DNA from: Lysinibacillus louembei
Lineage (GTDB): Bacteria; Bacillota; Bacilli; Bacillales_A; Planococcaceae
DNA length: 64,000 nucleotides
Direction: 5' to 3'
NCBI RefSeq assembly: GCF_033880585.1
Contig: NZ_CP137624.1
Span: forward strand, 3,321,501 to 3,385,500
The position numbers and the translations under genes are program-made. Shown here piece by piece: positions 1-64,000 of the stretch. Position 1 is the stretch's first letter. Every line of letters starts with the position of its first letter. The notes under the pieces are model-generated. The model worked only from the letters and a program-made list of their open reading frames with translations. It made no database searches and was not told where the DNA came from.

Positions 1-410
1 GCAATTTGGCGCAGCATAGATACTGTTTTTCCACACATCTCCTGTAAAATATCTACAGTTGTAATAAAGTCGTCTTTGCCAATGCGAATCGTTTCTTTCG
101 CAATGTTGACAGCATAATCGCCAACACGCTCCATATCGCTAGCCGCTTTAACAATCGTCATTAAGCGACGCAAATCTGTTGCGACAGGCTGCTGCTTGGC
201 AATTAATAAAATGACACGATCATTAATCAGTTCCTCTAAACGGTTCGCATGAATGTCATTATCAATTACCGATAATGCTGTGTCGATATCTTTGTTCAAA
301 AATGCTTTAAACGACACTTCTAATGCATTAATGCTTTTATTACATAAATCTAATAAATCCTCTTGTACTGTTTTCATATCGTGCTCAAAACGTTCACGTA
401 CTGCCATCAT
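1..410 (-). CDS. phoU: Phosphate transport system regulator PhoU (C-terminus cut off by window edge)
   Basis: PhoU is a helical metal-binding protein that tunes PstSCAB transport and PhoR-type signalling. The first ~136 residues are present: an ATG-ATG start at 410 (or 407) preceded by GGAGG, then a long all-helical sequence with the typical PhoU triplets 'DLRRLMTIVKAASDMERVGDYAVNIA' in the family position (two-metal cluster motif region, ~residues 76-100). It begins 15 nt after pstB, in the same orientation, as the last gene of the pst operon. The 3' part lies outside the window. Confidence 0.93.
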   Translation of the reverse strand, partial: MMAVRERFEHDMKTVQEDLLDLCNKSINALEVSFKAFLNKDIDTALSVIDNDIHANRLEELINDRVILLIAKQQPVATDLRRLMTIVKAASDMERVGDYAVNIAKETIRIGKDDFITTVDILQEMCGKTVSMLRQI

Positions 411-425
411 ATTATCAATTCCTCC

Positions 426-1247
426 TTATCCGAAACGACCAGAAATATAATCTTCTGTGCGCTCATCTGCTGGTGTTGAGAAAATTTTATCCGTTTGGTC
501 AAATTCAATCACTTCACCATTTAGGAAAAAGGCAGTTTTGTCAGAAATACGCGCTGCTTGCTGCATATTATGTGTCACGATAATGATAGAATACTGCGTT
601 TTCAGCTCCTGAACAAGCTCCTCTACCTTCAGCGTAGAAATCGGATCAAGCGCAGATGTAGGCTCATCCATTAAAATGACATCGGGCTCAACCGCTAAAC
701 AGCGTGCGATACAAATACGCTGCTGCTGACCACCTGATAAGCCGTACGCATTTTGGTGCAGACGGTCCTTGACATCATCCCAAATCGCCGCGCCACGCAA
801 TGATTTTTCCACGATTTCATCTAATATCTTTTTATTTTTAATACCATGAATACGTGGGCCATATGCGATGTTGTCATAGATTGATTTCGGGAATGGGTTC
901 GGCTTTTGGAACACCATCCCTACCTTCGTGCGCAATTCCTCTACCTCATAGTTGCCACCAAAAATATTGCGTCCTCGGTAATTGATTTCACCAGATGTAC
1001 GAACGATTGGTACAAGCTCAATCATACGATTCAATGTTTTGACATATGTCGACTTACCACAGCCTGATGGTCCAATAATGGCCGTTACTTCATTTTCTTT
1101 AATATCTAAATTAATATTTTTCAATGCATGGTGCTGACCATACCATAAATCAAAATTTTTCGTTTCAAATACTGTATTTTTCGCTTGTGTCATTTGTGCA
1201 GCTGCTTCTTGCTGCACCTTTGACGTCTGCTCTTGAACTTGTATCAT
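426..1247 (-). CDS. pstB: Phosphate ABC transporter ATP-binding protein PstB
   Basis: ATPase subunit of the PstSCAB high-affinity phosphate importer, acting at the cytoplasmic face of the membrane. 273 aa, normal for the family with a ~25-residue N-terminal extension. Walker [10 protein letters not shown] is at about residues 59-67, the ABC signature LSGGQQQR at 170-177, Walker B ILMDEP at 191-196, and a VTH switch histidine follows near 225. It lies 12 nt downstream of pstA and 15 nt upstream of phoU, clearly co-transcribed. Only one pstB is present, whereas B. subtilis carries two in tandem. Confidence 0.97.
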
Positions 1248-1259
1248 AATGTCCCTCCG

Positions 1260-2138
1260 TTAATAACGCTTTTGGAATTTATTGCGAATATAAATGGCAA
1301 TTGAATTCATAAATACGAGCAATGTCATTAAGACGATAATGCCTGCTGCTGCAACGTACTGGAATTCCTCTTGCGGACGCTTTGCCCAATCGAAAATCTG
1401 CATCGGTAATGCGGTAAATGTGCTTAATAAATTCTCAGGCAAGAACTGTAGAATAACAGGAATACCGATAACAACTAATGGTGCTGTTTCACCAATTGCA
1501 CGAGATAGCGCTAAAATACTACCTGTTAAAATTCCTGGAATCGCTGCTGGCAAGACAACCTTGACAATCGTTTGCCATTTCGTTGCACCCATACCGTATG
1601 AAGCTTCACGCTGCTCCTGTGGTACAGCTCGAATTGCCTCCTGCGCTGATACGATAATGATTGGCAAAATTAGTAAACTCATCGTAAAGCCTGCTGCTAA
1701 AATACTTTTTCCTAAATCTAACATACGTACAAAAATCGTTAAGCCAAGTAAACCAAAAACGATAGAAGGAACACCAGCTAAGTTTGAAATATTAATACGA
1801 ATAAAATCGTTGAAGCGATTTTTTTTCGCATATTCCTCTAAATAAATAGCAGAGCTTACACCTAACAAAATTGAAACTGGCGCAACTACCGCCATTAACC
1901 ATAATGAACCAATCAGCGCTGCCTTAATCCCTGCTTTTTCAGGCACACGTGAGGCGAAGTTTGATAAAAAATTTAAATTCAAATGGCTTAAACCCTGTGA
2001 AAAAATACGTACTAATAAAATAAGCAGTGTAATTAACGCAAAGGTCGTTGCGACGATAAAGATCGCTTTCCACACTTTATTCATTTTTAAGCGTAAATTC
2101 ATGCGCTTCATGACAGCAGTATCATTTAAATATTTCAT
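1260..2138 (-). CDS. pstA: Phosphate ABC transporter permease PstA
   Basis: Second membrane subunit of the Pst phosphate importer. About 292 aa with six hydrophobic segments and the BPD-type inner-membrane loop (EAA-like 'REASYGMGATKWQTI' near residue 180 of the protein) that contacts PstB. I chose the ATG at 2138 because GAGAGGAG sits at the right distance before it; a longer upstream frame to 2180 runs into the pstC stop and lacks a ribosome site. The start is 2 nt past the pstC stop, implying tight coupling. Confidence 0.95.
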   Translation of the reverse strand: MKYLNDTAVMKRMNLRLKMNKVWKAIFIVATTFALITLLILLVRIFSQGLSHLNLNFLSNFASRVPEKAGIKAALIGSLWLMAVVAPVSILLGVSSAIYLEEYAKKNRFNDFIRINISNLAGVPSIVFGLLGLTIFVRMLDLGKSILAAGFTMSLLILPIIIVSAQEAIRAVPQEQREASYGMGATKWQTIVKVVLPAAIPGILTGSILALSRAIGETAPLVVIGIPVILQFLPENLLSTFTALPMQIFDWAKRPQEEFQYVAAAGIIVLMTLLVFMNSIAIYIRNKFQKRY

Positions 2139-2139
2139 A

Positions 2140-3081
2140 TTAATACTCCTCTCTGAAACGTTTTGAAATATATTGTGCAAGTAGGTTCATAATTAAGGTG
2201 AAAATAAATAGTGTGAAGCCTACTGCATAAATTGAATAGTAAATCGTTGTTCCATATCCAGCATCACCTGTTGATACTTGCACGATATATGCTGTCATCG
2301 TTTGAATTGAATCAGTTACAGCAAAATCAAATTTCGGTGTTGAACCACCTGCAAGTGATACAATCATTGTTTCCCCGATTGCACGTGAAATCGCTAATAC
2401 AACAGAGGCGATAATTCCTGATAAAGCGGCTGGTAGCACTACTTTAATCGCTACTTCAAACTTTGTTGCGCCAAGTCCAAGTGCCCCCTCACGAATGGAG
2501 TTTGGCACAGAGCTCATCGCATCCTCTGATAGTGATGCAATCATTGGCAAGACCATAATCCCTACAACAATCCCGGGACTGAGCGCATTGAATATTTTCA
2601 GCGACGGTATCAATTGCTGTAAAATCGGTGTCACAAACGTTAAGGCGAAAAAGCCATAGACAATTGTTGGTACACCCGCAAGTACTTCTAAAATAGGCTT
2701 CACGATGCGACGTGTTTTATCTGATGCATACTCACTCAAATAAATGGCTGCCCCAAGACCGAATGGTACTGCTACTAATACAGCGATGCCAGTAACTTTT
2801 AATGTTCCGAAAACGAGTGGTAAAATTCCATATAAAGGCTCTTTACCTGAGAATGGTAGCCATTCTGTTCCGAATAAATAATCTGTTATTGATACTCTCT
2901 GAAAAAACTCAAACGTTTCAAAAATAAGTGTAAAAACAATCCCAAACGTTGTTAATACAGATAATGCTGCTGCAATAAAAAGCAATTTCGGCATTGTTTT
3001 TTCTATTATTTTCTTTCCCTTTCGTGCACGGGATTTTGCAATCATTTGTTGTATGGATTGCTCACTTGCTTTTCCGGCCAT
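2140..3081 (-). CDS. pstC: Phosphate ABC transporter permease PstC
   Basis: Membrane subunit of the Pst importer, ~313 aa. Six hydrophobic stretches are visible, with an EAA-type loop 'REGALGLGATKFEVA' near the C-terminal third. The start at 3081 (ATG GCC GGA) has AAAGGAG upstream; a longer frame to 3135 would run through the intergenic stem-loop and is rejected. It follows pstS after a 68-nt gap that holds a stable hairpin. Confidence 0.95.
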   Translation of the reverse strand: MAGKASEQSIQQMIAKSRARKGKKIIEKTMPKLLFIAAALSVLTTFGIVFTLIFETFEFFQRVSITDYLFGTEWLPFSGKEPLYGILPLVFGTLKVTGIAVLVAVPFGLGAAIYLSEYASDKTRRIVKPILEVLAGVPTIVYGFFALTFVTPILQQLIPSLKIFNALSPGIVVGIMVLPMIASLSEDAMSSVPNSIREGALGLGATKFEVAIKVVLPAALSGIIASVVLAISRAIGETMIVSLAGGSTPKFDFAVTDSIQTMTAYIVQVSTGDAGYGTTIYYSIYAVGFTLFIFTLIMNLLAQYISKRFREEY

Positions 3082-3112
3082 TTGTCGATAAACTCCTTTC
3101 CGTTTAAGGAAA

Positions 3113-3137
3113 GAATGTGTGCATAAAGCACACATTC
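3113..3137 (-). promoter_or_regulatory. Intercistronic stem-loop between pstS and pstC
   Basis: Ten-base perfect arms (GAATGTGTGC / GCACACATTC) around an ATAAA loop, 13 nt after the pstS stop on the transcript. There is no strong U-run after it. This fits partial termination or 3'-end protection of pstS mRNA, so that binding protein is made in excess over the permeases; that role is inferred. Confidence 0.6.
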
Positions 3138-3149
3138 CAGATTAATGCA

Positions 3150-4133
3150 TTACTTTTTTAATGCTTCTAATGCTGCTAAACCTTTTGTATATTCTTCCGC
3201 TGGTAAACGCACATAGCCTGTTTCCTCAGCCATATCGCCCGCATTCTCTAATGTAAAGCGAAGGAAGTCATAAGCTGCTTCGTTGTTCGCCATTGCTTCA
3301 TTTTTCACGTAAACGTATAGAGGACGTGATAATGGTGCATATTCACCAGACTCAATTGTCTCGCTATTCGGCTCTACGCCATTTACTGCTACAGCCTGTA
3401 ATTTACCTTCATTTGCTACATAGTACGCATAGCCGAAGAATGCAATTGCATTTTTATCTGCTGAAACACCTTGTACTAATACATTATCATCTTCTGATAA
3501 TGTCGCTGTTTTTACTAAATCTTCCCCATCTAAAATGACTTCATCAAAGTAGTCATACGTACCAGAATCTGTGCCTGGTGCATAGAATACAATTTCCTCT
3601 GCTGGCCATGATGGATCGATATCAGACCATTTTTTCGTTGTGCCATCTTCAATCCATAATTTTTTTAATTGATCTACTGTTAAGTCCTTAGCCCAAGTAT
3701 TTTCTGGGTGGATTACAACAGATAATCCGTCATATGCTATAGCAAGCTCTGTATAGTCAATACCTGCTGCTGTTAATTTTTCAACTTCCTCATCTTTAAT
3801 TGGACGTGATGCATTTGAGAAGTCTGTTTCACCATTAATGAACTTTTCAAAACCTCCACCAGTACCAGAAACCCCTACAGATACTTGTACTTTCCCTTGT
3901 ACTGCAGCGTACTCCTCAACAAGTGCTTCAGTAATTGGGGCAACTGTTGATGAACCATCACCAGCAACAACTCCAGTTAATTGTACGTCGCCAGCTTCTG
4001 CACCTGAAACTTCTGATTGATCATTGTTCGGTGTTGCTGCTCCATCTTTTTCTGCGTCTTCTCCACCACATGCTGCTAATAATAATGCTGCACTTAATAC
4101 TGCTGCCTTGCCTGCGTACTTCCATTTACTCAT
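3150..4133 (-). CDS. pstS: Phosphate-binding lipoprotein PstS
   Basis: Extracellular phosphate receptor of the Pst importer. 327 aa with a lipoprotein signal: basic N-terminus, hydrophobic core, lipobox LAAC with Cys22. Phosphate-binding motifs GDGSSTVAPI (~residues 58-67) and SGTGGGFEKF (~89-98) are clear. A low-complexity acidic/Gln linker (about residues 25-50) separates the lipid anchor from the domain. Start ATG at 4133 has GGAGG 8-9 nt upstream. It is the first gene of the operon and lies right behind the PhoP box array. Confidence 0.97.
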   Translation of the reverse strand: MSKWKYAGKAAVLSAALLLAACGGEDAEKDGAATPNNDQSEVSGAEAGDVQLTGVVAGDGSSTVAPITEALVEEYAAVQGKVQVSVGVSGTGGGFEKFINGETDFSNASRPIKDEEVEKLTAAGIDYTELAIAYDGLSVVIHPENTWAKDLTVDQLKKLWIEDGTTKKWSDIDPSWPAEEIVFYAPGTDSGTYDYFDEVILDGEDLVKTATLSEDDNVLVQGVSADKNAIAFFGYAYYVANEGKLQAVAVNGVEPNSETIESGEYAPLSRPLYVYVKNEAMANNEAAYDFLRFTLENAGDMAEETGYVRLPAEEYTKGLAALEALKK

Positions 4134-4182
4134 TTGTTTAGTCCTCCAATAACTTTCATAGTCATTTGTTGTTACAATGATA

Positions 4183-4257
4183 ACTATAAAGGCTATTTGT
4201 TGAGTGAATTTAAATAGAATGTTAAGCCTATGTAAAGTAGTGTAGATGTTTTGTAAA
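4183..4257 (-). promoter_or_regulatory. PhoP-activated promoter with five Pho-box hexamers
   Basis: Read on the minus strand, five hexamers resembling TT(A/C/T)A(C/T)A lie at 4257-4252 (TTTACA), 4246-4241 (TCTACA), 4236-4231 (TTTACA), 4225-4220 (TTAACA) and 4214-4209 (TTTAAA), separated by 5, 4, 5 and 5 nt, i.e. one helical turn apart. A TATAGT -10 (4188-4183) follows 20 nt after the last box. This matches the known Bacillus PhoP promoter layout, in which the boxes replace a -35. Confidence 0.85.
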
Positions 4258-4260
4258 TAG

Positions 4261-4300
4261 AAAAAACTCCACTATACAAAGGAATTTGTGTAGTGGAGCC
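4261..4300 (-). terminator. Rho-independent terminator after the alpha/beta hydrolase gene
   Basis: Arms CTCCACTATACAAA and TTTGTGTAGTGGAG (one G-U wobble) with a GGAA loop. On the minus strand the stem is followed by a T-run (A-run at 4261-4266 of the plus strand). It insulates the upstream genes from the pst promoter. Confidence 0.85.
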
Positions 4301-4363
4301 TTTTAGCTTACTATTCATCATTTTCTATCAAATTTACAAAATTGTTTGAAAAATAGAGTGTTA

Positions 4364-5323
4364 TTAAATATATTTCCCTATAAATGTCCATACCGTTTGC
4401 CAATAGGTCTCTGGGTCTACTTTCACTGCATCACCATGTGCAGCGTTTTCGACAATTAGCATGTCCTTTTCAACAGAAGCTGCATCGTATACCTCCTGTA
4501 GCATTTCAAATGGGACAAACGTATCGGCATCACCATGAATAAAGAGCATCGGCGTTGTGCTTTTCTTCACCTGCTCTACTGCCGAAGCCTCATAAATGCT
4601 GTAGCCTGCCCGCATTTTTGTTACTGTATTTGCTGCATGCAGCACTGGGAATTCTGGTAAGCCAAATAAATCATCAAGCTGATAAACGAAAACGCCACTA
4701 ACTGAGCTATAGCCACAATCTTCAACGATGACCTTGACATTTTCAGGCAAGCTTTCACCAGCCGTCATCATCGCTGTTGCTCCACCCATTGATACGCCGA
4801 ACAAAACGATTTCAGCCTCAGGATCTTGCGCAAGCACCTCATCAATCCACTGCAAAACATCGAAGCGATCATGCCAGCCCATGCCGATATATTCGCCTTC
4901 ACTTTCACCATGTCCACGTAAATCGGGCGCTAACACATTAAAGCCTTGCTCATAAAAATTACGAATCCATCTCGTCATTTTAGCAGAGCTACTCGTATAG
5001 CCATGTAAGACAATTGCCCATTTATGCTGACTGTCTTGTAAATAGACATTTCCTTGCAATTTCAAATTTAGCTTATCATTCGACTCAATCTTCCACTTTT
5101 CTGCTTGAACCGCTGCCTTAAAATCATCATCTAGCTGAACAGATTGTGCCTCTGCTTCCGCATTAATAAATGGGCTATCCTCTAAGTTTGGGTTATCTTC
5201 CATAAATTCTTTTTCATCCTGTGCATTTAAGGCATAATTATAAAAATAGTTACCTACCCCAAAATACGCGATAATTAATAGAAGTATTACGATAATACCG
5301 CTATATAGAAGCTTTTTCTTCAA
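4364..5323 (-). CDS. Membrane-anchored alpha/beta hydrolase (YqkD-like)
   Basis: 319 aa. An N-terminal hydrophobic segment (residues ~5-23) would anchor or export the protein; the rest is an alpha/beta-hydrolase fold. Oxyanion-loop HGY at 107-109, nucleophile elbow GVSMG with Ser178, GHGESEG at 138-144, acid Asp267 in HGDADTFVP, and catalytic His296 in AAHGD are all visible. The sequence resembles uncharacterised B. subtilis YqkD; the substrate is unknown. It is the last gene before a strong terminator and follows the small membrane protein gene by 18 nt. Confidence 0.85.
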   Translation of the reverse strand: MKKKLLYSGIIVILLLIIAYFGVGNYFYNYALNAQDEKEFMEDNPNLEDSPFINAEAEAQSVQLDDDFKAAVQAEKWKIESNDKLNLKLQGNVYLQDSQHKWAIVLHGYTSSSAKMTRWIRNFYEQGFNVLAPDLRGHGESEGEYIGMGWHDRFDVLQWIDEVLAQDPEAEIVLFGVSMGGATAMMTAGESLPENVKVIVEDCGYSSVSGVFVYQLDDLFGLPEFPVLHAANTVTKMRAGYSIYEASAVEQVKKSTTPMLFIHGDADTFVPFEMLQEVYDAASVEKDMLIVENAAHGDAVKVDPETYWQTVWTFIGKYI

Positions 5324-5341
5324 TATGCTCCCTCCCCCCTC

Positions 5342-5755
5342 CTATAGTATTTTTTTTACGCCTTTAATATGTATTAATAACAGCTCTCGCGTTTCTATCT
5401 TCTCAGGCTGTTTTTTCGTTTTCGGCTGCGTAATATCAAGTTTAATTTTAGCAGCATCTTTTGGACTGCTATAGCCATTAAATGAAGCATTGTAAATGAT
5501 TTCGCCTGTCTTTAATGTAACTGTCGCCTTTTTGGCATCAATTAAATCTTTTAAAAATGGATATGTTGTTAAATTCCGTTTGCGTGCAGCAATAGCTAAG
5601 CGCGGCTCTAAAAATAGAAATAAAGCCTCTAATACAACAACATAGACAACCGTTGTTGTAATTAATATGACAGGGGAAACATTTAAGCGTGCCATCATAA
5701 AAGCATTACTAATCGCTCCTAAAAATACGATAATATGATATAAAGTTTTTCGCAT
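5342..5755 (-). CDS. Small membrane protein of unknown function
   Basis: 137 aa starting at MRKTLYH; GAAAGGA precedes this ATG, so a longer TTG-initiated frame to 5794 is less likely. Two hydrophobic segments (about residues 5-23 and 27-48) are followed by a basic soluble tail. I do not recognise a family. It is transcribed with the downstream alpha/beta hydrolase and sits after the pbpA hairpin. Confidence 0.7.
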   Translation of the reverse strand: MRKTLYHIIVFLGAISNAFMMARLNVSPVILITTTVVYVVVLEALFLFLEPRLAIAARKRNLTTYPFLKDLIDAKKATVTLKTGEIIYNASFNGYSSPKDAAKIKLDITQPKTKKQPEKIETRELLLIHIKGVKKIL

Positions 5756-5782
5756 CGTAAAATCCTTTCTTTCTATATAATA

Positions 5783-5821
5783 GAGGGAGTTCAAAAAAGC
5801 TTCACCTTTTCAAACTCCCTC
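5783..5821 (-). terminator. Long hairpin after pbpA
   Basis: GAGGGAGTT...AACTCCCTC arms with an AAAA/TTTT inner stem. It lies 11 nt past the pbpA stop. No clean U-run follows the stem, so it may act as an attenuator between pbpA and the two downstream genes. Confidence 0.6.
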
Positions 5822-5831
5822 GCTTCACACA

Positions 5832-8048
5832 TTATTCAGTTGCCGTAGTGTGCTCCTCATCTTCATCCAGACGTTCCTCAGAAAACGGCGGTAGAATTTT
5901 TTGTGTCGTTAAGCTTTCAGACATGCCATTTTGCTCATATTTTTTTTGTAGCTCAAAATAATAATCTACCATTTCACGTGCAATCTCATTATTTTGTATT
6001 AAGCTTCGGCTGAAGTCTGTTGTCACCCATGGTATAACTACCGCATAAGCGATTTGCGGATTTTCATATGGTGCAAAGCCAACATGTGTTAATGTCGTTG
6101 TATTCGTTCTATACTTGTCAGTTTGTGGACCATAATATACTACCTCAGCAGTACCTGTTTTTCCTGCTGCTGTATATGGTGCATCATGGAACGAGCGATA
6201 GGCAGTACCTTGTGAGCCCACATAAACTTGTCTCAAGCCCTTTTTAACATGCTCAATTTCTGCATCTGTATTAGAAATGCGATTCAAAATTTTTGGCTCT
6301 ACCTCCTGTACAAGTGCCCCTAGTGTTTCTCCATCAGCAGAAGGCTTGCGAATTTCCTTCAGCATACGTGGCTGAATGCGGTAACCACCATTGGCAACAG
6401 TAGAAATATATTGTGCTAGCTGCAATGGCGTGTACGTATCAAATTGCCCAATCGCTAAGTCAAGAATTTTACCTGGCGTATCCATTACCCCTTGATACCC
6501 TGCAAATTCACCAGGTAAATCAATGCCTGTTGGCACGCCTAAGCCGAATTGTGAGTAGCCATTGCGCATTCTTTGTAGTGTATCATCACGCAATCGTAAA
6601 CCCATATTATAGGAATAACCTGTTCCTCCAATACCTAAGGCAATTTTAAACATATAGGAGTTGGAGGAACGCTCTAATGCTTTTAAATCATTCATCCAAA
6701 TGCGTCCGCTGCGGTTGAAAATGGAGCTTTTTGGGTCTGTGCTTAAAAGCTTGATTGGCTCATCCATCATTTCTGAGCCTGGCTTAATAACACCCTCAGA
6801 ATAGCCTGTTAAAACAGTTGCTGCTTTAATGCTAGAGCCTACCTCATAGGCTGTTGTAAATGCCCCATATGAGTAGTCAACAATATAGCTTTCACCTGTT
6901 TCAGGGTCCTTCTCGATTTTTTTGCCAACAATGGATAATATTTCGCCAGTATTTGGGTTCATCATAACGAAAAATGCGCGGTCTAGCAGACTTGAAGAAC
7001 CAAGCCCCTTTAATTCTAGCAAGTATTTTTCAACGACACGCTCCGCCTCTGCCTGCAAATCTATATCAATTGTTGATACTAAATCTTTGCCAGGCTCACC
7101 AGGGTATGTCGTTTGTGTTTCCACAACTTGCCCTTTTTTGTTCGTCAGGTTTTTAACGACAGATTTTTCACCTTGCAATATTTCCTCGTATTGTGCCTCA
7201 AAATAACTTTCCCCAACGCGGTCATTCCGTGAATACTCGCGCGCTAAATAAAAATCAAGCTTATTTTTAGGAATCCCCTTGCTAGGTACTGTTGTACGAC
7301 CTAACAGTGCAAATGGCGATAGTCTGACACGCTTCCAGTCCGTTGTCGTATTGACACCTGGCAAATCAGCTAGACGCTCAGAAACACGTGCAAATTCATC
7401 ATCTGTGACATTTTCACTCTTAATAATTTGCGGCGATAAATTATAGCCTGACATCATCTCTCGGTAGATGGCTAGCACCTCTAAATCGAAGTCTGTAAGC
7501 TGCGCTAATTCTTCATCTGTAATACGCTCACGAATACGGCGATCCATTTCCGCATTGACTAGCTTTTCTTCAATGCCTTCATTTTGAGCGCGGTACTCTT
7601 TCATTTCCGCTTCTGTAACTTTTGCCAACGCCTCTTTATTTTTTAATAAAATCCAAAAATCGAGCTTGTCACGCTGTGTTACACGATCTGTTGGCTGCTC
7701 AATTAACTTCGCTAGCTCAATCGCAATTTCCAGCATTTCTTTTTGCGTTGTCGTCTGCATTCGTGTATATGTAATCGCATTTTCTGGCTGATTATCTACT
7801 AAAATACGTCCATAGCGGTCATAAATTCGCCCTCGGGGCACACTAGTATTGACCCGTACTTCCTCTTTTTGCTCAATTTTGCGCACATATTCTTCACCTT
7901 TCACAATTTGTAAATAACCTAGTCGGAAAATAAGCGTAGAAAATAAAACAAAAATTGAAAAGAAAAGGACATTCATTCGAAATGTAAGCTTTGCTCGCTG
8001 CTTGGCTTTTGGGTTTTGATTATTTTTATTTTTTTGCACCTTTCGCAT
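5832..8048 (-). CDS. pbpA: Class B penicillin-binding protein (PBP2A-type transpeptidase)
   Basis: 738 aa bitopic transpeptidase that crosslinks peptidoglycan, probably in side-wall elongation. One membrane segment (~residues 25-45), PRGRIYDRYG at the start of the pedestal domain (~71-80), then the catalytic domain with SxxK as SSIK (405-408), SxN as SSN (461-463) and KTG (630-632). Length matches B. subtilis PbpA (716 aa), and the place between pst and the MFS/sodA genes is the same as in B. subtilis. Start ATG at 8048 has GGAGAGGAGG upstream. The C-terminus is acidic (DEDEEHTTATE). Confidence 0.93.
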   Translation of the reverse strand: MRKVQKNKNNQNPKAKQRAKLTFRMNVLFFSIFVLFSTLIFRLGYLQIVKGEEYVRKIEQKEEVRVNTSVPRGRIYDRYGRILVDNQPENAITYTRMQTTTQKEMLEIAIELAKLIEQPTDRVTQRDKLDFWILLKNKEALAKVTEAEMKEYRAQNEGIEEKLVNAEMDRRIRERITDEELAQLTDFDLEVLAIYREMMSGYNLSPQIIKSENVTDDEFARVSERLADLPGVNTTTDWKRVRLSPFALLGRTTVPSKGIPKNKLDFYLAREYSRNDRVGESYFEAQYEEILQGEKSVVKNLTNKKGQVVETQTTYPGEPGKDLVSTIDIDLQAEAERVVEKYLLELKGLGSSSLLDRAFFVMMNPNTGEILSIVGKKIEKDPETGESYIVDYSYGAFTTAYEVGSSIKAATVLTGYSEGVIKPGSEMMDEPIKLLSTDPKSSIFNRSGRIWMNDLKALERSSNSYMFKIALGIGGTGYSYNMGLRLRDDTLQRMRNGYSQFGLGVPTGIDLPGEFAGYQGVMDTPGKILDLAIGQFDTYTPLQLAQYISTVANGGYRIQPRMLKEIRKPSADGETLGALVQEVEPKILNRISNTDAEIEHVKKGLRQVYVGSQGTAYRSFHDAPYTAAGKTGTAEVVYYGPQTDKYRTNTTTLTHVGFAPYENPQIAYAVVIPWVTTDFSRSLIQNNEIAREMVDYYFELQKKYEQNGMSESLTTQKILPPFSEERLDEDEEHTTATE

Positions 8049-8145
8049 ATGAAGCGCCTCCTCTCCTTGTAATCCATGACATTTAGTATACCACCTGTAT
8101 GCGTTAGAAAAAAGATAAAGCCGCTATTTTGTGACGACAACGCCG

Positions 8146-8194
8146 AAAAAAAGTTGCGGGTGTTTAGAAAGATAAACCCCTTCCAAACACCCGC
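8146..8194 (-). terminator. Terminator after the VOC-family gene
   Basis: GCGGGTGTTT / AAACACCCGC arms, then ACTTTTTTT on the minus strand. It separates the glyoxalase-fold gene from pbpA. Confidence 0.85.
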
Positions 8195-8207
8195 ATATTT
8201 TGCCTTA

Positions 8208-8603
8208 CTATTTTGCATTTTCATCAGGCTGATGAATGCCAAATATATTGCCCTCTGTATCCAGATAATACCCTTGCCAAGCCATTCCTGGTAAAGCGTG
8301 CTTTGCCTTTGCAACTTTACCACCATACGCTAAAATTTTCGCCTCTGTCGCATCATAATCTGCAACACCCATCGTGCTAATATAGCCATTGACCGCTTGA
8401 TTTGCCTGTGGCTCAGCACCTTGACGCTGCATTAATGCACCATTAATACCCATTTCATCATCGCTGCCTGTTACAGCTCCAAAATAAGGCATTCCCGCGT
8501 AATCGCTCCAATCTTGAAACGACCAGCCAAACACCTCACCATAAAACGTTTTCGCTCTTTCCATATCGCTAACATGAATTTCAAAATGAACAGTTCTTCC
8601 CAT
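8208..8603 (-). CDS. VOC (glyoxalase/bleomycin-resistance fold) protein
   Basis: 131 aa, the usual size of a single VOC protein. Begins GRTVHFEIHVSDMERAKTFY, the classic betaalphabeta start with a metal-ligand-like His, and ends with the second module containing YYLDTEGNIFGIHQ, which carries the second metal-site Glu/His pair. Family members range from lyases to dioxygenases, so the reaction cannot be stated. It is transcribed 42 nt after the MFS gene and has its own ribosome site. Confidence 0.85.
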   Translation of the reverse strand: MGRTVHFEIHVSDMERAKTFYGEVFGWSFQDWSDYAGMPYFGAVTGSDDEMGINGALMQRQGAEPQANQAVNGYISTMGVADYDATEAKILAYGGKVAKAKHALPGMAWQGYYLDTEGNIFGIHQPDENAK

Positions 8604-8645
8604 ACTTCATCCCTCTTCTCCATTAAAATTAAAGCACGACATTTT

Positions 8646-9917
8646 CTAAAGCGCTCGATTCGCTTTATATCCCCATAATACAACAGGAATAACAAAGAGC
8701 GCAAAGCTCATCCCAATAAAGCCAAGCGTTGCATAGCTAGAAAAGGCTACGACAACCCCTGAAACAACGCTTCCGAAGGAGCCACCTAATGCTACTGCAA
8801 CATCAACAGAGCCCTGCACCTTTGCTCGATTATGTATTGTTGTTGAATCAATAATAATAGCAGTTCCACTAATTAAGCCAAAATTCCAGCCAAGTCCCAG
8901 TAGCATTAGTGCCACGACTAGCCATAGTAAGGAATCACCTGGCGCAAAGGCGGCACATATGCCAGCAATCGCTAATGTCACACTAGCCGCAAGTGCCACA
9001 GCAACTCTTCCCACTTTATCTACAAGTACGCCTGTACCTAAAGAGGGCAAATACATCGCTGCTACGTGTAGGCCAATAACAATACCAACTGCGTTTAAAT
9101 GGCTACCATGCCCTAGCATATGGACAGGTGTCATCGTCATAATGGATGTCATAATGACTTGTGATAACACTAACACAATCGCCCCTACCATAATCCCCAT
9201 GCGCATTAGCTGGCGCTTATCTACCGCGCCTTCCGCATTTACTGTTTCAGCTGCGGTTTGATGTATTGCAATGGCTCGCGCTACAAGCAATGGGTCAGGT
9301 CGTAAAAAGACGAAGAGCACTGTACCAGCTAATGCATAGGCTACTGCCGCTAAAATAAATGGTCCTACTAATGTTGGCAATGTAAAGCTTTCTGCCACCT
9401 TGCCCATAGTCGTCGCTAAATTAGGTCCTGCTACCGCACCAAAGGTTGTCGCAACAAGTGCAATGCTTGTTGCCGTTGCCCGCTGCTTACTAGTTGCTAA
9501 ATCGGTTCCTGCATAGCGTGCCTGTAAATTCGTCGCTGTGCCTGCACCATAAAGGAACAGCGCAATAAATAATAGCGCAATATTATCCATTGCTCCTGCT
9601 ATCACTACACCAATTGCCCCTATACTTCCTACAAAAAATCCAGAGGCTAAGCCATAGCGTCTGCCATATTTTTGCGACACACGCCCTACAATATAGGCTG
9701 CTAAAGCTGAGCCTAATGTAAACAAGGCCGCTGGTAAACCTGTTACACTATCTGTGCCTAACATATCCTTCGCCAATAAGGCCCCTACTGTTATTCCTGC
9801 TGCTAACCCTGCACCACCAAAAATTTGCGAGCATAAAATAACGATTAATGTTCGTTTATAAAGCTGCTGCTGTGCAGTTTCTGAGTGCAGGTAAGGGGCT
9901 ATTTTATCATTTGTCAT
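8646..9917 (-). CDS. Major facilitator superfamily transporter
   Basis: 423 aa with about 12 hydrophobic segments, a cytosolic GRVSQKYGRRYG loop (about residues 77-88) equivalent to the MFS motif A, and a central polar loop around residue 220. Position between pbpA and sodA matches B. subtilis yqgE, also an MFS gene. Substrate unknown; drug or metabolite export is possible. It is divergent from paiB with only a short shared intergenic region. Confidence 0.88.
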   Translation of the reverse strand: MTNDKIAPYLHSETAQQQLYKRTLIVILCSQIFGGAGLAAGITVGALLAKDMLGTDSVTGLPAALFTLGSALAAYIVGRVSQKYGRRYGLASGFFVGSIGAIGVVIAGAMDNIALLFIALFLYGAGTATNLQARYAGTDLATSKQRATATSIALVATTFGAVAGPNLATTMGKVAESFTLPTLVGPFILAAVAYALAGTVLFVFLRPDPLLVARAIAIHQTAAETVNAEGAVDKRQLMRMGIMVGAIVLVLSQVIMTSIMTMTPVHMLGHGSHLNAVGIVIGLHVAAMYLPSLGTGVLVDKVGRVAVALAASVTLAIAGICAAFAPGDSLLWLVVALMLLGLGWNFGLISGTAIIIDSTTIHNRAKVQGSVDVAVALGGSFGSVVSGVVVAFSSYATLGFIGMSFALFVIPVVLWGYKANRAL

Positions 9918-10027
9918 GCAACCACTTTCCTTTCGATGCGATTATTTCGCCACACTAAGTTATTTCTAATCTACATGTTGTGAGGTTAAATGTAAACATT
10001 TACAATGAAAATAAAAGGAGGGCTATG

Positions 10028-10648
10028 ATGTATATTCCAAAATATTTTAAAGTGACAAATAGCCAAGAAATTCAGCAATTTATTCAGTATAACAGCTTTG
10101 CAACACTCGTCTCTATGCGTAACAACAGACCGATGGCCGTTCACCTACCTTTACAGCTTGTAGAGAAAGAGGACGGTCATTACTTAACAGGACATGTCGC
10201 TTATGGCAATCCCATTTGGCGCTCGTTACAAGGATTGGAGCAGGTGCTTGTTATGTTTCAAGGACCGCATGCTTACATCTCCTCATCATGGTACGAAAAA
10301 GAAAATGTACCAACATGGAATTATCAAGCTGTCCACATTTATGGGCAGGCAACAACCTTCTCAGGCGAAGCATTAGAGAAGGACTTAGCTGCATTGCTTG
10401 TTAAATATGAAGGGCATCGCGAACGTCCTGTTTTATGGGAAACGTTATCACCTGAATTATTAGAGCGTGAGCTAAAGGGCATTGTTGGCATTCAAATTAA
10501 AATAGAGGAAATACAAGCCGCATACAAAATGAGCCAAAACCGCACAGCAGATGACTACGCAGAAATTACCAACAAGCTGGAGCAAGAACGAGATGCTGGT
10601 GCACACGCAGTTGCGAAGGAAATGAAGAGAAATTCACCACATTCATAA
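10028..10648 (+). CDS. paiB: PaiB-type FMN-binding negative transcriptional regulator
   Basis: 206 aa beginning MYIPKYFKV, the typical PaiB N-terminus. In B. subtilis, PaiB works with the PaiA acetyltransferase to lower protease and sporulation gene expression; the fold is a split-barrel flavin-binding type. The ATG at 10028 lies 6 nt past GGAGG; an adjacent ATG at 10025 is only 3 nt away. No paiA is seen beside it. Divergent from the MFS gene and convergent with sodA, with a short repeat array in between. Confidence 0.85.
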   Translation: MYIPKYFKVTNSQEIQQFIQYNSFATLVSMRNNRPMAVHLPLQLVEKEDGHYLTGHVAYGNPIWRSLQGLEQVLVMFQGPHAYISSSWYEKENVPTWNYQAVHIYGQATTFSGEALEKDLAALLVKYEGHRERPVLWETLSPELLERELKGIVGIQIKIEEIQAAYKMSQNRTADDYAEITNKLEQERDAGAHAVAKEMKRNSPHS

Positions 10649-10650
10649 AA

Positions 10651-10750
10651 TATCAGCGGCTTTTTATCATATATCGGCGTTTTTTGAAATATATCGGTGA
10701 CTTTTCAGGATATATCGGCGAAATTTGAAATATATCGGCGTTTTACTAAA
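10651..10750. repeat. Five-unit intergenic repeat (TATCGGCG type, 20-21 bp period)
   Basis: TATC(A/G)GCG or TATCGGTG cores start at 10651, 10672, 10692, 10713 and 10733 (spacing 21, 20, 21, 20), each followed by a T-rich stretch. It sits between the convergent paiB and sodA genes. It is one of four related arrays in the window (also 21779-22255, 25241-25325, 33688-33785). Confidence 0.8.
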
Positions 10751-10790
10751 ATTCATTGTAAATAAGAAATACTAACTTAAACAAATCTAC

Positions 10791-10835
10791 AAAAAAAGAA
10801 TCAGAAGCATACCAAAATGGTATATTTCTGATTCT
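10791..10835 (-). terminator. sodA terminator
   Basis: Arms AGAATCAGAA / TTCTGATTCT with inner ATACCA / TGGTAT, followed on the minus strand by seven T (A-run 10791-10797). Confidence 0.9.
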
Positions 10836-10873
10836 TTCTATATGCTCTTCAAAATATCGAAGGGCAGCCTATA

Positions 10874-11479
10874 TTATTTCGCTGCTTGGAATTTAGCTTC
10901 TACTACATCCCAGTTTACAACGTTCCAGAACGCGCCGATGTAGTCTGGACGACGGTTTTGGTAGTTTAAGTAGTAAGCGTGCTCCCAAACGTCTAAGCCT
11001 AGGATTGGTGTTTTGCCTTCCATTACAGGTGAATCTTGGTTTGGTGTAGATGTTACAGCAACGCCGTCACCATCAACGATTAACCAAGCCCAGCCTGAGC
11101 CGAAGCGAGTTGTAGCTGCTTTTGCGAACTCTTCTTTGAACGCATCAAATGAACCGAATTTCGCATCGATTGCTGCTGCTACTTCACCAACTGGTGTATT
11201 TGAACCGCCTGGAGCGATTACTTCCCAGAATAATGTATGGTTAGCATGTCCACCACCGTTGTTGCGTACAGCTGTTTGTTTGTCAGCTGGTAGTGCATCT
11301 AGGTTAGCGATTAGCTCGTTTACATCTTTATCTGCAAACTCTGTACCTTCTAATGCAGCGTTTACATTTGTAATGTAAGTTTGGTGATGTTTTGAATGAT
11401 GGATTTCCATTGTGCGTGCATCAATATGCGGTTCTAATGCATCGTATGCGTAAGGTAATTTCGGTAGTTCGTAAGCCAT
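10874..11479 (-). CDS. sodA: Manganese/iron superoxide dismutase
   Basis: 201 aa cytosolic enzyme that converts superoxide to hydrogen peroxide. Begins [20 protein letters not shown]; metal ligands fall in HHSKHHQTY, in the [11 protein letters not shown] helix (His), and in the DVWEHAYY segment (Asp and His). GGGHANH and the downstream residues suit a Mn-type enzyme. A longer frame to 11617 is only a promoter-region extension; GAGGAGG marks the start at 11479. Confidence 0.97.
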
Positions 11480-11509
11480 TGTAAATTCCTCCTCGAAGTT
11501 AAAAAATCT

Positions 11510-11560
11510 TTGTTCATGTATAAGATTATCAAAATTGGTACAGTCCTTCAACGAAAAAAA
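11510..11560 (-). promoter_or_regulatory. Probable sigma-A promoter of sodA
   Basis: On the minus strand TTGAAG, a 17-nt spacer and TAATCT lie about 45 nt upstream of the sodA start. The match to TTGACA-17-TATAAT is good but not perfect. Confidence 0.5.
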
Positions 11561-11594
11561 CTCCAGAACACATATTTCGGTCTTTTGACGGAAA

Positions 11595-12071
11595 CTAAAT
11601 CGCAATAACAAAGACAAGGATCATAACTGCTTGAATCGTTCCCTTTGCTGCAACAGATGTTAAAAATCCAACAACAGAGCCTACCCCTGTGCGAACCGCC
11701 TGCTTAATTGTTGTTCTTTCAACAAGTAATTCCGCAATAACGGCACCTAAAAATGGCCCAATTAAAATACCTGCTAATGGGATGACGAATGGTCCAATCA
11801 ACAGCCCAATGGTACTTCCCCACATGCCCGCCTTTGAGCCACCGAATTTTTTGACACCAACTAAATTGGCAATCGTATCCGCTGCAAACAATAATACAAC
11901 GAACAACACTTCAATCACCCAGAACCACCAAGGTAGTGCGAATGTGTAAAACAATCCATAAATAAGAAAGCCTGCCGCAATAAATAATACGGATGGGATA
12001 ATTGGATAAACTAAACCGACAAAGCTAATAACAAAACAGGCAATAATTAATATCCATGCAATAATATCCAT
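11595..12071 (-). CDS. DUF456 family membrane protein (YqgC-like)
   Basis: 158 aa, almost entirely hydrophobic with repeated GxxxG-type glycine motifs ([20 protein letters not shown]), as in the DUF456 family. Function unknown. Location directly upstream of sodA is the same as B. subtilis yqgC. AAAGGAG precedes the ATG at 12071. Confidence 0.85.
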
Positions 12072-12178
12072 AAAAGTCCACTCCTTTGCCTACTATGTAC
12101 GTCCCACCAAACAAAAAAGTTTCAAAGCGACATGCCTTCACTTTCATGATAAACTGTCTTGTGGAGGAGAAGATACAT

Positions 12179-12691
12179 ATGAAATTAAAACATTCACAGC
12201 TTTTTCTTGCTAGCCTATACGAGCCAAAAAAGCTTGCCGCTTATAGAATTATGCCGATTGGCAAAGTGATTCAATATGCCTTTTTACTCATCACCGCAAT
12301 GACTGTTTTTTCACTCGGCAAATTTTTCAATAATGAAGCTAGTCAAATTTTTGCCTACAAGGAAATAGAGGAATTTGCAAGTGACTTAAAGTGGCTTGTT
12401 TATGCCATTTCTATCGTTTTTTTATTCGTCATGAACACCCTTATTTTATTTGCTAAAATTAGCGTTTATGCTTATGTCGGTCAGCTATTTTTAAAGCCGA
12501 TGAAACGCCGTGGCGAATATCGACAAGTTTGGCGAACAGCTACCTTTGCCATTACATGGGAAGTCATCTTATCAATTATTTTAAGCCTTTTTGCTATCTC
12601 ATCGACAATCTCCATTTTGCTATTTATCATTGTTACAATGAGCATTTTATTCATGGCATTAAAAAGCTATCCGAAAATGCCTCAGGCTTAG
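12179..12691 (+). CDS. DUF1189 family membrane protein (YqgB-like)
   Basis: 170 aa. The N-terminus LASLYEPKKLAAYRIMPIGK followed by hydrophobic segments is typical of DUF1189, a family of unknown function in Bacillota. Four to five membrane segments are visible. ATG at 12179 follows GGAGGAG; the longer frame from 12086 has no ribosome site. Context (next to sodA/yqgC) agrees with B. subtilis yqgB, though that identity is from memory of gene order. Confidence 0.75.
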   Translation: MKLKHSQLFLASLYEPKKLAAYRIMPIGKVIQYAFLLITAMTVFSLGKFFNNEASQIFAYKEIEEFASDLKWLVYAISIVFLFVMNTLILFAKISVYAYVGQLFLKPMKRRGEYRQVWRTATFAITWEVILSIILSLFAISSTISILLFIIVTMSILFMALKSYPKMPQA

Positions 12692-12718
12692 GCAGTCGCA
12701 CTTTATCGACTGCCTTTT
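12691..12718 (+). terminator. Terminator between the DUF1189 gene and glsA
   Basis: GGCAGTCG / CGACTGCC arms followed by TTTTCC. The stem begins at the stop codon of the plus-strand gene and is convergent with glutaminase. Confidence 0.75.
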
Positions 12719-12723
12719 CCTCA

Positions 12724-13659
12724 TTAAAAAATGCTGAGCTGATACTGCCTTGACAATTGCTCTAAAAACTTCATCCCTGCTACGCTATTGCCGACCTCAT
12801 CAATGGCTGGACCGAAAATACCAATCCCTATCGTACCTTGTAATTCCTCAATTTGTGCATCCATTGCAAGACATAAAATGCCTCCTGACACACCGCTTTT
12901 CGCTGGCAGCCCAACAAATGCCGCAAATTTTCCTGAAGCATTATACATGCCACAAGTTAGCATCAAAGCCTTCGCCATTTTTGCTATTTTCGCATCGAAC
13001 AGCTGCTCCTTTGTTAACGGATGATAGCCATCATTCGCAATGACTAAGGCAATCGTGGCGAGCTGCTGCACATCTACAAGCAATGCACATTGCTTTAAAT
13101 AAGCTTCCAGTGCGACCTCCACATCACCTTGCAAGTAGCCATTTGCTTTTAAATAATAAGCAATTGCACGATTGCGATAAGCTGTCTCCCATTCAGATGT
13201 AAAAACTTCATCACTTACCTCACAGTGCACACCAACCATTTTTGCTATAAAGCTTTGCAAATTGTGCACCTTTTCATCCACTGTTCCACCTGGGAGCATT
13301 GACGAAATGGTAATTGCCCCTGCATTAATCATTGGGTTAAAAGGCTTGCCTGGTTGATGACTTTCCAAGCGAATAATGGAATTAAATGGATCACCAGTTG
13401 GCTCTACATCCACATATTGCAGCACATGCTCAGTGCCGTAAGTTGCACAAACAAAAATAAAGCTAATAACCTTTGAAATGCTTTGCAATGTAAAAAATTG
13501 CTGCGTATCCCCTTCCTGAAAAATATGCCCATTGCCATCGATTAACGATACCGCTAATAGCTTTGGGTCCACCTCGCTTAATGCTGGTATATATGTTGCC
13601 ACATGTCCGTTCTTATAAAATGGCTGTGCCTCCTGAATAAGCTGCTGTAATTGTTGCAT
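12724..13659 (-). CDS. glsA: Glutaminase A
   Basis: 311 aa beta-lactamase-fold enzyme that hydrolyses glutamine to glutamate and ammonia. The nucleophile motif S-x-x-K appears as SISK (60-63); GRIE-like and NAGAI (PFNPMINAGAI) motifs and the C-terminal KSGVSGGI segment are conserved. Start at 13659 (ATG CAA CAA) has GGAGGG upstream; a frame to 13716 is an extension into the intergenic region. It appears monocistronic. Confidence 0.95.
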   Translation of the reverse strand: MQQLQQLIQEAQPFYKNGHVATYIPALSEVDPKLLAVSLIDGNGHIFQEGDTQQFFTLQSISKVISFIFVCATYGTEHVLQYVDVEPTGDPFNSIIRLESHQPGKPFNPMINAGAITISSMLPGGTVDEKVHNLQSFIAKMVGVHCEVSDEVFTSEWETAYRNRAIAYYLKANGYLQGDVEVALEAYLKQCALLVDVQQLATIALVIANDGYHPLTKEQLFDAKIAKMAKALMLTCGMYNASGKFAAFVGLPAKSGVSGGILCLAMDAQIEELQGTIGIGIFGPAIDEVGNSVAGMKFLEQLSRQYQLSIF

Positions 13660-13761
13660 CTCACATTTCCCTCCAAAAATTAATAAATAGCTACGCTCAG
13701 GAATAGAATACACCAATTAGACATTCAATAGTATTGTGACTCTATTTTAGGAGGAATATTT

Positions 13762-14091
13762 ATGCGTTACATTATTTTTACCATACTTTTTTTCATTATC
13801 GCCGCAGTTATTAAAATAGATTTACAGGAGGGAACACTTTCTCTCGCCTCCTTTTATGCAGAGGAGATTTGCGAGGAGCAAATTACGTATGAATGGCAGC
13901 ATATCGGCGTTCGTGTACAGCAAAGTGATACCGTGCATAGTCTATTTGCAGCAACACCTACAACGGCTCCTTTTCCTGAGCGTCTTGCTGAATTTTATAA
14001 GGCAAATCCCCATTTACAGCAGCAATCACTTGTAGTAGGTGAATTTGTCAAACTACCGATTCGCAAGCAAATAGAAAATAAATGCTTTTAA
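13762..14091 (+). CDS. LysM-like exported/membrane-anchored small protein (YqfZ-like)
   Basis: 109 aa with an N-terminal hydrophobic segment (about residues 3-18) and a LysM-like C-terminal part: 'VQQSDTVHSLFAATPT' followed by 'FYKANPHLQQQSLVVGEFVKLP', which has the spacing of a degenerate LysM motif. B. subtilis yqfZ lies at the same place before ispG. A role in cell wall binding is inferred from LysM. GGAGG precedes the ATG. Confidence 0.7.
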   Translation: MRYIIFTILFFIIAAVIKIDLQEGTLSLASFYAEEICEEQITYEWQHIGVRVQQSDTVHSLFAATPTTAPFPERLAEFYKANPHLQQQSLVVGEFVKLPIRKQIENKCF

Positions 14092-14233
14092 AATACGCTA
14101 ATTCCTTGTTCTCTCTTATGTTCACTGCTAAAATAATGACAGTGAGAGCATTTTTCGAGTAGCAATGGCAACATCAAAGTAGGTCATTGCGTCTTATTTA
14201 AAAACTCGGAAACAATCGAAGGAGAGAATTTAC

Positions 14234-15346
14234 ATGAGTGAAATCGTTCACCGTTCCAATACACGCCCTGTACGCGTAGGAAACTTAACAATTGGTGGCA
14301 GCAATGAATTATTTATCCAAAGTATGTGTACAACAAAAACACATGATGTGGAAGCAACAGTAGCAGAAATTTTGCGCTTAGAGGAGGCAGGCTGTCAAAT
14401 CGTGCGTGTCGCTGTTCCAGATGAGCGCGCAGCGGATGCCATTGCTGACATTAAAAAGCGTATCAATATTCCGCTTGTTGCAGATATTCATTTTGACTAT
14501 AAACTCGCATTAAAAGCAATTGAAAACGGCATTGATAAAGTGCGTATTAACCCAGGTAATATTGGACGCCGTGAAAAAGTAGAAGCGGTTGTCAATGCAG
14601 CTAAGGCAAAAAATATTCCTATTCGTATTGGTGTCAACGCAGGTTCATTAGAGCGCCATATTTTAGAGAAGTACGGCTACCCTACAGCTGACGGGATGGT
14701 TGAATCTGCATTACATCATATTAAAATTTTAGAAGACTTGGATTTCCATGATATTATCGTGTCCATGAAGGCTTCTGATGTAAATCTAGCAATTGAAGCC
14801 TATGAAAAAGCATCTAAAGCATTCGATTATCCATTGCATTTAGGGATTACGGAGTCTGGGACATTGTTTGCAGGTACAGTTAAATCCGCAGCAGGTCTTG
14901 GTGCGATTTTATCTAAAGGAATCGGCAATACATTACGCATTTCGCTGTCAGCAGACCCTGTGGAGGAAATAAAAGTAGCACGTGAGCTATTAAAGTCATT
15001 CGGTCTAGCTTCCAACATGGCGACATTAATTTCATGCCCAACATGTGGCCGTATTGAAATCGACTTAATTTCAATTGCCAATGAGGTTGAGGAGTATATT
15101 TCAAAGCTAAGCGTACCATTAAAGGTAGCCGTGCTTGGCTGTGCGGTAAATGGTCCTGGTGAAGCACGTGAGGCGGATATCGGCATCGCAGGTGCACGTG
15201 GCGAAGGCTTATTGTTTATGAAGGGCAAAACCGTTCGTAAAGTACCTGAGGAAACAATGGTTGAGGAACTGAAAAAGGAAATTGATAAATTGGCTGCTGA
15301 AATGCTAGAAAAACGTGCAGCTGAGGAAGCGGCTCAAGCACAATGA
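14234..15346 (+). CDS. ispG: 4-hydroxy-3-methylbut-2-en-1-yl diphosphate synthase (flavodoxin), IspG
   Basis: 370 aa, the sixth enzyme of the MEP isoprenoid pathway; it reduces MEcPP to HMBPP with a 4Fe-4S cluster. The TIM-barrel part begins with [12 protein letters not shown] and the cluster-binding C-terminal domain has SCPTCGR and [20 protein letters not shown] precedes the ATG at 14234. The next gene overlaps its stop by 4 nt (ATGA), so they are coupled. ispH, the following pathway step, lies at 36767. Confidence 0.97.
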
Positions 15347-15921
15347 TGAACAAAAAAGCAAGGTTCGGCATTGATATCGATGGCACAGTAACTTGCCCAG
15401 CAACGCTGATTCCACATATTAACGAGGCGTATAATGTCAATATTACACTCGATGATGTCGTAGAATATGATTTTTTAAGTGCCTTCCCGCACCCTGTTGA
15501 TCGCACAGAGTTTGCCAACTGGTTTACAACGAATGAGCCCCGTCTTTATGCGGCAAGTAAATTAGCAGACAATGCGCAAGCCATTTTAAACGATTGGCAA
15601 AATCGCTACGAATTGTTTTATATTTCAGCGCGCGGCGAAAGTGTTTTAGATATTACAAAACATTGGTTTGATGAGCATCAAGTTCCATATGACTATATCG
15701 AACTGATTGGCAGTCATAATAAATTAGCAGCAGCTAAACAGCATGCTGTTGATGCCTTCTTTGAAGACAAACATGACAATGCGGTAATGCTAGCAGAGGA
15801 ATTAGACATCCCTGTTATTTTATTCGATACACCTTACAATAGGCTTGCCACACCGAAGAAAGTCATTCGTGTCAACAACTGGCTTGAAGCAAATGACTGG
15901 ATTCGCAAAAACTTTGAATAA
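15343..15921 (+). CDS. HAD-superfamily 5'-nucleotidase-like protein (YqfW family)
   Basis: 192 aa. The N-terminus contains GIDIDGTV, the HAD motif I with both aspartates; SARGES supplies motif II Ser, and FFEDKHDNA supplies the acidic motif IV. The same gene follows ispG in B. subtilis (yqfW, putative nucleotidase). Translation start overlaps the ispG stop (ATGATGA). Substrate not determined from sequence. Confidence 0.82.
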
Positions 15922-15926
15922 CCTCA

Positions 15927-15957
15927 AAAGCTGTCGGATTTCACCCCGACAGCTTTT
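15927..15957 (+). terminator. Terminator of ispG-yqfW
   Basis: AAAGCTGTCGG / CCGACAGCTTT with T-run. The stop codon of the oppositely oriented 42-aa ORF overlaps its T-run. Confidence 0.9.
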
Positions 15958-16085
15958 TATATGTCCAATATTCCGCGCAACCACCTGTCCACAAAGCTCT
16001 CAAATGTAATGCCATATTGATTATAAATCTCATGATAGACAAAATACACACCGAGCCTTTCTAACAGCTCGTCATCAATGCGCAT
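15957..16085 (-). CDS. Small protein of 42 aa, unknown function
   Basis: ATG at 16085 is preceded by GGAGGA with a 5-nt spacer, an excellent ribosome site. The product reads MRIDDELLERLGVYFVYHEI then 22 further residues ending in GILDI, with a regular helical pattern and no membrane segment. No family recognised. Transcribed toward, and ending within, the ispG-operon terminator. The strong ribosome site and protein-like composition are the evidence; no homologue check was possible. Confidence 0.6.
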   Translation of the reverse strand: MRIDDELLERLGVYFVYHEIYNQYGITFESFVDRWLRGILDI

Positions 16086-16162
16086 ACATCTCCTCCAATG
16101 ACCGCGTAATGGACTTGCTTACCCTCATCTTACGCAAATGTTGGAGGAAATATGATATTTAC

Positions 16163-16816
16163 TTAGCCATATAGATAATCTATCAAATGCTGGACATGCT
16201 CCTGGTTGTTTAATACGTTCATTAGTTCTTCCGTTAGCACACTAAGAAATTCTCCCTCAATCTCACAAGTCTCTTCATCCATTATTTCTCCTGCAAAGCG
16301 CTCATGAAACACTTTCAGTACAACAGTAATCGCCGCAAAAAATTGCGCTAACGAATCCGCTATGGAAAATACTTCGCTCGCATCGTAGCTCGCTAACACT
16401 GGTGAATTTCTTTGACTTGTATCCACAATAATTGGATCATCATCCTTATCTGCTATCACTACCCAAGAAGCATTCCACATAGGGTTTTCTTCATACGGAG
16501 CGCTACTACCAACCCAGCGAAAGCCTAATTGTCGACGATATAAATTAGCAGGCTCACTTAAATAAAGGTTGCCACTGCCAATGTCGATGCTTATCCTATG
16601 TAATTGATGACCATCCTGACGAATAGGTCCATTCATTTTAAAATGTGAATAAAAATATATTAATTCAGGAGACAATGGAATTTGGGCATGTACGTCCTTC
16701 ACACTGTCGTTCAGACATTCAACAATTTTAGCTTCTTGTCTAAAGAAATTCGGCGTTTCACGATATGTATAATACTGCTGTAGCAAATTCATAATCGCTT
16801 GTTTTAACTGCTCCAT
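16163..16816 (-). CDS. SUKH/SMI1-KNR4-like protein
   Basis: 217 aa. The central part, from 'YFYSHFKMNGPI' through 'WVVIADKDDDPIIVDT' to 'SPVLAS', follows the SMI1/KNR4 (SUKH) pattern in which a strand with 'IADxxxDPI' precedes a bound-ligand loop. SUKH proteins often act as immunity proteins against contact-dependent toxins, but no toxin gene is near. ATG at 16816 is 6 nt past AGGTGA. Function here is inferred only. Confidence 0.6.
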   Translation of the reverse strand: MEQLKQAIMNLLQQYYTYRETPNFFRQEAKIVECLNDSVKDVHAQIPLSPELIYFYSHFKMNGPIRQDGHQLHRISIDIGSGNLYLSEPANLYRRQLGFRWVGSSAPYEENPMWNASWVVIADKDDDPIIVDTSQRNSPVLASYDASEVFSIADSLAQFFAAITVVLKVFHERFAGEIMDEETCEIEGEFLSVLTEELMNVLNNQEHVQHLIDYLYG

Positions 16817-16840
16817 TTTCAATCACCTCTATGTGGTCTG

Positions 16841-16964
16841 AGTAGAGCAATTTTATATATTGCATCTCACATCATACCGATATTTAATAGTATAGGTCTC
16901 CTTTGCAGAAGGAGCAATTCGTTCCTTCTGCGATCATTGTGACTTAACAACCTAGTGCTCTACT
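16841..16964. repeat. Nested inverted repeats upstream of the SUKH-like gene
   Basis: Outer arms AGTAGAGCA (16841-16849) and TGCTCTACT (16956-16964) enclose an inner perfect hairpin GCAGAAGGA (16905-16913) / TCCTTCTGC (16923-16931). No U-run follows the inner stem on either strand. The region contains no gene. Confidence 0.5.
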
Positions 16965-16992
16965 AAAAGTAATATCTTTATCTATACAATTT

Positions 16993-17415
16993 TCAAGCTA
17001 TATCTTCTATCACTTTTACCATCTTTCTCTTTGTTTCCTCTAATGCAGCTCCATCTATAGCAGGCGCTTCATCATCTAAGAAAAAATCTGCAAAGCTTTG
17101 CCCTTCATATCTTGGTATAACATGCAGGTGAAAATGCCCTAAATCGTCAAAAGCACCTCCATTTTGACAGATGGTGATACCATCAGGCTGGAATAATGCT
17201 TTGATTGTTTTTGATACAAGCTGTGCTGCTGTCATTACTGCATTTGCGGTTACAGCATCTAACTTATCCAAATAGCGCACATGCTTTTTGGGCAAAATTA
17301 ATACATGTCCTTCATTATAAGGATCACGGTCTAAAATACAGCAAACATGCTCGTCCTCAAAGACGGCATAAACCATTGCCTGTTGATTGGCTAGTCGGCA
17401 TCCTAGACAGCTCAT
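16993..17415 (-). CDS. HIT-family nucleotide-binding protein
   Basis: 140 aa. Histidine triad HFHLHVIPRY near residues 95-105 and the N-terminal 'CxxC' pair (SCLGC) typical of the Zn-binding HIT branch. HIT proteins hydrolyse or transfer nucleotidyl groups. Start taken at the ATG at 17415, which overlaps the upstream gene stop as ATGA; an in-frame upstream GTG/ATG would overlap more. Confidence 0.88.
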   Translation of the reverse strand: MSCLGCRLANQQAMVYAVFEDEHVCCILDRDPYNEGHVLILPKKHVRYLDKLDAVTANAVMTAAQLVSKTIKALFQPDGITICQNGGAFDDLGHFHLHVIPRYEGQSFADFFLDDEAPAIDGAALEETKRKMVKVIEDIA

Positions 17416-18032
17416 GCAAACCACGCCATTAAATCTTTTAGCTCATCTGGTGTGACACCGTGTCCATCTGGATATGTTTTAAATGTCACATGCGCGCCGT
17501 ATTCCTCAAAAAACGCTGCGCTCGCCTTGCTCCATGCAAGTGGATAAACATAGTCATATTCACCATGCCCAATAAACATACGCACATTGCTAAGCGGCAG
17601 CTTGCGGTATTCATCTATTACAAATTGTGGAGTAAAGCCACTTAATGCCACAGCACCGCGCAATGTTTCTGCCATAATAACAGTCAATGCTTGTGCAATC
17701 GCCGCCCCTTGATTAAAGCCTATCACATAGAGCTCGTCCTGTTTCAACGCAAACTCAGCAATTGCTTCTTCAATAAAGAGCTTTGTAAATTGCACCACTT
17801 GATCAAAAATGGCTTGATTGGGCTGTCCCTCCTCTTCAAATGTATAAAAGGCATAGCCTGGCGGATGTTCAATCGGTCCACGTAAACTAAAAATGTGACA
17901 ATCGAACGGTAGCTCCTCTACAAGCTGTAATAAATCCTGCTCGTTGCTTCCTAGACCATGCAATAAAAAGATGGCTGGCTTTTCGCCTGCTTCCTTTGGC
18001 GCTTTATGTGTAAATATATACGGTGATTTCAT
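17412..18032 (-). CDS. Carboxylesterase/phospholipase-family protein with the nucleophile serine replaced
   Basis: 206 aa, the size of the abhydrolase_2 family (YP carboxylesterases, MhqD-like). HGLGSNEQDL (25-34) is the oxyanion loop; the acid Asp160 (GHGEYDYVYP) and His191 (DGHGVT) are present. The elbow that should read GFSQG reads GFNQG, with Asn107 in place of the catalytic serine. Either the enzyme is inactive as a hydrolase or it has a different role. Coupled to the HIT gene by a 4-nt overlap. Confidence 0.8.
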   Translation of the reverse strand: MKSPYIFTHKAPKEAGEKPAIFLLHGLGSNEQDLLQLVEELPFDCHIFSLRGPIEHPPGYAFYTFEEEGQPNQAIFDQVVQFTKLFIEEAIAEFALKQDELYVIGFNQGAAIAQALTVIMAETLRGAVALSGFTPQFVIDEYRKLPLSNVRMFIGHGEYDYVYPLAWSKASAAFFEEYGAHVTFKTYPDGHGVTPDELKDLMAWFA

Positions 18033-18044
18033 GATGATGCTCTC

Positions 18045-18605
18045 CTATTCCATTAATTCCATTTGATTAACAAATTGATCTGCATAATAGGCAATGTAGC
18101 CTTCTATTATGCGCAATGTTTCCTCAAAGTCTCCATCTAGGATGGTGCTTGCCTGTGGCTGCATTGTTAAATAGGTTAAAAAGTCAAAGCGTAGTGCATG
18201 CTCCACAGAGGCATATGCATAATCATAAACAACCGCCTCTTCTGTCACGTTTAGCGCTTTATATTGACTATGGAACATTTTCGTATAATCATCCATTTTT
18301 TCTGATACAAATTGGCGAATGCGCATTTGCTGTGCAAGCGATTCACTTTCAATGTACGAAATGGCTGGCACCTTTCTTTGTCCATATGTATCCTTTAAAA
18401 TTTTGACCCATGCTGCTTTATTTTCGACAAAATAGGTGATGTTTAACATTAGGCGATCAAAAAAGTCTTGCTCATCTGTTGCCGATTGTTTTTTTGTTGC
18501 GAGATTTTGCTTAATCGTTTTTTCAAATTGTGCCGCATTTGCTTTTTCTGTTAGCAAAAACATTAATTGCTCAATATAACTGTTGATTTCTTGCTGTGTT
18601 TTCAC
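18045..18605 (-). CDS. Helical protein of unknown function
   Basis: About 186 aa, predicted mostly helical, no membrane segment, no motif that I recognise; the C-terminal half resembles the generic helical ligand-binding half of TetR regulators but there is no DNA-binding helix-turn-helix. The start is uncertain: GTG at 18605 has AAAGGAG 11 nt upstream, while GTG at 18617 overlaps that site. Same orientation as the esterase-like gene, 12 nt apart. Confidence 0.6.
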   Translation of the reverse strand: MKTQQEINSYIEQLMFLLTEKANAAQFEKTIKQNLATKKQSATDEQDFFDRLMLNITYFVENKAAWVKILKDTYGQRKVPAISYIESESLAQQMRIRQFVSEKMDDYTKMFHSQYKALNVTEEAVVYDYAYASVEHALRFDFLTYLTMQPQASTILDGDFEETLRIIEGYIAYYADQFVNQMELME

Positions 18606-18626
18606 TCTATTTGACACTCCTTTTAT

Positions 18627-19313
18627 TCAAAAAATATATTCTCTCATGTTTTCCACTGTATTTTCAATGGCAGCTCTTAGCGATTTTTGCTCTGTACGGC
18701 AAGAGCTTTGCGCCTGCTCTAATGCAATGAGTGCCTGCTCTAAAAAAGCATCCTGCTGCAAGTCTTTGTAGAGCTCCATTAAAACAAGGGCTCGATTCCA
18801 ATACCAGCGGGCATTTTTATCATCCAAATCAATAGCTCGCTCTAAGTAGCCTAATATTTCAAACGGCGTATAGTCTAAACGTTGCATCGTTTGTGCGGCT
18901 AATCCGTAATATAGTGCCTTATTCGGCTGGCATTTGACAGCCTGTAGGAAACAATGCACACTTTCATTATAGTGATGTGCATATAAAAACAGCTGTGCCT
19001 GTGTAAAAAATGACTGTGCTCGCTCCTCATCAGTACCTGTACGCGCTATTTCCTCTAGCTGGCGTGTACGCACTGCAAATTGCTGTTCATCTTTTATTGT
19101 ACGAATGGCTAATACCTCATCCTGCTCCACATACGTTTCATCTGCTCGTTCAAGCGATTGCAGTCCATATGCTGTATAACCAGGAATATCGCCTAGCTGA
19201 TAGCGCTCATATAGGGCAATCACCTGCTGTGCAAATGGTGAGGCAGCTTGTTGTTGTGCCAATTGAAAGCATGCATGGAGCTGTCCACGATAAAATAATT
19301 GCTCAAGCTTCAA
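18627..19313 (-). CDS. TPR-like helical repeat protein
   Basis: 228 aa. Residues ~115-200 show tetratricopeptide-like spacing (AQSFFTQAQLFLYAHHYNES, then NKALYYGLAAQTMQR and NARWYWNRALVLMEL), suggesting a protein-protein interaction scaffold. TTG start at 19313 with GGGAG upstream. It appears to be the first gene of a minus-strand run reaching the HIT gene at 16993. No specific function can be assigned. Confidence 0.65.
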   Translation of the reverse strand: MKLEQLFYRGQLHACFQLAQQQAASPFAQQVIALYERYQLGDIPGYTAYGLQSLERADETYVEQDEVLAIRTIKDEQQFAVRTRQLEEIARTGTDEERAQSFFTQAQLFLYAHHYNESVHCFLQAVKCQPNKALYYGLAAQTMQRLDYTPFEILGYLERAIDLDDKNARWYWNRALVLMELYKDLQQDAFLEQALIALEQAQSSCRTEQKSLRAAIENTVENMREYIF

Positions 19314-19385
19314 TACTATTCACTCCCTATGTTCTTAGTATACATGATTGGTGCGAAATTTTTTTAATAAAATTTAAATACCTAC

Positions 19386-19414
19386 TTGACTAATATGTTT
19401 TATAAGAATAGAAT
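19386..19414 (+). promoter_or_regulatory. Sigma-A promoter of tcyP
   Basis: TTGACT (19386-19391), 17-nt spacer, TAGAAT (19409-19414), 38 nt before the tcyP ATG. A close match to consensus. Confidence 0.75.
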
Positions 19415-19451
19415 ACAATATGCTAACTACTTATCTAGGAGGATATCATTT

Positions 19452-20843
19452 ATGGATTTCATCGTATTATTGAATGTCATCGTACTTATTGCTTTTATCG
19501 GTGTTTTATATGCCTTAAAGAAAAAACATGTTAAATTTTCAACACGCGTCTTTATCGCATTAGGCTTAGGTATTTTATTAGGGGCTGCACTGCAATTTAT
19601 TTATGGCGCTGGCGCTGAGGAGCTTACTAACACGGTACCTTGGTACAACATTATCGGCACAGGCTATGTGAAGCTATTACAAATGATTGCAATGCCACTT
19701 GTGTTCATTTCCATCTTAGTTGCCTTTACGAAAATGAAGGTAGGCAAAAACTTCGGTAAAATGGCAGCTTTAATTTTAGCCATTTTAATTGGTACAACAG
19801 CTATTTCGGCTGCAATCGGCATTACAACAACAGCTATTTTTGATTTAGATGCAACACAAATTTTACAAGGTGATGAAGAGCTGGCTCGCGGTGAAGCGTT
19901 AGTAGAGCGCTCTGAAACATTAGCTGCGGCATCATTACCACAGCAAATTATCGAGTTATTCCCAGCGAATCCATTTGCTGATTTAACAGGGGCTCGCTCC
20001 ACTTCAACAATTGCTGTTGTTATTTTCTCAGCATTTTTAGGCTTCGCTTATTTATCTGTTGCACGTAAAGAGCAGGAAATGGCCGCAACGATAAAAAAAG
20101 GCATTGACGCAATTTATGCCTTAATTATGGGGGTTGTACGCATTGTGCTTCGCTTAACACCATATGGCATTTTAGCGATTATGGCACGTACAGTAGCAAC
20201 AAGTGATTATGGTGCAATTTATAATTTAGGAAAGTTCGTTATTGCATCATATGTTGCACTGCTTGTTGTCTTTATCATTCATTTACTTATCATTACATTA
20301 ACAGGCTTAAATCCTGTCACATATGTGAAAAAATCAGCTGAAACATTATTGTTTGCCTTTACTTCACGTACAAGTGCAGGTGCTTTACCATTAAATATTC
20401 AAACACAAACATCGCGTCTAGGTGTACCTGAAGGGATTGCCAATTTCTCCGCTTCATTTGGCTTATCGATTGGGCAAAATGGCTGTGCAGGTGTCTACCC
20501 TGCTATGCTTGCGGTTATGATTGCCCCAACTGTCGGCATTAATCCATTAAGTCCTAGCTTTATTGCAACCGTTATTATTGTCGTTGCGATTAGCTCATTC
20601 GGTGTAGCAGGTGTTGGTGGTGGTGCAACATTCGCAGCTATTTTAGTGCTATCTGCTCTTGATTTACCGATTGCCCTGGCAGGAGTATTAATTTCTGTGG
20701 AGCCATTAATCGATATGGGACGTACAGCATTGAATGTTAGCGGCTCTATGACAGCAGGTGTAACAACAGCTCGTGTGACGGGAGAGCTTGATAAAGAGGT
20801 TTATGACACACCTTCTTCAACTAAACAATTAATCGATGCTTAA
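19452..20843 (+). CDS. tcyP: L-cystine symporter TcyP (dicarboxylate/amino acid:cation symporter family)
   Basis: 463 aa, same length as B. subtilis TcyP. Eight hydrophobic segments plus the hairpin regions; the conserved serine-rich SRTSAGALPLN (about 316-326) and the C-terminal NVSGSMTAG, which match the substrate/cation site of this family. A large polar insert around residues 135-160 is normal for TcyP-type proteins. Start ATG at 19452 has CTAGGAGG; the longer frame from 19386 overlaps the promoter. Monocistronic. Confidence 0.9.
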   Translation: MDFIVLLNVIVLIAFIGVLYALKKKHVKFSTRVFIALGLGILLGAALQFIYGAGAEELTNTVPWYNIIGTGYVKLLQMIAMPLVFISILVAFTKMKVGKNFGKMAALILAILIGTTAISAAIGITTTAIFDLDATQILQGDEELARGEALVERSETLAAASLPQQIIELFPANPFADLTGARSTSTIAVVIFSAFLGFAYLSVARKEQEMAATIKKGIDAIYALIMGVVRIVLRLTPYGILAIMARTVATSDYGAIYNLGKFVIASYVALLVVFIIHLLIITLTGLNPVTYVKKSAETLLFAFTSRTSAGALPLNIQTQTSRLGVPEGIANFSASFGLSIGQNGCAGVYPAMLAVMIAPTVGINPLSPSFIATVIIVVAISSFGVAGVGGGATFAAILVLSALDLPIALAGVLISVEPLIDMGRTALNVSGSMTAGVTTARVTGELDKEVYDTPSSTKQLIDA

Positions 20844-20923
20844 GCTTTATTAGAATTCAGTAGGTGTTTGAACATTCATTGAGTGAAGGGAATCGTTTTC
20901 TACTGAATCATGATAAATAACAG

Positions 20924-20968
20924 GCTGTCAGAGAAGCATGCTTATGCAGGACTTTTCTGACAGCTTTT
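20924..20968 (+). terminator. tcyP terminator
   Basis: GCTGTCAGA (20924-20932) and TCTGACAGC (20956-20964) with a short T-run. Upstream of it, ATTCAGTAG (20853-20861) and CTACTGAAT (20900-20908) form a second, wider inverted repeat. Confidence 0.75.
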
Positions 20969-21095
20969 CGCATTTTCACGAAAGTATGTCATCATGCTAG
21001 GAGTTTTCTACTGATTGTAGATAAATATATTGCATTAAAAATTGGAAACGATACAATAGTGGTAAAGATTAGTAAGTGGAGCGAGGTGAGGAAGG

Positions 21096-21698
21096 TTGTT
21101 TGAGACCATTACAGCAGAGAAAAGCTTATTATTTTTAAAAGATGACGTATTAGTCAATGAATTCAAAGCATTAGCAAATCAATTTTCGCAATTTCACACA
21201 GTTCCGCAAATAGGCATCGTAACGCCTAATGATGTTTGCATCAGTGCATTTAATATTTGGCTATTGCTTCAGCCCGATGAATATAATATTTTGGAAGCGG
21301 CTGAAAAAACGCTCTATTATTCTAGCAATTTTATTATTTTAAATGAATTAAGAAATGATCATTATTTTAAATTTATTAAAACATATCCAGATGCAGCTGC
21401 CGAGCTACACTTTGCAACAGCGATCTATCTTGCAGAGGCTTTAAATCAATGGCTCGCTGACATTTTAATTGCAGAGGCGCGTCAGGATATTATTATTCGC
21501 AATCGCCAACGCAGCTATTTTGAAATGCACACAAAAGAGGAAGATGCAGTACGCAAGTTTGTTGAAGATCAGGCAGCTATCGTCAAAATTATGATGCCTA
21601 TTATTACAAAAGAAAACATATTGGAGCATTTAATTAAAAACAGCTATGATGCTGCAACAGCCCAATTAGCTAAAAAGAATATGACTGTAGAAAACTAA
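21096..21698 (+). CDS. Protein of unknown function
   Basis: 200 aa, soluble, mainly helical, no motif recognised. The frame starts with TTG at 21096 (MFETITAEK...), with GAGG 4 nt and a second purine-rich stretch upstream. The composition and continuous reading are protein-like. It stands alone between tcyP and the large 21-bp repeat array. Confidence 0.65.
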   Translation: MFETITAEKSLLFLKDDVLVNEFKALANQFSQFHTVPQIGIVTPNDVCISAFNIWLLLQPDEYNILEAAEKTLYYSSNFIILNELRNDHYFKFIKTYPDAAAELHFATAIYLAEALNQWLADILIAEARQDIIIRNRQRSYFEMHTKEEDAVRKFVEDQAAIVKIMMPIITKENILEHLIKNSYDAATAQLAKKNMTVEN

Positions 21699-21778
21699 GA
21701 AAAGCTCAGGCATTAATCAAAAGCTGAACTATTGAAGAGACCATTGCAAAATGCTCTTTCATAGTTCGGTTTTCTTGA

Positions 21779-22255
21779 TTTATTTGCGACTTCTCTGTTT
21801 TATTTGCGGTTTTCTCTAGTTTATTGGCGGTTTTCTCAATTTATTTGCGGCTTTCTCTAGTTTATTTGCGGTTCTCTCGATTTATTTGCGACTTTCTCTA
21901 GTTTATTGGCGGTTTTCTCAATTTATTTGCGGCTTTCTCTAGTTTATTGGCGTTTTTCTCAATTTATTTGCGACTTCTCTATTTTATTTGCGGTTCTCTC
22001 GATTTATTTGCGACTTTCCCTAGTTTATTGGCATTTTTCTCAATTTATTTGTGACTTCTCTATTTTATTTGCGGTTCTCTCGATTTATTTGCGACTTCTC
22101 TATTTTATTTGCGGTTCTCTCGATTTATTTGCGACTTTCTCTAGTTTATTGGCGTTTTTCTCAATTTATTTGCGACTTCTCTATTTTATTTGCGGTTTTC
22201 TTTGATTTATTGGCAACTTCTCTGTTTTATTTGCGACTTTTCCTACTTTTATTAG
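21779..22255. repeat. Large 21-bp intergenic repeat array, about 23 units
   Basis: Units follow TTATTTGCG(A/G) or TTATTGGCG + T/C-rich tail (e.g. ACTTTCTC), 20-21 bp long, counted 23 times from 21779 to about 22255. Three unit subtypes (TTGCGAC, TTGCGGT, TTGGCG) alternate irregularly. Apparent ORFs inside (21906-22205, 22051-22269) are heptad artefacts of the 21-bp period and are not annotated. Confidence 0.85.
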
Positions 22256-22338
22256 CTAGATTTGATTGATTGAATGATAAAAATAACTAGTCATCACTTA
22301 TCATTTTCATTACACTAAATATAAGGGGTGACATTACG

Positions 22339-23088
22339 ATGATACAATTTTATATAAATAACGAGCAGTTTTTAGCTGGTATAACATTAAAGGATAGCCA
22401 TGAAGAATTGAATAATATGGCATTTTACACAACGGATAACCCGCAAGCGGTACTGACTAATCGGCAACGCTTAGCAGCAGAAATCGGCTATGCTATACAA
22501 GATTTTGTTTGTCCACAGCAAACACATAGTGCGACCTTCCAAAAGATTACCACACAGCAAAAAGGTAACGGTGCAGACAGTCAAGCTTCAGCCATTCCAG
22601 AAACCGACGCTCTTTATACATATGAGCGAGGCATTGTGCTGTCGATTTTCACAGCCGATTGTGTACCTGTCATTATTACAAATGAAGTTACGGGGCTTTG
22701 TGCTGTTATTCATAGCGGCTGGCAAGGGACAGTGAAAGAAATTACTGTGAAGCTGCTACAGCAATTAATCGCAGAGGGCAACAATCCATCTGATTTGCGT
22801 ATACAAATCGGTATGGCGCTAAGCCAGCAACGCTTTGAGGTCGATGCGGATGTTTACGAGCAATTTCAAGCGCTTGGCTATGCGGATGATTTCAGCTACT
22901 TCCATGAGCCAACACAGAAATACCATATCGATAATCAATTGACAGTGCAGCAGCAACTATTGCTATCTGGTGTGCCACTTGAAAATATACAAATTGACCG
23001 CACTTGTACATACGATGCGGAACAAGGCTTCTCCTACCGCCAGCAAAGGGATTGTGGGCGACATTTAATCTTTGTTGTAAGAAAGTAA
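22339..23088 (+). CDS. pgeF: Peptidoglycan editing factor / multicopper polyphenol oxidase domain protein (YlmD/YfiH-like)
   Basis: 249 aa. Family motifs: CPQQTHS (~residues 54-60), FTADCVP (~97-103), HSGWQGT (~118-124), which carry the metal/active-site Cys and His residues. YfiH/YlmD proteins in other bacteria hydrolyse L-Ser-containing muropeptide precursors and act on nucleosides. The gene stands alone, not in the usual ylm division cluster, suggesting a paralogue. ATG at 22339 follows AGGGGTG. Confidence 0.85.
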   Translation: MIQFYINNEQFLAGITLKDSHEELNNMAFYTTDNPQAVLTNRQRLAAEIGYAIQDFVCPQQTHSATFQKITTQQKGNGADSQASAIPETDALYTYERGIVLSIFTADCVPVIITNEVTGLCAVIHSGWQGTVKEITVKLLQQLIAEGNNPSDLRIQIGMALSQQRFEVDADVYEQFQALGYADDFSYFHEPTQKYHIDNQLTVQQQLLLSGVPLENIQIDRTCTYDAEQGFSYRQQRDCGRHLIFVVRK

Positions 23089-23092
23089 ATAG

Positions 23093-23127
23093 ATCGCATG
23101 GAATGGAATATTCCGTGCGATTTTTAT
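23093..23127 (+). terminator. pgeF terminator
   Basis: ATCGCATGGAAT / ATTCCGTGCGAT (one G-T wobble) followed by TTTTTATTTT. Confidence 0.85.
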
Positions 23128-23145
23128 TTTGTAAAGAATCACACA

Positions 23146-23184
23146 TTGACGTACACCATACTATACTGTATTATACACAGTATA
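23146..23184 (+). promoter_or_regulatory. padR promoter with overlapping palindromic operator
   Basis: TTGACG (23146-23151), 17 nt, TATTAT (23169-23174). A perfect dyad TATACTGT-7 nt-ACAGTATA (23162-23184) overlies the -10. PadR family repressors usually bind such dyads in their own promoter; autoregulation is therefore likely. Confidence 0.65.
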
Positions 23185-23199
23185 TAAGGAGTTGATAAG

Positions 23200-23538
23200 A
23201 TGAGCTCATTAATCGAGTCTTTTACAACAGAATTAAGACGCGGGACGTTGACATTAGCTGTGTTAAGTCAGCTCGAAACACCTCAGTACGGTTATTCACT
23301 TGTTGAACGGCTGGAGCAAGCAGGTGTTAGCATTGAACAAAATACGCTGTATCCTTTATTAAGACGCTTAGAAAAGCAAGAACTGGTGACGAGCAGTTGG
23401 GATACAAGTGAAAGCAGACCACGTAAATATTACGTGATTAGCGACTATGGTCGTGAAATTTTCGAACAGCTAAAGCTAGAATGGCTCACTTTAGCTACTG
23501 AATTAACTACTTTACTACAGGGAGGACATCAATCATGA
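23200..23538 (+). CDS. PadR-family transcriptional regulator
   Basis: 112 aa with a winged-helix N-terminal domain: ELRRGTLTLAVLSQL, YGYSLVERLE and the beta-wing 'QNTLYPLLRRLEKQELV' characteristic of PadR. Members act as repressors of nearby genes. The stop overlaps the ATG of the following membrane protein by 4 nt, making it a regulator/target pair. ATAAGGAG precedes its ATG. Confidence 0.9.
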   Translation: MSSLIESFTTELRRGTLTLAVLSQLETPQYGYSLVERLEQAGVSIEQNTLYPLLRRLEKQELVTSSWDTSESRPRKYYVISDYGREIFEQLKLEWLTLATELTTLLQGGHQS

Positions 23539-24530
23539 GGTTAATTGAGGCTTATGTATATGAAGTAACACGCAGATTACCTAAAAAAGCTCGACATGAT
23601 ATAGCGCTTGAGCTTACATCAACAATTGAGGATATGCTACCAATAAATTATACGAGTGAAGATGTGCAGATTGTTTTAGAGAAGCTCGGCAACCCTGCTG
23701 ATTTTGCAGCAAATTACCGAGACGAGGAACGCTATTTAATTGGTCCCTCACTTTATGATTCATATATCGATACAATCAAACTCGTATTGCCTTGGGCGCT
23801 CGTTATTGCGCTTGTTGTTCAGGCGATTCAAAGCTTTTCCTTGCTAGATGGGGAGCAAGTTATGTTGACAATGCTGTTGGAATTTATTAGCTTCAGCATT
23901 CCAGGCTTAATTGGTGTGGCACTACAAGTTTTATTTTGGATTACGATTACCTTTGTTATTTTAGAGCGCAGTGGTGTAAAAAAAATACAGCATGGTGAGG
24001 AATGGACAATTGATGCATTACATGCTGTACAAATTATTCCTGATAGCAAACGTATTTCTATTGGTGAAATAGTAGTGGAAGCCGTTTGGATTGTTATTTT
24101 AACAGCTGGTTACTTAACAGCGGAGCATTTTATCGGTGTTTATCAAAAAGCTGAAGGCGATCATTTATTGTTAATGACACCTATTTTCCAGCAGCAAACA
24201 TTGCTTGCCTGTCTGCCACTTTTATTGCTTGCTGTAGCACTAGAAATAGCGCTGCTTTTATATAAACTCAAGCAGCGCGCATGGACGATGAATATAGCCA
24301 TTGCCAATCTTATCGTTAAGCTTATTACAACGATTATCAGTATCATTATTATTAGTCATGATAATCTAATCAATAACGAGCTAGCCCCCTATTTAGCTAC
24401 TATTATGCAGACAGCACCCGCAAAAATAGAGCAAGGAATTAGCGCTATTATTTTTGCGACAATCATCATAATCATTATTACAGCTTGTATCGATATCTAC
24501 AAAGGCTGGCACAAGGCGAAGGAGCATTAA
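23535..24530 (+). CDS. HAAS-domain membrane protein
   Basis: 331 aa. The N-terminal ~70 residues (VTRRLPKKARHDIALELTSTIEDML) match the HAAS/DUF1700 signalling domain that is found almost always beside PadR genes; the rest has six or seven membrane segments. Function of the family is unknown, probably membrane-stress or envelope-related. Overlaps padR by 4 nt upstream and the stop of the oppositely oriented DUF4163/DUF3298 gene by 4 nt. Confidence 0.8.
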   Translation: MRLIEAYVYEVTRRLPKKARHDIALELTSTIEDMLPINYTSEDVQIVLEKLGNPADFAANYRDEERYLIGPSLYDSYIDTIKLVLPWALVIALVVQAIQSFSLLDGEQVMLTMLLEFISFSIPGLIGVALQVLFWITITFVILERSGVKKIQHGEEWTIDALHAVQIIPDSKRISIGEIVVEAVWIVILTAGYLTAEHFIGVYQKAEGDHLLLMTPIFQQQTLLACLPLLLLAVALEIALLLYKLKQRAWTMNIAIANLIVKLITTIISIIIISHDNLINNELAPYLATIMQTAPAKIEQGISAIIFATIIIIIITACIDIYKGWHKAKEH

Positions 24531-25156
24531 TTCCCTGCTATCATTCGCCCAAGTGGCCCATCCTCTACGATGATATCTTCAATGTCGTACACCGAAATTG
24601 GGAACATTGGCAAGCCATAATAATACGGTGCTAAGTCATATAATTGGAAAAATAAAACGAGCGTTTTGTCCGCAATATAGAAAAATTGATTCGGCTCAAT
24701 TGCCGTAAATGGCTCTATAGTTGGGATATCACGCTCTTTAATTTGCGCCTGCACATGCTTCGATAAAACACTTACATAAGCGCTATCAGGCTTAAATAAG
24801 TCCTTTAGCTGGCACAGCTGCCCCTTTTTCAAGTCAAATGTCAATGGTTGCACGTATGTCATTCCATGTGCTGCATGATAAAAATAAACGTAGTTTGATA
24901 GCGTTAAGCTAAACACATCACGTTGATTATTTTTCAGCTCATATGTGCCAAGCATTTGCTCAATCGTGGACGGCAAATCTCCCGCTTGTTTGTTGATAAG
25001 CTGCTGTGTTTCATGTGCAATCGTTTGGTTAATAAAAAATTGCAATGACGGATTGTGCATTTGTACAGCCTGAGGGTAGTAAATAATTTGCTGTGGCGAT
25101 TTCTGCACAGTATGCGTTTGCGTTGTAATTGGAAATGTAAAAGACAAGAAAACCAA
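24527..25156 (-). CDS. DUF4163/DUF3298 domain protein
   Basis: 209 aa. The C-terminal half (FSLTLSNYVYFYHAAHG... DLKKGQLCQLKDLFKPDS... FFYIADKTLVLFFQLYDLAPYYYG) fits DUF3298, the domain of RsiV and PdaC-like secreted proteins. The N-terminus is only weakly hydrophobic, so a clear signal peptide is not seen. The TTG start at 25156 has a weak ribosome site, so the start is uncertain. Convergent with the HAAS gene. Confidence 0.65.
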   Translation of the reverse strand: MVFLSFTFPITTQTHTVQKSPQQIIYYPQAVQMHNPSLQFFINQTIAHETQQLINKQAGDLPSTIEQMLGTYELKNNQRDVFSLTLSNYVYFYHAAHGMTYVQPLTFDLKKGQLCQLKDLFKPDSAYVSVLSKHVQAQIKERDIPTIEPFTAIEPNQFFYIADKTLVLFFQLYDLAPYYYGLPMFPISVYDIEDIIVEDGPLGRMIAGN

Positions 25157-25240
25157 CTCTTTCTTTGTTTTTCCACATTGTATGCGTGAGTTATGCTTAT
25201 GCTACATATGTGGTAAAAGTTTATGAGCGATTTCTTGTCT

Positions 25241-25325
25241 TATTTGATCACTTTTTGAATCTATTTGATCACTTCCCGAGCCTATTTGATCACTTTTCCC
25301 TGTTATTTGATCACTTCTCTACCCT
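25241..25325. repeat. Four-unit 21-bp repeat array (TATTTGATCAC type)
   Basis: TATTTGATCACTT units start at 25241, 25262, 25283 and 25304, exactly 21 bp apart, between two minus-strand genes. The last unit ends at the stop of the alpha-ribazole-kinase-like gene. Confidence 0.85.
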
Positions 25326-25984
25326 AAGCGATAAATCGGTGTTGAAATTTCCTTATACAATCTGGCAATATCTGCTTCAAGCACCGCAACAAGCACCGCT
25401 GTTGCTGGCCCAGCCGAGCTTGCCATATCTAGCTCACAGCTAAGCGCTTGCCCAGTAAATGCAGTGATTTCTGTGCCAATCCCCTTTGAGCCACATGGCC
25501 ATATTGCTTGAATAATACCAGCTTGCCATAACGTATAAAGCTCATGTAGGCTCGCTATATCCTGCATATGCTCCATCACCTGCTGTCCTACTAGTGGTTG
25601 CCCAATGACAAAATAATGGCAGTTCTCTGTCGTTGGTTCCAAAAGCTTTTTCCCTACCATCGTCAAGCTGAAGCCTGACTGCAATGCTGAGAAATTTGAT
25701 TCTGTTGACCCTGTAATCGGGGGTAAAGCTTTTCCTATTTCATCAAATTGACGCTGACAGCCCTTTACATAGTCATCCCATGCAGCATCACCTGTAAAGT
25801 TTGCGAGTAGTAAATGACTTGGCTCTGCACCTGCACACCATTGCTCTAACAGCGTGACACGCGTCGCAAAATAGGCGACAATTTCATTTGGTACTTTTAC
25901 TATATCCGCCTCTTTTTCACCGATACAGCCTGCATTGTCGATTGTTAAAATAATATTTCCATCAATTTGTATGGCATTTCGCAT
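25319..25984 (-). CDS. cblS: Alpha-ribazole kinase-like protein (CblS, AIRS/ThiL fold)
   Basis: 221 aa. TIDNAGCIGEKEADIVKVP near the N-terminus and 'LLANFTGD... ITGSTESNF... QSGFSLTMVGK' are AIR-synthase/ThiL-type ATP-binding features. In Listeria and Geobacillus, CblS phosphorylates alpha-ribazole so it can be joined to the corrin ring. The adjacent ECF S component and cobU/cobS genes agree with that role. Sequence distance to a proven CblS could not be measured. It is the last gene of the B12-riboswitch operon. Confidence 0.6.
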   Translation of the reverse strand: MRNAIQIDGNIILTIDNAGCIGEKEADIVKVPNEIVAYFATRVTLLEQWCAGAEPSHLLLANFTGDAAWDDYVKGCQRQFDEIGKALPPITGSTESNFSALQSGFSLTMVGKKLLEPTTENCHYFVIGQPLVGQQVMEHMQDIASLHELYTLWQAGIIQAIWPCGSKGIGTEITAFTGQALSCELDMASSAGPATAVLVAVLEADIARLYKEISTPIYRLG

Positions 25985-25988
25985 CGTG

Positions 25989-26471
25989 CTATCCCTCCAC
26001 TTTCACGCGCTGTAGAAGTGGGGCACAGAGCCATGCCACAACGATGTTGATAGCTGTCGCAAGCAATAAATTCGGCACTGCAGCTATAAAAAAGGCTGGT
26101 GAAATTAAAAAATAAAATGGCAATGTGGCAAGCACACCGTTTGCAACCAACGTCCAAAGCCACTTTATTTTATCAAAGCCCTTCTTATGTAAATAGGCAA
26201 ACACTAAAATAATCACAAACATTTCCAATGCAATAATTACATGCAAGGGACCAAGTGGCATACCTGAGCTGACTGCTGTCGCTATATGGCCTAAAGTGCC
26301 AGTAAAGCCTGCATAAATTGGTGGTAATACAAATGCGGCTAATAGTGCGGGAGCTGAATCGAGCGCCGCTGAAGCCGTCGCTGAAACAGGAATTTTTACA
26401 AGTCCACCTATTGCACATAATGCCGCCAATAACGCAGTTAAAACAAGATATCGTAAATTTGCCTTCGTCAT
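25989..26471 (-). CDS. cblT: ECF transporter S component, probable alpha-ribazole transporter (CblT-like)
   Basis: 160 aa with five to six hydrophobic segments and small-residue-rich motifs (LTALLAALCAIGG at the N-terminus; STAAxLDSAPALLAAF-like segment) typical of ECF S components. Position between two cobalamin-salvage genes and just upstream of the kinase-like gene indicates it imports alpha-ribazole. GGAGA precedes ATG 26471. It would need the shared ECF ATPase and T subunits encoded elsewhere. Confidence 0.65.
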   Translation of the reverse strand: MTKANLRYLVLTALLAALCAIGGLVKIPVSATASAALDSAPALLAAFVLPPIYAGFTGTLGHIATAVSSGMPLGPLHVIIALEMFVIILVFAYLHKKGFDKIKWLWTLVANGVLATLPFYFLISPAFFIAAVPNLLLATAINIVVAWLCAPLLQRVKVEG

Positions 26472-26472
26472 T

Positions 26473-26877
26473 TTATGTCTCCTTTATTACTTGTGGAATG
26501 CCATACCAAATACGTGTCACCTGATGGCTATAGGCAAACATCGCTTGATATAGCCTCCCGCATGTATCGCGTAAAAATCGCTGCTCTTTGTCAAGTGGGA
26601 CAATGCCTCGCCCCATATCTGTGCAAACACAGACAAGTGTTGCCACCTTATCCAGCTGCCCTAGCTTCTCCATCAACTGTTCTACTACTTCATCCTCGGT
26701 TAAGTGTATGAGCTGTTGAACAAGCTGCTCGAAGCGTCCAACAATGACAACATCTTGTGTAGTAAAAGCGGAACTTTCAGGGATTTCTCCTTCAAAAACA
26801 TACTGTCTGTAGCTTTGATAATACTGTTTCACATACTTTCGCTTGCCATTATAGGCACCTCCGATGTAGATGTGCAT
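26473..26877 (-). CDS. Second CobU-like protein with altered P-loop
   Basis: 134 aa from the ATG at 26877, which follows GGAGGG. The C-terminal half (VCTDMGRGIVPLDKEQRFLRDTCGRLYQ) has the usual CobU 'GxGIVP... R.FRD..G..xQ' pattern. The N-terminal P-loop reads GGAYNGKR: the invariant Ser/Thr after GK is Arg. Compare the neighbouring 28173-28706 gene, which has the intact P-loop but an atypical C-terminus. It may have specialised in guanylyl transfer or regulation. Sits 1 nt before cblT and overlaps the phosphatase gene. Confidence 0.6.
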   Translation of the reverse strand: MHIYIGGAYNGKRKYVKQYYQSYRQYVFEGEIPESSAFTTQDVVIVGRFEQLVQQLIHLTEDEVVEQLMEKLGQLDKVATLVCVCTDMGRGIVPLDKEQRFLRDTCGRLYQAMFAYSHQVTRIWYGIPQVIKET

Positions 26878-27419
26878 CGCTCTCCCTCCTTCCATGCAGA
26901 AAAATGTGACCACGTACAGCTATATATCGTCGAATGCTCTGCATAAACGCTATTAAATGGATGCTGTAAAAACTTCACAAGCAGCAAACGAATTACCCCT
27001 CCGTGCACAACGAATGTATAATCACCTGGCATAATAATAATTTGCTTCATTGCTCTCTCTACACGCGCTGTAAAATCGATAAAGCTTTCCCCATCTGGTG
27101 GTGTTACTTGCAATGGATCAGCCAACCACTTTTGATAAAGTGGATAATCCTTCAATTCCTCATATGTTTTCATTTCAAACTGTCCAAAATGCAGCTCTCG
27201 TAAATCAGCATTCGCCTTATAAGGCACATATGGGAAATAGCATGCTGCTGTTTGTCGGCATCGCTGCAAATCGCTTCCATAAACAATAGAGGGCCGCACT
27301 GTCAGCTGCACTGGCGTTAAAGGTAAGATTGGCTCATCCGTATGCCCAATATATTTGCGTTCAACATTTGCCTTCGTTTTGCCATGTCGAATTAAATGAA
27401 TAGTAATAGCGTCCCCCAT
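26829..27419 (-). CDS. cobC: Histidine phosphatase family protein (CobC/alpha-ribazole phosphatase-like)
   Basis: 196 aa, phosphoglycerate-mutase fold: RHGKT motif at residues 11-15, second His region VVHGGVIR near 140-147. In cobalamin assembly such an enzyme removes the phosphate from alpha-ribazole-5'-phosphate or adenosylcobalamin phosphate. Context in this operon supports that, though generic phosphatase is possible. The start overlaps the cobS end by 28 nt, and its tail overlaps the CobU-like gene, so the operon is very compact. Confidence 0.75.
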   Translation of the reverse strand: MGDAITIHLIRHGKTKANVERKYIGHTDEPILPLTPVQLTVRPSIVYGSDLQRCRQTAACYFPYVPYKANADLRELHFGQFEMKTYEELKDYPLYQKWLADPLQVTPPDGESFIDFTARVERAMKQIIIMPGDYTFVVHGGVIRLLLVKFLQHPFNSVYAEHSTIYSCTWSHFSAWKEGERCTSTSEVPIMASESM

Positions 27420-28159
27420 AATAGTAGCTCCATCCCTTCATAAAGAGCTCCAAGCAAATCGCCTGTCATGCCGGCAAAATTTTTCTTGGACCAGTGTCGA
27501 TAATACAATACACCTAGCAATGCTACACTGTATAAAATAAGTAGTGACCATTCACCTGTGTACAAAGCATAACCAATAACTAGCATGCTATAAATAGCGC
27601 AGACAATGCCTACAGTTCTTTGCTGCACACGCTCCTTAAAATAAGCCGCAAGACCTGTCGTTTTAGCGCTGTTCATTGTCATGAAATAGAGTAACATAGC
27701 GAGGCGAGCTAGCAATGGAACTGCTATAAAATACAGCATATCCACCTCGCGCAATAGCGCCTCATACAAAAAGGCAATTTTCAATAGTAATAGACTGACA
27801 ACAGCTAACACACCAAATGCCCCAACACGTGGATCATCTAAAATTGTTAAACGCTTTTCCTGATCACGATATGAAAAAAAGGCATCGCTTGTGTCGATAA
27901 AGCCGTCTGTATGTATACCACCAGTGACAGCAATCATTACGATTGTTAAAATAATGGCAACCACTAATGGCGACAAGTGAAGCCAGTGTTGATTGAGCTG
28001 CAAAAAGCCAATTGTAGCTGCACCTGTCAGTAAGCTTAAAAGGGGCATAATGGCATACATCGCTGTCACGTTTTGATTTGTTAAAGGCAGCTCTCGTTTA
28101 ATTGGCACTGCGCTAAAAAACTGTAGGCAAAGCAATATTCCTGTATAAAAATGCTTCAA
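27392..28159 (-). CDS. cobS: Adenosylcobinamide-GDP ribazoletransferase CobS
   Basis: 255 aa polytopic membrane enzyme that joins the alpha-ribazole nucleotide to adenosylcobinamide-GDP. The D-x-x-x-D-T-type segment GGIHTDGFIDTSDAFFSY (about residues 75-92) is the metal-binding motif of the family, followed by RVGAFG. The start is a TTG at 28159 with a GGAGGG ribosome site; the frame extending to 28234 overlaps cobU. Second gene of the salvage block. Confidence 0.88.
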   Translation of the reverse strand: MKHFYTGILLCLQFFSAVPIKRELPLTNQNVTAMYAIMPLLSLLTGAATIGFLQLNQHWLHLSPLVVAIILTIVMIAVTGGIHTDGFIDTSDAFFSYRDQEKRLTILDDPRVGAFGVLAVVSLLLLKIAFLYEALLREVDMLYFIAVPLLARLAMLLYFMTMNSAKTTGLAAYFKERVQQRTVGIVCAIYSMLVIGYALYTGEWSLLILYSVALLGVLYYRHWSKKNFAGMTGDLLGALYEGMELLLWGTLLLFI

Positions 28160-28172
28160 TTGAATCTCCCTC

Positions 28173-28706
28173 CTACTTCCAGCGCATGCTCCGTTGATGG
28201 TCAATTTCATAGGCTTCATCACAGCTTTCAACAATCCATTGATGCAGCTCCCCTAATAGTTGCCTATAGCGCTCTGTTTCTTCATAAATGGATGCTGGCT
28301 CATCCAAAACCTCATTGGAAACAAGCAATAACGTCATGCTTTGTTGCTGTGTCGTTGCAACATATTGCTTCCACATTTCGATATGCTCCTCAATATGATG
28401 AGGTGCCTTGTATAAAACATTTGCTAGCCATGTCGTTAAACAGTCCCATAAAATAACGGCATCGTGCTCTAGCATTTGTAGCCCCTGTGGTAAAGTATCT
28501 GGCACCTCCAACGTGTGCCAAATCACGCCACTCTTTTGACGGTCTGCTTGATGGCGCGCAATTCTTGCCTGCATTTCTCTATCGAATGCGACACCTGATG
28601 CAATATATGTAAGTGAGCGCCCTTCAGCAAGCTTTTGTGCGTAGCGTTCTGCAAAGGCACTTTTGCCACTGCGCACACCACCTGTGATAAATATTAATCG
28701 TCCCAT
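28173..28706 (-). CDS. cobU: Adenosylcobinamide kinase / guanylyltransferase CobU
   Basis: 177 aa. P-loop GGVRSGKS (9-16), the 'RIARHQADR' histidine segment (GMP-accepting His region) and WHTLEVP follow the CobU order. The C-terminal part has VSNEV but lacks the usual 'GxGIVP' and 'FRD..G' run, which occurs instead in the 26473-26877 protein. Starts at ATG 28706 with AGGTGA upstream. Overall reaction: phosphorylation of cobinamide and transfer of GMP. Confidence 0.85.
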   Translation of the reverse strand: MGRLIFITGGVRSGKSAFAERYAQKLAEGRSLTYIASGVAFDREMQARIARHQADRQKSGVIWHTLEVPDTLPQGLQMLEHDAVILWDCLTTWLANVLYKAPHHIEEHIEMWKQYVATTQQQSMTLLLVSNEVLDEPASIYEETERYRQLLGELHQWIVESCDEAYEIDHQRSMRWK

Positions 28707-28819
28707 ATATGGTCACCTGCTATATGTGAATTAGAATAGCTGCCAAGCAATGTTGCCTGACAGCTATGTTACATTATATCTTATTTAAAAAGCTCTGGGT
28801 ATACTGTTTCTTCCTTTGT

Positions 28820-28877
28820 CCCACATGCTGTTCATAATAAAACTACCGCTAATGGCTTATACCATTAACAGTGAATT
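28820..28877 (-). terminator. Possible weak terminator between adenosyltransferase-like gene and cobU
   Basis: On the minus strand CTGTTAATGG / CCATTAGCGG (two G-U pairs) then TAGTTTTATT. The T-run is short, so partial read-through into cobU is expected. A second inverted repeat with TAGCTG arms near 28735-28765 lies further down. Confidence 0.4.
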
Positions 28878-29426
28878 TTATGATGCGTCCTCTTTTCGCT
28901 TTTTCATTGGATATGATTTCGTAATAAACTCAATTTCCTCGTGTCCGCTCATTTGGTTGACATAAACCGCCATGACGAAAAATACGTTTGCCAGCAGCCC
29001 TAAATAGTCAAATAAAATTTCTGGCACATCGCGCTCCTCGCTTACTTTATGTAATGCACGGAAGGATTTTTTCGCTTCGCTACGGCATACATGTAAACGT
29101 GCTGCTGCCTCTACTCCTTGCGGTAAAACGAAGCGATCAATTTGCTCTTTTGTATGTGCTACATAAAAATCGTAGCGATCGCTTAAAAACTGCAGGTCCT
29201 CTTCTGTAACAGCAAGCTTGCCACGCACAGAACCGTTCACATGATAGGCCATCGGGTGTAGCTTCTCTAAATCTTCACGCACAATTTGTACATTGTCCCC
29301 CTCTAATGTAGGAAAAACCGTACCAATACTTGTTGTTAATGAGTCTGTACGAATTTCAAAATCAACTAAACAGCTTGCCTCACGCATAAATGGGTAGCAA
29401 ATATAGCGCATATCTTTCTTTACCAA
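28878..29426 (-). CDS. Cobalamin adenosyltransferase-like protein (PduO-related, atypical)
   Basis: About 182 aa. The central and C-terminal segments (LHPMAYHVNGS... LPQGVEAAARLHVCRSEAKK... YLGLLANVFFVMAVYVNQ) resemble the PduO-type ATP:cob(I)alamin adenosyltransferase helices. The N-terminal TRTGDxGxT ATP motif of classical PduO is missing. The first candidate ATG (29432) abuts its GGAGG; TTG at 29426 has better spacing. It is the first gene after the cobalamin riboswitch, which supports a B12 role. Confidence 0.6.
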   Translation of the reverse strand: MVKKDMRYICYPFMREASCLVDFEIRTDSLTTSIGTVFPTLEGDNVQIVREDLEKLHPMAYHVNGSVRGKLAVTEEDLQFLSDRYDFYVAHTKEQIDRFVLPQGVEAAARLHVCRSEAKKSFRALHKVSEERDVPEILFDYLGLLANVFFVMAVYVNQMSGHEEIEFITKSYPMKKRKEDAS

Positions 29427-29471
29427 GTCCATCTCCTCCTTTTTCGTTTGAATAAGCTTTCATCGGAAATG

Positions 29472-29500
29472 AAAAAAGCCACCCGTCAGAATGGGTGGCA
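29472..29500 (-). terminator. Expression-platform terminator of the cobalamin riboswitch
   Basis: GCCACCC / GGGTGGC arms (29478-29499) followed on the minus strand by six T. It lies between the riboswitch and the adenosyltransferase-like gene, where B12 binding would favour termination. Confidence 0.85.
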
Positions 29501-29584
29501 GAAAATTGTTTACAAAGCAAATGATGCAATATTCTATTGCCGTGCATTCTCTTTAGTTCCGAAGAGTATTATGACGATTAGAAA

Positions 29585-29735
29585 AAGATAGGTCTCCTGG
29601 CTCGTGCTGTTTTCTCCTGCGAAAGCCTTCCCATCTCAAGGACAGTGGCATGATTTCACGTTACAAGCACATACAGTTACGGACATAGCTTCGGCATCTC
29701 ACCGAATTCCCTTACATCTTTTCCTTGCAAGCATT
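29585..29735 (-). promoter_or_regulatory. Cobalamin (B12) riboswitch
   Basis: On the minus strand: AAGGGAATTCGGTGAGA and the following GCCGAAGC at the 5' part (about 29688-29713), TGCCACTG in the core, and the B12 box CGAGCCAGGAGACCTATC near 29588-29605. Spacing and order match the class-I adenosylcobalamin aptamer. It would control the operon from the adenosyltransferase-like gene through cblS. Confidence 0.92.
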
Positions 29736-29788
29736 ATTCAATTAGTTAATAATCTATCATATTTTTGAGCATTTTTGTAGTATGACAT

Positions 29789-30208
29789 CTAAATTGTATT
29801 CAAACAATCTGGGCACTTTCCATACACTTCAAATTTATGTGCCTCTACTTCAAAGCCTGGCAAGCTGCCACCGAGCAAATCCATCGGGCATAATGACAAT
29901 TCCTTTACGCTACCACATTCACGGCAAATGAAATGATGGTGGTGGTGCTCTGATTCACAGTGCATGCGGAAATTGCGCTCGCCCTGCATTTCGGTTTCTT
30001 CCAAAATATCTAGCTCAACAAATGTCGCTAAATTGCGATAAATCGTATCAAAGCTCATCCCTGGAAAGTCTTTTTTCAACACATCCAATAAATCACGAGC
30101 CGTTAAATATTTGTCTGTTTCCTCAAACATTTGTAAAATGAGCTCTCGTTTATCGGTTTTTTTATAGCCATTGTCCTTTAAAATTTCCCATGCTCGTGTT
30201 AAATTCAT
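29789..30208 (-). CDS. zur: Zinc uptake regulator Zur (Fur family)
   Basis: 139 aa. Winged helix with TARDLLDVLKKDFPGMSFDTIYRNLATF, then the dimerisation domain with a His-rich metal segment (SEHHHHHF, about residues 93-100) and two CxxC pairs (CREC and CPDC) for structural zinc. The same place and motif pattern as B. subtilis Zur. ATG at 30208 overlaps the znuB stop (ATGA), with CAGGAGG upstream. Represses zinc uptake when zinc-loaded. Confidence 0.92.
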   Translation of the reverse strand: MNLTRAWEILKDNGYKKTDKRELILQMFEETDKYLTARDLLDVLKKDFPGMSFDTIYRNLATFVELDILEETEMQGERNFRMHCESEHHHHHFICRECGSVKELSLCPMDLLGGSLPGFEVEAHKFEVYGKCPDCLNTI

Positions 30209-31050
30209 TGCGCAACCTCCTGAACTTTTATTTTCTTTCCAACAATCACGCATAATAAAATGATAATAGACGTTACAACAATTGTTCCACCTGGTGCTAA
30301 ATTTAAATAAAAGGCACTAACAAGCCCAATAATAACCGCAAGCTCTCCAAAGACAATTGCATAAATGATTGCCTGCTTAAAGCCTTTCGCTAAACGCATT
30401 GCTGCTGCAACAGGCAACGTCATCAGGCTCGATACAAGCAAGATCCCAACGATGCGCATGCTTGCTGCAATGACAAGTGCAACGACGACCATAAATAGTA
30501 AATGAATCCATTTCGCAGGTAGCCCACTCGCCTTTGCATATTCCTCATCGAAGGATAAGACGAATAGTTCCTTGAAAAATAATAATAAAAAAATAATAAC
30601 AACGCCTGCAATTGCAAGCACTACCCATAAATCCTGACGCGATACAGCCGAAACAGAGCCAAATAAATAGCTCATTAAATCGGTGTTAAAGCCGCTTGCT
30701 AACGAAATAAAGATGGCACTGATGCCGATTCCTCCCGACATAATAATCGGAATCGCAAGCTCCTCATAATGCTTATAAAGACGGCGCAAACGCTCAATTA
30801 AAATCGAGCCACTAACCGATGCAAGTATTCCTAAATAAATCGGATTTAATAAAGCCATCGCCGCAAAGCTTTGACTTATATATAAGCTCCCAGCAATTCC
30901 CGCTAATGTCACATGTGATAAGGCGTCTGCGATGAGCGACAGCCTGCGTACAACAATAAAGACGCCGAGCAACGGGGCAATGACCCCGATAATCAGCCCT
31001 GAAAAAAAGGCATTTTGTAAAAATTCATATCGTAAAATTGCTTCAATCAT
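30205..31050 (-). CDS. znuB: Zinc ABC transporter permease ZnuB
   Basis: 281 aa membrane subunit of a metal-ABC importer with eight hydrophobic segments, including VRRLSLIADALSHVTLAG, the conserved coupling region of the ZnuB/AdcB family. ATG at 31050 follows CTAGGAG; a longer frame to 31101 reads into the znuC end. Coupled to zur by overlap. Zinc specificity follows from the Zur context and Zur box, not from the permease sequence alone. Confidence 0.92.
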   Translation of the reverse strand: MIEAILRYEFLQNAFFSGLIIGVIAPLLGVFIVVRRLSLIADALSHVTLAGIAGSLYISQSFAAMALLNPIYLGILASVSGSILIERLRRLYKHYEELAIPIIMSGGIGISAIFISLASGFNTDLMSYLFGSVSAVSRQDLWVVLAIAGVVIIFLLLFFKELFVLSFDEEYAKASGLPAKWIHLLFMVVVALVIAASMRIVGILLVSSLMTLPVAAAMRLAKGFKQAIIYAIVFGELAVIIGLVSAFYLNLAPGGTIVVTSIIILLCVIVGKKIKVQEVAQ

Positions 31051-31063
31051 TTCGCTACATCTC

Positions 31064-31810
31064 CTAGTGAATCTTTCGTACTTTATGCCCGTACCAAGCA
31101 TCTAGCGTTTGCTCTGAAATATCATCAAATTCGTTTTTATAGCCATGGAAATGAATCGTTTTATTCAAGCATGCAACATGGCTAATATGCTCTGAGACGA
31201 TATCGACATCATGTGTGACTAAAATCATCGTAATTTGTCGTTCCTCGTTTAGCTTAACGAGCATATCATAAAACGATTGCACATTTTCGTGGTCAATTCC
31301 AACGGTTGGCTCATCTAGTATAAGTAGCTTCGGCTCCGCAATTAAAGCCCGCGCAATGAACACTCGCTGCTGCTGTCCTCCTGATAATTGTCCGATATTG
31401 CGTGTTGCAAAGCTTTCCATGCCAACAGCCTGCAGTGCTTCTATGACAAGCTGATCAACATTTTTCGGATAGCGTTTGAATAAGCCGACTTTTTTGGTTA
31501 AGCCACTTTTCACAACTTCCTCAACTGTTGCAGGAAAGCCTGAATTAAAGGAGTTGGATTTTTGTGACACATAGCCAATCCACTCATGCTGCTTAAAGGC
31601 TTGAATCGGTTCACCAAAAAGCTCTATTTCTCCTTTTGTTGGCTTTAATAAGCCAAGAATAAGCTTTAATAACGTCGATTTGCCAGAGCCGTTTGGACCA
31701 AGTAATGCTAAAAAATCCCCCTCCTGCACTTGGAAAGAAATATCGTTTAATGCCTGTGTTTCATCGTATTGAAATGTTACATTTCGTAACTGGATAATTG
31801 GTTTTGTCAT
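31064..31810 (-). CDS. znuC: Zinc ABC transporter ATP-binding protein ZnuC
   Basis: 248 aa ATPase. Walker A GPNGSGKST (~38-46), Q-loop VSQKS, signature LSGGQQQR (~141-148), Walker B LLILDEPT, switch VTHD. First gene of the znuC-znuB-zur operon. No solute-binding protein (ZnuA/AdcA) gene is found in the window. A Zur-type dyad lies 22 nt before the ATG. Confidence 0.93.
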   Translation of the reverse strand: MTKPIIQLRNVTFQYDETQALNDISFQVQEGDFLALLGPNGSGKSTLLKLILGLLKPTKGEIELFGEPIQAFKQHEWIGYVSQKSNSFNSGFPATVEEVVKSGLTKKVGLFKRYPKNVDQLVIEALQAVGMESFATRNIGQLSGGQQQRVFIARALIAEPKLLILDEPTVGIDHENVQSFYDMLVKLNEERQITMILVTHDVDIVSEHISHVACLNKTIHFHGYKNEFDDISEQTLDAWYGHKVRKIH

Positions 31811-31829
31811 ATTTATTCTCTTCTTTCTA

Positions 31830-31888
31830 ATTCAAAATCATTACGATTTACAATTTGAAAGTATAGTGGATTTTTAGCCATTTGTAAA
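31830..31888 (-). promoter_or_regulatory. Zur-controlled promoter of znuCB-zur
   Basis: Minus strand: TTTACA (31888-31883), 17 nt, TATACT (31865-31860), then a dyad TCGTAATGATTTTGA (31846-31832), close to the Bacillus Zur box TCGTAATNATTACGA, just downstream of the -10. This placement would block transcription when Zur is zinc-loaded. Confidence 0.75.
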
Positions 31889-31915
31889 GGTAATACACCT
31901 CGAAAGGATGAATAA

Positions 31916-32155
31916 ATGAGTCAGATGGAGTTAGTTCGTTTCTTTATGTCAGCAAATGATGCCGAGATACAACGGTTTATGAGGAAAAAAACAGGTGTTG
32001 AATTATCGCTAAGCGAAATACAGCAGCTTCGCCCACTTCTTGCAAGCGCCAATATGAGCTGGCTATTAAGCGGTGTCCCGAAGGACGTTTTGAAGCGTGT
32101 AGATAAAGTGATTGGCAAGGAAAAAAGAAAAGCATTAATGCGCCTGCTTGATTGA
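31916..32155 (+). CDS. DUF2624 protein (YqfT-like)
   Basis: 79 aa helical protein, beginning MSQMELVRFFMSANDAEI. DUF2624 members are small and of unknown function; in B. subtilis yqfT lies in this same neighbourhood. CGAAAGGATG precedes the ATG. Divergent from znuC with about 105 nt between. Confidence 0.75.
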   Translation: MSQMELVRFFMSANDAEIQRFMRKKTGVELSLSEIQQLRPLLASANMSWLLSGVPKDVLKRVDKVIGKEKRKALMRLLD

Positions 32156-32196
32156 TGAGCAAATCATTACTTTTTAACTAAATTAAAGAAACAGTT

Positions 32197-32231
32197 GTCT
32201 GAAAAGCAGCGTCATACATTGCTTTTCAGAC
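32197..32231. terminator. Shared hairpin between the DUF2624 gene and the DD-peptidase gene
   Basis: GTCTGAAAAGCA / TGCTTTTCAGAC arms (12 bp) with an 11-nt loop between two convergent genes. T-runs are weak on both sides. Confidence 0.65.
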
Positions 32232-32240
32232 AGCTCCTCC

Positions 32241-33662
32241 TTAATAATTTTGAATAATGGATTCTACTAAACGGTCAATTTGCTTGATTGCCTGTGCATT
32301 TTTGTGATCCGTCATAATGGCAAAGGCATATTGGCGACCGCTTTTTGCTGTGACGTAGCCCGATAATGTATAGACATTTGTAATGCTACCTGTTTTCGCT
32401 ACGACACGTCCACGCAATACATTTGTATCAAAGCGTGTGCGTAAAGAACCTCCAACAAGACGACTTGGCTGCCCTCCAATTGGTAAGCCCTGATAAAAGC
32501 TTGAATACATTGCCTGCTGCTGCATCGTTGTTAGCAATGCTGTCAATTCATTAGCCGATACACGATTCACATGAGACATACCTGATCCGTCTTCAAAGCG
32601 CCATTGTGATACATTTAAGCCTAACGATGCTACATAGTCACGTAAAACTGCTACCCCGTTTTCTGTAGTGCCAATGCCATGTACCTCACGTCCCATCGTT
32701 TTGACAAGTATGTCTGCGATACTATTGTTGCTCAGCTTCATAAACACAGGATAGAGCTTATGTAATGGCAACGATTCCTTTGTATATATTTTACGTGCTG
32801 TTGCTGGTACTATTTTGCGTCCAACCGATGGATTTGTAACATTTAATGCGGCTGTTTGCCATGTAGTGCGAATAGCATGCAGCGTATTCATTGTTGGATC
32901 TTGCAATGTCACCCATTTTTTCACTGTACTTCCTTGCGGGATATTGCCTGTTATCACAACTGTGCTTGAGCCATATTGCCTTTTCACGCTTAACGTATTT
33001 TTGCTTGTTTTCGCTCCTGTACGTGCTTGATTGACGAATTTCATGCCACTTGTATTTGGCAGAACAGTAAAGCTCGGTGCTTTTTTCACTGTATTACCTG
33101 TTACTTGTACAATGACCGTTCCTGCATCATAATCCGCATTTGGCGACATCGTTAAGGCAGAAATTCTTGCCGCATAATATTCTGTTTCGTCTTGTTTGAC
33201 AATGCCTGGTGTTAATACGCTACCACTAAATGCACTGTCATCCCCATATAAATGCCCCTGTACTTGGCGAATTCCATAACGTTTCAGCACTTTTGCAAAC
33301 GTCAAAAAGTCCTGCTGCTGTAATGTCGGGTCTCCCCCACCTTTTATATAAACATCCCCATACAATGTACCATCTATAATATCACCATCAATATAAAGGT
33401 CTGTTGTAAACGTATAATCCTTTCCTAATACGTGTAATGCTGCGCTGCCTGTTAATAGCTTTATCGTTGATGCAGGCTTCATTAGCGCTTGCCCATTATG
33501 CTCATATAGAATATTGCCCGTTGTTAAGGAACGCAAGGAGACACTTGTGTTAGATTTACCTAAATTTTTTGTGACAGCCTGGTCTAGCACATGTGCATTT
33601 GTCGTAAGCGGCAAGCTAATGAACAAAATGAGCACGAGGAAAATTTGCATTAGCTTTTTCAT
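32241..33662 (-). CDS. D-alanyl-D-alanine carboxypeptidase/endopeptidase (S13 family, DacB/DacC type PBP)
   Basis: 473 aa with an N-terminal signal peptide (residues 1-23). SxxK as STIK in KPASTIKLL (about residues 62-71), SxN as SNN (~318-320), KTG as KTGSITN (~429). A domain between SxxK and SxN carries large inserts as in PBP4/PBP4a. Acts outside the membrane, trimming or cleaving peptidoglycan crosslinks. Length is near B. subtilis PBP4a (DacC, 491 aa). Likely monocistronic. Confidence 0.9.
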   Translation of the reverse strand: MKKLMQIFLVLILFISLPLTTNAHVLDQAVTKNLGKSNTSVSLRSLTTGNILYEHNGQALMKPASTIKLLTGSAALHVLGKDYTFTTDLYIDGDIIDGTLYGDVYIKGGGDPTLQQQDFLTFAKVLKRYGIRQVQGHLYGDDSAFSGSVLTPGIVKQDETEYYAARISALTMSPNADYDAGTVIVQVTGNTVKKAPSFTVLPNTSGMKFVNQARTGAKTSKNTLSVKRQYGSSTVVITGNIPQGSTVKKWVTLQDPTMNTLHAIRTTWQTAALNVTNPSVGRKIVPATARKIYTKESLPLHKLYPVFMKLSNNSIADILVKTMGREVHGIGTTENGVAVLRDYVASLGLNVSQWRFEDGSGMSHVNRVSANELTALLTTMQQQAMYSSFYQGLPIGGQPSRLVGGSLRTRFDTNVLRGRVVAKTGSITNVYTLSGYVTAKSGRQYAFAIMTDHKNAQAIKQIDRLVESIIQNY

Positions 33663-33687
33663 ATTATGTAGCTCTCCTATTTAAATT

Positions 33688-33785
33688 TATTTGCGCTTTT
33701 TCATTCATTATCTGCGAATTTTTTTAAAATATCTGCGCTTTTTGGTAACTTATCTGCGAATTCTCTCAACATATCTGCGTTTTAT
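33688..33785. repeat. Five-unit 21-bp repeat array (TATCTGCG type)
   Basis: Cores TATTTGCG or TATCTGCG begin at 33688, 33709, 33730, 33751 and 33772, exactly 21 bp apart, each followed by a T-rich tail. It lies between dacB-like and nfo genes, next to the nfo terminator. Confidence 0.85.
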
Positions 33786-33820
33786 AAAAAAAGCTGCTTG
33801 GCAATTGCCAAGCAGCCTCT
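33785..33820 (-). terminator. nfo terminator
   Basis: Perfect 24-bp palindrome (33793-33816, GCTGCTTGGCAA / TTGCCAAGCAGC) followed by a T-run on the minus strand. Confidence 0.92.
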
Positions 33821-33824
33821 CTTT

Positions 33825-34712
33825 TTATCCACGCATTGCATCGATTAATGCTGGACGGAATTCACCATCACGTAGCATCGCAATTTCATGTAAATATGGC
33901 GCTGCTTTCGTTTTTGCATCTACACCTACGAAAGGTGTTTCCAGTATTTTAGGTATATGCATTAGCTGGTTATGATGAACAATCGATTTTAATACATCAA
34001 AACCAATTTCACCAAAGCCGATATTTTCGTGGCGGTCTTTGGCAGCACCACGCACGTTTTTTGAGTCATTAATATGCAATACCTTTAAACGATCTAACCC
34101 AATAATTTTATCGAAGTCATTTAATACACCATCAAAATCCTCAACGATATTATAGCCTGCATCATGCACGTGACAAGTGTCAAAGCAAATCGACAAGCGT
34201 TCGTTATTTGTCACACCATCGATAATTTGCGCAAGCTCTTCAAATGTACGACCACATTCGCTGCCTTTGCCAGCCATCGTTTCTAGCGCAATTTGCACAG
34301 GATAATCCTGTGTTAGCACTTCATTTAAGCCTTCTACAATTTTCGCAATACCTGCCTCCGCACCTGCCCCAACATGTGCTCCTGGATGCAAGACAATTTG
34401 CGTCGCTCCGATTGCGGCCGTTCGTTTAATTTCCTCTTGTAAGAAATCGACGCCAAGACGGAATGTTTCAGGCTTTGTCGTGTTGCCAAGATTAATAATA
34501 TACGGTGCATGCACGACAATATTTTGCATGCCATGCTCCTGCATATGCGCTAAGCCTGCCTCGATATTGAGCTCCTCGATTGGCTTGCGACGCGTATTTT
34601 GCGGTGCACCTGTATAAATCATAAATGTATTCGCATCATAGCTAAGCGCCTCTTCACTAGCACCTAGTAGCATTTTTTTGCCGTTCATCGATACATGTGA
34701 ACCTAATAACAT
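33825..34712 (-). CDS. nfo: Deoxyribonuclease IV (apurinic/apyrimidinic endonuclease)
   Basis: 295 aa TIM-barrel metalloenzyme that incises DNA at abasic sites. Begins [15 protein letters not shown], the typical start; conserved zinc-ligand segments include VLHPGAH, ALETMAG (Glu), [11 protein letters not shown] and HINDSK. Same neighbourhood as B. subtilis yqfS/nfo. Start coincides with a ribosome site 8-9 nt before ATG 34712. Confidence 0.95.
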
Positions 34713-34726
34713 TTGTTTGTAGCCTC

Positions 34727-36028
34727 CTATTTCTTACCTCTGTTTTTCAAGCGGCGCTCACGTTTTTTAATTTTTTCCATTTCCCATTTCATGTTGCGCT
34801 TATAGCCTGGTTTTACTTTTTTCGGCTTACGCACAAGCGCTTTCGCTTTCACATCAATTTCATTTTCCTGTTTAACGCGGTTTTTACGTTGATGGCGATC
34901 CTTTAAATCAATCCATTCACCATTTTTAATATCTTTTTGCTCAAACGGGATGCCCATTTTCTCTACACGTACTAATGCATCCTCATCCTCTGGCTTGAAC
35001 AAGGTAATCGCTGTCCCTTTATTGCCAGCACGCGCTGTACGACCAACACGGTGAATAAAGAACTCTAAATCCTCAGGAATCTCATAGTTAATAACATGTG
35101 AAATACCTTGAATATCGATACCGCGCGCTGCTAAATCAGTCGCTACGATAAATTGGAACTCTAAATCACGAATTTGCTTCATCATTTTTTTACGGTCACG
35201 TGGGCTTAAATCACCATGAATTTGTCCTGAACGAATTCCTTGCTCCGCTAAATAGCCTGCTACATGCTCCGCTGTTTTACGCGTATTACAGAAAATAACC
35301 GCTAAAAACGGGTTGATGCTTTTAATAACTTCAACTAAGCGTGTATCACGCGATTTTGAACGCACAGGAACAAGATAAAAATCAATATTTTCCGCTACCG
35401 GTCGCTTATCGTTCATATGAATATGAACAGGTGAATCCATATATTTCTTTAAAAATGGCTGTAGCTTTTCAGGAATTGTTGCCGAAAAGACAAACATTTC
35501 GAGATTTTCAGGCATGTGGCTCGCAAAGCCATCGATATCTTCAATAAAGCCCATATCAAATGCTAAATCTGCCTCATCAACGACAAGCAGGTTCGCTGTA
35601 TGCACTAACAAAGCATTTTCCTTCACTAAATCTTTGATGCGTCCTGGTGTGCCAACAACGATATGTGGCTGTGTTTTTAATTTGTCGATAGAACGCTGCT
35701 TATCCGTCCCACCAATAAATAATTTTGCTTGAATACTTGTACCTTCTACAAGCTGCTGTAGGGCATCGAAAATTTGCTGTGCAAGCTCACGTGTTGGTGA
35801 TGTAATCACCGCCTGTACTTCTTGCTTTTCCTCATTTAAACGTTGGACGATTGGAATTAAAAAGCTATGCGTTTTTCCCGTACCTGTATGTGCTTGTCCA
35901 ATTGCACTTTTTCCTTTTAGTACAAGTGGTATCATTTCCTTTTGAATCGGTGTTGGTTCAACAAAGCCTAATTTAGCAACGGCGTCCTGCAAAAAAGGTT
36001 TTAATTGATAATCTGTATATTTTGACAT
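34727..36028 (-). CDS. cshB: DEAD-box RNA helicase CshB-like
   Basis: 433 aa. Q motif and Walker [10 protein letters not shown] (~45-53), [18 protein letters not shown] (DEAD), FSATIP (SAT), and [10 protein letters not shown] (motif VI) are in order; a basic tail ([10 protein letters not shown] ... [15 protein letters not shown]) suits RNA binding. In B. subtilis CshB has the same place and acts in ribosome assembly and cold adaptation. GGAGG precedes the ATG at 36028. Confidence 0.93.
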
Positions 36029-36179
36029 AATCGCTCCTCCTTAAATCTTTACTATTGTAACATGAAACAGGTCCTTACGTGTTGTATCAAGTGGATTTTT
36101 TTCAAGTCGAACCGATACAATCGCCTTTGCATATGATAAGATATCATCTATTTTATGTGCAGATAGAAAGGAGAGTTTT

Positions 36180-36623
36180 ATGCGCCCGTTCCCGTATTTC
36201 CAAATGCCAACGCCTTACCCTGCTGCACCTCCCTATGCTTTTATGCCGAGAGGGTTCTCACCGATGATGCGCATGCCATCAGCTATACCAATGGGGATGC
36301 CGATGCAGGCTGCTCGTATGGCTCAGGCTGCACAAACAGCCGCTTCAGCACCAAAATGGGAAACCTTCTTACAAACGGCTAATAGCTTTATGGATAATGC
36401 ACAAAAATTTACCCCTTACGTGCAGCAAGCAGCGCCAATGATTAAAAATTTACCTGCGCTTTGGCGAATGTACCGCGGCTTCCGCAGCCAGCCAAGTGAG
36501 TCGAGCACCATTCGTGCACCGCGTGAGGAAATGAACTTTAGCCTAGACAGCTCAAGCAAACCGATTGAACGTCAAACACGCCCTTCTGTACCAAGAATTT
36601 ATCAACCACCATTTGAGTTTTAA
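36180..36623 (+). CDS. VrrA/YqfQ family protein
   Basis: 147 aa, Pro- and Met-rich N-terminus (PFPYFQMPTPYP, MRMPSAIPMGMPMQ), then a helical middle and basic tail ending PPFEF. VrrA/YqfQ proteins are spore-related or unknown; B. subtilis yqfQ lies between cshB and ispH as here. AAGGAGAG precedes the ATG. Confidence 0.75.
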   Translation: MRPFPYFQMPTPYPAAPPYAFMPRGFSPMMRMPSAIPMGMPMQAARMAQAAQTAASAPKWETFLQTANSFMDNAQKFTPYVQQAAPMIKNLPALWRMYRGFRSQPSESSTIRAPREEMNFSLDSSSKPIERQTRPSVPRIYQPPFEF

Positions 36624-36644
36624 CAATGCCAATATTTAAAATTG

Positions 36645-36698
36645 TTCCTAACAGAGAGGTGATGCAGATGCTCGCTTTTCTGTTAGCTCTCTTTTAAA
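36645..36698 (+). terminator. Hairpin after yqfQ
   Basis: CTAACAG (36648-36654) / CTGTTAG (36680-36686) and CTCTCTTTT follow. The loop includes a ribosome-site-like GAGAGGTGATG and a 9-codon ATG frame, noted in the findings. Confidence 0.5.
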
Positions 36699-36706
36699 AC
36701 GAACTT

Positions 36707-36736
36707 TTGTATTCACTAGACGTCATTTGCTATAAT
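36707..36736 (+). promoter_or_regulatory. ispH promoter
   Basis: TTGTAT (36707-36712), 18-nt spacer, TATAAT (36731-36736), 30 nt before the ispH ATG. Confidence 0.7.
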
Positions 36737-36766
36737 AGGACTAGTAAAGCGAAAGGAGTTTGAACA

Positions 36767-37735
36767 ATGAAAGTAATTAAAATAAATCCACGTGGTTATT
36801 GCTATGGCGTTGTTGATGCAATGGTCATCGCTCGCAATGCTGCATTAGATAAATCATTGCCTCGCCCTATTTATATTTTGGGTATGATTGTTCATAATAA
36901 ACATGTAACAGATGCTTTTGAAAAAGATGGCATTATTACGCTTGATGGGGAAAATCGGAAGGAAATTATTGAAAAGGTGGACAAAGGTACGGTTATTTTT
37001 ACCGCACATGGCGTATCACCTGAAATACGTGAAATTGCGAAGCGCAAAGGACTTATCTCCATTGATGCTACTTGCCCAGACGTAACGGTTACACACGATT
37101 TAATTCGCGAAAAGTCCGCAGAGGGCTACGATATTATTTATATTGGTAAAAAGGGCCATCCAGAGCCTGAAGGGGCAATTGGTGTGGCACCTGAGCACGT
37201 TCACCTTGTTCAGTCTGTTCAAGATGTAGAGCATTTAAATTTAACAAACGAAAAATTATTAGTAACAAATCAAACGACGATGAGTCAATGGGATGTTGCT
37301 ACGCTAATGGAGCATTTGCAAAAAAAATTCCCACATATCGAAGTGCATAAGGAAATTTGCCTTGCAACACAGGTGCGTCAAGAGGCTGTCGCTGAACAAG
37401 CAGGTGTGGCCGATTTACTAATCGTTGTTGGCGACCCAATGTCAAATAACTCAAATCGCTTGACACAAGTATCAGAAGAAATTGCACATACAAAGTCATA
37501 TCGTATCGCCGATATTAGCGAGCTTAAGCTAGAATGGCTTGAGGGTATTGATACAGTTGCTGTAACAGCAGGTGCTTCAACACCAACGCCCATTGTGAAG
37601 GAGGTCATTGTCTTTTTAGAAAAATATGACCCAAATGATGCAGCGACACATGAGATCATACGAACTGTTACACTTGATAAAATTTTACCAAAAATTAAAG
37701 AGCCAAAGCCTGTAGAAAAAATTATGCCATATTAA
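36767..37735 (+). CDS. ispH: 4-hydroxy-3-methylbut-2-enyl diphosphate reductase IspH
   Basis: 322 aa 4Fe-4S reductase, the final step of the MEP pathway, making IPP and DMAPP. Cluster cysteines in PRGYCYGV (Cys12) and [10 protein letters not shown], and [10 protein letters not shown] near 203; FTAHGVSPE and KKGHPEPEG are conserved binding loops. AAAGGAG precedes the ATG. The other terminal MEP enzyme, ispG, is at 14234-15346. Confidence 0.97.
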
Positions 37736-37738
37736 AAA

Positions 37739-37785
37739 TAAGCTGTTGAAGGAAATAAAAACCACCTTCAACAGCTTTTTTGTAT
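37739..37785 (+). terminator. ispH terminator
   Basis: AAGCTGTTGAAGG / CCTTCAACAGCTT followed by TTTTTT. Confidence 0.92.
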
Positions 37786-37965
37786 ATTCGACAAAACGCT
37801 TCGACATTTCTTGCAATCACTTACCTAAAAAGCTATGTAGTTATTCAACCACTCCATATTTGTGACAAATTTGTGAACTTATAATTCTGCCCACAATGCG
37901 ACATTATTTTTACCAATTGTGATATACAATACAGGTATCAATCAAAATTAAGGAGTTCCATCATC

Positions 37966-38124
37966 ATGTTGAAACACTTTTTCCAAAAAATCATCTTAAA
38001 ATGTAGAATCGAATTTAAAAGAAAACAAATGTATAAAATTGCAAAAGACCTAGGCTATACACACCCAAAAGTTGTTGAATCAAGCCAGCAGTTAGATACA
38101 TTGCTCAATAGCTACTCCAAATAA
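37966..38124 (+). CDS. Spo0E-family aspartyl-phosphate phosphatase, 52 aa
   Basis: ATG at 37966 with AAGGAG upstream, stop at 38122-38124. The C-terminal part reads MYKIAKDLGY, then PKVVESSQQLDTLLNSY; the S-x-Q-L-D motif and spacing are the Spo0E signature, in which the S/Q-L-D face binds Spo0A~P. Such small proteins dephosphorylate Spo0A and delay sporulation. Context: alone between ispH and a small membrane protein. Confidence 0.82.
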   Translation: MLKHFFQKIILKCRIEFKRKQMYKIAKDLGYTHPKVVESSQQLDTLLNSYSK

Positions 38125-38134
38125 CGGATTATGC

Positions 38135-38332
38135 TTACTGCTGTGCTCGTTTGCGCTCTTTTCGATATTCTGTAAAACGCAGCACACTACCACCAATTGC
38201 AAACGCCATGCCAATCGCAATAAAAATAACGCGCATTGTTGTCGATGTCGTTGGCAATATATTAAAGATGGTTGCTAACACAACAAATAAACCAGAGATT
38301 GATACTAAATAACCAGCTAAACCTACACTCAT
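38135..38332 (-). CDS. Small membrane protein of unknown function
   Basis: 65 aa with two hydrophobic segments (about 4-24 and 30-50) and a basic tail (RFTEYRKERKRAQQ). ATG at 38332 (MSVGLAGY) has GAGG upstream; a GTG at 38341 is also possible. No family recognised. Convergent with the Spo0E-like gene. Confidence 0.65.
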   Translation of the reverse strand: MSVGLAGYLVSISGLFVVLATIFNILPTTSTTMRVIFIAIGMAFAIGGSVLRFTEYRKERKRAQQ

Positions 38333-38442
38333 ATATTTCACCTCACGTCAAATTTTATCGTGCTCTACTAGAAATTGCAAACATACTAATAATTCATCGC
38401 GACCTATACAGAGGTTTGAATAAGCCTCTTCTCATATGAATA

Positions 38443-38492
38443 CAAAAAGGCTGTGGAAAAATTAGATGTACTAACTTTTCCAACAGCCTTTC
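38443..38492 (-). terminator. Terminator after the oligopeptide-type binding protein gene
   Basis: AAAGGCTGTTGGAAAA / TTTTTCCACAGCCTTT arms with a minus-strand T-run. Confidence 0.85.
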
Positions 38493-38501
38493 ACTTACAT
38501 T

Positions 38502-40310
38502 TTATTTCGTTGCTTGGTATGCCTGTATAAATTCCTTCACTTTTGCGCTATCTGCCTCTAGCTTTAAGCCTGTATCCACAAGTGGTGAAACAGTTGATAC
38601 TGCTGGCTTTTTATTACCTTGGTAGTAGCTAATAAATTCATCTTGATTAATTGAATAAAGAATCGCTTTACGTAAATCAACAGATGTTGATACATCTCGC
38701 CCTTTTGGATTCATTAATAAATAAGAAACGGCGTTGCTATCTGCTGTTTTTAATGTTAAATTCGCATCACCCTCTACAACATCAAGCTTCGTTTCTGGCA
38801 CAGCTTGTAGTACGTGGATTTCTCCGTTACGTAGAGCTGATAATGCGCTATCGTTATCTTGGATAAAGCGCACGTTCACTTTATCTATTTTCGGCTCATT
38901 TTCAGTGCCTGCTTGATATGCTGGATTTTTTACGAACGTTGCCTCATAATCATTTTTTTGTACAAGTACGTACGGGCCTGATGCAGCTAAATGGTTAGCA
39001 TATGTTGCCCCTTCTGTTACTGTTGCTTGATCTCCATAAGCTACATGAACGTTTGGATCATAGCTTTCAACATCAAATGTATTGACCGCTGTAACCGCAG
39101 CCTCTGACACGATACCACCCGATTGATGCGCTAAATAGTTTAACACTTGTGGGAATGGTGTTGGTGTCGTAATTTTTACAACCTGATATTTACCTGCTGC
39201 ATTATCGACATCTGCCTCGCTCGCCACTACCTCTGCAATCGCCGCTGGTAATTGCTGTGATAACACGTCTAAAACTGTGTCGCCATTAGCTGTTTGTACA
39301 GATTCCAATGCTGTAATATCTGTTACGATCTCCACTGTCTCGATGTTTTCATGAATTGAGTATGTGCGGTGATCTGGCACTGCTTTCTCATCCTTTGCAC
39401 GCTCTAATGAAAAGACTACATCCTCCGCTGATACTAAATCACCTGTATCTACCGCTTGGTTATTTTCCACTTTTGCAAAGTTAATATCATCGCGCAATAC
39501 GAAGTAATACGATTGGTTATCCTCTGCAATAGCATAGTTATACGATAACGAGCCATCTGCAACGACTTCATCCGTATCAGATAAATTCACTAAACGCACA
39601 TACATATTCGTATTTAATGTATTAATAGAGCCATCATTTCCTTTAACTGGGTCTAATGATGTTAATGATGAAATAGCTTGGTGTAAAATAAGCGGTTCTG
39701 TTGTATTTTTTGCTGTATCATTAAATGAAATTGTTTCCCACGCCTGTGCACGTGATTTTGGTAAACGAACTGTATCTGGGTTTACTTCTTTAGAATAAAT
39801 ACCTTGGAATTTCTTTGAAATGTATAATGGTGCAATATATGCTTTATCGAAAACAAGTGCTTGCTCTAGCTCTGCATATTTCTCCTTCGCCTCATCGCCA
39901 ATTAATGTGCTTGCCTCATCGATTAATGTATCGATTTGCTCGTCTGCTGTATTGCTATAATCTCCACCTGTTTTAAACAGACCACGCACCGCATAATCTG
40001 GGTTCCCTGTTACTGTCGTCCAGCTTGATAATGCTAAATCATAGTTCCCTGCATCTCGTTGTGCTGAAAAGGAACCGAAATCTGGTTGAATGTTTAATTT
40101 CACCTCAAAGCCATTTTTCGTTAATTGGTCACGCACGATATTTACATCTTGCTCCTGTGATGCCATTCCTAGTACTTCAATAACAGGCTTGTCACCTGTT
40201 GGGCTCGTTGTGCTTTCTTTTTCTACATCGGATTTTGTTTCTACACAGCCTGTTAACGCTACGGCTGCCGCTGTTGTTGCTGCTGCAAAAGCTAAATATT
40301 TTTTGTTCAT
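38502..40310 (-). CDS. ABC transporter substrate-binding lipoprotein, SBP_bac_5 family, apparently circularly permuted
   Basis: 602 aa with a lipobox (ALTGC, Cys22). Residues ~42-196 read like the usual C-terminal lobe of DppA/OppA proteins: 'IVRDQLTKNGFEVKLNI', 'GNYDLALSSW', 'GNPDYAVRGLFKTGG', 'QIDTLIDEA' and 'AELEQALVFDKAYIAPLYI'. Residues ~205-602 read like the usual N-terminal part: 'LILHQAISSLTSLDP', 'LVSAEDVVFSLERA', '...ASGPYVLV', ending with 'DLRKAILYSINQDEF', where the normal protein would continue into the C-lobe. Thus the order is reversed compared with the family. Next to two permeases; peptide or nickel-type ligand likely, substrate unknown. Confidence 0.88.
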   Translation of the reverse strand: MNKKYLAFAAATTAAAVALTGCVETKSDVEKESTTSPTGDKPVIEVLGMASQEQDVNIVRDQLTKNGFEVKLNIQPDFGSFSAQRDAGNYDLALSSWTTVTGNPDYAVRGLFKTGGDYSNTADEQIDTLIDEASTLIGDEAKEKYAELEQALVFDKAYIAPLYISKKFQGIYSKEVNPDTVRLPKSRAQAWETISFNDTAKNTTEPLILHQAISSLTSLDPVKGNDGSINTLNTNMYVRLVNLSDTDEVVADGSLSYNYAIAEDNQSYYFVLRDDINFAKVENNQAVDTGDLVSAEDVVFSLERAKDEKAVPDHRTYSIHENIETVEIVTDITALESVQTANGDTVLDVLSQQLPAAIAEVVASEADVDNAAGKYQVVKITTPTPFPQVLNYLAHQSGGIVSEAAVTAVNTFDVESYDPNVHVAYGDQATVTEGATYANHLAASGPYVLVQKNDYEATFVKNPAYQAGTENEPKIDKVNVRFIQDNDSALSALRNGEIHVLQAVPETKLDVVEGDANLTLKTADSNAVSYLLMNPKGRDVSTSVDLRKAILYSINQDEFISYYQGNKKPAVSTVSPLVDTGLKLEADSAKVKEFIQAYQATK

Positions 40311-40328
40311 CTTTAAATTCCTCCAATA

Positions 40329-41825
40329 TTAATTTGATTTCGGGTCTAATGCGTCACGTAAGCCATCACCAAAGAAATTAAATGATAGCACGAGCAGCAT
40401 AATACAAATCCCTGGGAAAATCGCTACATAAGAATGTGTTTCTAAATATGTGCTTCCTACTTTTAAAATATTGCCCCATTCAGGAATATGTGGCTCAACA
40501 CCTAGCCCAAGGAAGCTCAAGCTACTCGTTGAAATAACCGCGCCACCAATTGTTAAGGTTGCCTTGACAATCATCGGTGCTAAAGAGTTTGGTACGATAT
40601 GCTTAAAAATAATCGCCCCATCAGACACACCCAAGGCACGTGCGGACTCGACAAACTCGTAATTGGCAATTTGCATGACATTGGCACGCATCGTTCGAGC
40701 ATATGTCGGAATCGCTCCAACGCTTAGTGCGATAATTAAGTTCACTGTATTGGCGCCAAATGCGGCAATAATCGCAATTGCTAACAGAATACCTGGAATC
40801 GCATATAAAATATCAAGCAAACGCATAATGATATTATCTGTATGTCGACCGTAATAGCCTGAAAATGCCCCAAGTGCCCCACCAATAATTGCGGGAATAA
40901 TTGTTGAGAAAAAGCCGACAATTAACGAGATTTGTGCACCGAAGACGATGCGGGAGAATAAATCACGCCCAAAATCATCTGTGCCTAATGGATATTCAAA
41001 TGATGGTCCTTGCAATAGGGCACTATAATTATTTTGTGTCGCAAAGTCATAATCAAACGTCCATGAGCTGACAATAGACAATGAAAACATTGTAATAATA
41101 AAGAACATGCCGAACACAGCCATCGTATTGCGCAAAATTTTGTCCCATGTTTTTTGCCACTTCTCTATTGCAGAAGGATCTGCATTTCTCGCCTTACGAA
41201 TCAATGTAAAGCCGAGCAATGTGGCAAACAAATTACCTGTCACTGTTGCAAGCAACAGCACAATACCTAGCACTTGCATCCATTTCGGTGCAGAGGTAGC
41301 TGTGACATAGCGTGCAACAAGCACTGCTGTTACTGCATAAACAAGTGCCAATGCTATAAATGCAGTCATTGCCATAACGAAGCTATCGACAACATAAGGC
41401 TTAAATATATTGAGTGCCGAAAGCATAAAAATAACAATTTGTGTCATCAGTGCATAAACCGCAAACGTATACTCCGTCGTTTTATTTTTCGTCACAAGCA
41501 TAAAGCCATAGCCTGCCGCAAAAACATTGCCAGCAAAAATCGTCAGCATTAATGGATAGCCTAGCCAGCGTGTTCTACGTTCAATTTGATGCACCTTTGC
41601 TAAATCTTTTTTTATAAGCAGTGAAGTGAGCCAAACATAAAGTGTTATCACAGCGTAAATAATAAAGCCATACAACACATATGGTCGCCACACACCTTCA
41701 CTAAAATTAAAGCTATAAAGTAAAAGCAATACTGAAAAAATCGCAGAAAAGGCAATGGTAAATTGTGCATTGACATATTCCTGTGTAATTTTCAAAAGTA
41801 GCTTCACATTTGATATGAATTTCAC
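40329..41825 (-). CDS. ABC transporter permease DppC/OppC-like with long N-terminal membrane extension
   Basis: 498 aa. The last ~275 residues are a complete DppC-type permease: FEYPLGTDDFGRDLFSRIVFGA, EAA loop 'EFVESARALGVSDGAIIFKHI', and the C-terminal 'FGDGLRDALDP'. About 220 residues before it form some six additional hydrophobic segments absent in ordinary OppC/DppC. Coupled to the binding-protein gene 18 nt downstream. Confidence 0.88.
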   Translation of the reverse strand: MKFISNVKLLLKITQEYVNAQFTIAFSAIFSVLLLLYSFNFSEGVWRPYVLYGFIIYAVITLYVWLTSLLIKKDLAKVHQIERRTRWLGYPLMLTIFAGNVFAAGYGFMLVTKNKTTEYTFAVYALMTQIVIFMLSALNIFKPYVVDSFVMAMTAFIALALVYAVTAVLVARYVTATSAPKWMQVLGIVLLLATVTGNLFATLLGFTLIRKARNADPSAIEKWQKTWDKILRNTMAVFGMFFIITMFSLSIVSSWTFDYDFATQNNYSALLQGPSFEYPLGTDDFGRDLFSRIVFGAQISLIVGFFSTIIPAIIGGALGAFSGYYGRHTDNIIMRLLDILYAIPGILLAIAIIAAFGANTVNLIIALSVGAIPTYARTMRANVMQIANYEFVESARALGVSDGAIIFKHIVPNSLAPMIVKATLTIGGAVISTSSLSFLGLGVEPHIPEWGNILKVGSTYLETHSYVAIFPGICIMLLVLSFNFFGDGLRDALDPKSN

Positions 41826-41838
41826 AAAAAATCCTCTC

Positions 41839-43266
41839 CTAAGATTGCTTCATTTTTGAGCGGATACGTGGATCAAAGAAAGCATACAACACATCAATGA
41901 CCATATTGACAATCGAAATGGTAATAGCGATGTAAACAACGCCACCCAAAATCGCAGGAATATCGGGTATAAACTGCTTATCGACAATATAACTACCGAT
42001 ACCGCTAATATTGAATACTTTTTCTGTTACCGCTGCCCCGCCAAGCATGCCACCGAACAATAACCCAATCACTGTAATAATTGGAATCATCGCATTGCGA
42101 ATTGCATGTTTGACAATGACGTTTTTCTCACTTAAGCCCTTTGCCTTTGCTGTAATAATATAATCCTCATGAATGACCTCTAGCATGCTGGAGCGCGTCA
42201 TCCTTGCAATCGATGCTGTAATGGATGTCCCTAATACAACAATCGGCATTACAATGGATAGCCAATTACTTGGATTATATGTTGCAGGTAGCCATTGTAG
42301 CTTTAACGAGAATGTTAAAATAAAAATTAGACCTTGCCAGAAGCTCGGAATGGATAAGCCAATTAATGCTAATAGCATAAATGCATAATCTAAAAAGGAA
42401 TTAGGTCGAACAGCTGAAATAATGCCGACAGGTATCGCAATAATCACAGCCATAATTAAAGAAAATAATGCTATCTTTAATGTTACTGGGAATTTATTCA
42501 TAATACTTTGCGTAATATCCTCTTTCCCCGCAAAGGAATTCCCTAAATCAAAGGTAAATAGCCCTGATAAAGAATGCCATAGCTGCACCAAGTACGGCTG
42601 ATCCAAGCCATGTAGCTTATTAAAATTCGCAATTTGTGCTGGTGTCGCCTCAACGCCTAACAGGTTGCGTGCTGGGTCAAATGGTGAAATATATAAAATC
42701 GAAAACACCAATATCGCCACACCGACAATAACAAACAAGCTTTGAATAATACGTTCAACGATAAAGCGTGCAAATGGATTGCTACATAAAATAAGTATGA
42801 TATACATGATAATACTAGGTATAAAGCTTAATGCTAAAAATGCAGGCTTCATTAGTAGTTGACTAAAATATGCTGTATAGGTCTGTTGTGCCACATCTTG
42901 TGCGAAAAGCTGCTGCTCAACTTCCTTATTCATCCTTTGTTCAACTAATTGTTGGACTGTTGCTTGTAGCTTTTGCTCATCTATTTTTTGATGAAAGAAG
43001 CTTGCTTTGGATAATTCCTGCTCTCTATATTCCGCTGCCCACTCCTTTTCTATGCCTGAAGCAATTAATTGCGCTTTTTGCTGCGCATATTTTTCGGAAT
43101 ATGCATTGTTATTTTTTTTATAGAAAAACAATACAGTAGCAACGATATGAACGAGCAAGCCCGTTATATATAAAATCCATGCATAGCTTTTTTTGGCACT
43201 TAATTTTTGATAGCTTCTTGCAAAATATGCATTGATGCCTCGCCCAAAAATTTCATTATTGGACAT
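41839..43266 (-). CDS. ABC transporter permease DppB/OppB-like with N-terminal extension
   Basis: 475 aa. From residue ~165 it is a normal DppB permease (FIVERIIQSLFVIVGV, GLDQPYLVQL, EAA loop 'DYIITAKAKGLSEKNVIVKHA', ending FDPRIRSK). The preceding part has a membrane segment, then about 90 residues of charged, heptad-like helix (EKYAQQKAQLIASGIEKEW and on) and another membrane segment. First gene of this minus-strand transporter block, divergent from the ATPase gene. Confidence 0.88.
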   Translation of the reverse strand: MSNNEIFGRGINAYFARSYQKLSAKKSYAWILYITGLLVHIVATVLFFYKKNNNAYSEKYAQQKAQLIASGIEKEWAAEYREQELSKASFFHQKIDEQKLQATVQQLVEQRMNKEVEQQLFAQDVAQQTYTAYFSQLLMKPAFLALSFIPSIIMYIILILCSNPFARFIVERIIQSLFVIVGVAILVFSILYISPFDPARNLLGVEATPAQIANFNKLHGLDQPYLVQLWHSLSGLFTFDLGNSFAGKEDITQSIMNKFPVTLKIALFSLIMAVIIAIPVGIISAVRPNSFLDYAFMLLALIGLSIPSFWQGLIFILTFSLKLQWLPATYNPSNWLSIVMPIVVLGTSITASIARMTRSSMLEVIHEDYIITAKAKGLSEKNVIVKHAIRNAMIPIITVIGLLFGGMLGGAAVTEKVFNISGIGSYIVDKQFIPDIPAILGGVVYIAITISIVNMVIDVLYAFFDPRIRSKMKQS

Positions 43267-43505
43267 ATTGCTTCTCCCTTCATAACAATTTTAAAATACT
43301 TGATAAGTTTCACAAAACGGTTATTGTATAATTCCTATCTGTATAGTACATTATGTATTAGCGATATCATTTCGTCAATAAAAATATTTATTATTTTGTC
43401 CAAAAGCAAAATACTTAACGAAAAGCTTTATCAAATTGAATAAATAGCGTAACTTTCAGCATTTGAGCTGAGACATAATTGATAATAGATAGGTGGATAT
43501 TTATA

Positions 43506-45257
43506 ATGGAAAAATTATTAGAAGTAAATGATTTGCGCGTTTCCTTTATTACAGGGGAAAGCGAATTTGAAGCAGTAAAGGGCGTTAGCTTTCATGTCAA
43601 TAAAGGGGAAACAGTTGGTATTGTAGGAGAATCTGGTAGCGGTAAAAGCGTAACAGCTCGTTCGATTATGCGCTTGCTGCCATCACCTCCCTCCTTTTTA
43701 AAATCAGGTGAGATTCACTTTCAAGGACAAAATTTAGTCGAGCAAACAGAAAAACATATGGAGTCTATTCGCGGGAAGGATATTAGCATGATTTTCCAAG
43801 ACCCAATGACCTCCACTAACCCAACAATTCGTATCGGTGAGCAAATTGCAGAAGGCTTAATGAAGCATCAAAAGCTTTCGAAGCAAGAGGCATATACACA
43901 AACGATTGAGCTATTAAAATTAGTTGGTATTAACAATTGCGAGGAGCGCTATAAGCAGTATCCACATGAATTTAGTGGTGGAATGCGCCAGCGTGTAATG
44001 ATTGCGATGGCATTGGCGTGTAATCCTTCTTTATTAATTGCAGATGAGCCAACAACCGCCCTTGATGTAACGATTCAAGCACAAATTTTAAGCTTGATGA
44101 AGCGCATGCAGGAGCGACTAGGCACAGCCATTATTTTAATTACCCATGATTTAGGCGTTGTCGCAGGGATGTGTGACCGTGTCGTTGTGATGAAGGAGGG
44201 CGAAATCGTTGAGCAAGGAACAACGGAGGAAATTTTCGCAAATCCGCAGCACAGCTATACGAAGCGTTTATTAAATGCCTTGCCAAGGCTACACGAAAAA
44301 AAGGAAGCAAAAGTACAGCCAAACTTGCCAGCGGACCTTGACCCCAACGTGCCATTAGTAGAAATACGCCATTTGCAAAAGCATTTTGATTTAGGTAAAG
44401 GTGATGTTGTCAAGGCTGTTAATGATTTATCATTTCATATTTACCCTGGTGAAACGCTTGGACTTGTAGGAGAATCTGGCTCAGGTAAATCAACAACAGG
44501 ACGTACTATTTTGCAGCTACACCAGCCAACTGATGGAGAGGTGCTATATAAAGGTGTGCCTGTGACACGCTTATCGAAAAATGAGTTAAAGAGTATGCGC
44601 CGCCATTTACAAATGATTTTCCAAGACCCATACTCGTCTTTGAACCCTCGCAAAAAAGTGCTCGATATTATTGGCGAGGCATTGGATGTTCATAAGCTTA
44701 CGACATCGAAGGAGCAGCGTCGTGCACGTGTCGAGGAATTATTAGAGCTTGTTGGCTTAAATAAGGAGCATGCGCTACGTTATCCACATGAATTTAGCGG
44801 TGGACAGCGCCAGCGCATTGGTATTGCAAGAGCATTAGCGGTTGAGCCGAACTTCATTGTTTGTGATGAACCATTGTCTGCCTTGGATGTATCAATTCAA
44901 AAGCAAATTGTTGACTTATTAAAGGATTTACAGCAGCGCTTTGGCTTAACCTATTTATTTATTGCCCATGATTTATCGATGGTCAAGCATATTAGTGACC
45001 GAGTAGCTGTTATGTATGGCGGAAAAATTGTCGAGCTAGCTGAGAGCGAGGAGCTTTATTCCAACCCGCAGCATCCTTATACGAAAATGCTACTGCAATC
45101 GATTCCAATTCCTGACCCAGCGATCGAAAAACAGAAGCAGCAGGAAAGACATGTGTTAACAGAAGATGAGCTACGTGCTAAACGCTTTGACGTCGACAAC
45201 ACAGAGCTTGTCGAAATTTCCAAAGGACATTGGGTTGCTTTAGCTAAGGGCGAGTAA
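43506..45257 (+). CDS. Fused double ATP-binding protein of a DppD/DppF-type ABC transporter
   Basis: 583 aa with two complete ABC ATPase domains: Walker A GESGSGKS twice (about residues 38-45 and 320-327), signatures FSGGMRQR and FSGGQRQR, both with [16 protein letters not shown] Walker B and HD switches; each domain ends in the oligopeptide-type C-terminal segment ([26 protein letters not shown]). This DppD-DppF fusion resembles GsiA. ATG at 43506 with AGGTGG; divergent from the permease genes that it presumably serves. Confidence 0.92.
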
Positions 45258-45278
45258 AAACAGCATTTCTCAAAAATG

Positions 45279-45311
45279 GCCACGAATGAACGTTTCGTGG
45301 TTATTTTTTTT
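45279..45311 (+). terminator. Terminator of the double-ATPase gene
   Basis: CCACGAA / TTCGTGG arms and an 8-T run. Confidence 0.88.
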
Positions 45312-45328
45312 CGAATAAATTATATAAC

Positions 45329-45787
45329 TTAAATTCTTAAATACTTCAAAGGCTCTTTCTTAACGAAATGATTTTCAATCGATTGAAGGACTACCTCATT
45401 GCCAGGTAAACTTACCATTTCTTTCGCTTTTTCAAAAGGAAGCCATTGATATTCGCTATGCTCGCTGTTTAATATGACAGATTGCTCTTTATGAACAAAG
45501 CCTACAAAAACAGGTGCCATGTAAATAAAATTGTCTTGTGGAGAGAAAATTTGGTCAAATTGATTGGATGAATATAAGGCAAGCTCTGTAATGCCTGTTT
45601 CTTCTCTAATTTCTCGATACACTGCTTCTATAGCAGTCTCACCATTTTCAATGGCACCTCCAATATAGCACCAAATGTTATTTAAAATAGGAGATGCTCT
45701 TTTTAATAATAGAACATGATATGTATCATTAATTTTTTTCAATAACACCACAGCAACACCATTAGATTTGATAGGAATCATAGCCAT
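45329..45787 (-). CDS. Nudix hydrolase
   Basis: 152 aa. Nudix box G-x5-E-x7-REUxEExGU appears as GAIENGETAIEAVYREIREE (about residues 43-62) followed by TGI. Substrate not predictable; many members remove damaged or surplus nucleotides. AAGAAGG precedes the ATG. Lies convergent with the double-ATPase gene. Confidence 0.88.
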   Translation of the reverse strand: MAMIPIKSNGVAVVLLKKINDTYHVLLLKRASPILNNIWCYIGGAIENGETAIEAVYREIREETGITELALYSSNQFDQIFSPQDNFIYMAPVFVGFVHKEQSVILNSEHSEYQWLPFEKAKEMVSLPGNEVVLQSIENHFVKKEPLKYLRI

Positions 45788-45860
45788 CTCTTATGCCTTC
45801 TTTCTCCATTTTGTGTATAGTAGACATTTTTGAATAGAAAAGGTTCCATAAGCCATTAAA

Positions 45861-45901
45861 AAAAGTGTTTGAAAGCGGTCAAACATACCGTTTTCAAACA
45901 C
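45861..45901 (-). terminator. Terminator of the trmK-nif3 pair
   Basis: GTGTTTGAAAGCGG / CCGTTTTCAAACAC arms (one mismatch) followed by a T-run on the minus strand. Confidence 0.88.
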
Positions 45902-45923
45902 CCTACTTTACCGATGCAAGGAG

Positions 45924-47045
45924 TTAAATAAACTTAAATGGCTCTGTATGAATTTGTGATTCAATAAATTGTACAGGTAATTTCTTCTTTGCACATAGTA
46001 CCTTCATTTTCTCCGCAACACCTTTAATCATCACCTTTTCCACATGATGTCCAGGGTCGACAATGCTTAAGCCATTGACTTCTGCATCCTGTGCCATATG
46101 GAAGCCGATATCCCCTGTTACGAAAACATCTGCACCAGCTCTTCTTGCCGCTGCAATATAGCTATTGCCGTCTCCACCGATAACCGCTACCTTCGAAACA
46201 GTGCGCTGTAAATCACCTACAACACGCAAGCATGGTACATCAAGCTGTACCTTGACGAATTCTGCAAATTGCTGCAATGTCATTGGTTGCTGCAATGTTC
46301 CAATACGCCCTAAGCCTTCTTCTTTGGCAGTTAACGCTAGCTCCCATACGTCATATGCAGGCTCCTCATACGGGTGCGTATTCAGCATTGCTTTTAAAAT
46401 ACGATTTTTTTGGCTGCTTGGGAAAACGACCTCTACTTTTTGCTCAGGTTCGACATTGACCTCACCGATTTGACCGACAAAAGGATTGGCTCCATCTAAT
46501 GCACGAAAACGCCCTTCTCCAGCCGTCGTAAAGCTACACGTATCATAATCGCCTATTTGTCCTGCCCCCGCATTAGCGAGTGCAATACGCAGCGTTTCTG
46601 CATATTCCGTTGGCACATAAACGGCTAGCTTCATCAGCTGCTCGCTATATGTGTGCTCCAAAATTTTTCGATTTTCAAGCTGCAAGGCATCCGCTAGTAA
46701 ATCATTGACACCACCTTGTGCCACATCTAAGTTCGTATGTGCTGCATAGACCGCAATATCATGCTTTAAGCATTTTTCATAAAGCTTGCCAGCAGGTGTA
46801 TCTGTCCGCAAATTGCTCAGCTTGCGGAAAATGGGTGGGTGATGTGCAATAATAAGCTCACAGCCCTGTGCTATTGCCTCTTCCACTACCTCCAGCGTCA
46901 CATCAAGCGTGACGAGCACTTTCGTCACCTCTTTATTGACTGTGCCAATCGCAAGCCCTATCGGATCATTGGGCATACAGGCAAGCTTTTTCGGCGACCA
47001 GCTTTCGAATAATTGAATAATTTCATTGCCATTTACAGATTTCAT
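45924..47045 (-). CDS. Nif3-like dinuclear metal centre protein (YqfO family)
   Basis: 373 aa, the long form with an inserted PII-like domain (residues ~130-230). The metal-binding motif IAHHPPIF (His63-64 region) and the C-terminal GDIGFHMAQDAEVNGLSIVDPGHHVEKVM provide the dinuclear ligands. Function unknown. Overlaps trmK by 4 nt (ATGA). B. subtilis has the same pair. Confidence 0.92.
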   Translation of the reverse strand: MKSVNGNEIIQLFESWSPKKLACMPNDPIGLAIGTVNKEVTKVLVTLDVTLEVVEEAIAQGCELIIAHHPPIFRKLSNLRTDTPAGKLYEKCLKHDIAVYAAHTNLDVAQGGVNDLLADALQLENRKILEHTYSEQLMKLAVYVPTEYAETLRIALANAGAGQIGDYDTCSFTTAGEGRFRALDGANPFVGQIGEVNVEPEQKVEVVFPSSQKNRILKAMLNTHPYEEPAYDVWELALTAKEEGLGRIGTLQQPMTLQQFAEFVKVQLDVPCLRVVGDLQRTVSKVAVIGGDGNSYIAAARRAGADVFVTGDIGFHMAQDAEVNGLSIVDPGHHVEKVMIKGVAEKMKVLCAKKKLPVQFIESQIHTEPFKFI

Positions 47046-47740
47046 TTTGCTAGCACTCCTTCAACTAATTGAATTAATTGCTGTAACTCCTCTCGCTTCG
47101 CTTGAATATCAGGTGTTGCCTCTGCTCTATTCAAGTCCTGTAAAATTCTTTGCCAATTGTCAATTTCCTTCGTCCATTTTTTCACAAAAACAGCTGTGTG
47201 CTGTGCAATTAAATGCGTACCAAGCAAAATCTCTGCCTCTGTCAGCTGCATTGCCCCTTTTTGTAAAACAAGGATTTCATAAATTTTATCATCTTCTTCT
47301 AAAATAACCTCATCTAAAACAGCCCAGCCATGTGCCAATGCCCATTCACGTATCACCTTCGCATGAATATTTGGCTGTAAAATTAAACGTGTAACAGAAG
47401 TAAGCACCTCTGGATGTTTTTCCAATATCGACACAATTAAAGGTCCACCCATTCCTGCAATCGTAACTGTATCGACACGATCATCCTGTTCAATAGCAGC
47501 AAGACCGTCCGCCAATCTTACTTGAATATGGTCAAGTAAGCCTTCTGCTCGTACTTGACGCAGTGCAGATTCATACGGACCTTTCACAACTTCACCTGCA
47601 ACCGCCTGTGAAACAATGCCTTGCTGTACTAAATAACATGGTAAATAGGCATGATCGCTCCCGATATCCGCTACAACTGCTCCTGTTGGCACAAAGGATG
47701 CAACTGTTTCTAATCGTTTCGATAATTTTTGTGCATTCAT
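47042..47740 (-). CDS. trmK: tRNA (adenine(22)-N(1))-methyltransferase TrmK
   Basis: 232 aa SAM-dependent methyltransferase. SAM motif I VVADIGSDHAYLP (~23-35) and GMGGPLI (~85-91) are the TrmK hallmarks. ATG at 47740 with AAGAGGAA upstream; the frame extending to 47770 overlaps the ribosome site. Modifies A22 of tRNA; coupled to nif3. Confidence 0.93.
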   Translation of the reverse strand: MNAQKLSKRLETVASFVPTGAVVADIGSDHAYLPCYLVQQGIVSQAVAGEVVKGPYESALRQVRAEGLLDHIQVRLADGLAAIEQDDRVDTVTIAGMGGPLIVSILEKHPEVLTSVTRLILQPNIHAKVIREWALAHGWAVLDEVILEEDDKIYEILVLQKGAMQLTEAEILLGTHLIAQHTAVFVKKWTKEIDNWQRILQDLNRAEATPDIQAKREELQQLIQLVEGVLAK

Positions 47741-47805
47741 CAAAATTCCTCTTTTCTGCAATATCTCCATTCTATTATAGTAGAAAATGGTGCACTAGCC
47801 GAGCG

Positions 47806-47856
47806 AAAAAAATAATCGGCTTCAACCACCCATGAAATGAGCGGTTAAGCCGATTA
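47806..47856 (-). terminator. cccA terminator
   Basis: AATCGGCTTAACC / GGTTGAAGCCGATT arms followed by seven T on the minus strand. Confidence 0.92.
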
Positions 47857-47864
47857 AGTCGTTA

Positions 47865-48200
47865 CTATTCTAAAGATAAAATGTAGTCAGCTACTGCTTC
47901 CTCGTTGCCTTTTGCAGCACCTGCAGGCATTGCACCTTTACCATTTACTAAAACGTCGATGATTTCTTCTTTAGATAGTGCGATACCATGTAAGTTTGGT
48001 CCCATACCACCTGTTAAGTCACCACCGTGACAGCCGATACAGCCTTGTACTAGTGCTGCGCCATCAGCTTGTTCAGATGTTTCGCCGCCTTCTTCATGCG
48101 CTTCTTCACTTTTTCCAGCACCGTTAATTGACATGAAGAAAATAAGTCCGATACCGAATGCTAAAATTAAGATGTAAGGAAAAACTGGATTGTTTTTCAT
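47865..48200 (-). CDS. cccA: Cytochrome c-550 (CccA-like)
   Basis: 111 aa. N-terminal membrane anchor (residues ~6-24), acidic linker, then a small c-type domain with haem motif CIGCH and the axial Met region GKGAMPAG. Membrane-bound electron carrier to the terminal oxidase. ATG at 48200 follows GGGAGGG. Same place as B. subtilis cccA, upstream of rpoD in order. Confidence 0.93.
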   Translation of the reverse strand: MKNNPVFPYILILAFGIGLIFFMSINGAGKSEEAHEEGGETSEQADGAALVQGCIGCHGGDLTGGMGPNLHGIALSKEEIIDVLVNGKGAMPAGAAKGNEEAVADYILSLE

Positions 48201-48339
48201 ACGATTGCCCTCCCTCATTTATTTTGCTTCTATATGATAGAATCTATTCAACAATAATTATTGTACTGCATTCAGTTGAAAACGGAAAGACCTAAAGCAT
48301 AAGTTTTACTTTGTTTGTAACAATTTCGTCACTTATCGA

Positions 48340-49482
48340 TCACGCATCCAAAATATGTCTTGCAATAACGAGCTTTTGTACCTCAGATGTACCTTCTCCA
48401 ATTTCCAATAATTTCGCATCACGCATATAGCGTTCCACTTCATATTCACGCATATAGCCATAGCCACCATGTATTTGAATTGCCTCATCGCAAACTTCCA
48501 TTGCCATTTCAGATGCATAGTATTTAGCAATGGCTGCCTCTTTGCTAAACGGGCGTCCTTGATCTTTGAGCCACGCTGCTTTATAGACATACGTTCGCGC
48601 TATCTCAATTTTTACCGCCATATCAGCTAGCTTAAATTGTGTTGCTTGGAACTCCGCAAGCGCTTTACCGAATTGCTTGCGCTCCTTTGCATATTGCACC
48701 GCCTTATTCATCGCTCCTTGCGCAATACCTACAGCCATCGCTGCGATGCCGATGCGTCCACCATCTAATGTTTGTAAAAATTGCTTGAAGCCATTGCCTT
48801 TTGTGCCGAGCAGATTTTCCTCTGGCACAACAACATTTTCTAAAATAAGCTCTGTCGTATTCGATGCGTTTAAGCCCATCTTTTCATACTCGTCTATAAT
48901 CGTAAAGCCCTTTGCATTTGTTGGCACGATAATTGCACTAATTTCTTTTTTGCCATCTTTTATATCCGTAATCGCCGTTAATGCTAAATGCTTAGCATAG
49001 CTTGCATTCGTAATAAACATTTTTGAGCCATTAATCGTAAATTGATTGTTTTCTAATACTGCTCTCGTCTCAGTTCCCCCTGCATCAGAGCCTGCATTTG
49101 CCTCCGTTAAACCGAAGGCACCAAAAGATTCCCCTGTGCAAATTGGCGTTAAGTAGCGCTCTTTTTGCTCCTTTGTGCCAAATAAATTCAGCGGTGCGCC
49201 GCCAAGTGAAATATGCGCTGAATATGTAATGCCTGTTGAAGCACATACGCGACTTAATTCCTCTGTTACAATGGCAAAGCTAATCGTATCTGCACCAGCC
49301 CCACCGTATTCCTCTGGAAAAGGCAATCCCATCATGCCCATTTCAGCTAATTGTTGAAAGATTTCTTTTGGAAACGCTTTCTTTTTATCGCGCTCAATTG
49401 CCCCTGGCGCCACAACCTCGTCAGCAAATTCCTTCATTGTACGTTGAATCATGCGTTGCTCATCCGTTAAATCAAAAAACAT
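48340..49482 (-). CDS. Acyl-CoA dehydrogenase
   Basis: 380 aa FAD enzyme; begins MFFDLTDEQRMIQ. FAD/CoA motifs: YGGAGADTISF, AFGLTEANAGSDAGG, QFGKALAEFQATQFKLADMA, and IGEGTSEVQ with the catalytic Glu position conserved. A short- or branched-chain substrate range is typical but not decided by sequence. ATG at 49482 with AAGGGGTGG. Likely its own transcript. Confidence 0.93.
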   Translation of the reverse strand: MFFDLTDEQRMIQRTMKEFADEVVAPGAIERDKKKAFPKEIFQQLAEMGMMGLPFPEEYGGAGADTISFAIVTEELSRVCASTGITYSAHISLGGAPLNLFGTKEQKERYLTPICTGESFGAFGLTEANAGSDAGGTETRAVLENNQFTINGSKMFITNASYAKHLALTAITDIKDGKKEISAIIVPTNAKGFTIIDEYEKMGLNASNTTELILENVVVPEENLLGTKGNGFKQFLQTLDGGRIGIAAMAVGIAQGAMNKAVQYAKERKQFGKALAEFQATQFKLADMAVKIEIARTYVYKAAWLKDQGRPFSKEAAIAKYYASEMAMEVCDEAIQIHGGYGYMREYEVERYMRDAKLLEIGEGTSEVQKLVIARHILDA

Positions 49483-49557
49483 TTTGCCCACCCCTTTGTC
49501 TGTTTACACTTTTATTCTATAAGAAAAAAATGTATTTTAACAGCATTTTCGTCACAA

Positions 49558-49591
49558 AAAGAAGAAAAAGCAAAGAAGTTCCCCTCTTTGC
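49558..49591 (-). terminator. Terminator after the membrane-protein gene
   Basis: GCAAAGA / TCTTTGC arms (49570-49591) with TTTTTCTTCTTTTT on the minus strand. Confidence 0.7.
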
Positions 49592-49640
49592 AAGTAAAAG
49601 ATGACAGCTTGCTTATGTAAAAACATAGCCGTCAGCCTTG

Positions 49641-50189
49641 TTACATAAAAAAGTAAAGCGCTATTGCTAGCATCCCTAATATGCCTGATATTGTAAGGTA
49701 AATAATTTTCAACGCCAGCCCCGAAATAAACCAGAGCAGGCAATTTAATAGTAATCCTACATAGAGCAGTGTTAAATTGTTTGCAAAATAGGTCATAGAA
49801 ATTTGCACTGTTACTGCTAGTAATAATAATGCTCCCGTTAAATGTAAAATAGGTGACAGCAGTTGATTTTTTTTAGCGACATAAAAGGCAGCAATTAAAC
49901 AGCCAATGGCTAAAATTGCTGTTACAATTCCAACGAGCCAGACCGCATCAATCGTGAACAAGAGCACAATAAAAATAATCGCAATAATTGGCATAGCGGC
50001 GTATTTGCGTAACGTTTTACGCTTTTGCTGTGCCATCACTGATTGAGAAGCTTTTCCTTGTATTTCGTTTTGCTCGCCTCCCTCAGTATATAACGTCGTT
50101 AAAAAATCACAATAATGCTCAGGCAGCAGCTTATTTTGCTTCCAAAATGTAATTTCATTAAGTATAATTTGTTTTTTCTGGTTCGACAT
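49641..50189 (-). CDS. Membrane protein of unknown function
   Basis: 182 aa from the ATG at 50189 (MSNQKKQIILNEI), which follows GGAGAG; a longer frame to 50291 is unlikely. The first ~60 residues are a soluble helical region (ITFWKQNKLLPEHYCDFLTTLY), followed by four or five membrane segments. The soluble part looks like a short family-specific motif; no name can be given. Located directly after rpoD. Confidence 0.7.
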   Translation of the reverse strand: MSNQKKQIILNEITFWKQNKLLPEHYCDFLTTLYTEGGEQNEIQGKASQSVMAQQKRKTLRKYAAMPIIAIIFIVLLFTIDAVWLVGIVTAILAIGCLIAAFYVAKKNQLLSPILHLTGALLLLAVTVQISMTYFANNLTLLYVGLLLNCLLWFISGLALKIIYLTISGILGMLAIALYFFM

Positions 50190-50316
50190 CTGTTTTCTCT
50201 CCAAACCATTTAATATATGTATAGTACTATCATAAGAAATATAGCAACATTCTAACATATGAAAAAAGTAGCATATATAGTAATTTATCATTTGTATTAT
50301 ATCAAATTTTTGGCAT

Positions 50317-50349
50317 GCTAAAAAAGCTGTAGGCTCCCCTACAGCTTTT
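50317..50349 (-). terminator. rpoD terminator
   Basis: AAAAGCTGTAGG / CCTACAGCTTTT (12-bp) with a minus-strand T-run. Confidence 0.9.
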
Positions 50350-50354
50350 AGAAT

Positions 50355-51479
50355 TTATTCTAAAAAGTCTTTTAAACGTTTTGAGCGAGACGGGTGGCGT
50401 AATTTGCGCAATGCTTTCGCCTCAATTTGACGAATACGTTCACGTGTAACGCCAAATACCTTCCCTACTTCTTCCAATGTTCTTGTGCGACCATCATCCA
50501 ATCCGAAGCGTAAACGCAAGACGTTTTCTTCACGATCTGTCAATGTATCAAGCACATCTTCAAGCTGTTCCTTCAATAGCTCATATGCCGCATGATCTGA
50601 CGGTGATTGCGCTTCAGAATCCTCAATGAAATCACCTAAATGCGAATCGTCCTCTTCACCAATCGGTGTTTCAAGCGATACAGGCTCTTGTGCAATTTTT
50701 AAAATTTCACGTACTTTTTCAGGTGTTAAATCCATTTCCTCACCGATTTCCTCTGGAGATGGCTCACGACCTAAGTCCTGCAGTAATTGACGCTGTACGC
50801 GGATTAATTTATTGATTGTTTCCACCATATGCACAGGGATACGGATTGTACGCGCTTGGTCTGCAATAGCGCGCGTAATTGCTTGACGAATCCACCATGT
50901 TGCATAAGTAGAGAATTTGAAGCCTTTGCGATGGTCGAATTTTTCAACCGCTTTAATAAGCCCCATATTTCCTTCTTGAATCAAATCAAGGAATAGCATA
51001 CCGCGACCAACATAGCGCTTTGCAATCGATACAACAAGTCGCAAGTTTGCCTCAGCCAAACGTTTACGTGCTTCTTCATCACCTTGCTCAATTCGCTCTG
51101 CTAAACGAATCTCTTCCTCAGCAGAAAGTAAATCAACACGACCAATTTCCTTTAAGTACATACGCACAGGGTCATTAATTTTCACTCCTGGTGGTACACT
51201 TAAATCGTTTAAGTCAAATGTTTCTTCATTCGCCTCTTGCTTAGACAACGCGTCTTCCTCGAACTCCTCTTTACCCTCTACTGTTACTCCTTGGCTTTCG
51301 ATATTTTCTGCAAAATGGAAGATTTCTTCGCTTTCTAGCTCAAAAGTAGCTAGTTTTTCCGAAATTTCTTTCATCGAAATTTCGCCCTCTGTCTTTGCTT
51401 TATTTTGAAGAAGCACCTTTACTTCCTCTAACGATAGTTCATTTACTGTTTCTTTTGAGCGTTCTGATTTGTCCGCCAT
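50355..51479 (-). CDS. rpoD: RNA polymerase sigma factor SigA (RpoD)
   Basis: 374 aa housekeeping sigma factor. Regions 2.1-2.4 include [19 protein letters not shown]; region 4.2 has [21 protein letters not shown]. Length is like B. subtilis SigA (371 aa). A short N-terminal region 1.1 is visible. Starts 31 nt after dnaG; the macromolecular-synthesis operon order dnaG-rpoD is preserved. Confidence 0.97.
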
Positions 51480-51510
51480 AAACCTTCCTCCTTCTAAAAA
51501 ACGAATCGAG

Positions 51511-53331
51511 TTACATCGTCGCTAAAGTTCTTCTTAAATGGATAATTTTTTGCACAATCTCCATTGCCTGTTTGTATTCATGCATTTTCTCTGCCTCTGT
51601 TTGCTGTTGACGCAGTGCATCAATTTCAAGCTGAATGCGATGTTTTTTTAGATGCTTTAAGCAATCTGCTATTTCTGCCTCTGCATGCTCAGGATCCCGC
51701 TCAGCTAACGCGGCCTCCATCACAATTTTCCGTAACTCAGAATCTTCAATTACCTCTACAAATCGCTGATAATCCGCTGTACTGTATTCCTCGTAAAAGC
51801 CGATTAATCGAACGAAAACAGCCATATACTCATCTCTTACAAAGGGCTCCTCGCCCCTTTGCAATACTTTATCCACTACATGCACATTATGCAGCATATG
51901 TGATAGCAATAATCGTTCTGCACGCTCCGCTGCGGTCAATGGCTTTTGCGCTGTCGGTAACGGAGCGACTTCTTGCACTTGTAGCTGTTCACTTTTATAG
52001 TGCTTCGATTTTGTTGCTTCTAATTTTCGATATTGTGCATAAATTGCTTCTTGAGAAATAGATGTTTCATTCGCAAGCTGTGTTATATATAAATCACGCT
52101 CGATTGGTGAAGATACCCCAATAAGCTCTTCTAGCACTTCTTGTACATATTGCAGCACATCATTTTCAAATTGGAAATTTTTATTGCGTCTTGCATACAT
52201 CATCATAAAAGCAAGATATGCTTGAGGCTTTTCAATGATTTGCGTTTTAAATGCTTCCGCACCATATTGACGGATATAATCATCTGGATCAAGCTTGTCC
52301 GGTAAAACCGCAACCTCTACTTTTAAGCGTTCCGCCTTTAGCAACTGTGCTGAGCGTCTTGCTCCCTCCATACCAGCAGAATCCCCATCATAGCAAACCG
52401 TAATTTGCTCCACTAAGCGCTTGAGCCTTTGGATATGCTGTGGTGTGAGCGAGGTACCCATTGTTGCGACGGCATTTGTTACGCCTGCATTTGTTGCGGC
52501 TAACACATCGACAAATCCCTCCATCAAGACGACTTGACGCGTTTTGCGAATCGTAGCCCTTGCCCTATCTAAATTGTATAAAACTTCGCTTTTATGAAAG
52601 ATTGGTGTTTCAGGACTGTTCATATACTTTGCTTCTTCAGCATCTGTATTTAAAATTCGCCCTGAAAACGCAATTACCTTCCCATTATCGTCACGGATTG
52701 GAAACATAATACGTCCCCTAAAGCGATCGAAATAGGAGCCATCACTTTCCCTTTGAATCACAAGTCCACATTCCGCCATTTCTTCCATTGAAAACTCTTT
52801 GCGTTCGAGAAATGCTGTAAGGGAATCCCATGAGGGTAGTGCCCAGCCAATTTTTTGACTTTCGATAAGCTCCTGTGTGAAGCCGCGATTCAATAAATAT
52901 TGTAGCGCTTCTTCTCCATCCTCCGTGTTCATCAATAAATGATGGTAAAACTCCATCGCAACATCATGAGCTTGCCGCATATTTGCCTCAGCCTTCGATA
53001 TCGCTTTTACTGGCTGCGAACTAGCCGTTAGCTCTACATCTAATTGGACGCCTGCTCGCTCGCCGAGTTTCACAACCGCATCTGGAAAAGGGATGTTTTC
53101 AATATCCATCACAAATGTAATCGCATTACCACCTGCTCCACAACCGAAGCAATGGAATATTTGCTTGTCCTGTGAAACGGAGAAGGAAGGCGTTTGCTCC
53201 CCATGGAACGGACATAAGCCAAACCAGTTACGTCCCCTTTTCGTCAATTGCATATAATCGCTAATGACATCAACGATATCTGATTGTGAACGAATTTGTT
53301 CGATTAATTCTTCAGGTATTTTTTTGGTCAT
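51511..53331 (-). CDS. dnaG: DNA primase DnaG
   Basis: 606 aa. N-terminal zinc-binding domain [13 protein letters not shown]... HCFGCGAGG (C-x2-H...C-x2-C), TOPRIM domain with '[11 protein letters not shown]' and DGDSAG acidic residues, and a C-terminal helicase-interacting region. Synthesises RNA primers for replication. The ribosome site is weak (GGTGATGG). No gene for a YqxD/DUF188 protein lies upstream. Confidence 0.97.
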
Positions 53332-53504
53332 TCCATCACCATTTTCAGTTGTACATCATTTACGCCTCGGCATAAATGCGTCCAGATTTTTTCGAGTTTG
53401 CTCGCAGTAGAAGTTAACCTAAAATCGTCACAATACGCGCCAACTGTTAACTGACCTGCATCGTGCAGGCCTCCTCTTCAAAATCTGTGACATCCGCCAG
53501 GGGC

Positions 53505-53541
53505 TATATCAGGATTCAACAATTTGTTGAATCCTGATATA
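53505..53541. repeat. Perfect 18-bp inverted repeat with 1-nt spacer
   Basis: TATATCAGGATTCAACAA-T-TTGTTGAATCCTGATATA. No T-run follows it on either strand, so it is not a standard terminator. Confidence 0.9.
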
Positions 53542-53710
53542 AACATAATTCGAGATTTATATTGAAAATCCTCTATTATCCGACAAAAAATAATCAAAAA
53601 TGTCTCTACTTCTAAATATTTTTACCACAATTTTATTATTATAAAACAATAAATATAATTTAGCTACATATTTCGCCTTGATTTTGCAATTTTATTTTGC
53701 TTTGCACATG

Positions 53711-53740
53711 AAAAAAACCCTATCCTAATCGGATAGAGGT
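53711..53740 (-). terminator. Terminator of ccpN-yqfL
   Basis: CTATCC / GGATAG with flanking ACC/GGT and a seven-T run on the minus strand. Confidence 0.85.
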
Positions 53741-53743
53741 AGC

Positions 53744-54556
53744 TTATGCTTGTGCGCGTATTTTATCCAAAATGACATTCGCTGTTTCTTCTACTGCTGT
53801 ATTTGTCACATCAATTACTTCACAGCCAATAAGGCTAGCAATACGGTGGAAGTGCTCAATTTCCTGCTGGATTCGCTGATGCTGTGCGTAAATGGCGTCA
53901 TCATTCAATCCAAGCGTCTTTAAACGCTCTCGACGTATACTATTTAAATTTTCTGGTGAAATAATTAAACCGAAGCATTTTTTTGGATCAACTGCAAAAA
54001 GCTCAGCTGGTGGTTCAACTTCTGGTACAAGTGGCACGTTGGCTACTTTTAAGCTTTTATGTGCTAAATATTGCGATAGTGGCGTTTTTGACGTACGAGA
54101 AACACCTATTAACACAACATCCGCAAGCAAAACCCCACGCGGGTCTCGTCCATCATCGTATTTTACTGCAAATTCAATTGCTTCAATTCGCTTAAAATAA
54201 TCATCATCTAATTTATGCGTGAGCCCGGGTCGCTCTAGCGGCGCCTGCTTCATCGAATTCTCTAAAAGCTCTATCATTGGACCAAGCAAGTCAATCGCAG
54301 CAACATGCTGCTCTAACGTTGTCGTATAAAGCTTTTGACGCATTTCCTTTTCCACTAATGTATAAATAATAATAGCCTTTTCCTGCATTGCGAGCTGTAC
54401 GACTCCTTGAAGCTCCTCAAAATTTTTAATATGAGGAAAACGACGAATTTCTACATTTTGAAAGGTTGGCCTAAATTGGCTGACAGCTGCTCTAACTGCT
54501 AACTCGCCCGTCTCACCTACCGAATCGGATACGACAAAAAACATCAAGTTATCCAA
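53744..54556 (-). CDS. Pyruvate, phosphate dikinase regulatory protein (YqfL/PPDK-RP, DUF299)
   Basis: 270 aa. Begins MDNLMFFVVSDSVGETGELA as in the bifunctional kinase/phosphotransferase family; P-loop-like GVSRTSKTPLS is near residue 150. In B. subtilis it is coupled to CcpN and controls gluconeogenic function. Ends upstream of a good terminator and lies 8 nt after ccpN. Confidence 0.93.
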   Translation of the reverse strand: MDNLMFFVVSDSVGETGELAVRAAVSQFRPTFQNVEIRRFPHIKNFEELQGVVQLAMQEKAIIIYTLVEKEMRQKLYTTTLEQHVAAIDLLGPMIELLENSMKQAPLERPGLTHKLDDDYFKRIEAIEFAVKYDDGRDPRGVLLADVVLIGVSRTSKTPLSQYLAHKSLKVANVPLVPEVEPPAELFAVDPKKCFGLIISPENLNSIRRERLKTLGLNDDAIYAQHQRIQQEIEHFHRIASLIGCEVIDVTNTAVEETANVILDKIRAQA

Positions 54557-54564
54557 AACATCAC

Positions 54565-55194
54565 CTACAGTTCATGAATTTGTGCGAGTGAAATAAATGC
54601 CTTTGTCACATTTGTTTTCGTTAGCCGCCCAATAATTTCAACCCCGCCAACCGTTTCATTGACAACTGGCATTGAATCAATTTCACGATCGATAAGTTTT
54701 TTTGCTGCTTCAATTAAAAAATCATTTTTCGTACAGTATGCAATATTCGGCATGCGCGTCATAATAATATGTACAGGAATTTTATTTAAATCCTGCGTGC
54801 CAATGCTCGTACGCAATAAATCTTTTCTCGACAATACCCCTTGTAAATAATTGTGTTGATCTGCGACAAATAATGTCCCAACATCCTCTAAAAACATATG
54901 ACAAATAGCGTCATAAACCGTCATATTTTCAGAAACAATAACAGGCACTGATTGAAAATCCTTCACCTTTAAATTCGTAAGGGCATCCGTTAGTGACATC
55001 GTATTCTTTTTCCCTGCATAAAAATAACCAACACGCGGTCTTGCATCTAAAAAGCCTGCCATCGTTAAAATTGCCAAGTCTGGTCTCAATGTGGCTCTTG
55101 TTAAATTTAAACGCTCTGCAATATGCTCTCCTGTAATCGGTCCGTTTTCTTTAACGATTTGCAAAATAGCGTCTTGACGTTTATTGAGTTCGAT
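54565..55194 (-). CDS. ccpN: Transcriptional repressor CcpN (HTH plus two CBS domains), abnormal start
   Basis: CcpN represses gluconeogenic genes (gapB, pckA) and responds to ATP/ADP. HTH 'ITGEHIAERLNLTRATLRPD' and two CBS domains (residues ~70-200) are clear. The conserved N-terminus 'IELNKRQ' is encoded upstream of the first TTG (55164), but no ATG/GTG/TTG lies between a TGA (55203-55201) and that TTG. An ATC at 55194 sits 6 nt after AGGTGA and would give the right N-terminus; a single-base deletion would instead restore GTG AGT AAA ATC. The minimum certain frame is 54565-55164. Confidence 0.85.
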   Translation of the reverse strand: MELNKRQDAILQIVKENGPITGEHIAERLNLTRATLRPDLAILTMAGFLDARPRVGYFYAGKKNTMSLTDALTNLKVKDFQSVPVIVSENMTVYDAICHMFLEDVGTLFVADQHNYLQGVLSRKDLLRTSIGTQDLNKIPVHIIMTRMPNIAYCTKNDFLIEAAKKLIDREIDSMPVVNETVGGVEIIGRLTKTNVTKAFISLAQIHEL

Positions 55195-55291
55195 TTTAAC
55201 TCACCTGCTTTTAATAATGTTATACTGATTATGCTATTATTATATACTATTTCACTTTAGATTGCGAAGAAAAGAATTAAGGCTATAGCAC

Positions 55292-55319
55292 TTGCATAAA
55301 AAAATTTTTGTTGTATACT
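55292..55319 (+). promoter_or_regulatory. Promoter of the glyS T-box transcript
   Basis: TTGCAT (55292-55297), 16-nt spacer, TATACT (55314-55319), just before the T-box leader. Confidence 0.6.
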
Positions 55320-55334
55320 AATCCATATATAAAA

Positions 55335-55545
55335 AGCGATGAATGAGCAATAAGTATCTTTTCACCACAGCGAGTAGGGATTGGTGCAAGCCTACACCTG
55401 AAAAGAGAAACGGCACTCAGGAGCTATTTTTTCGAAAGAGGTTCAAACAGTGATGTTTGAGCAATCAGGGTGGAACCGCGGATTCTGTACATACAGCATT
55501 CGTCCCTGGGCATATTACGCCCAGAGACGAGTGCTTTTTTCGTTG
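55335..55545 (+). promoter_or_regulatory. T-box riboswitch (glycyl-tRNA sensing)
   Basis: The T-box sequence AGGGTGGAACCGCG is at 55467-55480, with stem I upstream and a terminator (ATTCGTC.. / ..GACGA, T-run 55535-55540) overlapping the competing antiterminator. The target gene, glyS, follows. A GGC glycine codon appears in the leader as likely specifier but I did not fold the stem. Confidence 0.93.
55497..55540 (+). terminator. T-box regulatory terminator
   Basis: CGTCCCTGGGC / GCCCAGAGACG arms with loop ATATTA and TTTTTT at 55535-55540. Confidence 0.88.
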
Positions 55546-55575
55546 CAATGGGCATACAAATAAGGAGGAATTTTC

Positions 55576-56964
55576 ATGACACAAAAATCAATGGAAACAA
55601 TCGTATCACTGGCAAAGCATCGTGGATTTGTCTTCCCAGGCTCTGAAATCTATGGTGGTTTAGCAAACACATGGGATTACGGTCCACTTGGTGTAGAATT
55701 AAAAAACAATGTAAAAAAAGCTTGGTGGCAAAAATTCGTGCAAGAATCTGAGCACAATGTCGGCTTAGATGCAGCAATTTTAATGAATCCAAAAGCATGG
55801 GTTGCTTCAGGTCACGTTGGCAACTTCAACGACCCAATGATTGACTGTAAAGCATGTAAAGCGCGTCATCGTGCAGACAAATTAATTGAGGACGCTTCTT
55901 TAGAAAAAACAGGTAAAGAAATTATCGTTGATGGTATGTCCTTTGATCAAATGAAAGCAAAAATGGAAGAGCTTGAAGTAGCTTGTCCAGATTGTGGTAA
56001 AATCGACTTCACAGATATTCGTCAATTTAACTTAATGTTTAAAACATTCCAAGGTGTAACAGAATCTTCGACAAATGAAATTTATTTACGCCCTGAAACA
56101 GCACAAGGTATTTTCGTCAACTTTAAAAACGTACAACGCTCTATGCGTAAACGTACACCATTTGGTATCGCACAGGTCGGTAAATCATTCCGTAACGAAA
56201 TTACACCAGGTAACTTCACATTCCGTACACGTGAATTTGAGCAAATGGAGCTTGAATTTTTCTGCAAGCCAGGTGAAGATTTGGAATGGCACGCTTATTG
56301 GAAGGAGTTCTGTAAAAACTGGTTATTAAACCTTGGTATGAAGCAAGAATCCATGCGTTTACGCGACCATGAGGACGATGAGCTATCTCACTACTCAAAC
56401 GCAACAACAGACATCGAATTCCGCTTCCCATTCGGCTGGGGCGAGCTATGGGGTATCGCTGATCGCACAGACTACGACTTAAAGCAGCATATGGAGCACT
56501 CAGGTGAAGACTTCACATACATCGATCCTGTAACAAACGAGCGCTATGTGCCATACTGTATCGAGCCATCATTAGGCGCTGACCGTGTCACATTAGCATT
56601 CCTATGCGACGCATACGATGAGGAGCAGCTAGAGGGCGATGACAAACGTACAGTATTACGTTTCCACCCTGCACTAGCACCATTCAAGGCAGCGGTACTA
56701 CCTTTATCAAAAAAATTATCAGAAGAAGCAAGTGACGTATGGGCAGACTTACGCAAAGCCTTCCCTGTCGACTTCGATGAGTCACAATCTATCGGCAAAC
56801 GCTACCGCCGCCAAGATGAAATCGGCACACCATTCTGCATCACATACGACTTCGACTCAAAAGAAGACGGCCAAGTGACAGTACGTCATAGAGATAGCAT
56901 GGACCAAATCCGTATGCCGATATCGGAAGTTAAAGATTATATTTCAAAGCACTTACAATTTTAA
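55576..56964 (+). CDS. glyS: Glycine--tRNA ligase, single-chain class II type
   Basis: 462 aa, alpha2-type glycyl-tRNA synthetase rather than the alpha2beta2 GlyQ/GlyS of B. subtilis. Motif 2 '[14 protein letters not shown]', motif 3 'GADRVTLAF', a zinc-type pair CKAC... CPDC, and a C-terminal anticodon-binding domain '[17 protein letters not shown]'. Start ATG at 55576 with AAGGAGG. Control by the upstream T-box. The last ~55 nt are repeated downstream. Confidence 0.97.
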
Positions 56965-57555
56965 TATGGGTTGGGGGATGCCTATGCATCCCCTCTCTCT
57001 GTTTTACTCGGCATACGGATTTGCGACGAGGATTGTGATGCGCTAGCATGACAACCGCAGAAGCAAGTCACCGTATGCCGATAACAGAAGTTAAAGATTA
57101 TATTTCAAAACACTTACAATTTTAATATGGGTTGAGGGGATGCCTATGCATCCCCTCTCTCTGTTTTACTCGGCATACGAATCTGCGCCGAGGATTGTGA
57201 TGCGCTAGCATGACAACCACAGAAGCACGCATATGGCGGATTACATAAGCTAACACTTATATTGAAAAGCACTTACAATGCTAATTATGGGTTGAGGGGA
57301 TGCAATATGCTTCCCCTCTCTCCGTTTTTCCCGCCATATGCATCTGCGCCGAGGATTGTGATGCGCTAGCATGACAACCACAGAAGCACGCATATGGCGG
57401 ATTACATAAGCTAACACTTATATTGAAAAGCACTTACAATGCTAATTATGGGTTGAGGGGATGCAATATGCTTCCCCTCTCTCCGTTTTTCCCGCCATAT
57501 GCATCTGCGCCGAGGATTGTGACGCGCTAGCGTGACAACCGCAGAAGCACTCCCC
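56910..57555. repeat. About four tandem ~160-bp structured repeats including the glyS 3' end
   Basis: Units begin at 56910 (inside glyS), 57071, 57230 and 57391. Each has an arm A (CCGTATGCCG or CATATGGCGG), a copy of the glyS tail, a terminator-like hairpin (GGGGATGC... with TCTCTCTGTTTT), a complementary arm A' (57009, 57171, 57331, 57492), and a conserved hairpin C (57030-57055, 57192-57217, 57353-57378, 57514-57539). Arms and hairpin stems co-vary between units. Confidence 0.85.
56974..57004 (+). terminator. glyS terminator (first of the repeated hairpins)
   Basis: GGGGATGC (56974-56981) / GCATCCCC (56986-56993), then TCTCTCTGTTTT. Similar hairpins recur in each downstream repeat unit. 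Confidence 0.8.
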
Positions 57556-57582
57556 ATGTTCCATACCTTCTCTCTTAACAGA

Positions 57583-57625
57583 AAAAAGCCCGCAGGAAAG
57601 CATAACACTTCCTACAAGCCGCTAA
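57583..57625 (-). terminator. GNAT gene terminator overlapping its 3' end
   Basis: GCTTGTAGGAA / TTCCTGCGGGC arms with G-U pairs, followed by a T-run on the minus strand. The stem reaches the last codons of the gene. Confidence 0.75.
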
Positions 57626-58127
57626 TTTTTGGTAGCGTACGCCAGCCATAAACAGCCTCACGCAAACGCTCGCCACCAATTTCAACATCGATCACATCAA
57701 TTTTTTCGCCACCTATTGCCTCATAAAATGCTGTGGAAGGATTATTTTCTAACACAAGCACAAGCATTGACGTAAAGCCTTTTTCCTGCAAATGCTGTAC
57801 CGCCTGTCGCATTAAAGCTTTGCCAATTCCATGTCCTTGGTATTCTGCTAAAATATAAATTGCATTTAGCTCCCCTTGATACGCTGGATAATGACCACTT
57901 CTCTCCTTACCAGCGGTTGCAAAGCCAACGATTTTACCTTGCTCATTTTCAGCGACAAATACATGCCCATATGGAATCGCTGTAAGCCAAAGCTCCTCGC
58001 GCTCACTATAGGATAAGCTATCTAAATAGCTTTGTGCTACAATGCCTTGATAGGTTGAGCGCCAGCTATCTACATGCACAGCCGCAATCCCTGCCGCATC
58101 CTCTATTTTCGCTTGTCGAATTTTCAT
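57612..58127 (-). CDS. GNAT-family N-acetyltransferase
   Basis: 171 aa. Motif A LAEYQGHGIGKALMRQAVQ (acetyl-CoA pyrophosphate loop) and the adjoining ENNPSTAFYEAIGG motif B mark an acetyltransferase fold. The N-terminal HVDSWRSTYQGIV resembles the common DUF-type GNAT subgroup. Substrate unknown. GGGGAG precedes ATG 58127. Confidence 0.9.
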   Translation of the reverse strand: MKIRQAKIEDAAGIAAVHVDSWRSTYQGIVAQSYLDSLSYSEREELWLTAIPYGHVFVAENEQGKIVGFATAGKERSGHYPAYQGELNAIYILAEYQGHGIGKALMRQAVQHLQEKGFTSMLVLVLENNPSTAFYEAIGGEKIDVIDVEIGGERLREAVYGWRTLPKISGL

Positions 58128-58159
58128 GACATAACTCCCCTTTGTAAGCTTATATGCTA

Positions 58160-58185
58160 GAAAGAGCGCTCAGATGGCGCCCTTT
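58160..58185 (-). terminator. Possible terminator upstream of the GNAT gene
   Basis: GAAAG-GCGC / GCGC-CTTTC arms on the minus strand with a poor T-run; separates the chemoreceptor from the GNAT gene. Confidence 0.4.
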
Positions 58186-58192
58186 CCTATTA

Positions 58193-59497
58193 TTACTTCA
58201 CTTTAAATTGATTAATTTCCGCTTGTAAATCATTCGCCATCGTCTCTAAAACATTGGCTGAGCTTGCAATTTCTTCATTGGATGCTGCTTGTTGCTCAGC
58301 AGAAAGCCCGATCCCATGTAGGCTTGCTGTGATGCCATGGGCAATTTCTGCGATTTCATTTGCTTCGTGACTTGTTTCATTCGTCTTTTCATTGACCCTG
58401 CGAACAATGCTCGTTACTTCATTTGTGCGCTGACTAATATTAGATACATAGTCTACAATGTTTTTAAATGCTTCGCCTGTTTGCTCCACTGACTCACGGC
58501 CTTCATCTACAAATCGCGTACCGCTATTAATTGCTGTAACTGCGCTAGATGTTTGGCTTAAAATATCATCTACTAATGTGCGAATATCATCAGCGGCTCT
58601 TCCTGATTCCTCTGCTAGCTTTCTAACTTCCTCCGCCACAACTGCAAAGCCTTTACCTGCTTCACCCGCACGTGCAGCTTCAATAGAAGCATTTAAAGCA
58701 AGCAAATTGGTTTGATCTGTAATGCTTGTAATTAATGCTAAAATCGAGCTAATTTCCTTTGTTTTTTCACCTAAAGCATTGACAACCTCTGTCGATTCAT
58801 GCACAGATTGATTAATTGTATTCATTTTATCAATCGTTTGTTCAATTAATTGTAAGCCTGAATCTGCCTTTTGGCTTGTTTCTGTTGCAACGTCCGCCAC
58901 ACCTTGTACAACAGCTGTTACCTCTTCCATTTCTTGATTGATTAAATCCGATAATTCGGACATTTTTTTCATCTTGTCCAGCTGTCCTGCAGTCCCCGTG
59001 ACCATTTCTTGAATTGAGTTGGAAATTGTTTCAACAGATGTACTGCTTTGCTCTGTAATTGCAGCGAATTCCTTTGTATAGGAAGTGACATCTGTTGATG
59101 CTTTATTTGCTTTGTCAACGACTGCCCCAATTTGCTCTAACATATGATTAAATTCGGATGATAATTGACCAATCTCATCTTTATAACGATCATTAGTGCG
59201 CACAGTTAAATCGCCATCTGCCGCTTGTGTCATTGCCTTTAATACACTTTTAAGACGCTTTAATACAATATAGCGGGTACATAGCGCAATAATTACCGTA
59301 CCGATAAATAAAGAAATAAATGTATTAATTACAACACCTGCGACACCATCTAACTCAATGATTTCCCCGACTCGCTTACTAACGAACTCTGAAATATGTG
59401 AGCTAATAAATAAACTTACCGCCACTGCTAAAATCATTTTGAAAATTAAACTTTTCCAAATTTTAATTTCCCGTGAAATTGCTCTTTCTCTATTCAT
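58193..59497 (-). CDS. Methyl-accepting chemotaxis protein without a large external sensor
   Basis: 434 aa. Two membrane segments (about residues 14-33 and 48-74) are only ~15-20 residues apart, so there is no periplasmic ligand domain. HAMP follows ([13 protein letters not shown]...), then the signalling domain with the hairpin '[40 protein letters not shown]'. Glutamine/glutamate-rich methylation helices flank it. It probably senses an internal or membrane signal. Confidence 0.9.
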
Positions 59498-59617
59498 AAT
59501 GGCTCCCCATTTCTATGTAAATCTACTATGATTGTAAAATAAATATCAAAATTAGTAAAATAGTTTCTATATCTTTTCATCAAGTAATGATTTAGCACTA
59601 ATATATTTGAGCCTTAT

Positions 59618-59845
59618 TCACAATTTTTTTGTAATATCTAACGATTTAGGGATTAAAATATAAACAATAAGTGATACAAATAACATAATGATGCCGCCAA
59701 TTAAAGCAACTGCTACAAAGGAATCATTAAAGGCTTCCATCCCTTTTGCTGCAAGCTCTGTTAAATTTGTGAGACTTGCTACTTCAACAGCTCCCATTAC
59801 CGATTCATTCGCTATATTTGCTAATTCACCAACAACGTTATTTGA
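59618..59845 (-). pseudogene. C-terminal remnant of an MFS drug-export protein
   Basis: The last ~70 codons match the end of QacA/EmrB-type exporters: '...AFNDSFVAVALIGGIIMLFVSLIVYILIPK'. No N-terminal part exists. At about 59845 the sequence changes to the 3' part of a TetR gene on the other strand. The frame annotated to 59935 would read across that junction. Confidence 0.7.
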
Positions 59846-60052
59846 TGCAAACGTCTCGATATTTACTATGACATATTCAAGACTGGTAATGAAACAAACG
59901 AATGGCATATTGAGGACATAGAAGCCGCTAGTCAAATGGCATATACCTCAATCAATGGTATAATTACTTTCACATACCGAGCCGATATGAAGACAAGAAA
60001 AGAGCGACTCATGCACTTTTCGCAACTATTTTTAAAAGGTATTGACAAGTAA
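59846..60052 (+). pseudogene. C-terminal remnant of a TetR-family regulator
   Basis: In frame from 59846 the plus strand encodes '...DIYYDIFKTGNE... WHIEDIEAASQMAYTSING... FSQLFLKGIDK' and a TAA at 60050-60052, a typical TetR C-terminal helix set. The DNA-binding half is missing, and the open frame is preceded by a TGA. Confidence 0.65.
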
Positions 60053-60096
60053 GAAAAATATTGCTCAGGAAATATTAAGAAAATTCCACAAAATAA

Positions 60097-60143
60097 AAGC
60101 TCGAATCATTTTGTTGCCCTATCAAACAAAATGATTCAAGCTT
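60097..60143. terminator. Hairpin between the tetR remnant and the 185-aa gene
   Basis: AAGCTCGAATCATTTTGTT / AACAAAATGATTCAAGCTT, followed by T-rich sequence on the plus strand; it overlaps the stop of the minus-strand gene. Confidence 0.7.
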
Positions 60144-60699
60144 ATTTAGCATAATAAGTTTGCCAAAATTGCACATATAGATTCAATGAAGTTGCTATAT
60201 CACTATGTAAATTACGCAGTGATGTTTCAATATGCTTTCTTGTATGACCATTTGTGTGTTGCAATACAGTCCCCTCTATTTCCATAATAGCTTCAATCAT
60301 TTGCTGTAAATATACTTTTGCCTCATCCGAAAAATTATCCTCTTGTAAGCTTAGACGAATAAGCTCTTTTTTCACTGATTGTACATTTGTCAAAAGTGGC
60401 TCCCAATCACTACGCCACATATGATGGTTAGCTTCTGTTAGCCATTCCATTTGGTACAATAACAGTACAGAAATGGAATATGTTACAACATGATCAGGTT
60501 GGCCCATCCGCCCTTCAAACAATGAGCGTAATACAGCAAAATCCTCATTATATTTTTGTTGCTCAGCTGTATCTATCTTCACTTGAACCGCAGGATAAAC
60601 ACTCAAAATTGAATAAGGAAAGACAATTGTCAGAAATAGTACAACAGCGAGTATAGCAATTAAAATAATCTTGCGTTTTTGCATCATACTTCTTTTCAT
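60142..60699 (-). CDS. Single-pass membrane protein of unknown function
   Basis: 185 aa with one N-terminal membrane segment (about residues 10-33) and an extracytoplasmic helical domain; no catalytic motif is seen. GGAG occurs 12 nt upstream of ATG 60699. Function unknown; lies upstream of the thi operon in opposite orientation. Confidence 0.65.
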   Translation of the reverse strand: MKRSMMQKRKIILIAILAVVLFLTIVFPYSILSVYPAVQVKIDTAEQQKYNEDFAVLRSLFEGRMGQPDHVVTYSISVLLLYQMEWLTEANHHMWRSDWEPLLTNVQSVKKELIRLSLQEDNFSDEAKVYLQQMIEAIMEIEGTVLQHTNGHTRKHIETSLRNLHSDIATSLNLYVQFWQTYYAK

Positions 60700-60911
60700 T
60701 TAGCTTCATACTCCTATTCTTTCAAATATAGCTTTTCATCTATAGCATTTTTCACAATGAATATATTGAAAAACATCCTCTATGTACTGTTCATTAATTC
60801 CTTATTTCTCCTATAATAACATATATCGATAAATTACTAGCTATCCTTATTAATAATTTTCATGATGACAGCTTAAAAAACATATGCTATATTGTTAACT
60901 AATTACATAGC

Positions 60912-61008
60912 TATCCACTGGAGGTGCCGTTGTGAACGGCTGAGATCAAAGTAAACTTTGGGATTCCTGGAACCTGATCTAGTTCATACTAGCGTAGGAA
61001 AGTGGTCG
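60912..61008 (+). promoter_or_regulatory. TPP riboswitch
   Basis: GGAGGTGCC, the CTGAGA element (60940s), and the AACCTGATCTAGTTCATACTAGCGTAGGAAAGTGG end follow the TPP aptamer order. It precedes a terminator and the tenI-thiF operon. Confidence 0.95.
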
Positions 61009-61036
61009 CCTATTCGTCATTACGATGTTTAAGTAT

Positions 61037-61073
61037 GCGTTACTTTTCCTATAGGAGAGGTAACGCTTTTTTT
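61037..61073 (+). terminator. TPP-riboswitch terminator
   Basis: GCGTTAC (61037-61043) / GTAACGC (61060-61066) followed by seven T. Likely used when TPP is bound. Confidence 0.9.
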
Positions 61074-61089
61074 ATTGGAGGAAAGCAAA

Positions 61090-61620
61090 ATGATTCATGC
61101 CATCACGAGCGGTAAAGGTCTAACAGCACAAGTAATCACTCAAATAAAGGCAATCACTCCTGCTGTGGATGCGATTGTTATACGTGAAAAACAGCTCACC
61201 TTTGCAGAAATTGATAACGGGATTGCTGCGCTTCTACAAGCAGGTGTTAATGCAAAACAATTGATTGTTCATACGCATATAGAGCTCGCTTACAAATATG
61301 GCTTACTCGGTTGCCATTTTGCAGCAAATCAGACAATCAATGCGCCACAGTACCCTTTCTTATGTGGACAATCTGCACATACAAAGGAGGAAGCTCACCA
61401 AAGTGTGGCAATGGGTATGGATTATATTTATTTCTCTCCCGTTTTCCAGACTACTTGTAAGCTCGATGTACCTGCTAAAGGGCTTCAAGCGCTCGCTGAT
61501 ATATGTCAAGCAATTGAAATACCTGTGTTGGCACTAGGTGGCGTGACACATAGCAATATCCAAAAGGTGCTGCAAGCTGGTGCACAAGGCTATGCGGCAA
61601 TCTCAATGTTTTTTGATTAA
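61090..61620 (+). CDS. tenI: Thiazole tautomerase TenI
   Basis: 176 aa, thiamin-phosphate-synthase-like TIM barrel. TenI aromatises the thiazole made by ThiG. Segments HTHIELAYKYG, CHFAANQT, YIYFSPVFQT and ALGGVTHSNI (phosphate loop) are visible; the C-terminal GAQGYAAISMF matches the family. ATG at 61090 follows GGAGG. First gene of the operon. Confidence 0.85.
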   Translation: MIHAITSGKGLTAQVITQIKAITPAVDAIVIREKQLTFAEIDNGIAALLQAGVNAKQLIVHTHIELAYKYGLLGCHFAANQTINAPQYPFLCGQSAHTKEEAHQSVAMGMDYIYFSPVFQTTCKLDVPAKGLQALADICQAIEIPVLALGGVTHSNIQKVLQAGAQGYAAISMFFD

Positions 61621-61632
61621 GGGGGGCAATGT

Positions 61633-62742
61633 ATGAAGTGTGAAGGCTTTACGATTATCGGTGGCGGTGTCATCGGACTATCCATTGCTTATCAATTATT
61701 AAAGCAACAGCAACAGGTAACGCTTTTCCATGCAGAAAAAACAACAACAGCATCACTTGCAGCTGGTGGTATGCTCGGTGGTCAAAATGAATTTTATGCC
61801 CCTTCTCCGCTTTATAATTTAGCACTGGAAAGCCGGACATTGCATAAAAAAATTGCACAGGAGCTGTTTGAATTAACAGGACAAGATGTAGGGTTACTGC
61901 CTTCAGGGCTTATTAAAATTGCGACAAACAAACAAGGCTTGCAAGATTTACAGCAGCAATACGACTTTTTGCATAACGACCGCCCTGCATCTATTCATTG
62001 GTTAAATCAAAGCGATTTACAGCACTACGAGCCATTATTAGGGCGAGTCATTGCAGGCAGCTTCCATATTTACGAAGATCATCAAGTAAATGCAAGAGCT
62101 TTAACAAAAGCATTATTTCTCGCCATACAGCAGCTTGGGGCAAATATCATCGACGAGGAAGTAATCGCAATTGAAAAGGAGCAACAGCAAATTACATATG
62201 TGCAAACAGCTTGTGCCCGCTATGCCGTTTCACAGGTAGTTTTAGCAGCAGGTGCTTGGACACCAAGGCTGGCAGCTACATTAAACATTAATTGCCCAAT
62301 GCAGCCTGTCAAAGGCGAATGCTTAATGCTAAAAGCGGATCAACTACCAAAGGCAACTATTTTTTCAACAGATGGCTGCTATATCGTACCAAAACAGCAG
62401 CAAATGATATTAATTGGCGCGACAAGCTACCCTTTACAAGAAGACGATGCCGTGACAGCTGGTGGCATCCATTCTTTATTAACACGTGCAATTCAAATAC
62501 TGCCCTCATTAACGAAGGCAGAAATTATTGAAACATGGTGTGGGGTGCGACCACAAACAATGGATGGGCTACCAATTATGGGAGAGACGCCATATAGCAA
62601 TTTATTTTTATGCACAGGGCATTATCGCAATGGCATTTTATTAAGTGCTATTACAGGGCTTTTATGTAGCCAAGCATTATTAGGCGACAATACAGCGAAA
62701 CAGCGTTTAGCCCCATTTGCATTGCAGCGCTTTACGATTTAA
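61633..62742 (+). CDS. thiO: Glycine oxidase ThiO
   Basis: 369 aa FAD-dependent oxidase that turns glycine into the imine used for thiazole synthesis. Dinucleotide motif GGGVIGLSIAY (about residues 8-18), VNARALTKAL, PVKGECL, and C-terminal WCGVRPQTMDGLPIMG. 12 nt after tenI and 5-15 nt before thiS. Confidence 0.93.
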   Translation: MKCEGFTIIGGGVIGLSIAYQLLKQQQQVTLFHAEKTTTASLAAGGMLGGQNEFYAPSPLYNLALESRTLHKKIAQELFELTGQDVGLLPSGLIKIATNKQGLQDLQQQYDFLHNDRPASIHWLNQSDLQHYEPLLGRVIAGSFHIYEDHQVNARALTKALFLAIQQLGANIIDEEVIAIEKEQQQITYVQTACARYAVSQVVLAAGAWTPRLAATLNINCPMQPVKGECLMLKADQLPKATIFSTDGCYIVPKQQQMILIGATSYPLQEDDAVTAGGIHSLLTRAIQILPSLTKAEIIETWCGVRPQTMDGLPIMGETPYSNLFLCTGHYRNGILLSAITGLLCSQALLGDNTAKQRLAPFALQRFTI

Positions 62743-62756
62743 AGGAGGTGTTTATT

Positions 62757-62960
62757 TTGCACTTATATATAAACGGTCATCGTATGGAAGTGCCACAGTC
62801 GATTACAACTGTCGTGCAGTTACTTGACCATTTACAGCTCAATAAGGAGCTTGCCATCGTAGAAATAAATGCCGAAATTTTACAGCCTTCGGAACGTGAT
62901 GGCAAAAAAATTCAAGCAAATGATCATATTGAAATTGTACAGTTTGTAGGAGGAGGATAA
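62757..62960 (+). CDS. thiS: Sulfur carrier protein ThiS
   Basis: 67 aa ubiquitin-like protein ending in the essential GGG/GG tail (FVGGG). Starts with TTG at 62757, 6 nt after AAAGGAGGTG; a GTG at 62748 would overlap the ribosome site. Carries the sulfur as C-terminal thiocarboxylate for ThiG. Confidence 0.92.
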
Positions 62961-63727
62961 TGATGTTACACATTGGACCATACCATTTTAACTCACGTTT
63001 ATTATTAGGGACAGGGAAATTTACAGATTTCGATATACAGAAGGAAGCTATAAAAATATCAGAAACTGAAATTTTAACATTTGCTGTGCGTCGCATGAAT
63101 ATTTTCGAGCCAACACAGCCAAATTTTTTAGAAAAAATCGATGTGCAAAACTATACGCTCTTGCCGAATACAGCAGGTGCTAAAAACGCGGAGGAAGCTG
63201 TGCGTATTGCTAATTTAGCAAAAGCCTCTGGTTTATGTGATATGGTGAAAGTAGAAATTATCGGATGCCCTCAAACATTGCTACCAGACCCAGTAGAAAC
63301 GTTGCGTGCAACAGAGCTATTACTTGAACAAGGCTTTATCGTCTTACCATACACTTCGGATGATGTATTGCTAGCAAAACGACTGCAGGATTTAGGCTGT
63401 CATGCAATCATGCCAGGTGCTTCCCCAATCGGCTCTGGTATGGGCATTGTCAACCCACTTAATTTATCGTTTATTATCGAGCAAGCAAAGGTGCCTGTTA
63501 TCGTTGATGCAGGAATTGGCTCTGCGGTAGATGCCGCACAGGCAATGGAGCTTGGTGCAGATGCGGTATTATTAAATACAGCCGTATCAGGTGCTAAAGA
63601 TCCTGTAAAAATGGCTTCTGCCATGAAGCATGCCATCATTGCAGGGCGTGAAAGCTTTGAGGCTGGACGTATAGCGAAAAAAACCTATGCCACTGCCTCT
63701 AGCCCATTAGAAGGAATTAGCAAGTGA
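62960..63727 (+). CDS. thiG: Thiazole synthase ThiG
   Basis: 255 aa TIM barrel. [20 protein letters not shown], the Schiff-base Lys in [10 protein letters not shown] (about residue 97), and PVIVDAGIG... [14 protein letters not shown] are characteristic. Its ATG overlaps the thiS stop. GGAGGAGG precedes it. Makes thiazole phosphate from DXP, glycine imine and ThiS thiocarboxylate. Confidence 0.95.
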
Positions 63728-64000
63728 GCCGTTACTCAAGGCAGGAACGCTTTTTCGCTATAGGGACAAACGGACAGGCGCTCCTTGCCAACAAGCATGT
63801 TCTCATCGTGGGTGTTGGTGCACTCGGTGCAACAATTGCTGATTTGCTAGCGCGAGCAGGCATCGGTGAAATTTCACTTGTTGACCGTGATTTCGTCGAT
63901 TTATCAAATTTACAGCGCCAAATGCTTTACAGCGAAACAGATGTTACAGCACGTTTACCAAAGGCAGCTGCCGCTAAAAGGCGCTTGCAGGAAATTAATC
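63724..64000 (+). CDS. thiF: ThiF/MoeB-family adenylyltransferase (cut off by window edge)
   Basis: First ~92 codons of a ThiS-activating enzyme. GTG start overlaps the thiG stop (GTGA). Nucleotide-binding GVGALG and '[13 protein letters not shown]' match ThiF/MoeB. Adenylates the ThiS C-terminus so that sulfur can be loaded. The rest is outside the window. Confidence 0.9.

Follow-up and report, generated by a model that had tools for sequence, protein, structure and literature searches.

Evidence for circular permutation of a cluster C solute-binding lipoprotein in a probable Gis-like importer of Lysinibacillus louembei

The window analyzed here, a stretch of 64,000 nucleotides of the Lysinibacillus louembei genome (contig NZ_CP137624.1, positions 3,321,501 to 3,385,500), contains a gene for a lipoprotein in which, according to a preliminary description, the C-lobe part of a cluster C solute-binding protein (SBP; SBP_bac_5, PF00496) precedes the N-lobe part. 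This raised the question of whether the parts are indeed swapped and of what importer such a protein would serve. The motifs quoted for the two parts were located in the translation at residues 88–97 (GNYDLALSSW), 103–112 (NPDYAVRGLF) and 125–133 (QIDTLIDEA), and at residues 214–221 (SSLTSLDP), 294–305 (SAEDVVFSLERA) and 545–559 (DLRKAILYSINQDEF), respectively, and the lipobox LTGC occupies residues 19–22. Features of the locus are collected in Table 1.

Table 1. Features of the permuted lipoprotein gene and of its importer module in the window
Feature	Coordinates	Strand	Basis
Solute-binding lipoprotein (SBP_bac_5), 602 aa, circularly permuted, GisD-like	38502..40310	-	Profile search, hhalign, rotation scan
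Putative signal peptide and lipobox (LTGC), residues 1–22	40245..40310	-	Cys22 invariant in 23 aligned homologues
First part, residues 38–175, corresponding to canonical 368–506	39786..40199	-	Profile search, hhalign, model pLDDT
Val100, invariant	40011..40013	-	Alignment of homologues
Linker, residues 176–209	39684..39785	-	Gap separating the two hhalign-matched parts
Second part, residues 210–597, corresponding to canonical 56–362	38520..39683	-	Profile search, hhalign
OppC/DppC-type permease, 498 aa, residues 1–222 extension	40329..41825	-	
OppB/DppB-type permease, 475 aa, residues 1–165 extension	41839..43266	-	
Promoter and operator-like element ahead of the permease-SBP operon	43323..43378	-	Conserved at homologous loci
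Fused double ABC ATPase, OppDF/GsiA type, divergent	43479..45257	+	

The PF00496 profile matched the whole protein in two stretches with 144 bits, the best one placing residues 259–579 on profile positions 10–252 and the other placing residues 50–117 on positions 299–366. Scanning the parts separately gave the same assignments, residues 199–602 matching the start of the profile (10–252; 119.6 bits) and residues 1–199 its C-terminal end (299–366; 30.4 bits, E = 2.8e-7). When the parts were rejoined in the opposite order (residues 198–602 followed by 40–197), a single stretch was matched that spanned positions 10–366 of 368, and the score rose from the 119.6 bits of the second part to 149.9 bits, as the proposed permutation predicts. 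Canonical SBPs of the same genome, used as a control, matched the profile in one collinear stretch, and canonical SBPs from other Bacilli ran across the artificial joint (rejoined position ~405), covering for instance 239–529.

Alignment with hhalign to a reference made of eight canonical SBPs from the same genome yielded the correspondences listed in Table 1 for the second and the first part (E = 1e-29 and 5e-11, respectively), which do not overlap and leave ~5 canonical residues missing between them. The rejoined family gave one collinear alignment of 440 columns over canonical positions 56–506 (E = 1.7e-38). A rotation scan, in which the mature family sequence was restarted at every point in steps of 12, showed a single maximum of 295 for a start at residues 184–208, where the canonical termini would be expected, compared to 213 for the native order. 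Profile search, hhalign and rotation scan therefore agree on the placement of the C-lobe part before the N-lobe part. The protein matches the domain significantly over its whole extent but departs from the canonical N-lobe to C-lobe order, so that it counts as a permuted variant rather than a canonical member of the family; judging from these sequence comparisons, it is almost certainly a circularly permuted cluster C SBP.

An AlphaFold model of the full-length protein, based on 23 homologues, had a mean pLDDT of 77.6 and a pTM of 0.75. In this model the first part reached pLDDT values mostly of 80–97 and showed the succession strand-helix-strand-helix-strand-helices-strand, which is the order expected for the end of lobe II. 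The pLDDT of the first part predicted in isolation was 49, a poor value that could speak for the alternative entertained in the preliminary description, namely that an unrelated domain, merely resembling a C-lobe, makes up the first ~200 residues. However, this segment, modelled with confidence in the full-length protein but not in isolation, looks like a piece of a lobe rather than a self-standing domain; on its own it matches canonical SBPs over residues 388–506 (E = 4.9e-13) in addition to the PF00496 match cited above, and the lobe would otherwise be deprived of its second half. The profile matches contradict the unrelated-domain alternative, which we consider very improbable. Foldseek searches with the model retrieved cluster C proteins at E up to 0.001, headed by E. 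coli GsiB/YliB and including the glutathione-disulfide complex 3m8u. Sequential TM scores were only 0.24–0.51, and values of at most ~0.5 are expected where one part cannot align in order.

The position of the cut had to be revised. Whereas the second part had been described as ending where the C-lobe begins, it extends ~40 residues beyond DLRKAILYSINQDEF, into that lobe, and the cut thus falls inside the second lobe, not at the lobe boundary. It is located in the loop between the helix after 'SPLVDTG' and the strand 'IEVLG'. The second part accordingly comprises the first lobe and the initial portion of the second. The first part supplies the final portion of lobe II together with the stretch leading back to lobe I, and the linker connects what is canonically the C-terminus to the N-terminus of the canonical mature protein. 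An ordinary two-lobed Venus-flytrap fold would be retained, since the old termini are bridged by the ~34-residue linker and the new ones lie at a helix-strand loop in lobe II. Since this surface loop belongs to lobe II, the lipid anchor, canonically at the start of lobe I, would be relocated to that lobe. In dipeptide-type SBPs the Asp of the GWTGD motif anchors the peptide amino group; the aligned residue of the window protein is the invariant Val100 (motif WTTVTGNPD), and GsiB has Ser at this position.

Full-length homologues with the same order of parts were found in 107 of the 261 genomes of the family, belonging to 11 of its 19 genera. Further families with homologues are Bacillaceae, Paenibacillaceae and Staphylococcaceae. 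Among named species, many from Metasolibacillus, Solibacillus, Lysinibacillus, Ureibacillus, Psychrobacillus, Sporosarcina, Planococcus, Cytobacillus, Niallia, Rossellomorea, Lederbergia, Neobacillus and Paenibacillus carry them, and one is encoded on a Metabacillus plasmid. Homologues were present in 12 of 108 genomes of a staphylococcal family, and the matches in a 300-genome sample of the phylum were the window genome and one Bacilli genome already among the homologues. The staphylococcal proteins are 38–40% identical to the window protein and, analyzed by themselves, showed the same swapped matches and the same cut, rejoining lifting their score from 121 to 194. A sequencing, assembly or gene-calling artefact would have to account for the same architecture in more than 100 independent genomes and in many named species, with the frame open bar a few copies with one stop, and has a negligible probability. 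Short SBP fragments that look like decayed copies were also observed in three genomes (G179:C10:1534533-1534757, G215:C1:3091917-3092138 and G048:C1:990213-990353).

Two origins of the swapped order were weighed. Capture of the first segment from a different SBP gene by domain shuffling, in place of duplication and truncation of one gene, was raised by the authors who described the permuted MglB-2 of Treponema (PMC4990184), and is consistent with the absence of a duplicated intermediate and of a canonical-order sister of the module from a 400-genome sample of the class. But the join observed, at one canonical position, free of overlap and with only ~5 residues missing, is not something that capture would require, and we regard capture as unlikely.

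The gene is part of a four-gene module that has almost everywhere the same arrangement, two permeases followed by the permuted SBP and, opposite to them, the fused double ATPase, whose start codon is probably the ATG at 43506. The preliminary description had pointed to unusual extensions of the neighbouring permeases, and these were confirmed over residues 1–165 of the OppB-type and 1–222 of the OppC-type protein. The former (42772–43266, minus strand) consists of a hydrophobic segment, ~85 hydrophilic residues and another hydrophobic segment. The latter, of ~220 residues (41160–41825, minus strand), contributes about six additional hydrophobic segments; within it lies a repeat, LGYPLMLTIFAGNVFAAGYGFMLV / LGIVLLLATVTGNLFATLLGFTLI, that scores above all 500 shuffles. 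Staphylococcal homologues of the OppC-type permease have a shorter extension. A Pfam search of both extensions returned no significant family, and weak sub-cut-off matches to SID-1 and CUT were dismissed.

In the 400-genome class sample, 30 genomes had the extended OppB-type permease. A comparison by eye showed them to be identical with the 30 that have a complete permuted SBP outside Staphylococcaceae, whose extension is too divergent to be detected by the single-sequence permease search used. No extended permease was paired with a canonical SBP in that sample. Extended permeases and permuted SBP thus travel together across genomes, which bears out the earlier guess that the whole transporter is a diverged subfamily. 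Their constant pairing suggests that docking may have been rebuilt around the reoriented protein, and the ~85 hydrophilic residues of the OppB-type extension are a candidate extracytoplasmic docking element for it. A variant operon was observed in one genome, at locus L207 (6892-13792, minus strand), where two permease genes, two separate ATPase genes and the permuted SBP gene follow one another on one strand.

The promoter and operator-like element ahead of the permease-SBP operon reads TTGACG, CATAAT and then GTACTATACAGATAGGAATTATACAAT. The strongly conserved element right after the -10 box, TATACTATAC.GATnGGAATTATACAAT, recurs at the majority of the roughly 100 homologous loci. Its perfect copy is unique in the genome, two other sites having 2–3 mismatches, and no sulphur genes lie around the one with 2 mismatches. 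GGAATT within the element resembles one half of CymR boxes. Control of the operon by CymR was considered but is not proposed, on account of the single perfect copy in the genome, the lack of sulphur genes around the 2-mismatch site and a spacing unlike that of the published cysK site. No riboswitch was detected upstream of the operon by Rfam.

Staphylococcus aureus can grow on glutathione and on glutathione disulfide by means of its GisABCD-Ggt system (PMC10355420). According to the same paper, gisA diverges from gisBCD-ggt, nine membrane segments are predicted in GisB as well as in GisC, and GisD is considered a putative lipoprotein. Two traits of that system were recognized in the window, a fused ATPase divergent from a permease-permease-SBP operon and permeases with additional membrane segments (hydrophobic stretches, about 2 in the OppB-type and 6 in the OppC-type protein). 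Staphylococcal-type loci (L203, L204 and L205) consist of a divergent ATPase, two permeases, the permuted SBP and then ggt. Since the staphylococcal homologues are permuted and followed by ggt, as in GisA/GisBCD-Ggt, the window protein was classified as a GisD-like permuted SBP, and there is little doubt that its importer belongs to a Gis-like module. An S. aureus record covers the first 224 codons of the SBP, with 99% identity to one such staphylococcal genome; these codons include the canonical C-terminal part, which implies that the S. aureus protein also starts with that part. On the basis of matching gene order, this S. aureus gene would correspond to gisD (SAUSA300_0203). In record L210, deposited as S. 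aureus 'plasmid unnamed2' (NZ_CP077929.1), the gis-like locus forms an inverted pair whose arms have diverged and are largely unannotated; an assembly artefact, chromosomal or palindromic, is the probable cause.

With regard to the substrate, ggt is absent from the window module, where it would be the last operon gene, and one ggt is present elsewhere in the genome. Across the family, ggt was found in 70 of 107 genomes with the module and in 111 of 154 without it; there is no association (Fisher p 0.28), and co-occurrence of ggt was dropped as support for glutathione. In genus g8 (e.g. G027-G037) most genomes retain the module and no gamma-glutamyltranspeptidase was seen, which argues for another downstream enzyme or another substrate there. 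The best sequence matches of the rejoined protein include GsiB and Listeria CtaP, a cysteine-uptake SBP (PMC9239247), both scoring only slightly above other cluster C proteins and with identity around 20%. Homology to the Gis system and synteny with it also speak for glutathione or a related compound. All this considered, whether glutathione or a close relative would be the main substrate is about an even call.

It is a serious possibility, if somewhat short of an even chance, that the permuted protein of Planococcaceae and other Bacilli binds a ligand other than glutathione, be it a different small peptide, a conjugate of cysteine or a metal complex. The tie to ggt and glutathione was established for the staphylococcal branch alone, identity to its proteins does not exceed the 38–40% given above, the window module has no ggt of its own, and 37 of the 107 module genomes, including nearly a whole genus, have no ggt at all. 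Against this, the four genes, their order, the cut and the permease extensions are all as in a Gis-like locus, and other enzymes could cleave glutathione. The broader reading preferred here is that of a permuted cluster C SBP of a Gis-like importer, which probably captures glutathione, GSSG or a related small thiol or gamma-glutamyl peptide. The ligand would be passed to the two extended permeases, the fused ATPase hydrolysing ATP. More tentatively, and with the balance rather against it, these proteins might form a 'cluster Cc' subclass across Bacilli, S. aureus GisD included, in which the lipid anchor shifted from the first lobe to the second and the permeases acquired membrane and probably extracytoplasmic extensions for docking the reoriented SBP.

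Among known systems the closest is GisABCD-Ggt of S. aureus. Both systems consist of homologous proteins, namely a divergent ATPase, two permeases and a lipoprotein SBP, and the cut of the staphylococcal SBPs coincides with that of the window protein. The gene after gisD is ggt in Staphylococcus but not in the window. Permutation is not mentioned in the paper on GisABCD, which states that the sequence of GisD indicates a recognition mode unlike that of GsiB and that homologues were detected in few other Firmicutes (PMC10355420). Both statements may reflect the failure of end-to-end comparison between two orders of the same parts. In annotation pipelines the permuted protein passes for an ordinary SBP with a partial match. 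E. coli GsiABCD shares the fused double ATPase and similar permeases, and GsiB is among the nearest solved structures, but it has the canonical order, and all four components fell far below the NCBIfam Gsi equivalog cut-offs (GsiA 645 vs 1077, GsiB 52–55 vs 594, GsiC 247 vs 463 and GsiD 285 vs 484 bits). With canonical cluster C proteins in general (DppA, OppA, GsiB and CtaP), the window protein has in common all domain parts, similar helices and strands, and its nature as a lipoprotein of an Opp/Dpp-type importer; it differs in the swapped order, in the anchor predicted to enter lobe II and in Val in place of the GWTGD Asp.

Natural circular permutation is rare among SBPs. A literature search returned only MglB-2 of Treponema, a cluster B protein, and none for cluster C or GisD. 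That protein, Tp0684 (MglB-2) of Treponema pallidum, is a naturally permuted, lipid-tethered SBP assigned to 'cluster Bc' (PMC4990184). It has a cluster B sugar-binding fold and an unrelated origin, the first three strands of its N-lobe having moved to the C-terminus, whereas profile and fold matches of the window protein are to cluster C. The permuted form described here has persisted in several families of Bacilli, in each case alongside altered permeases, and thereby provides a natural experiment on which lobe needs tethering and on the docking of binding proteins to their importers.
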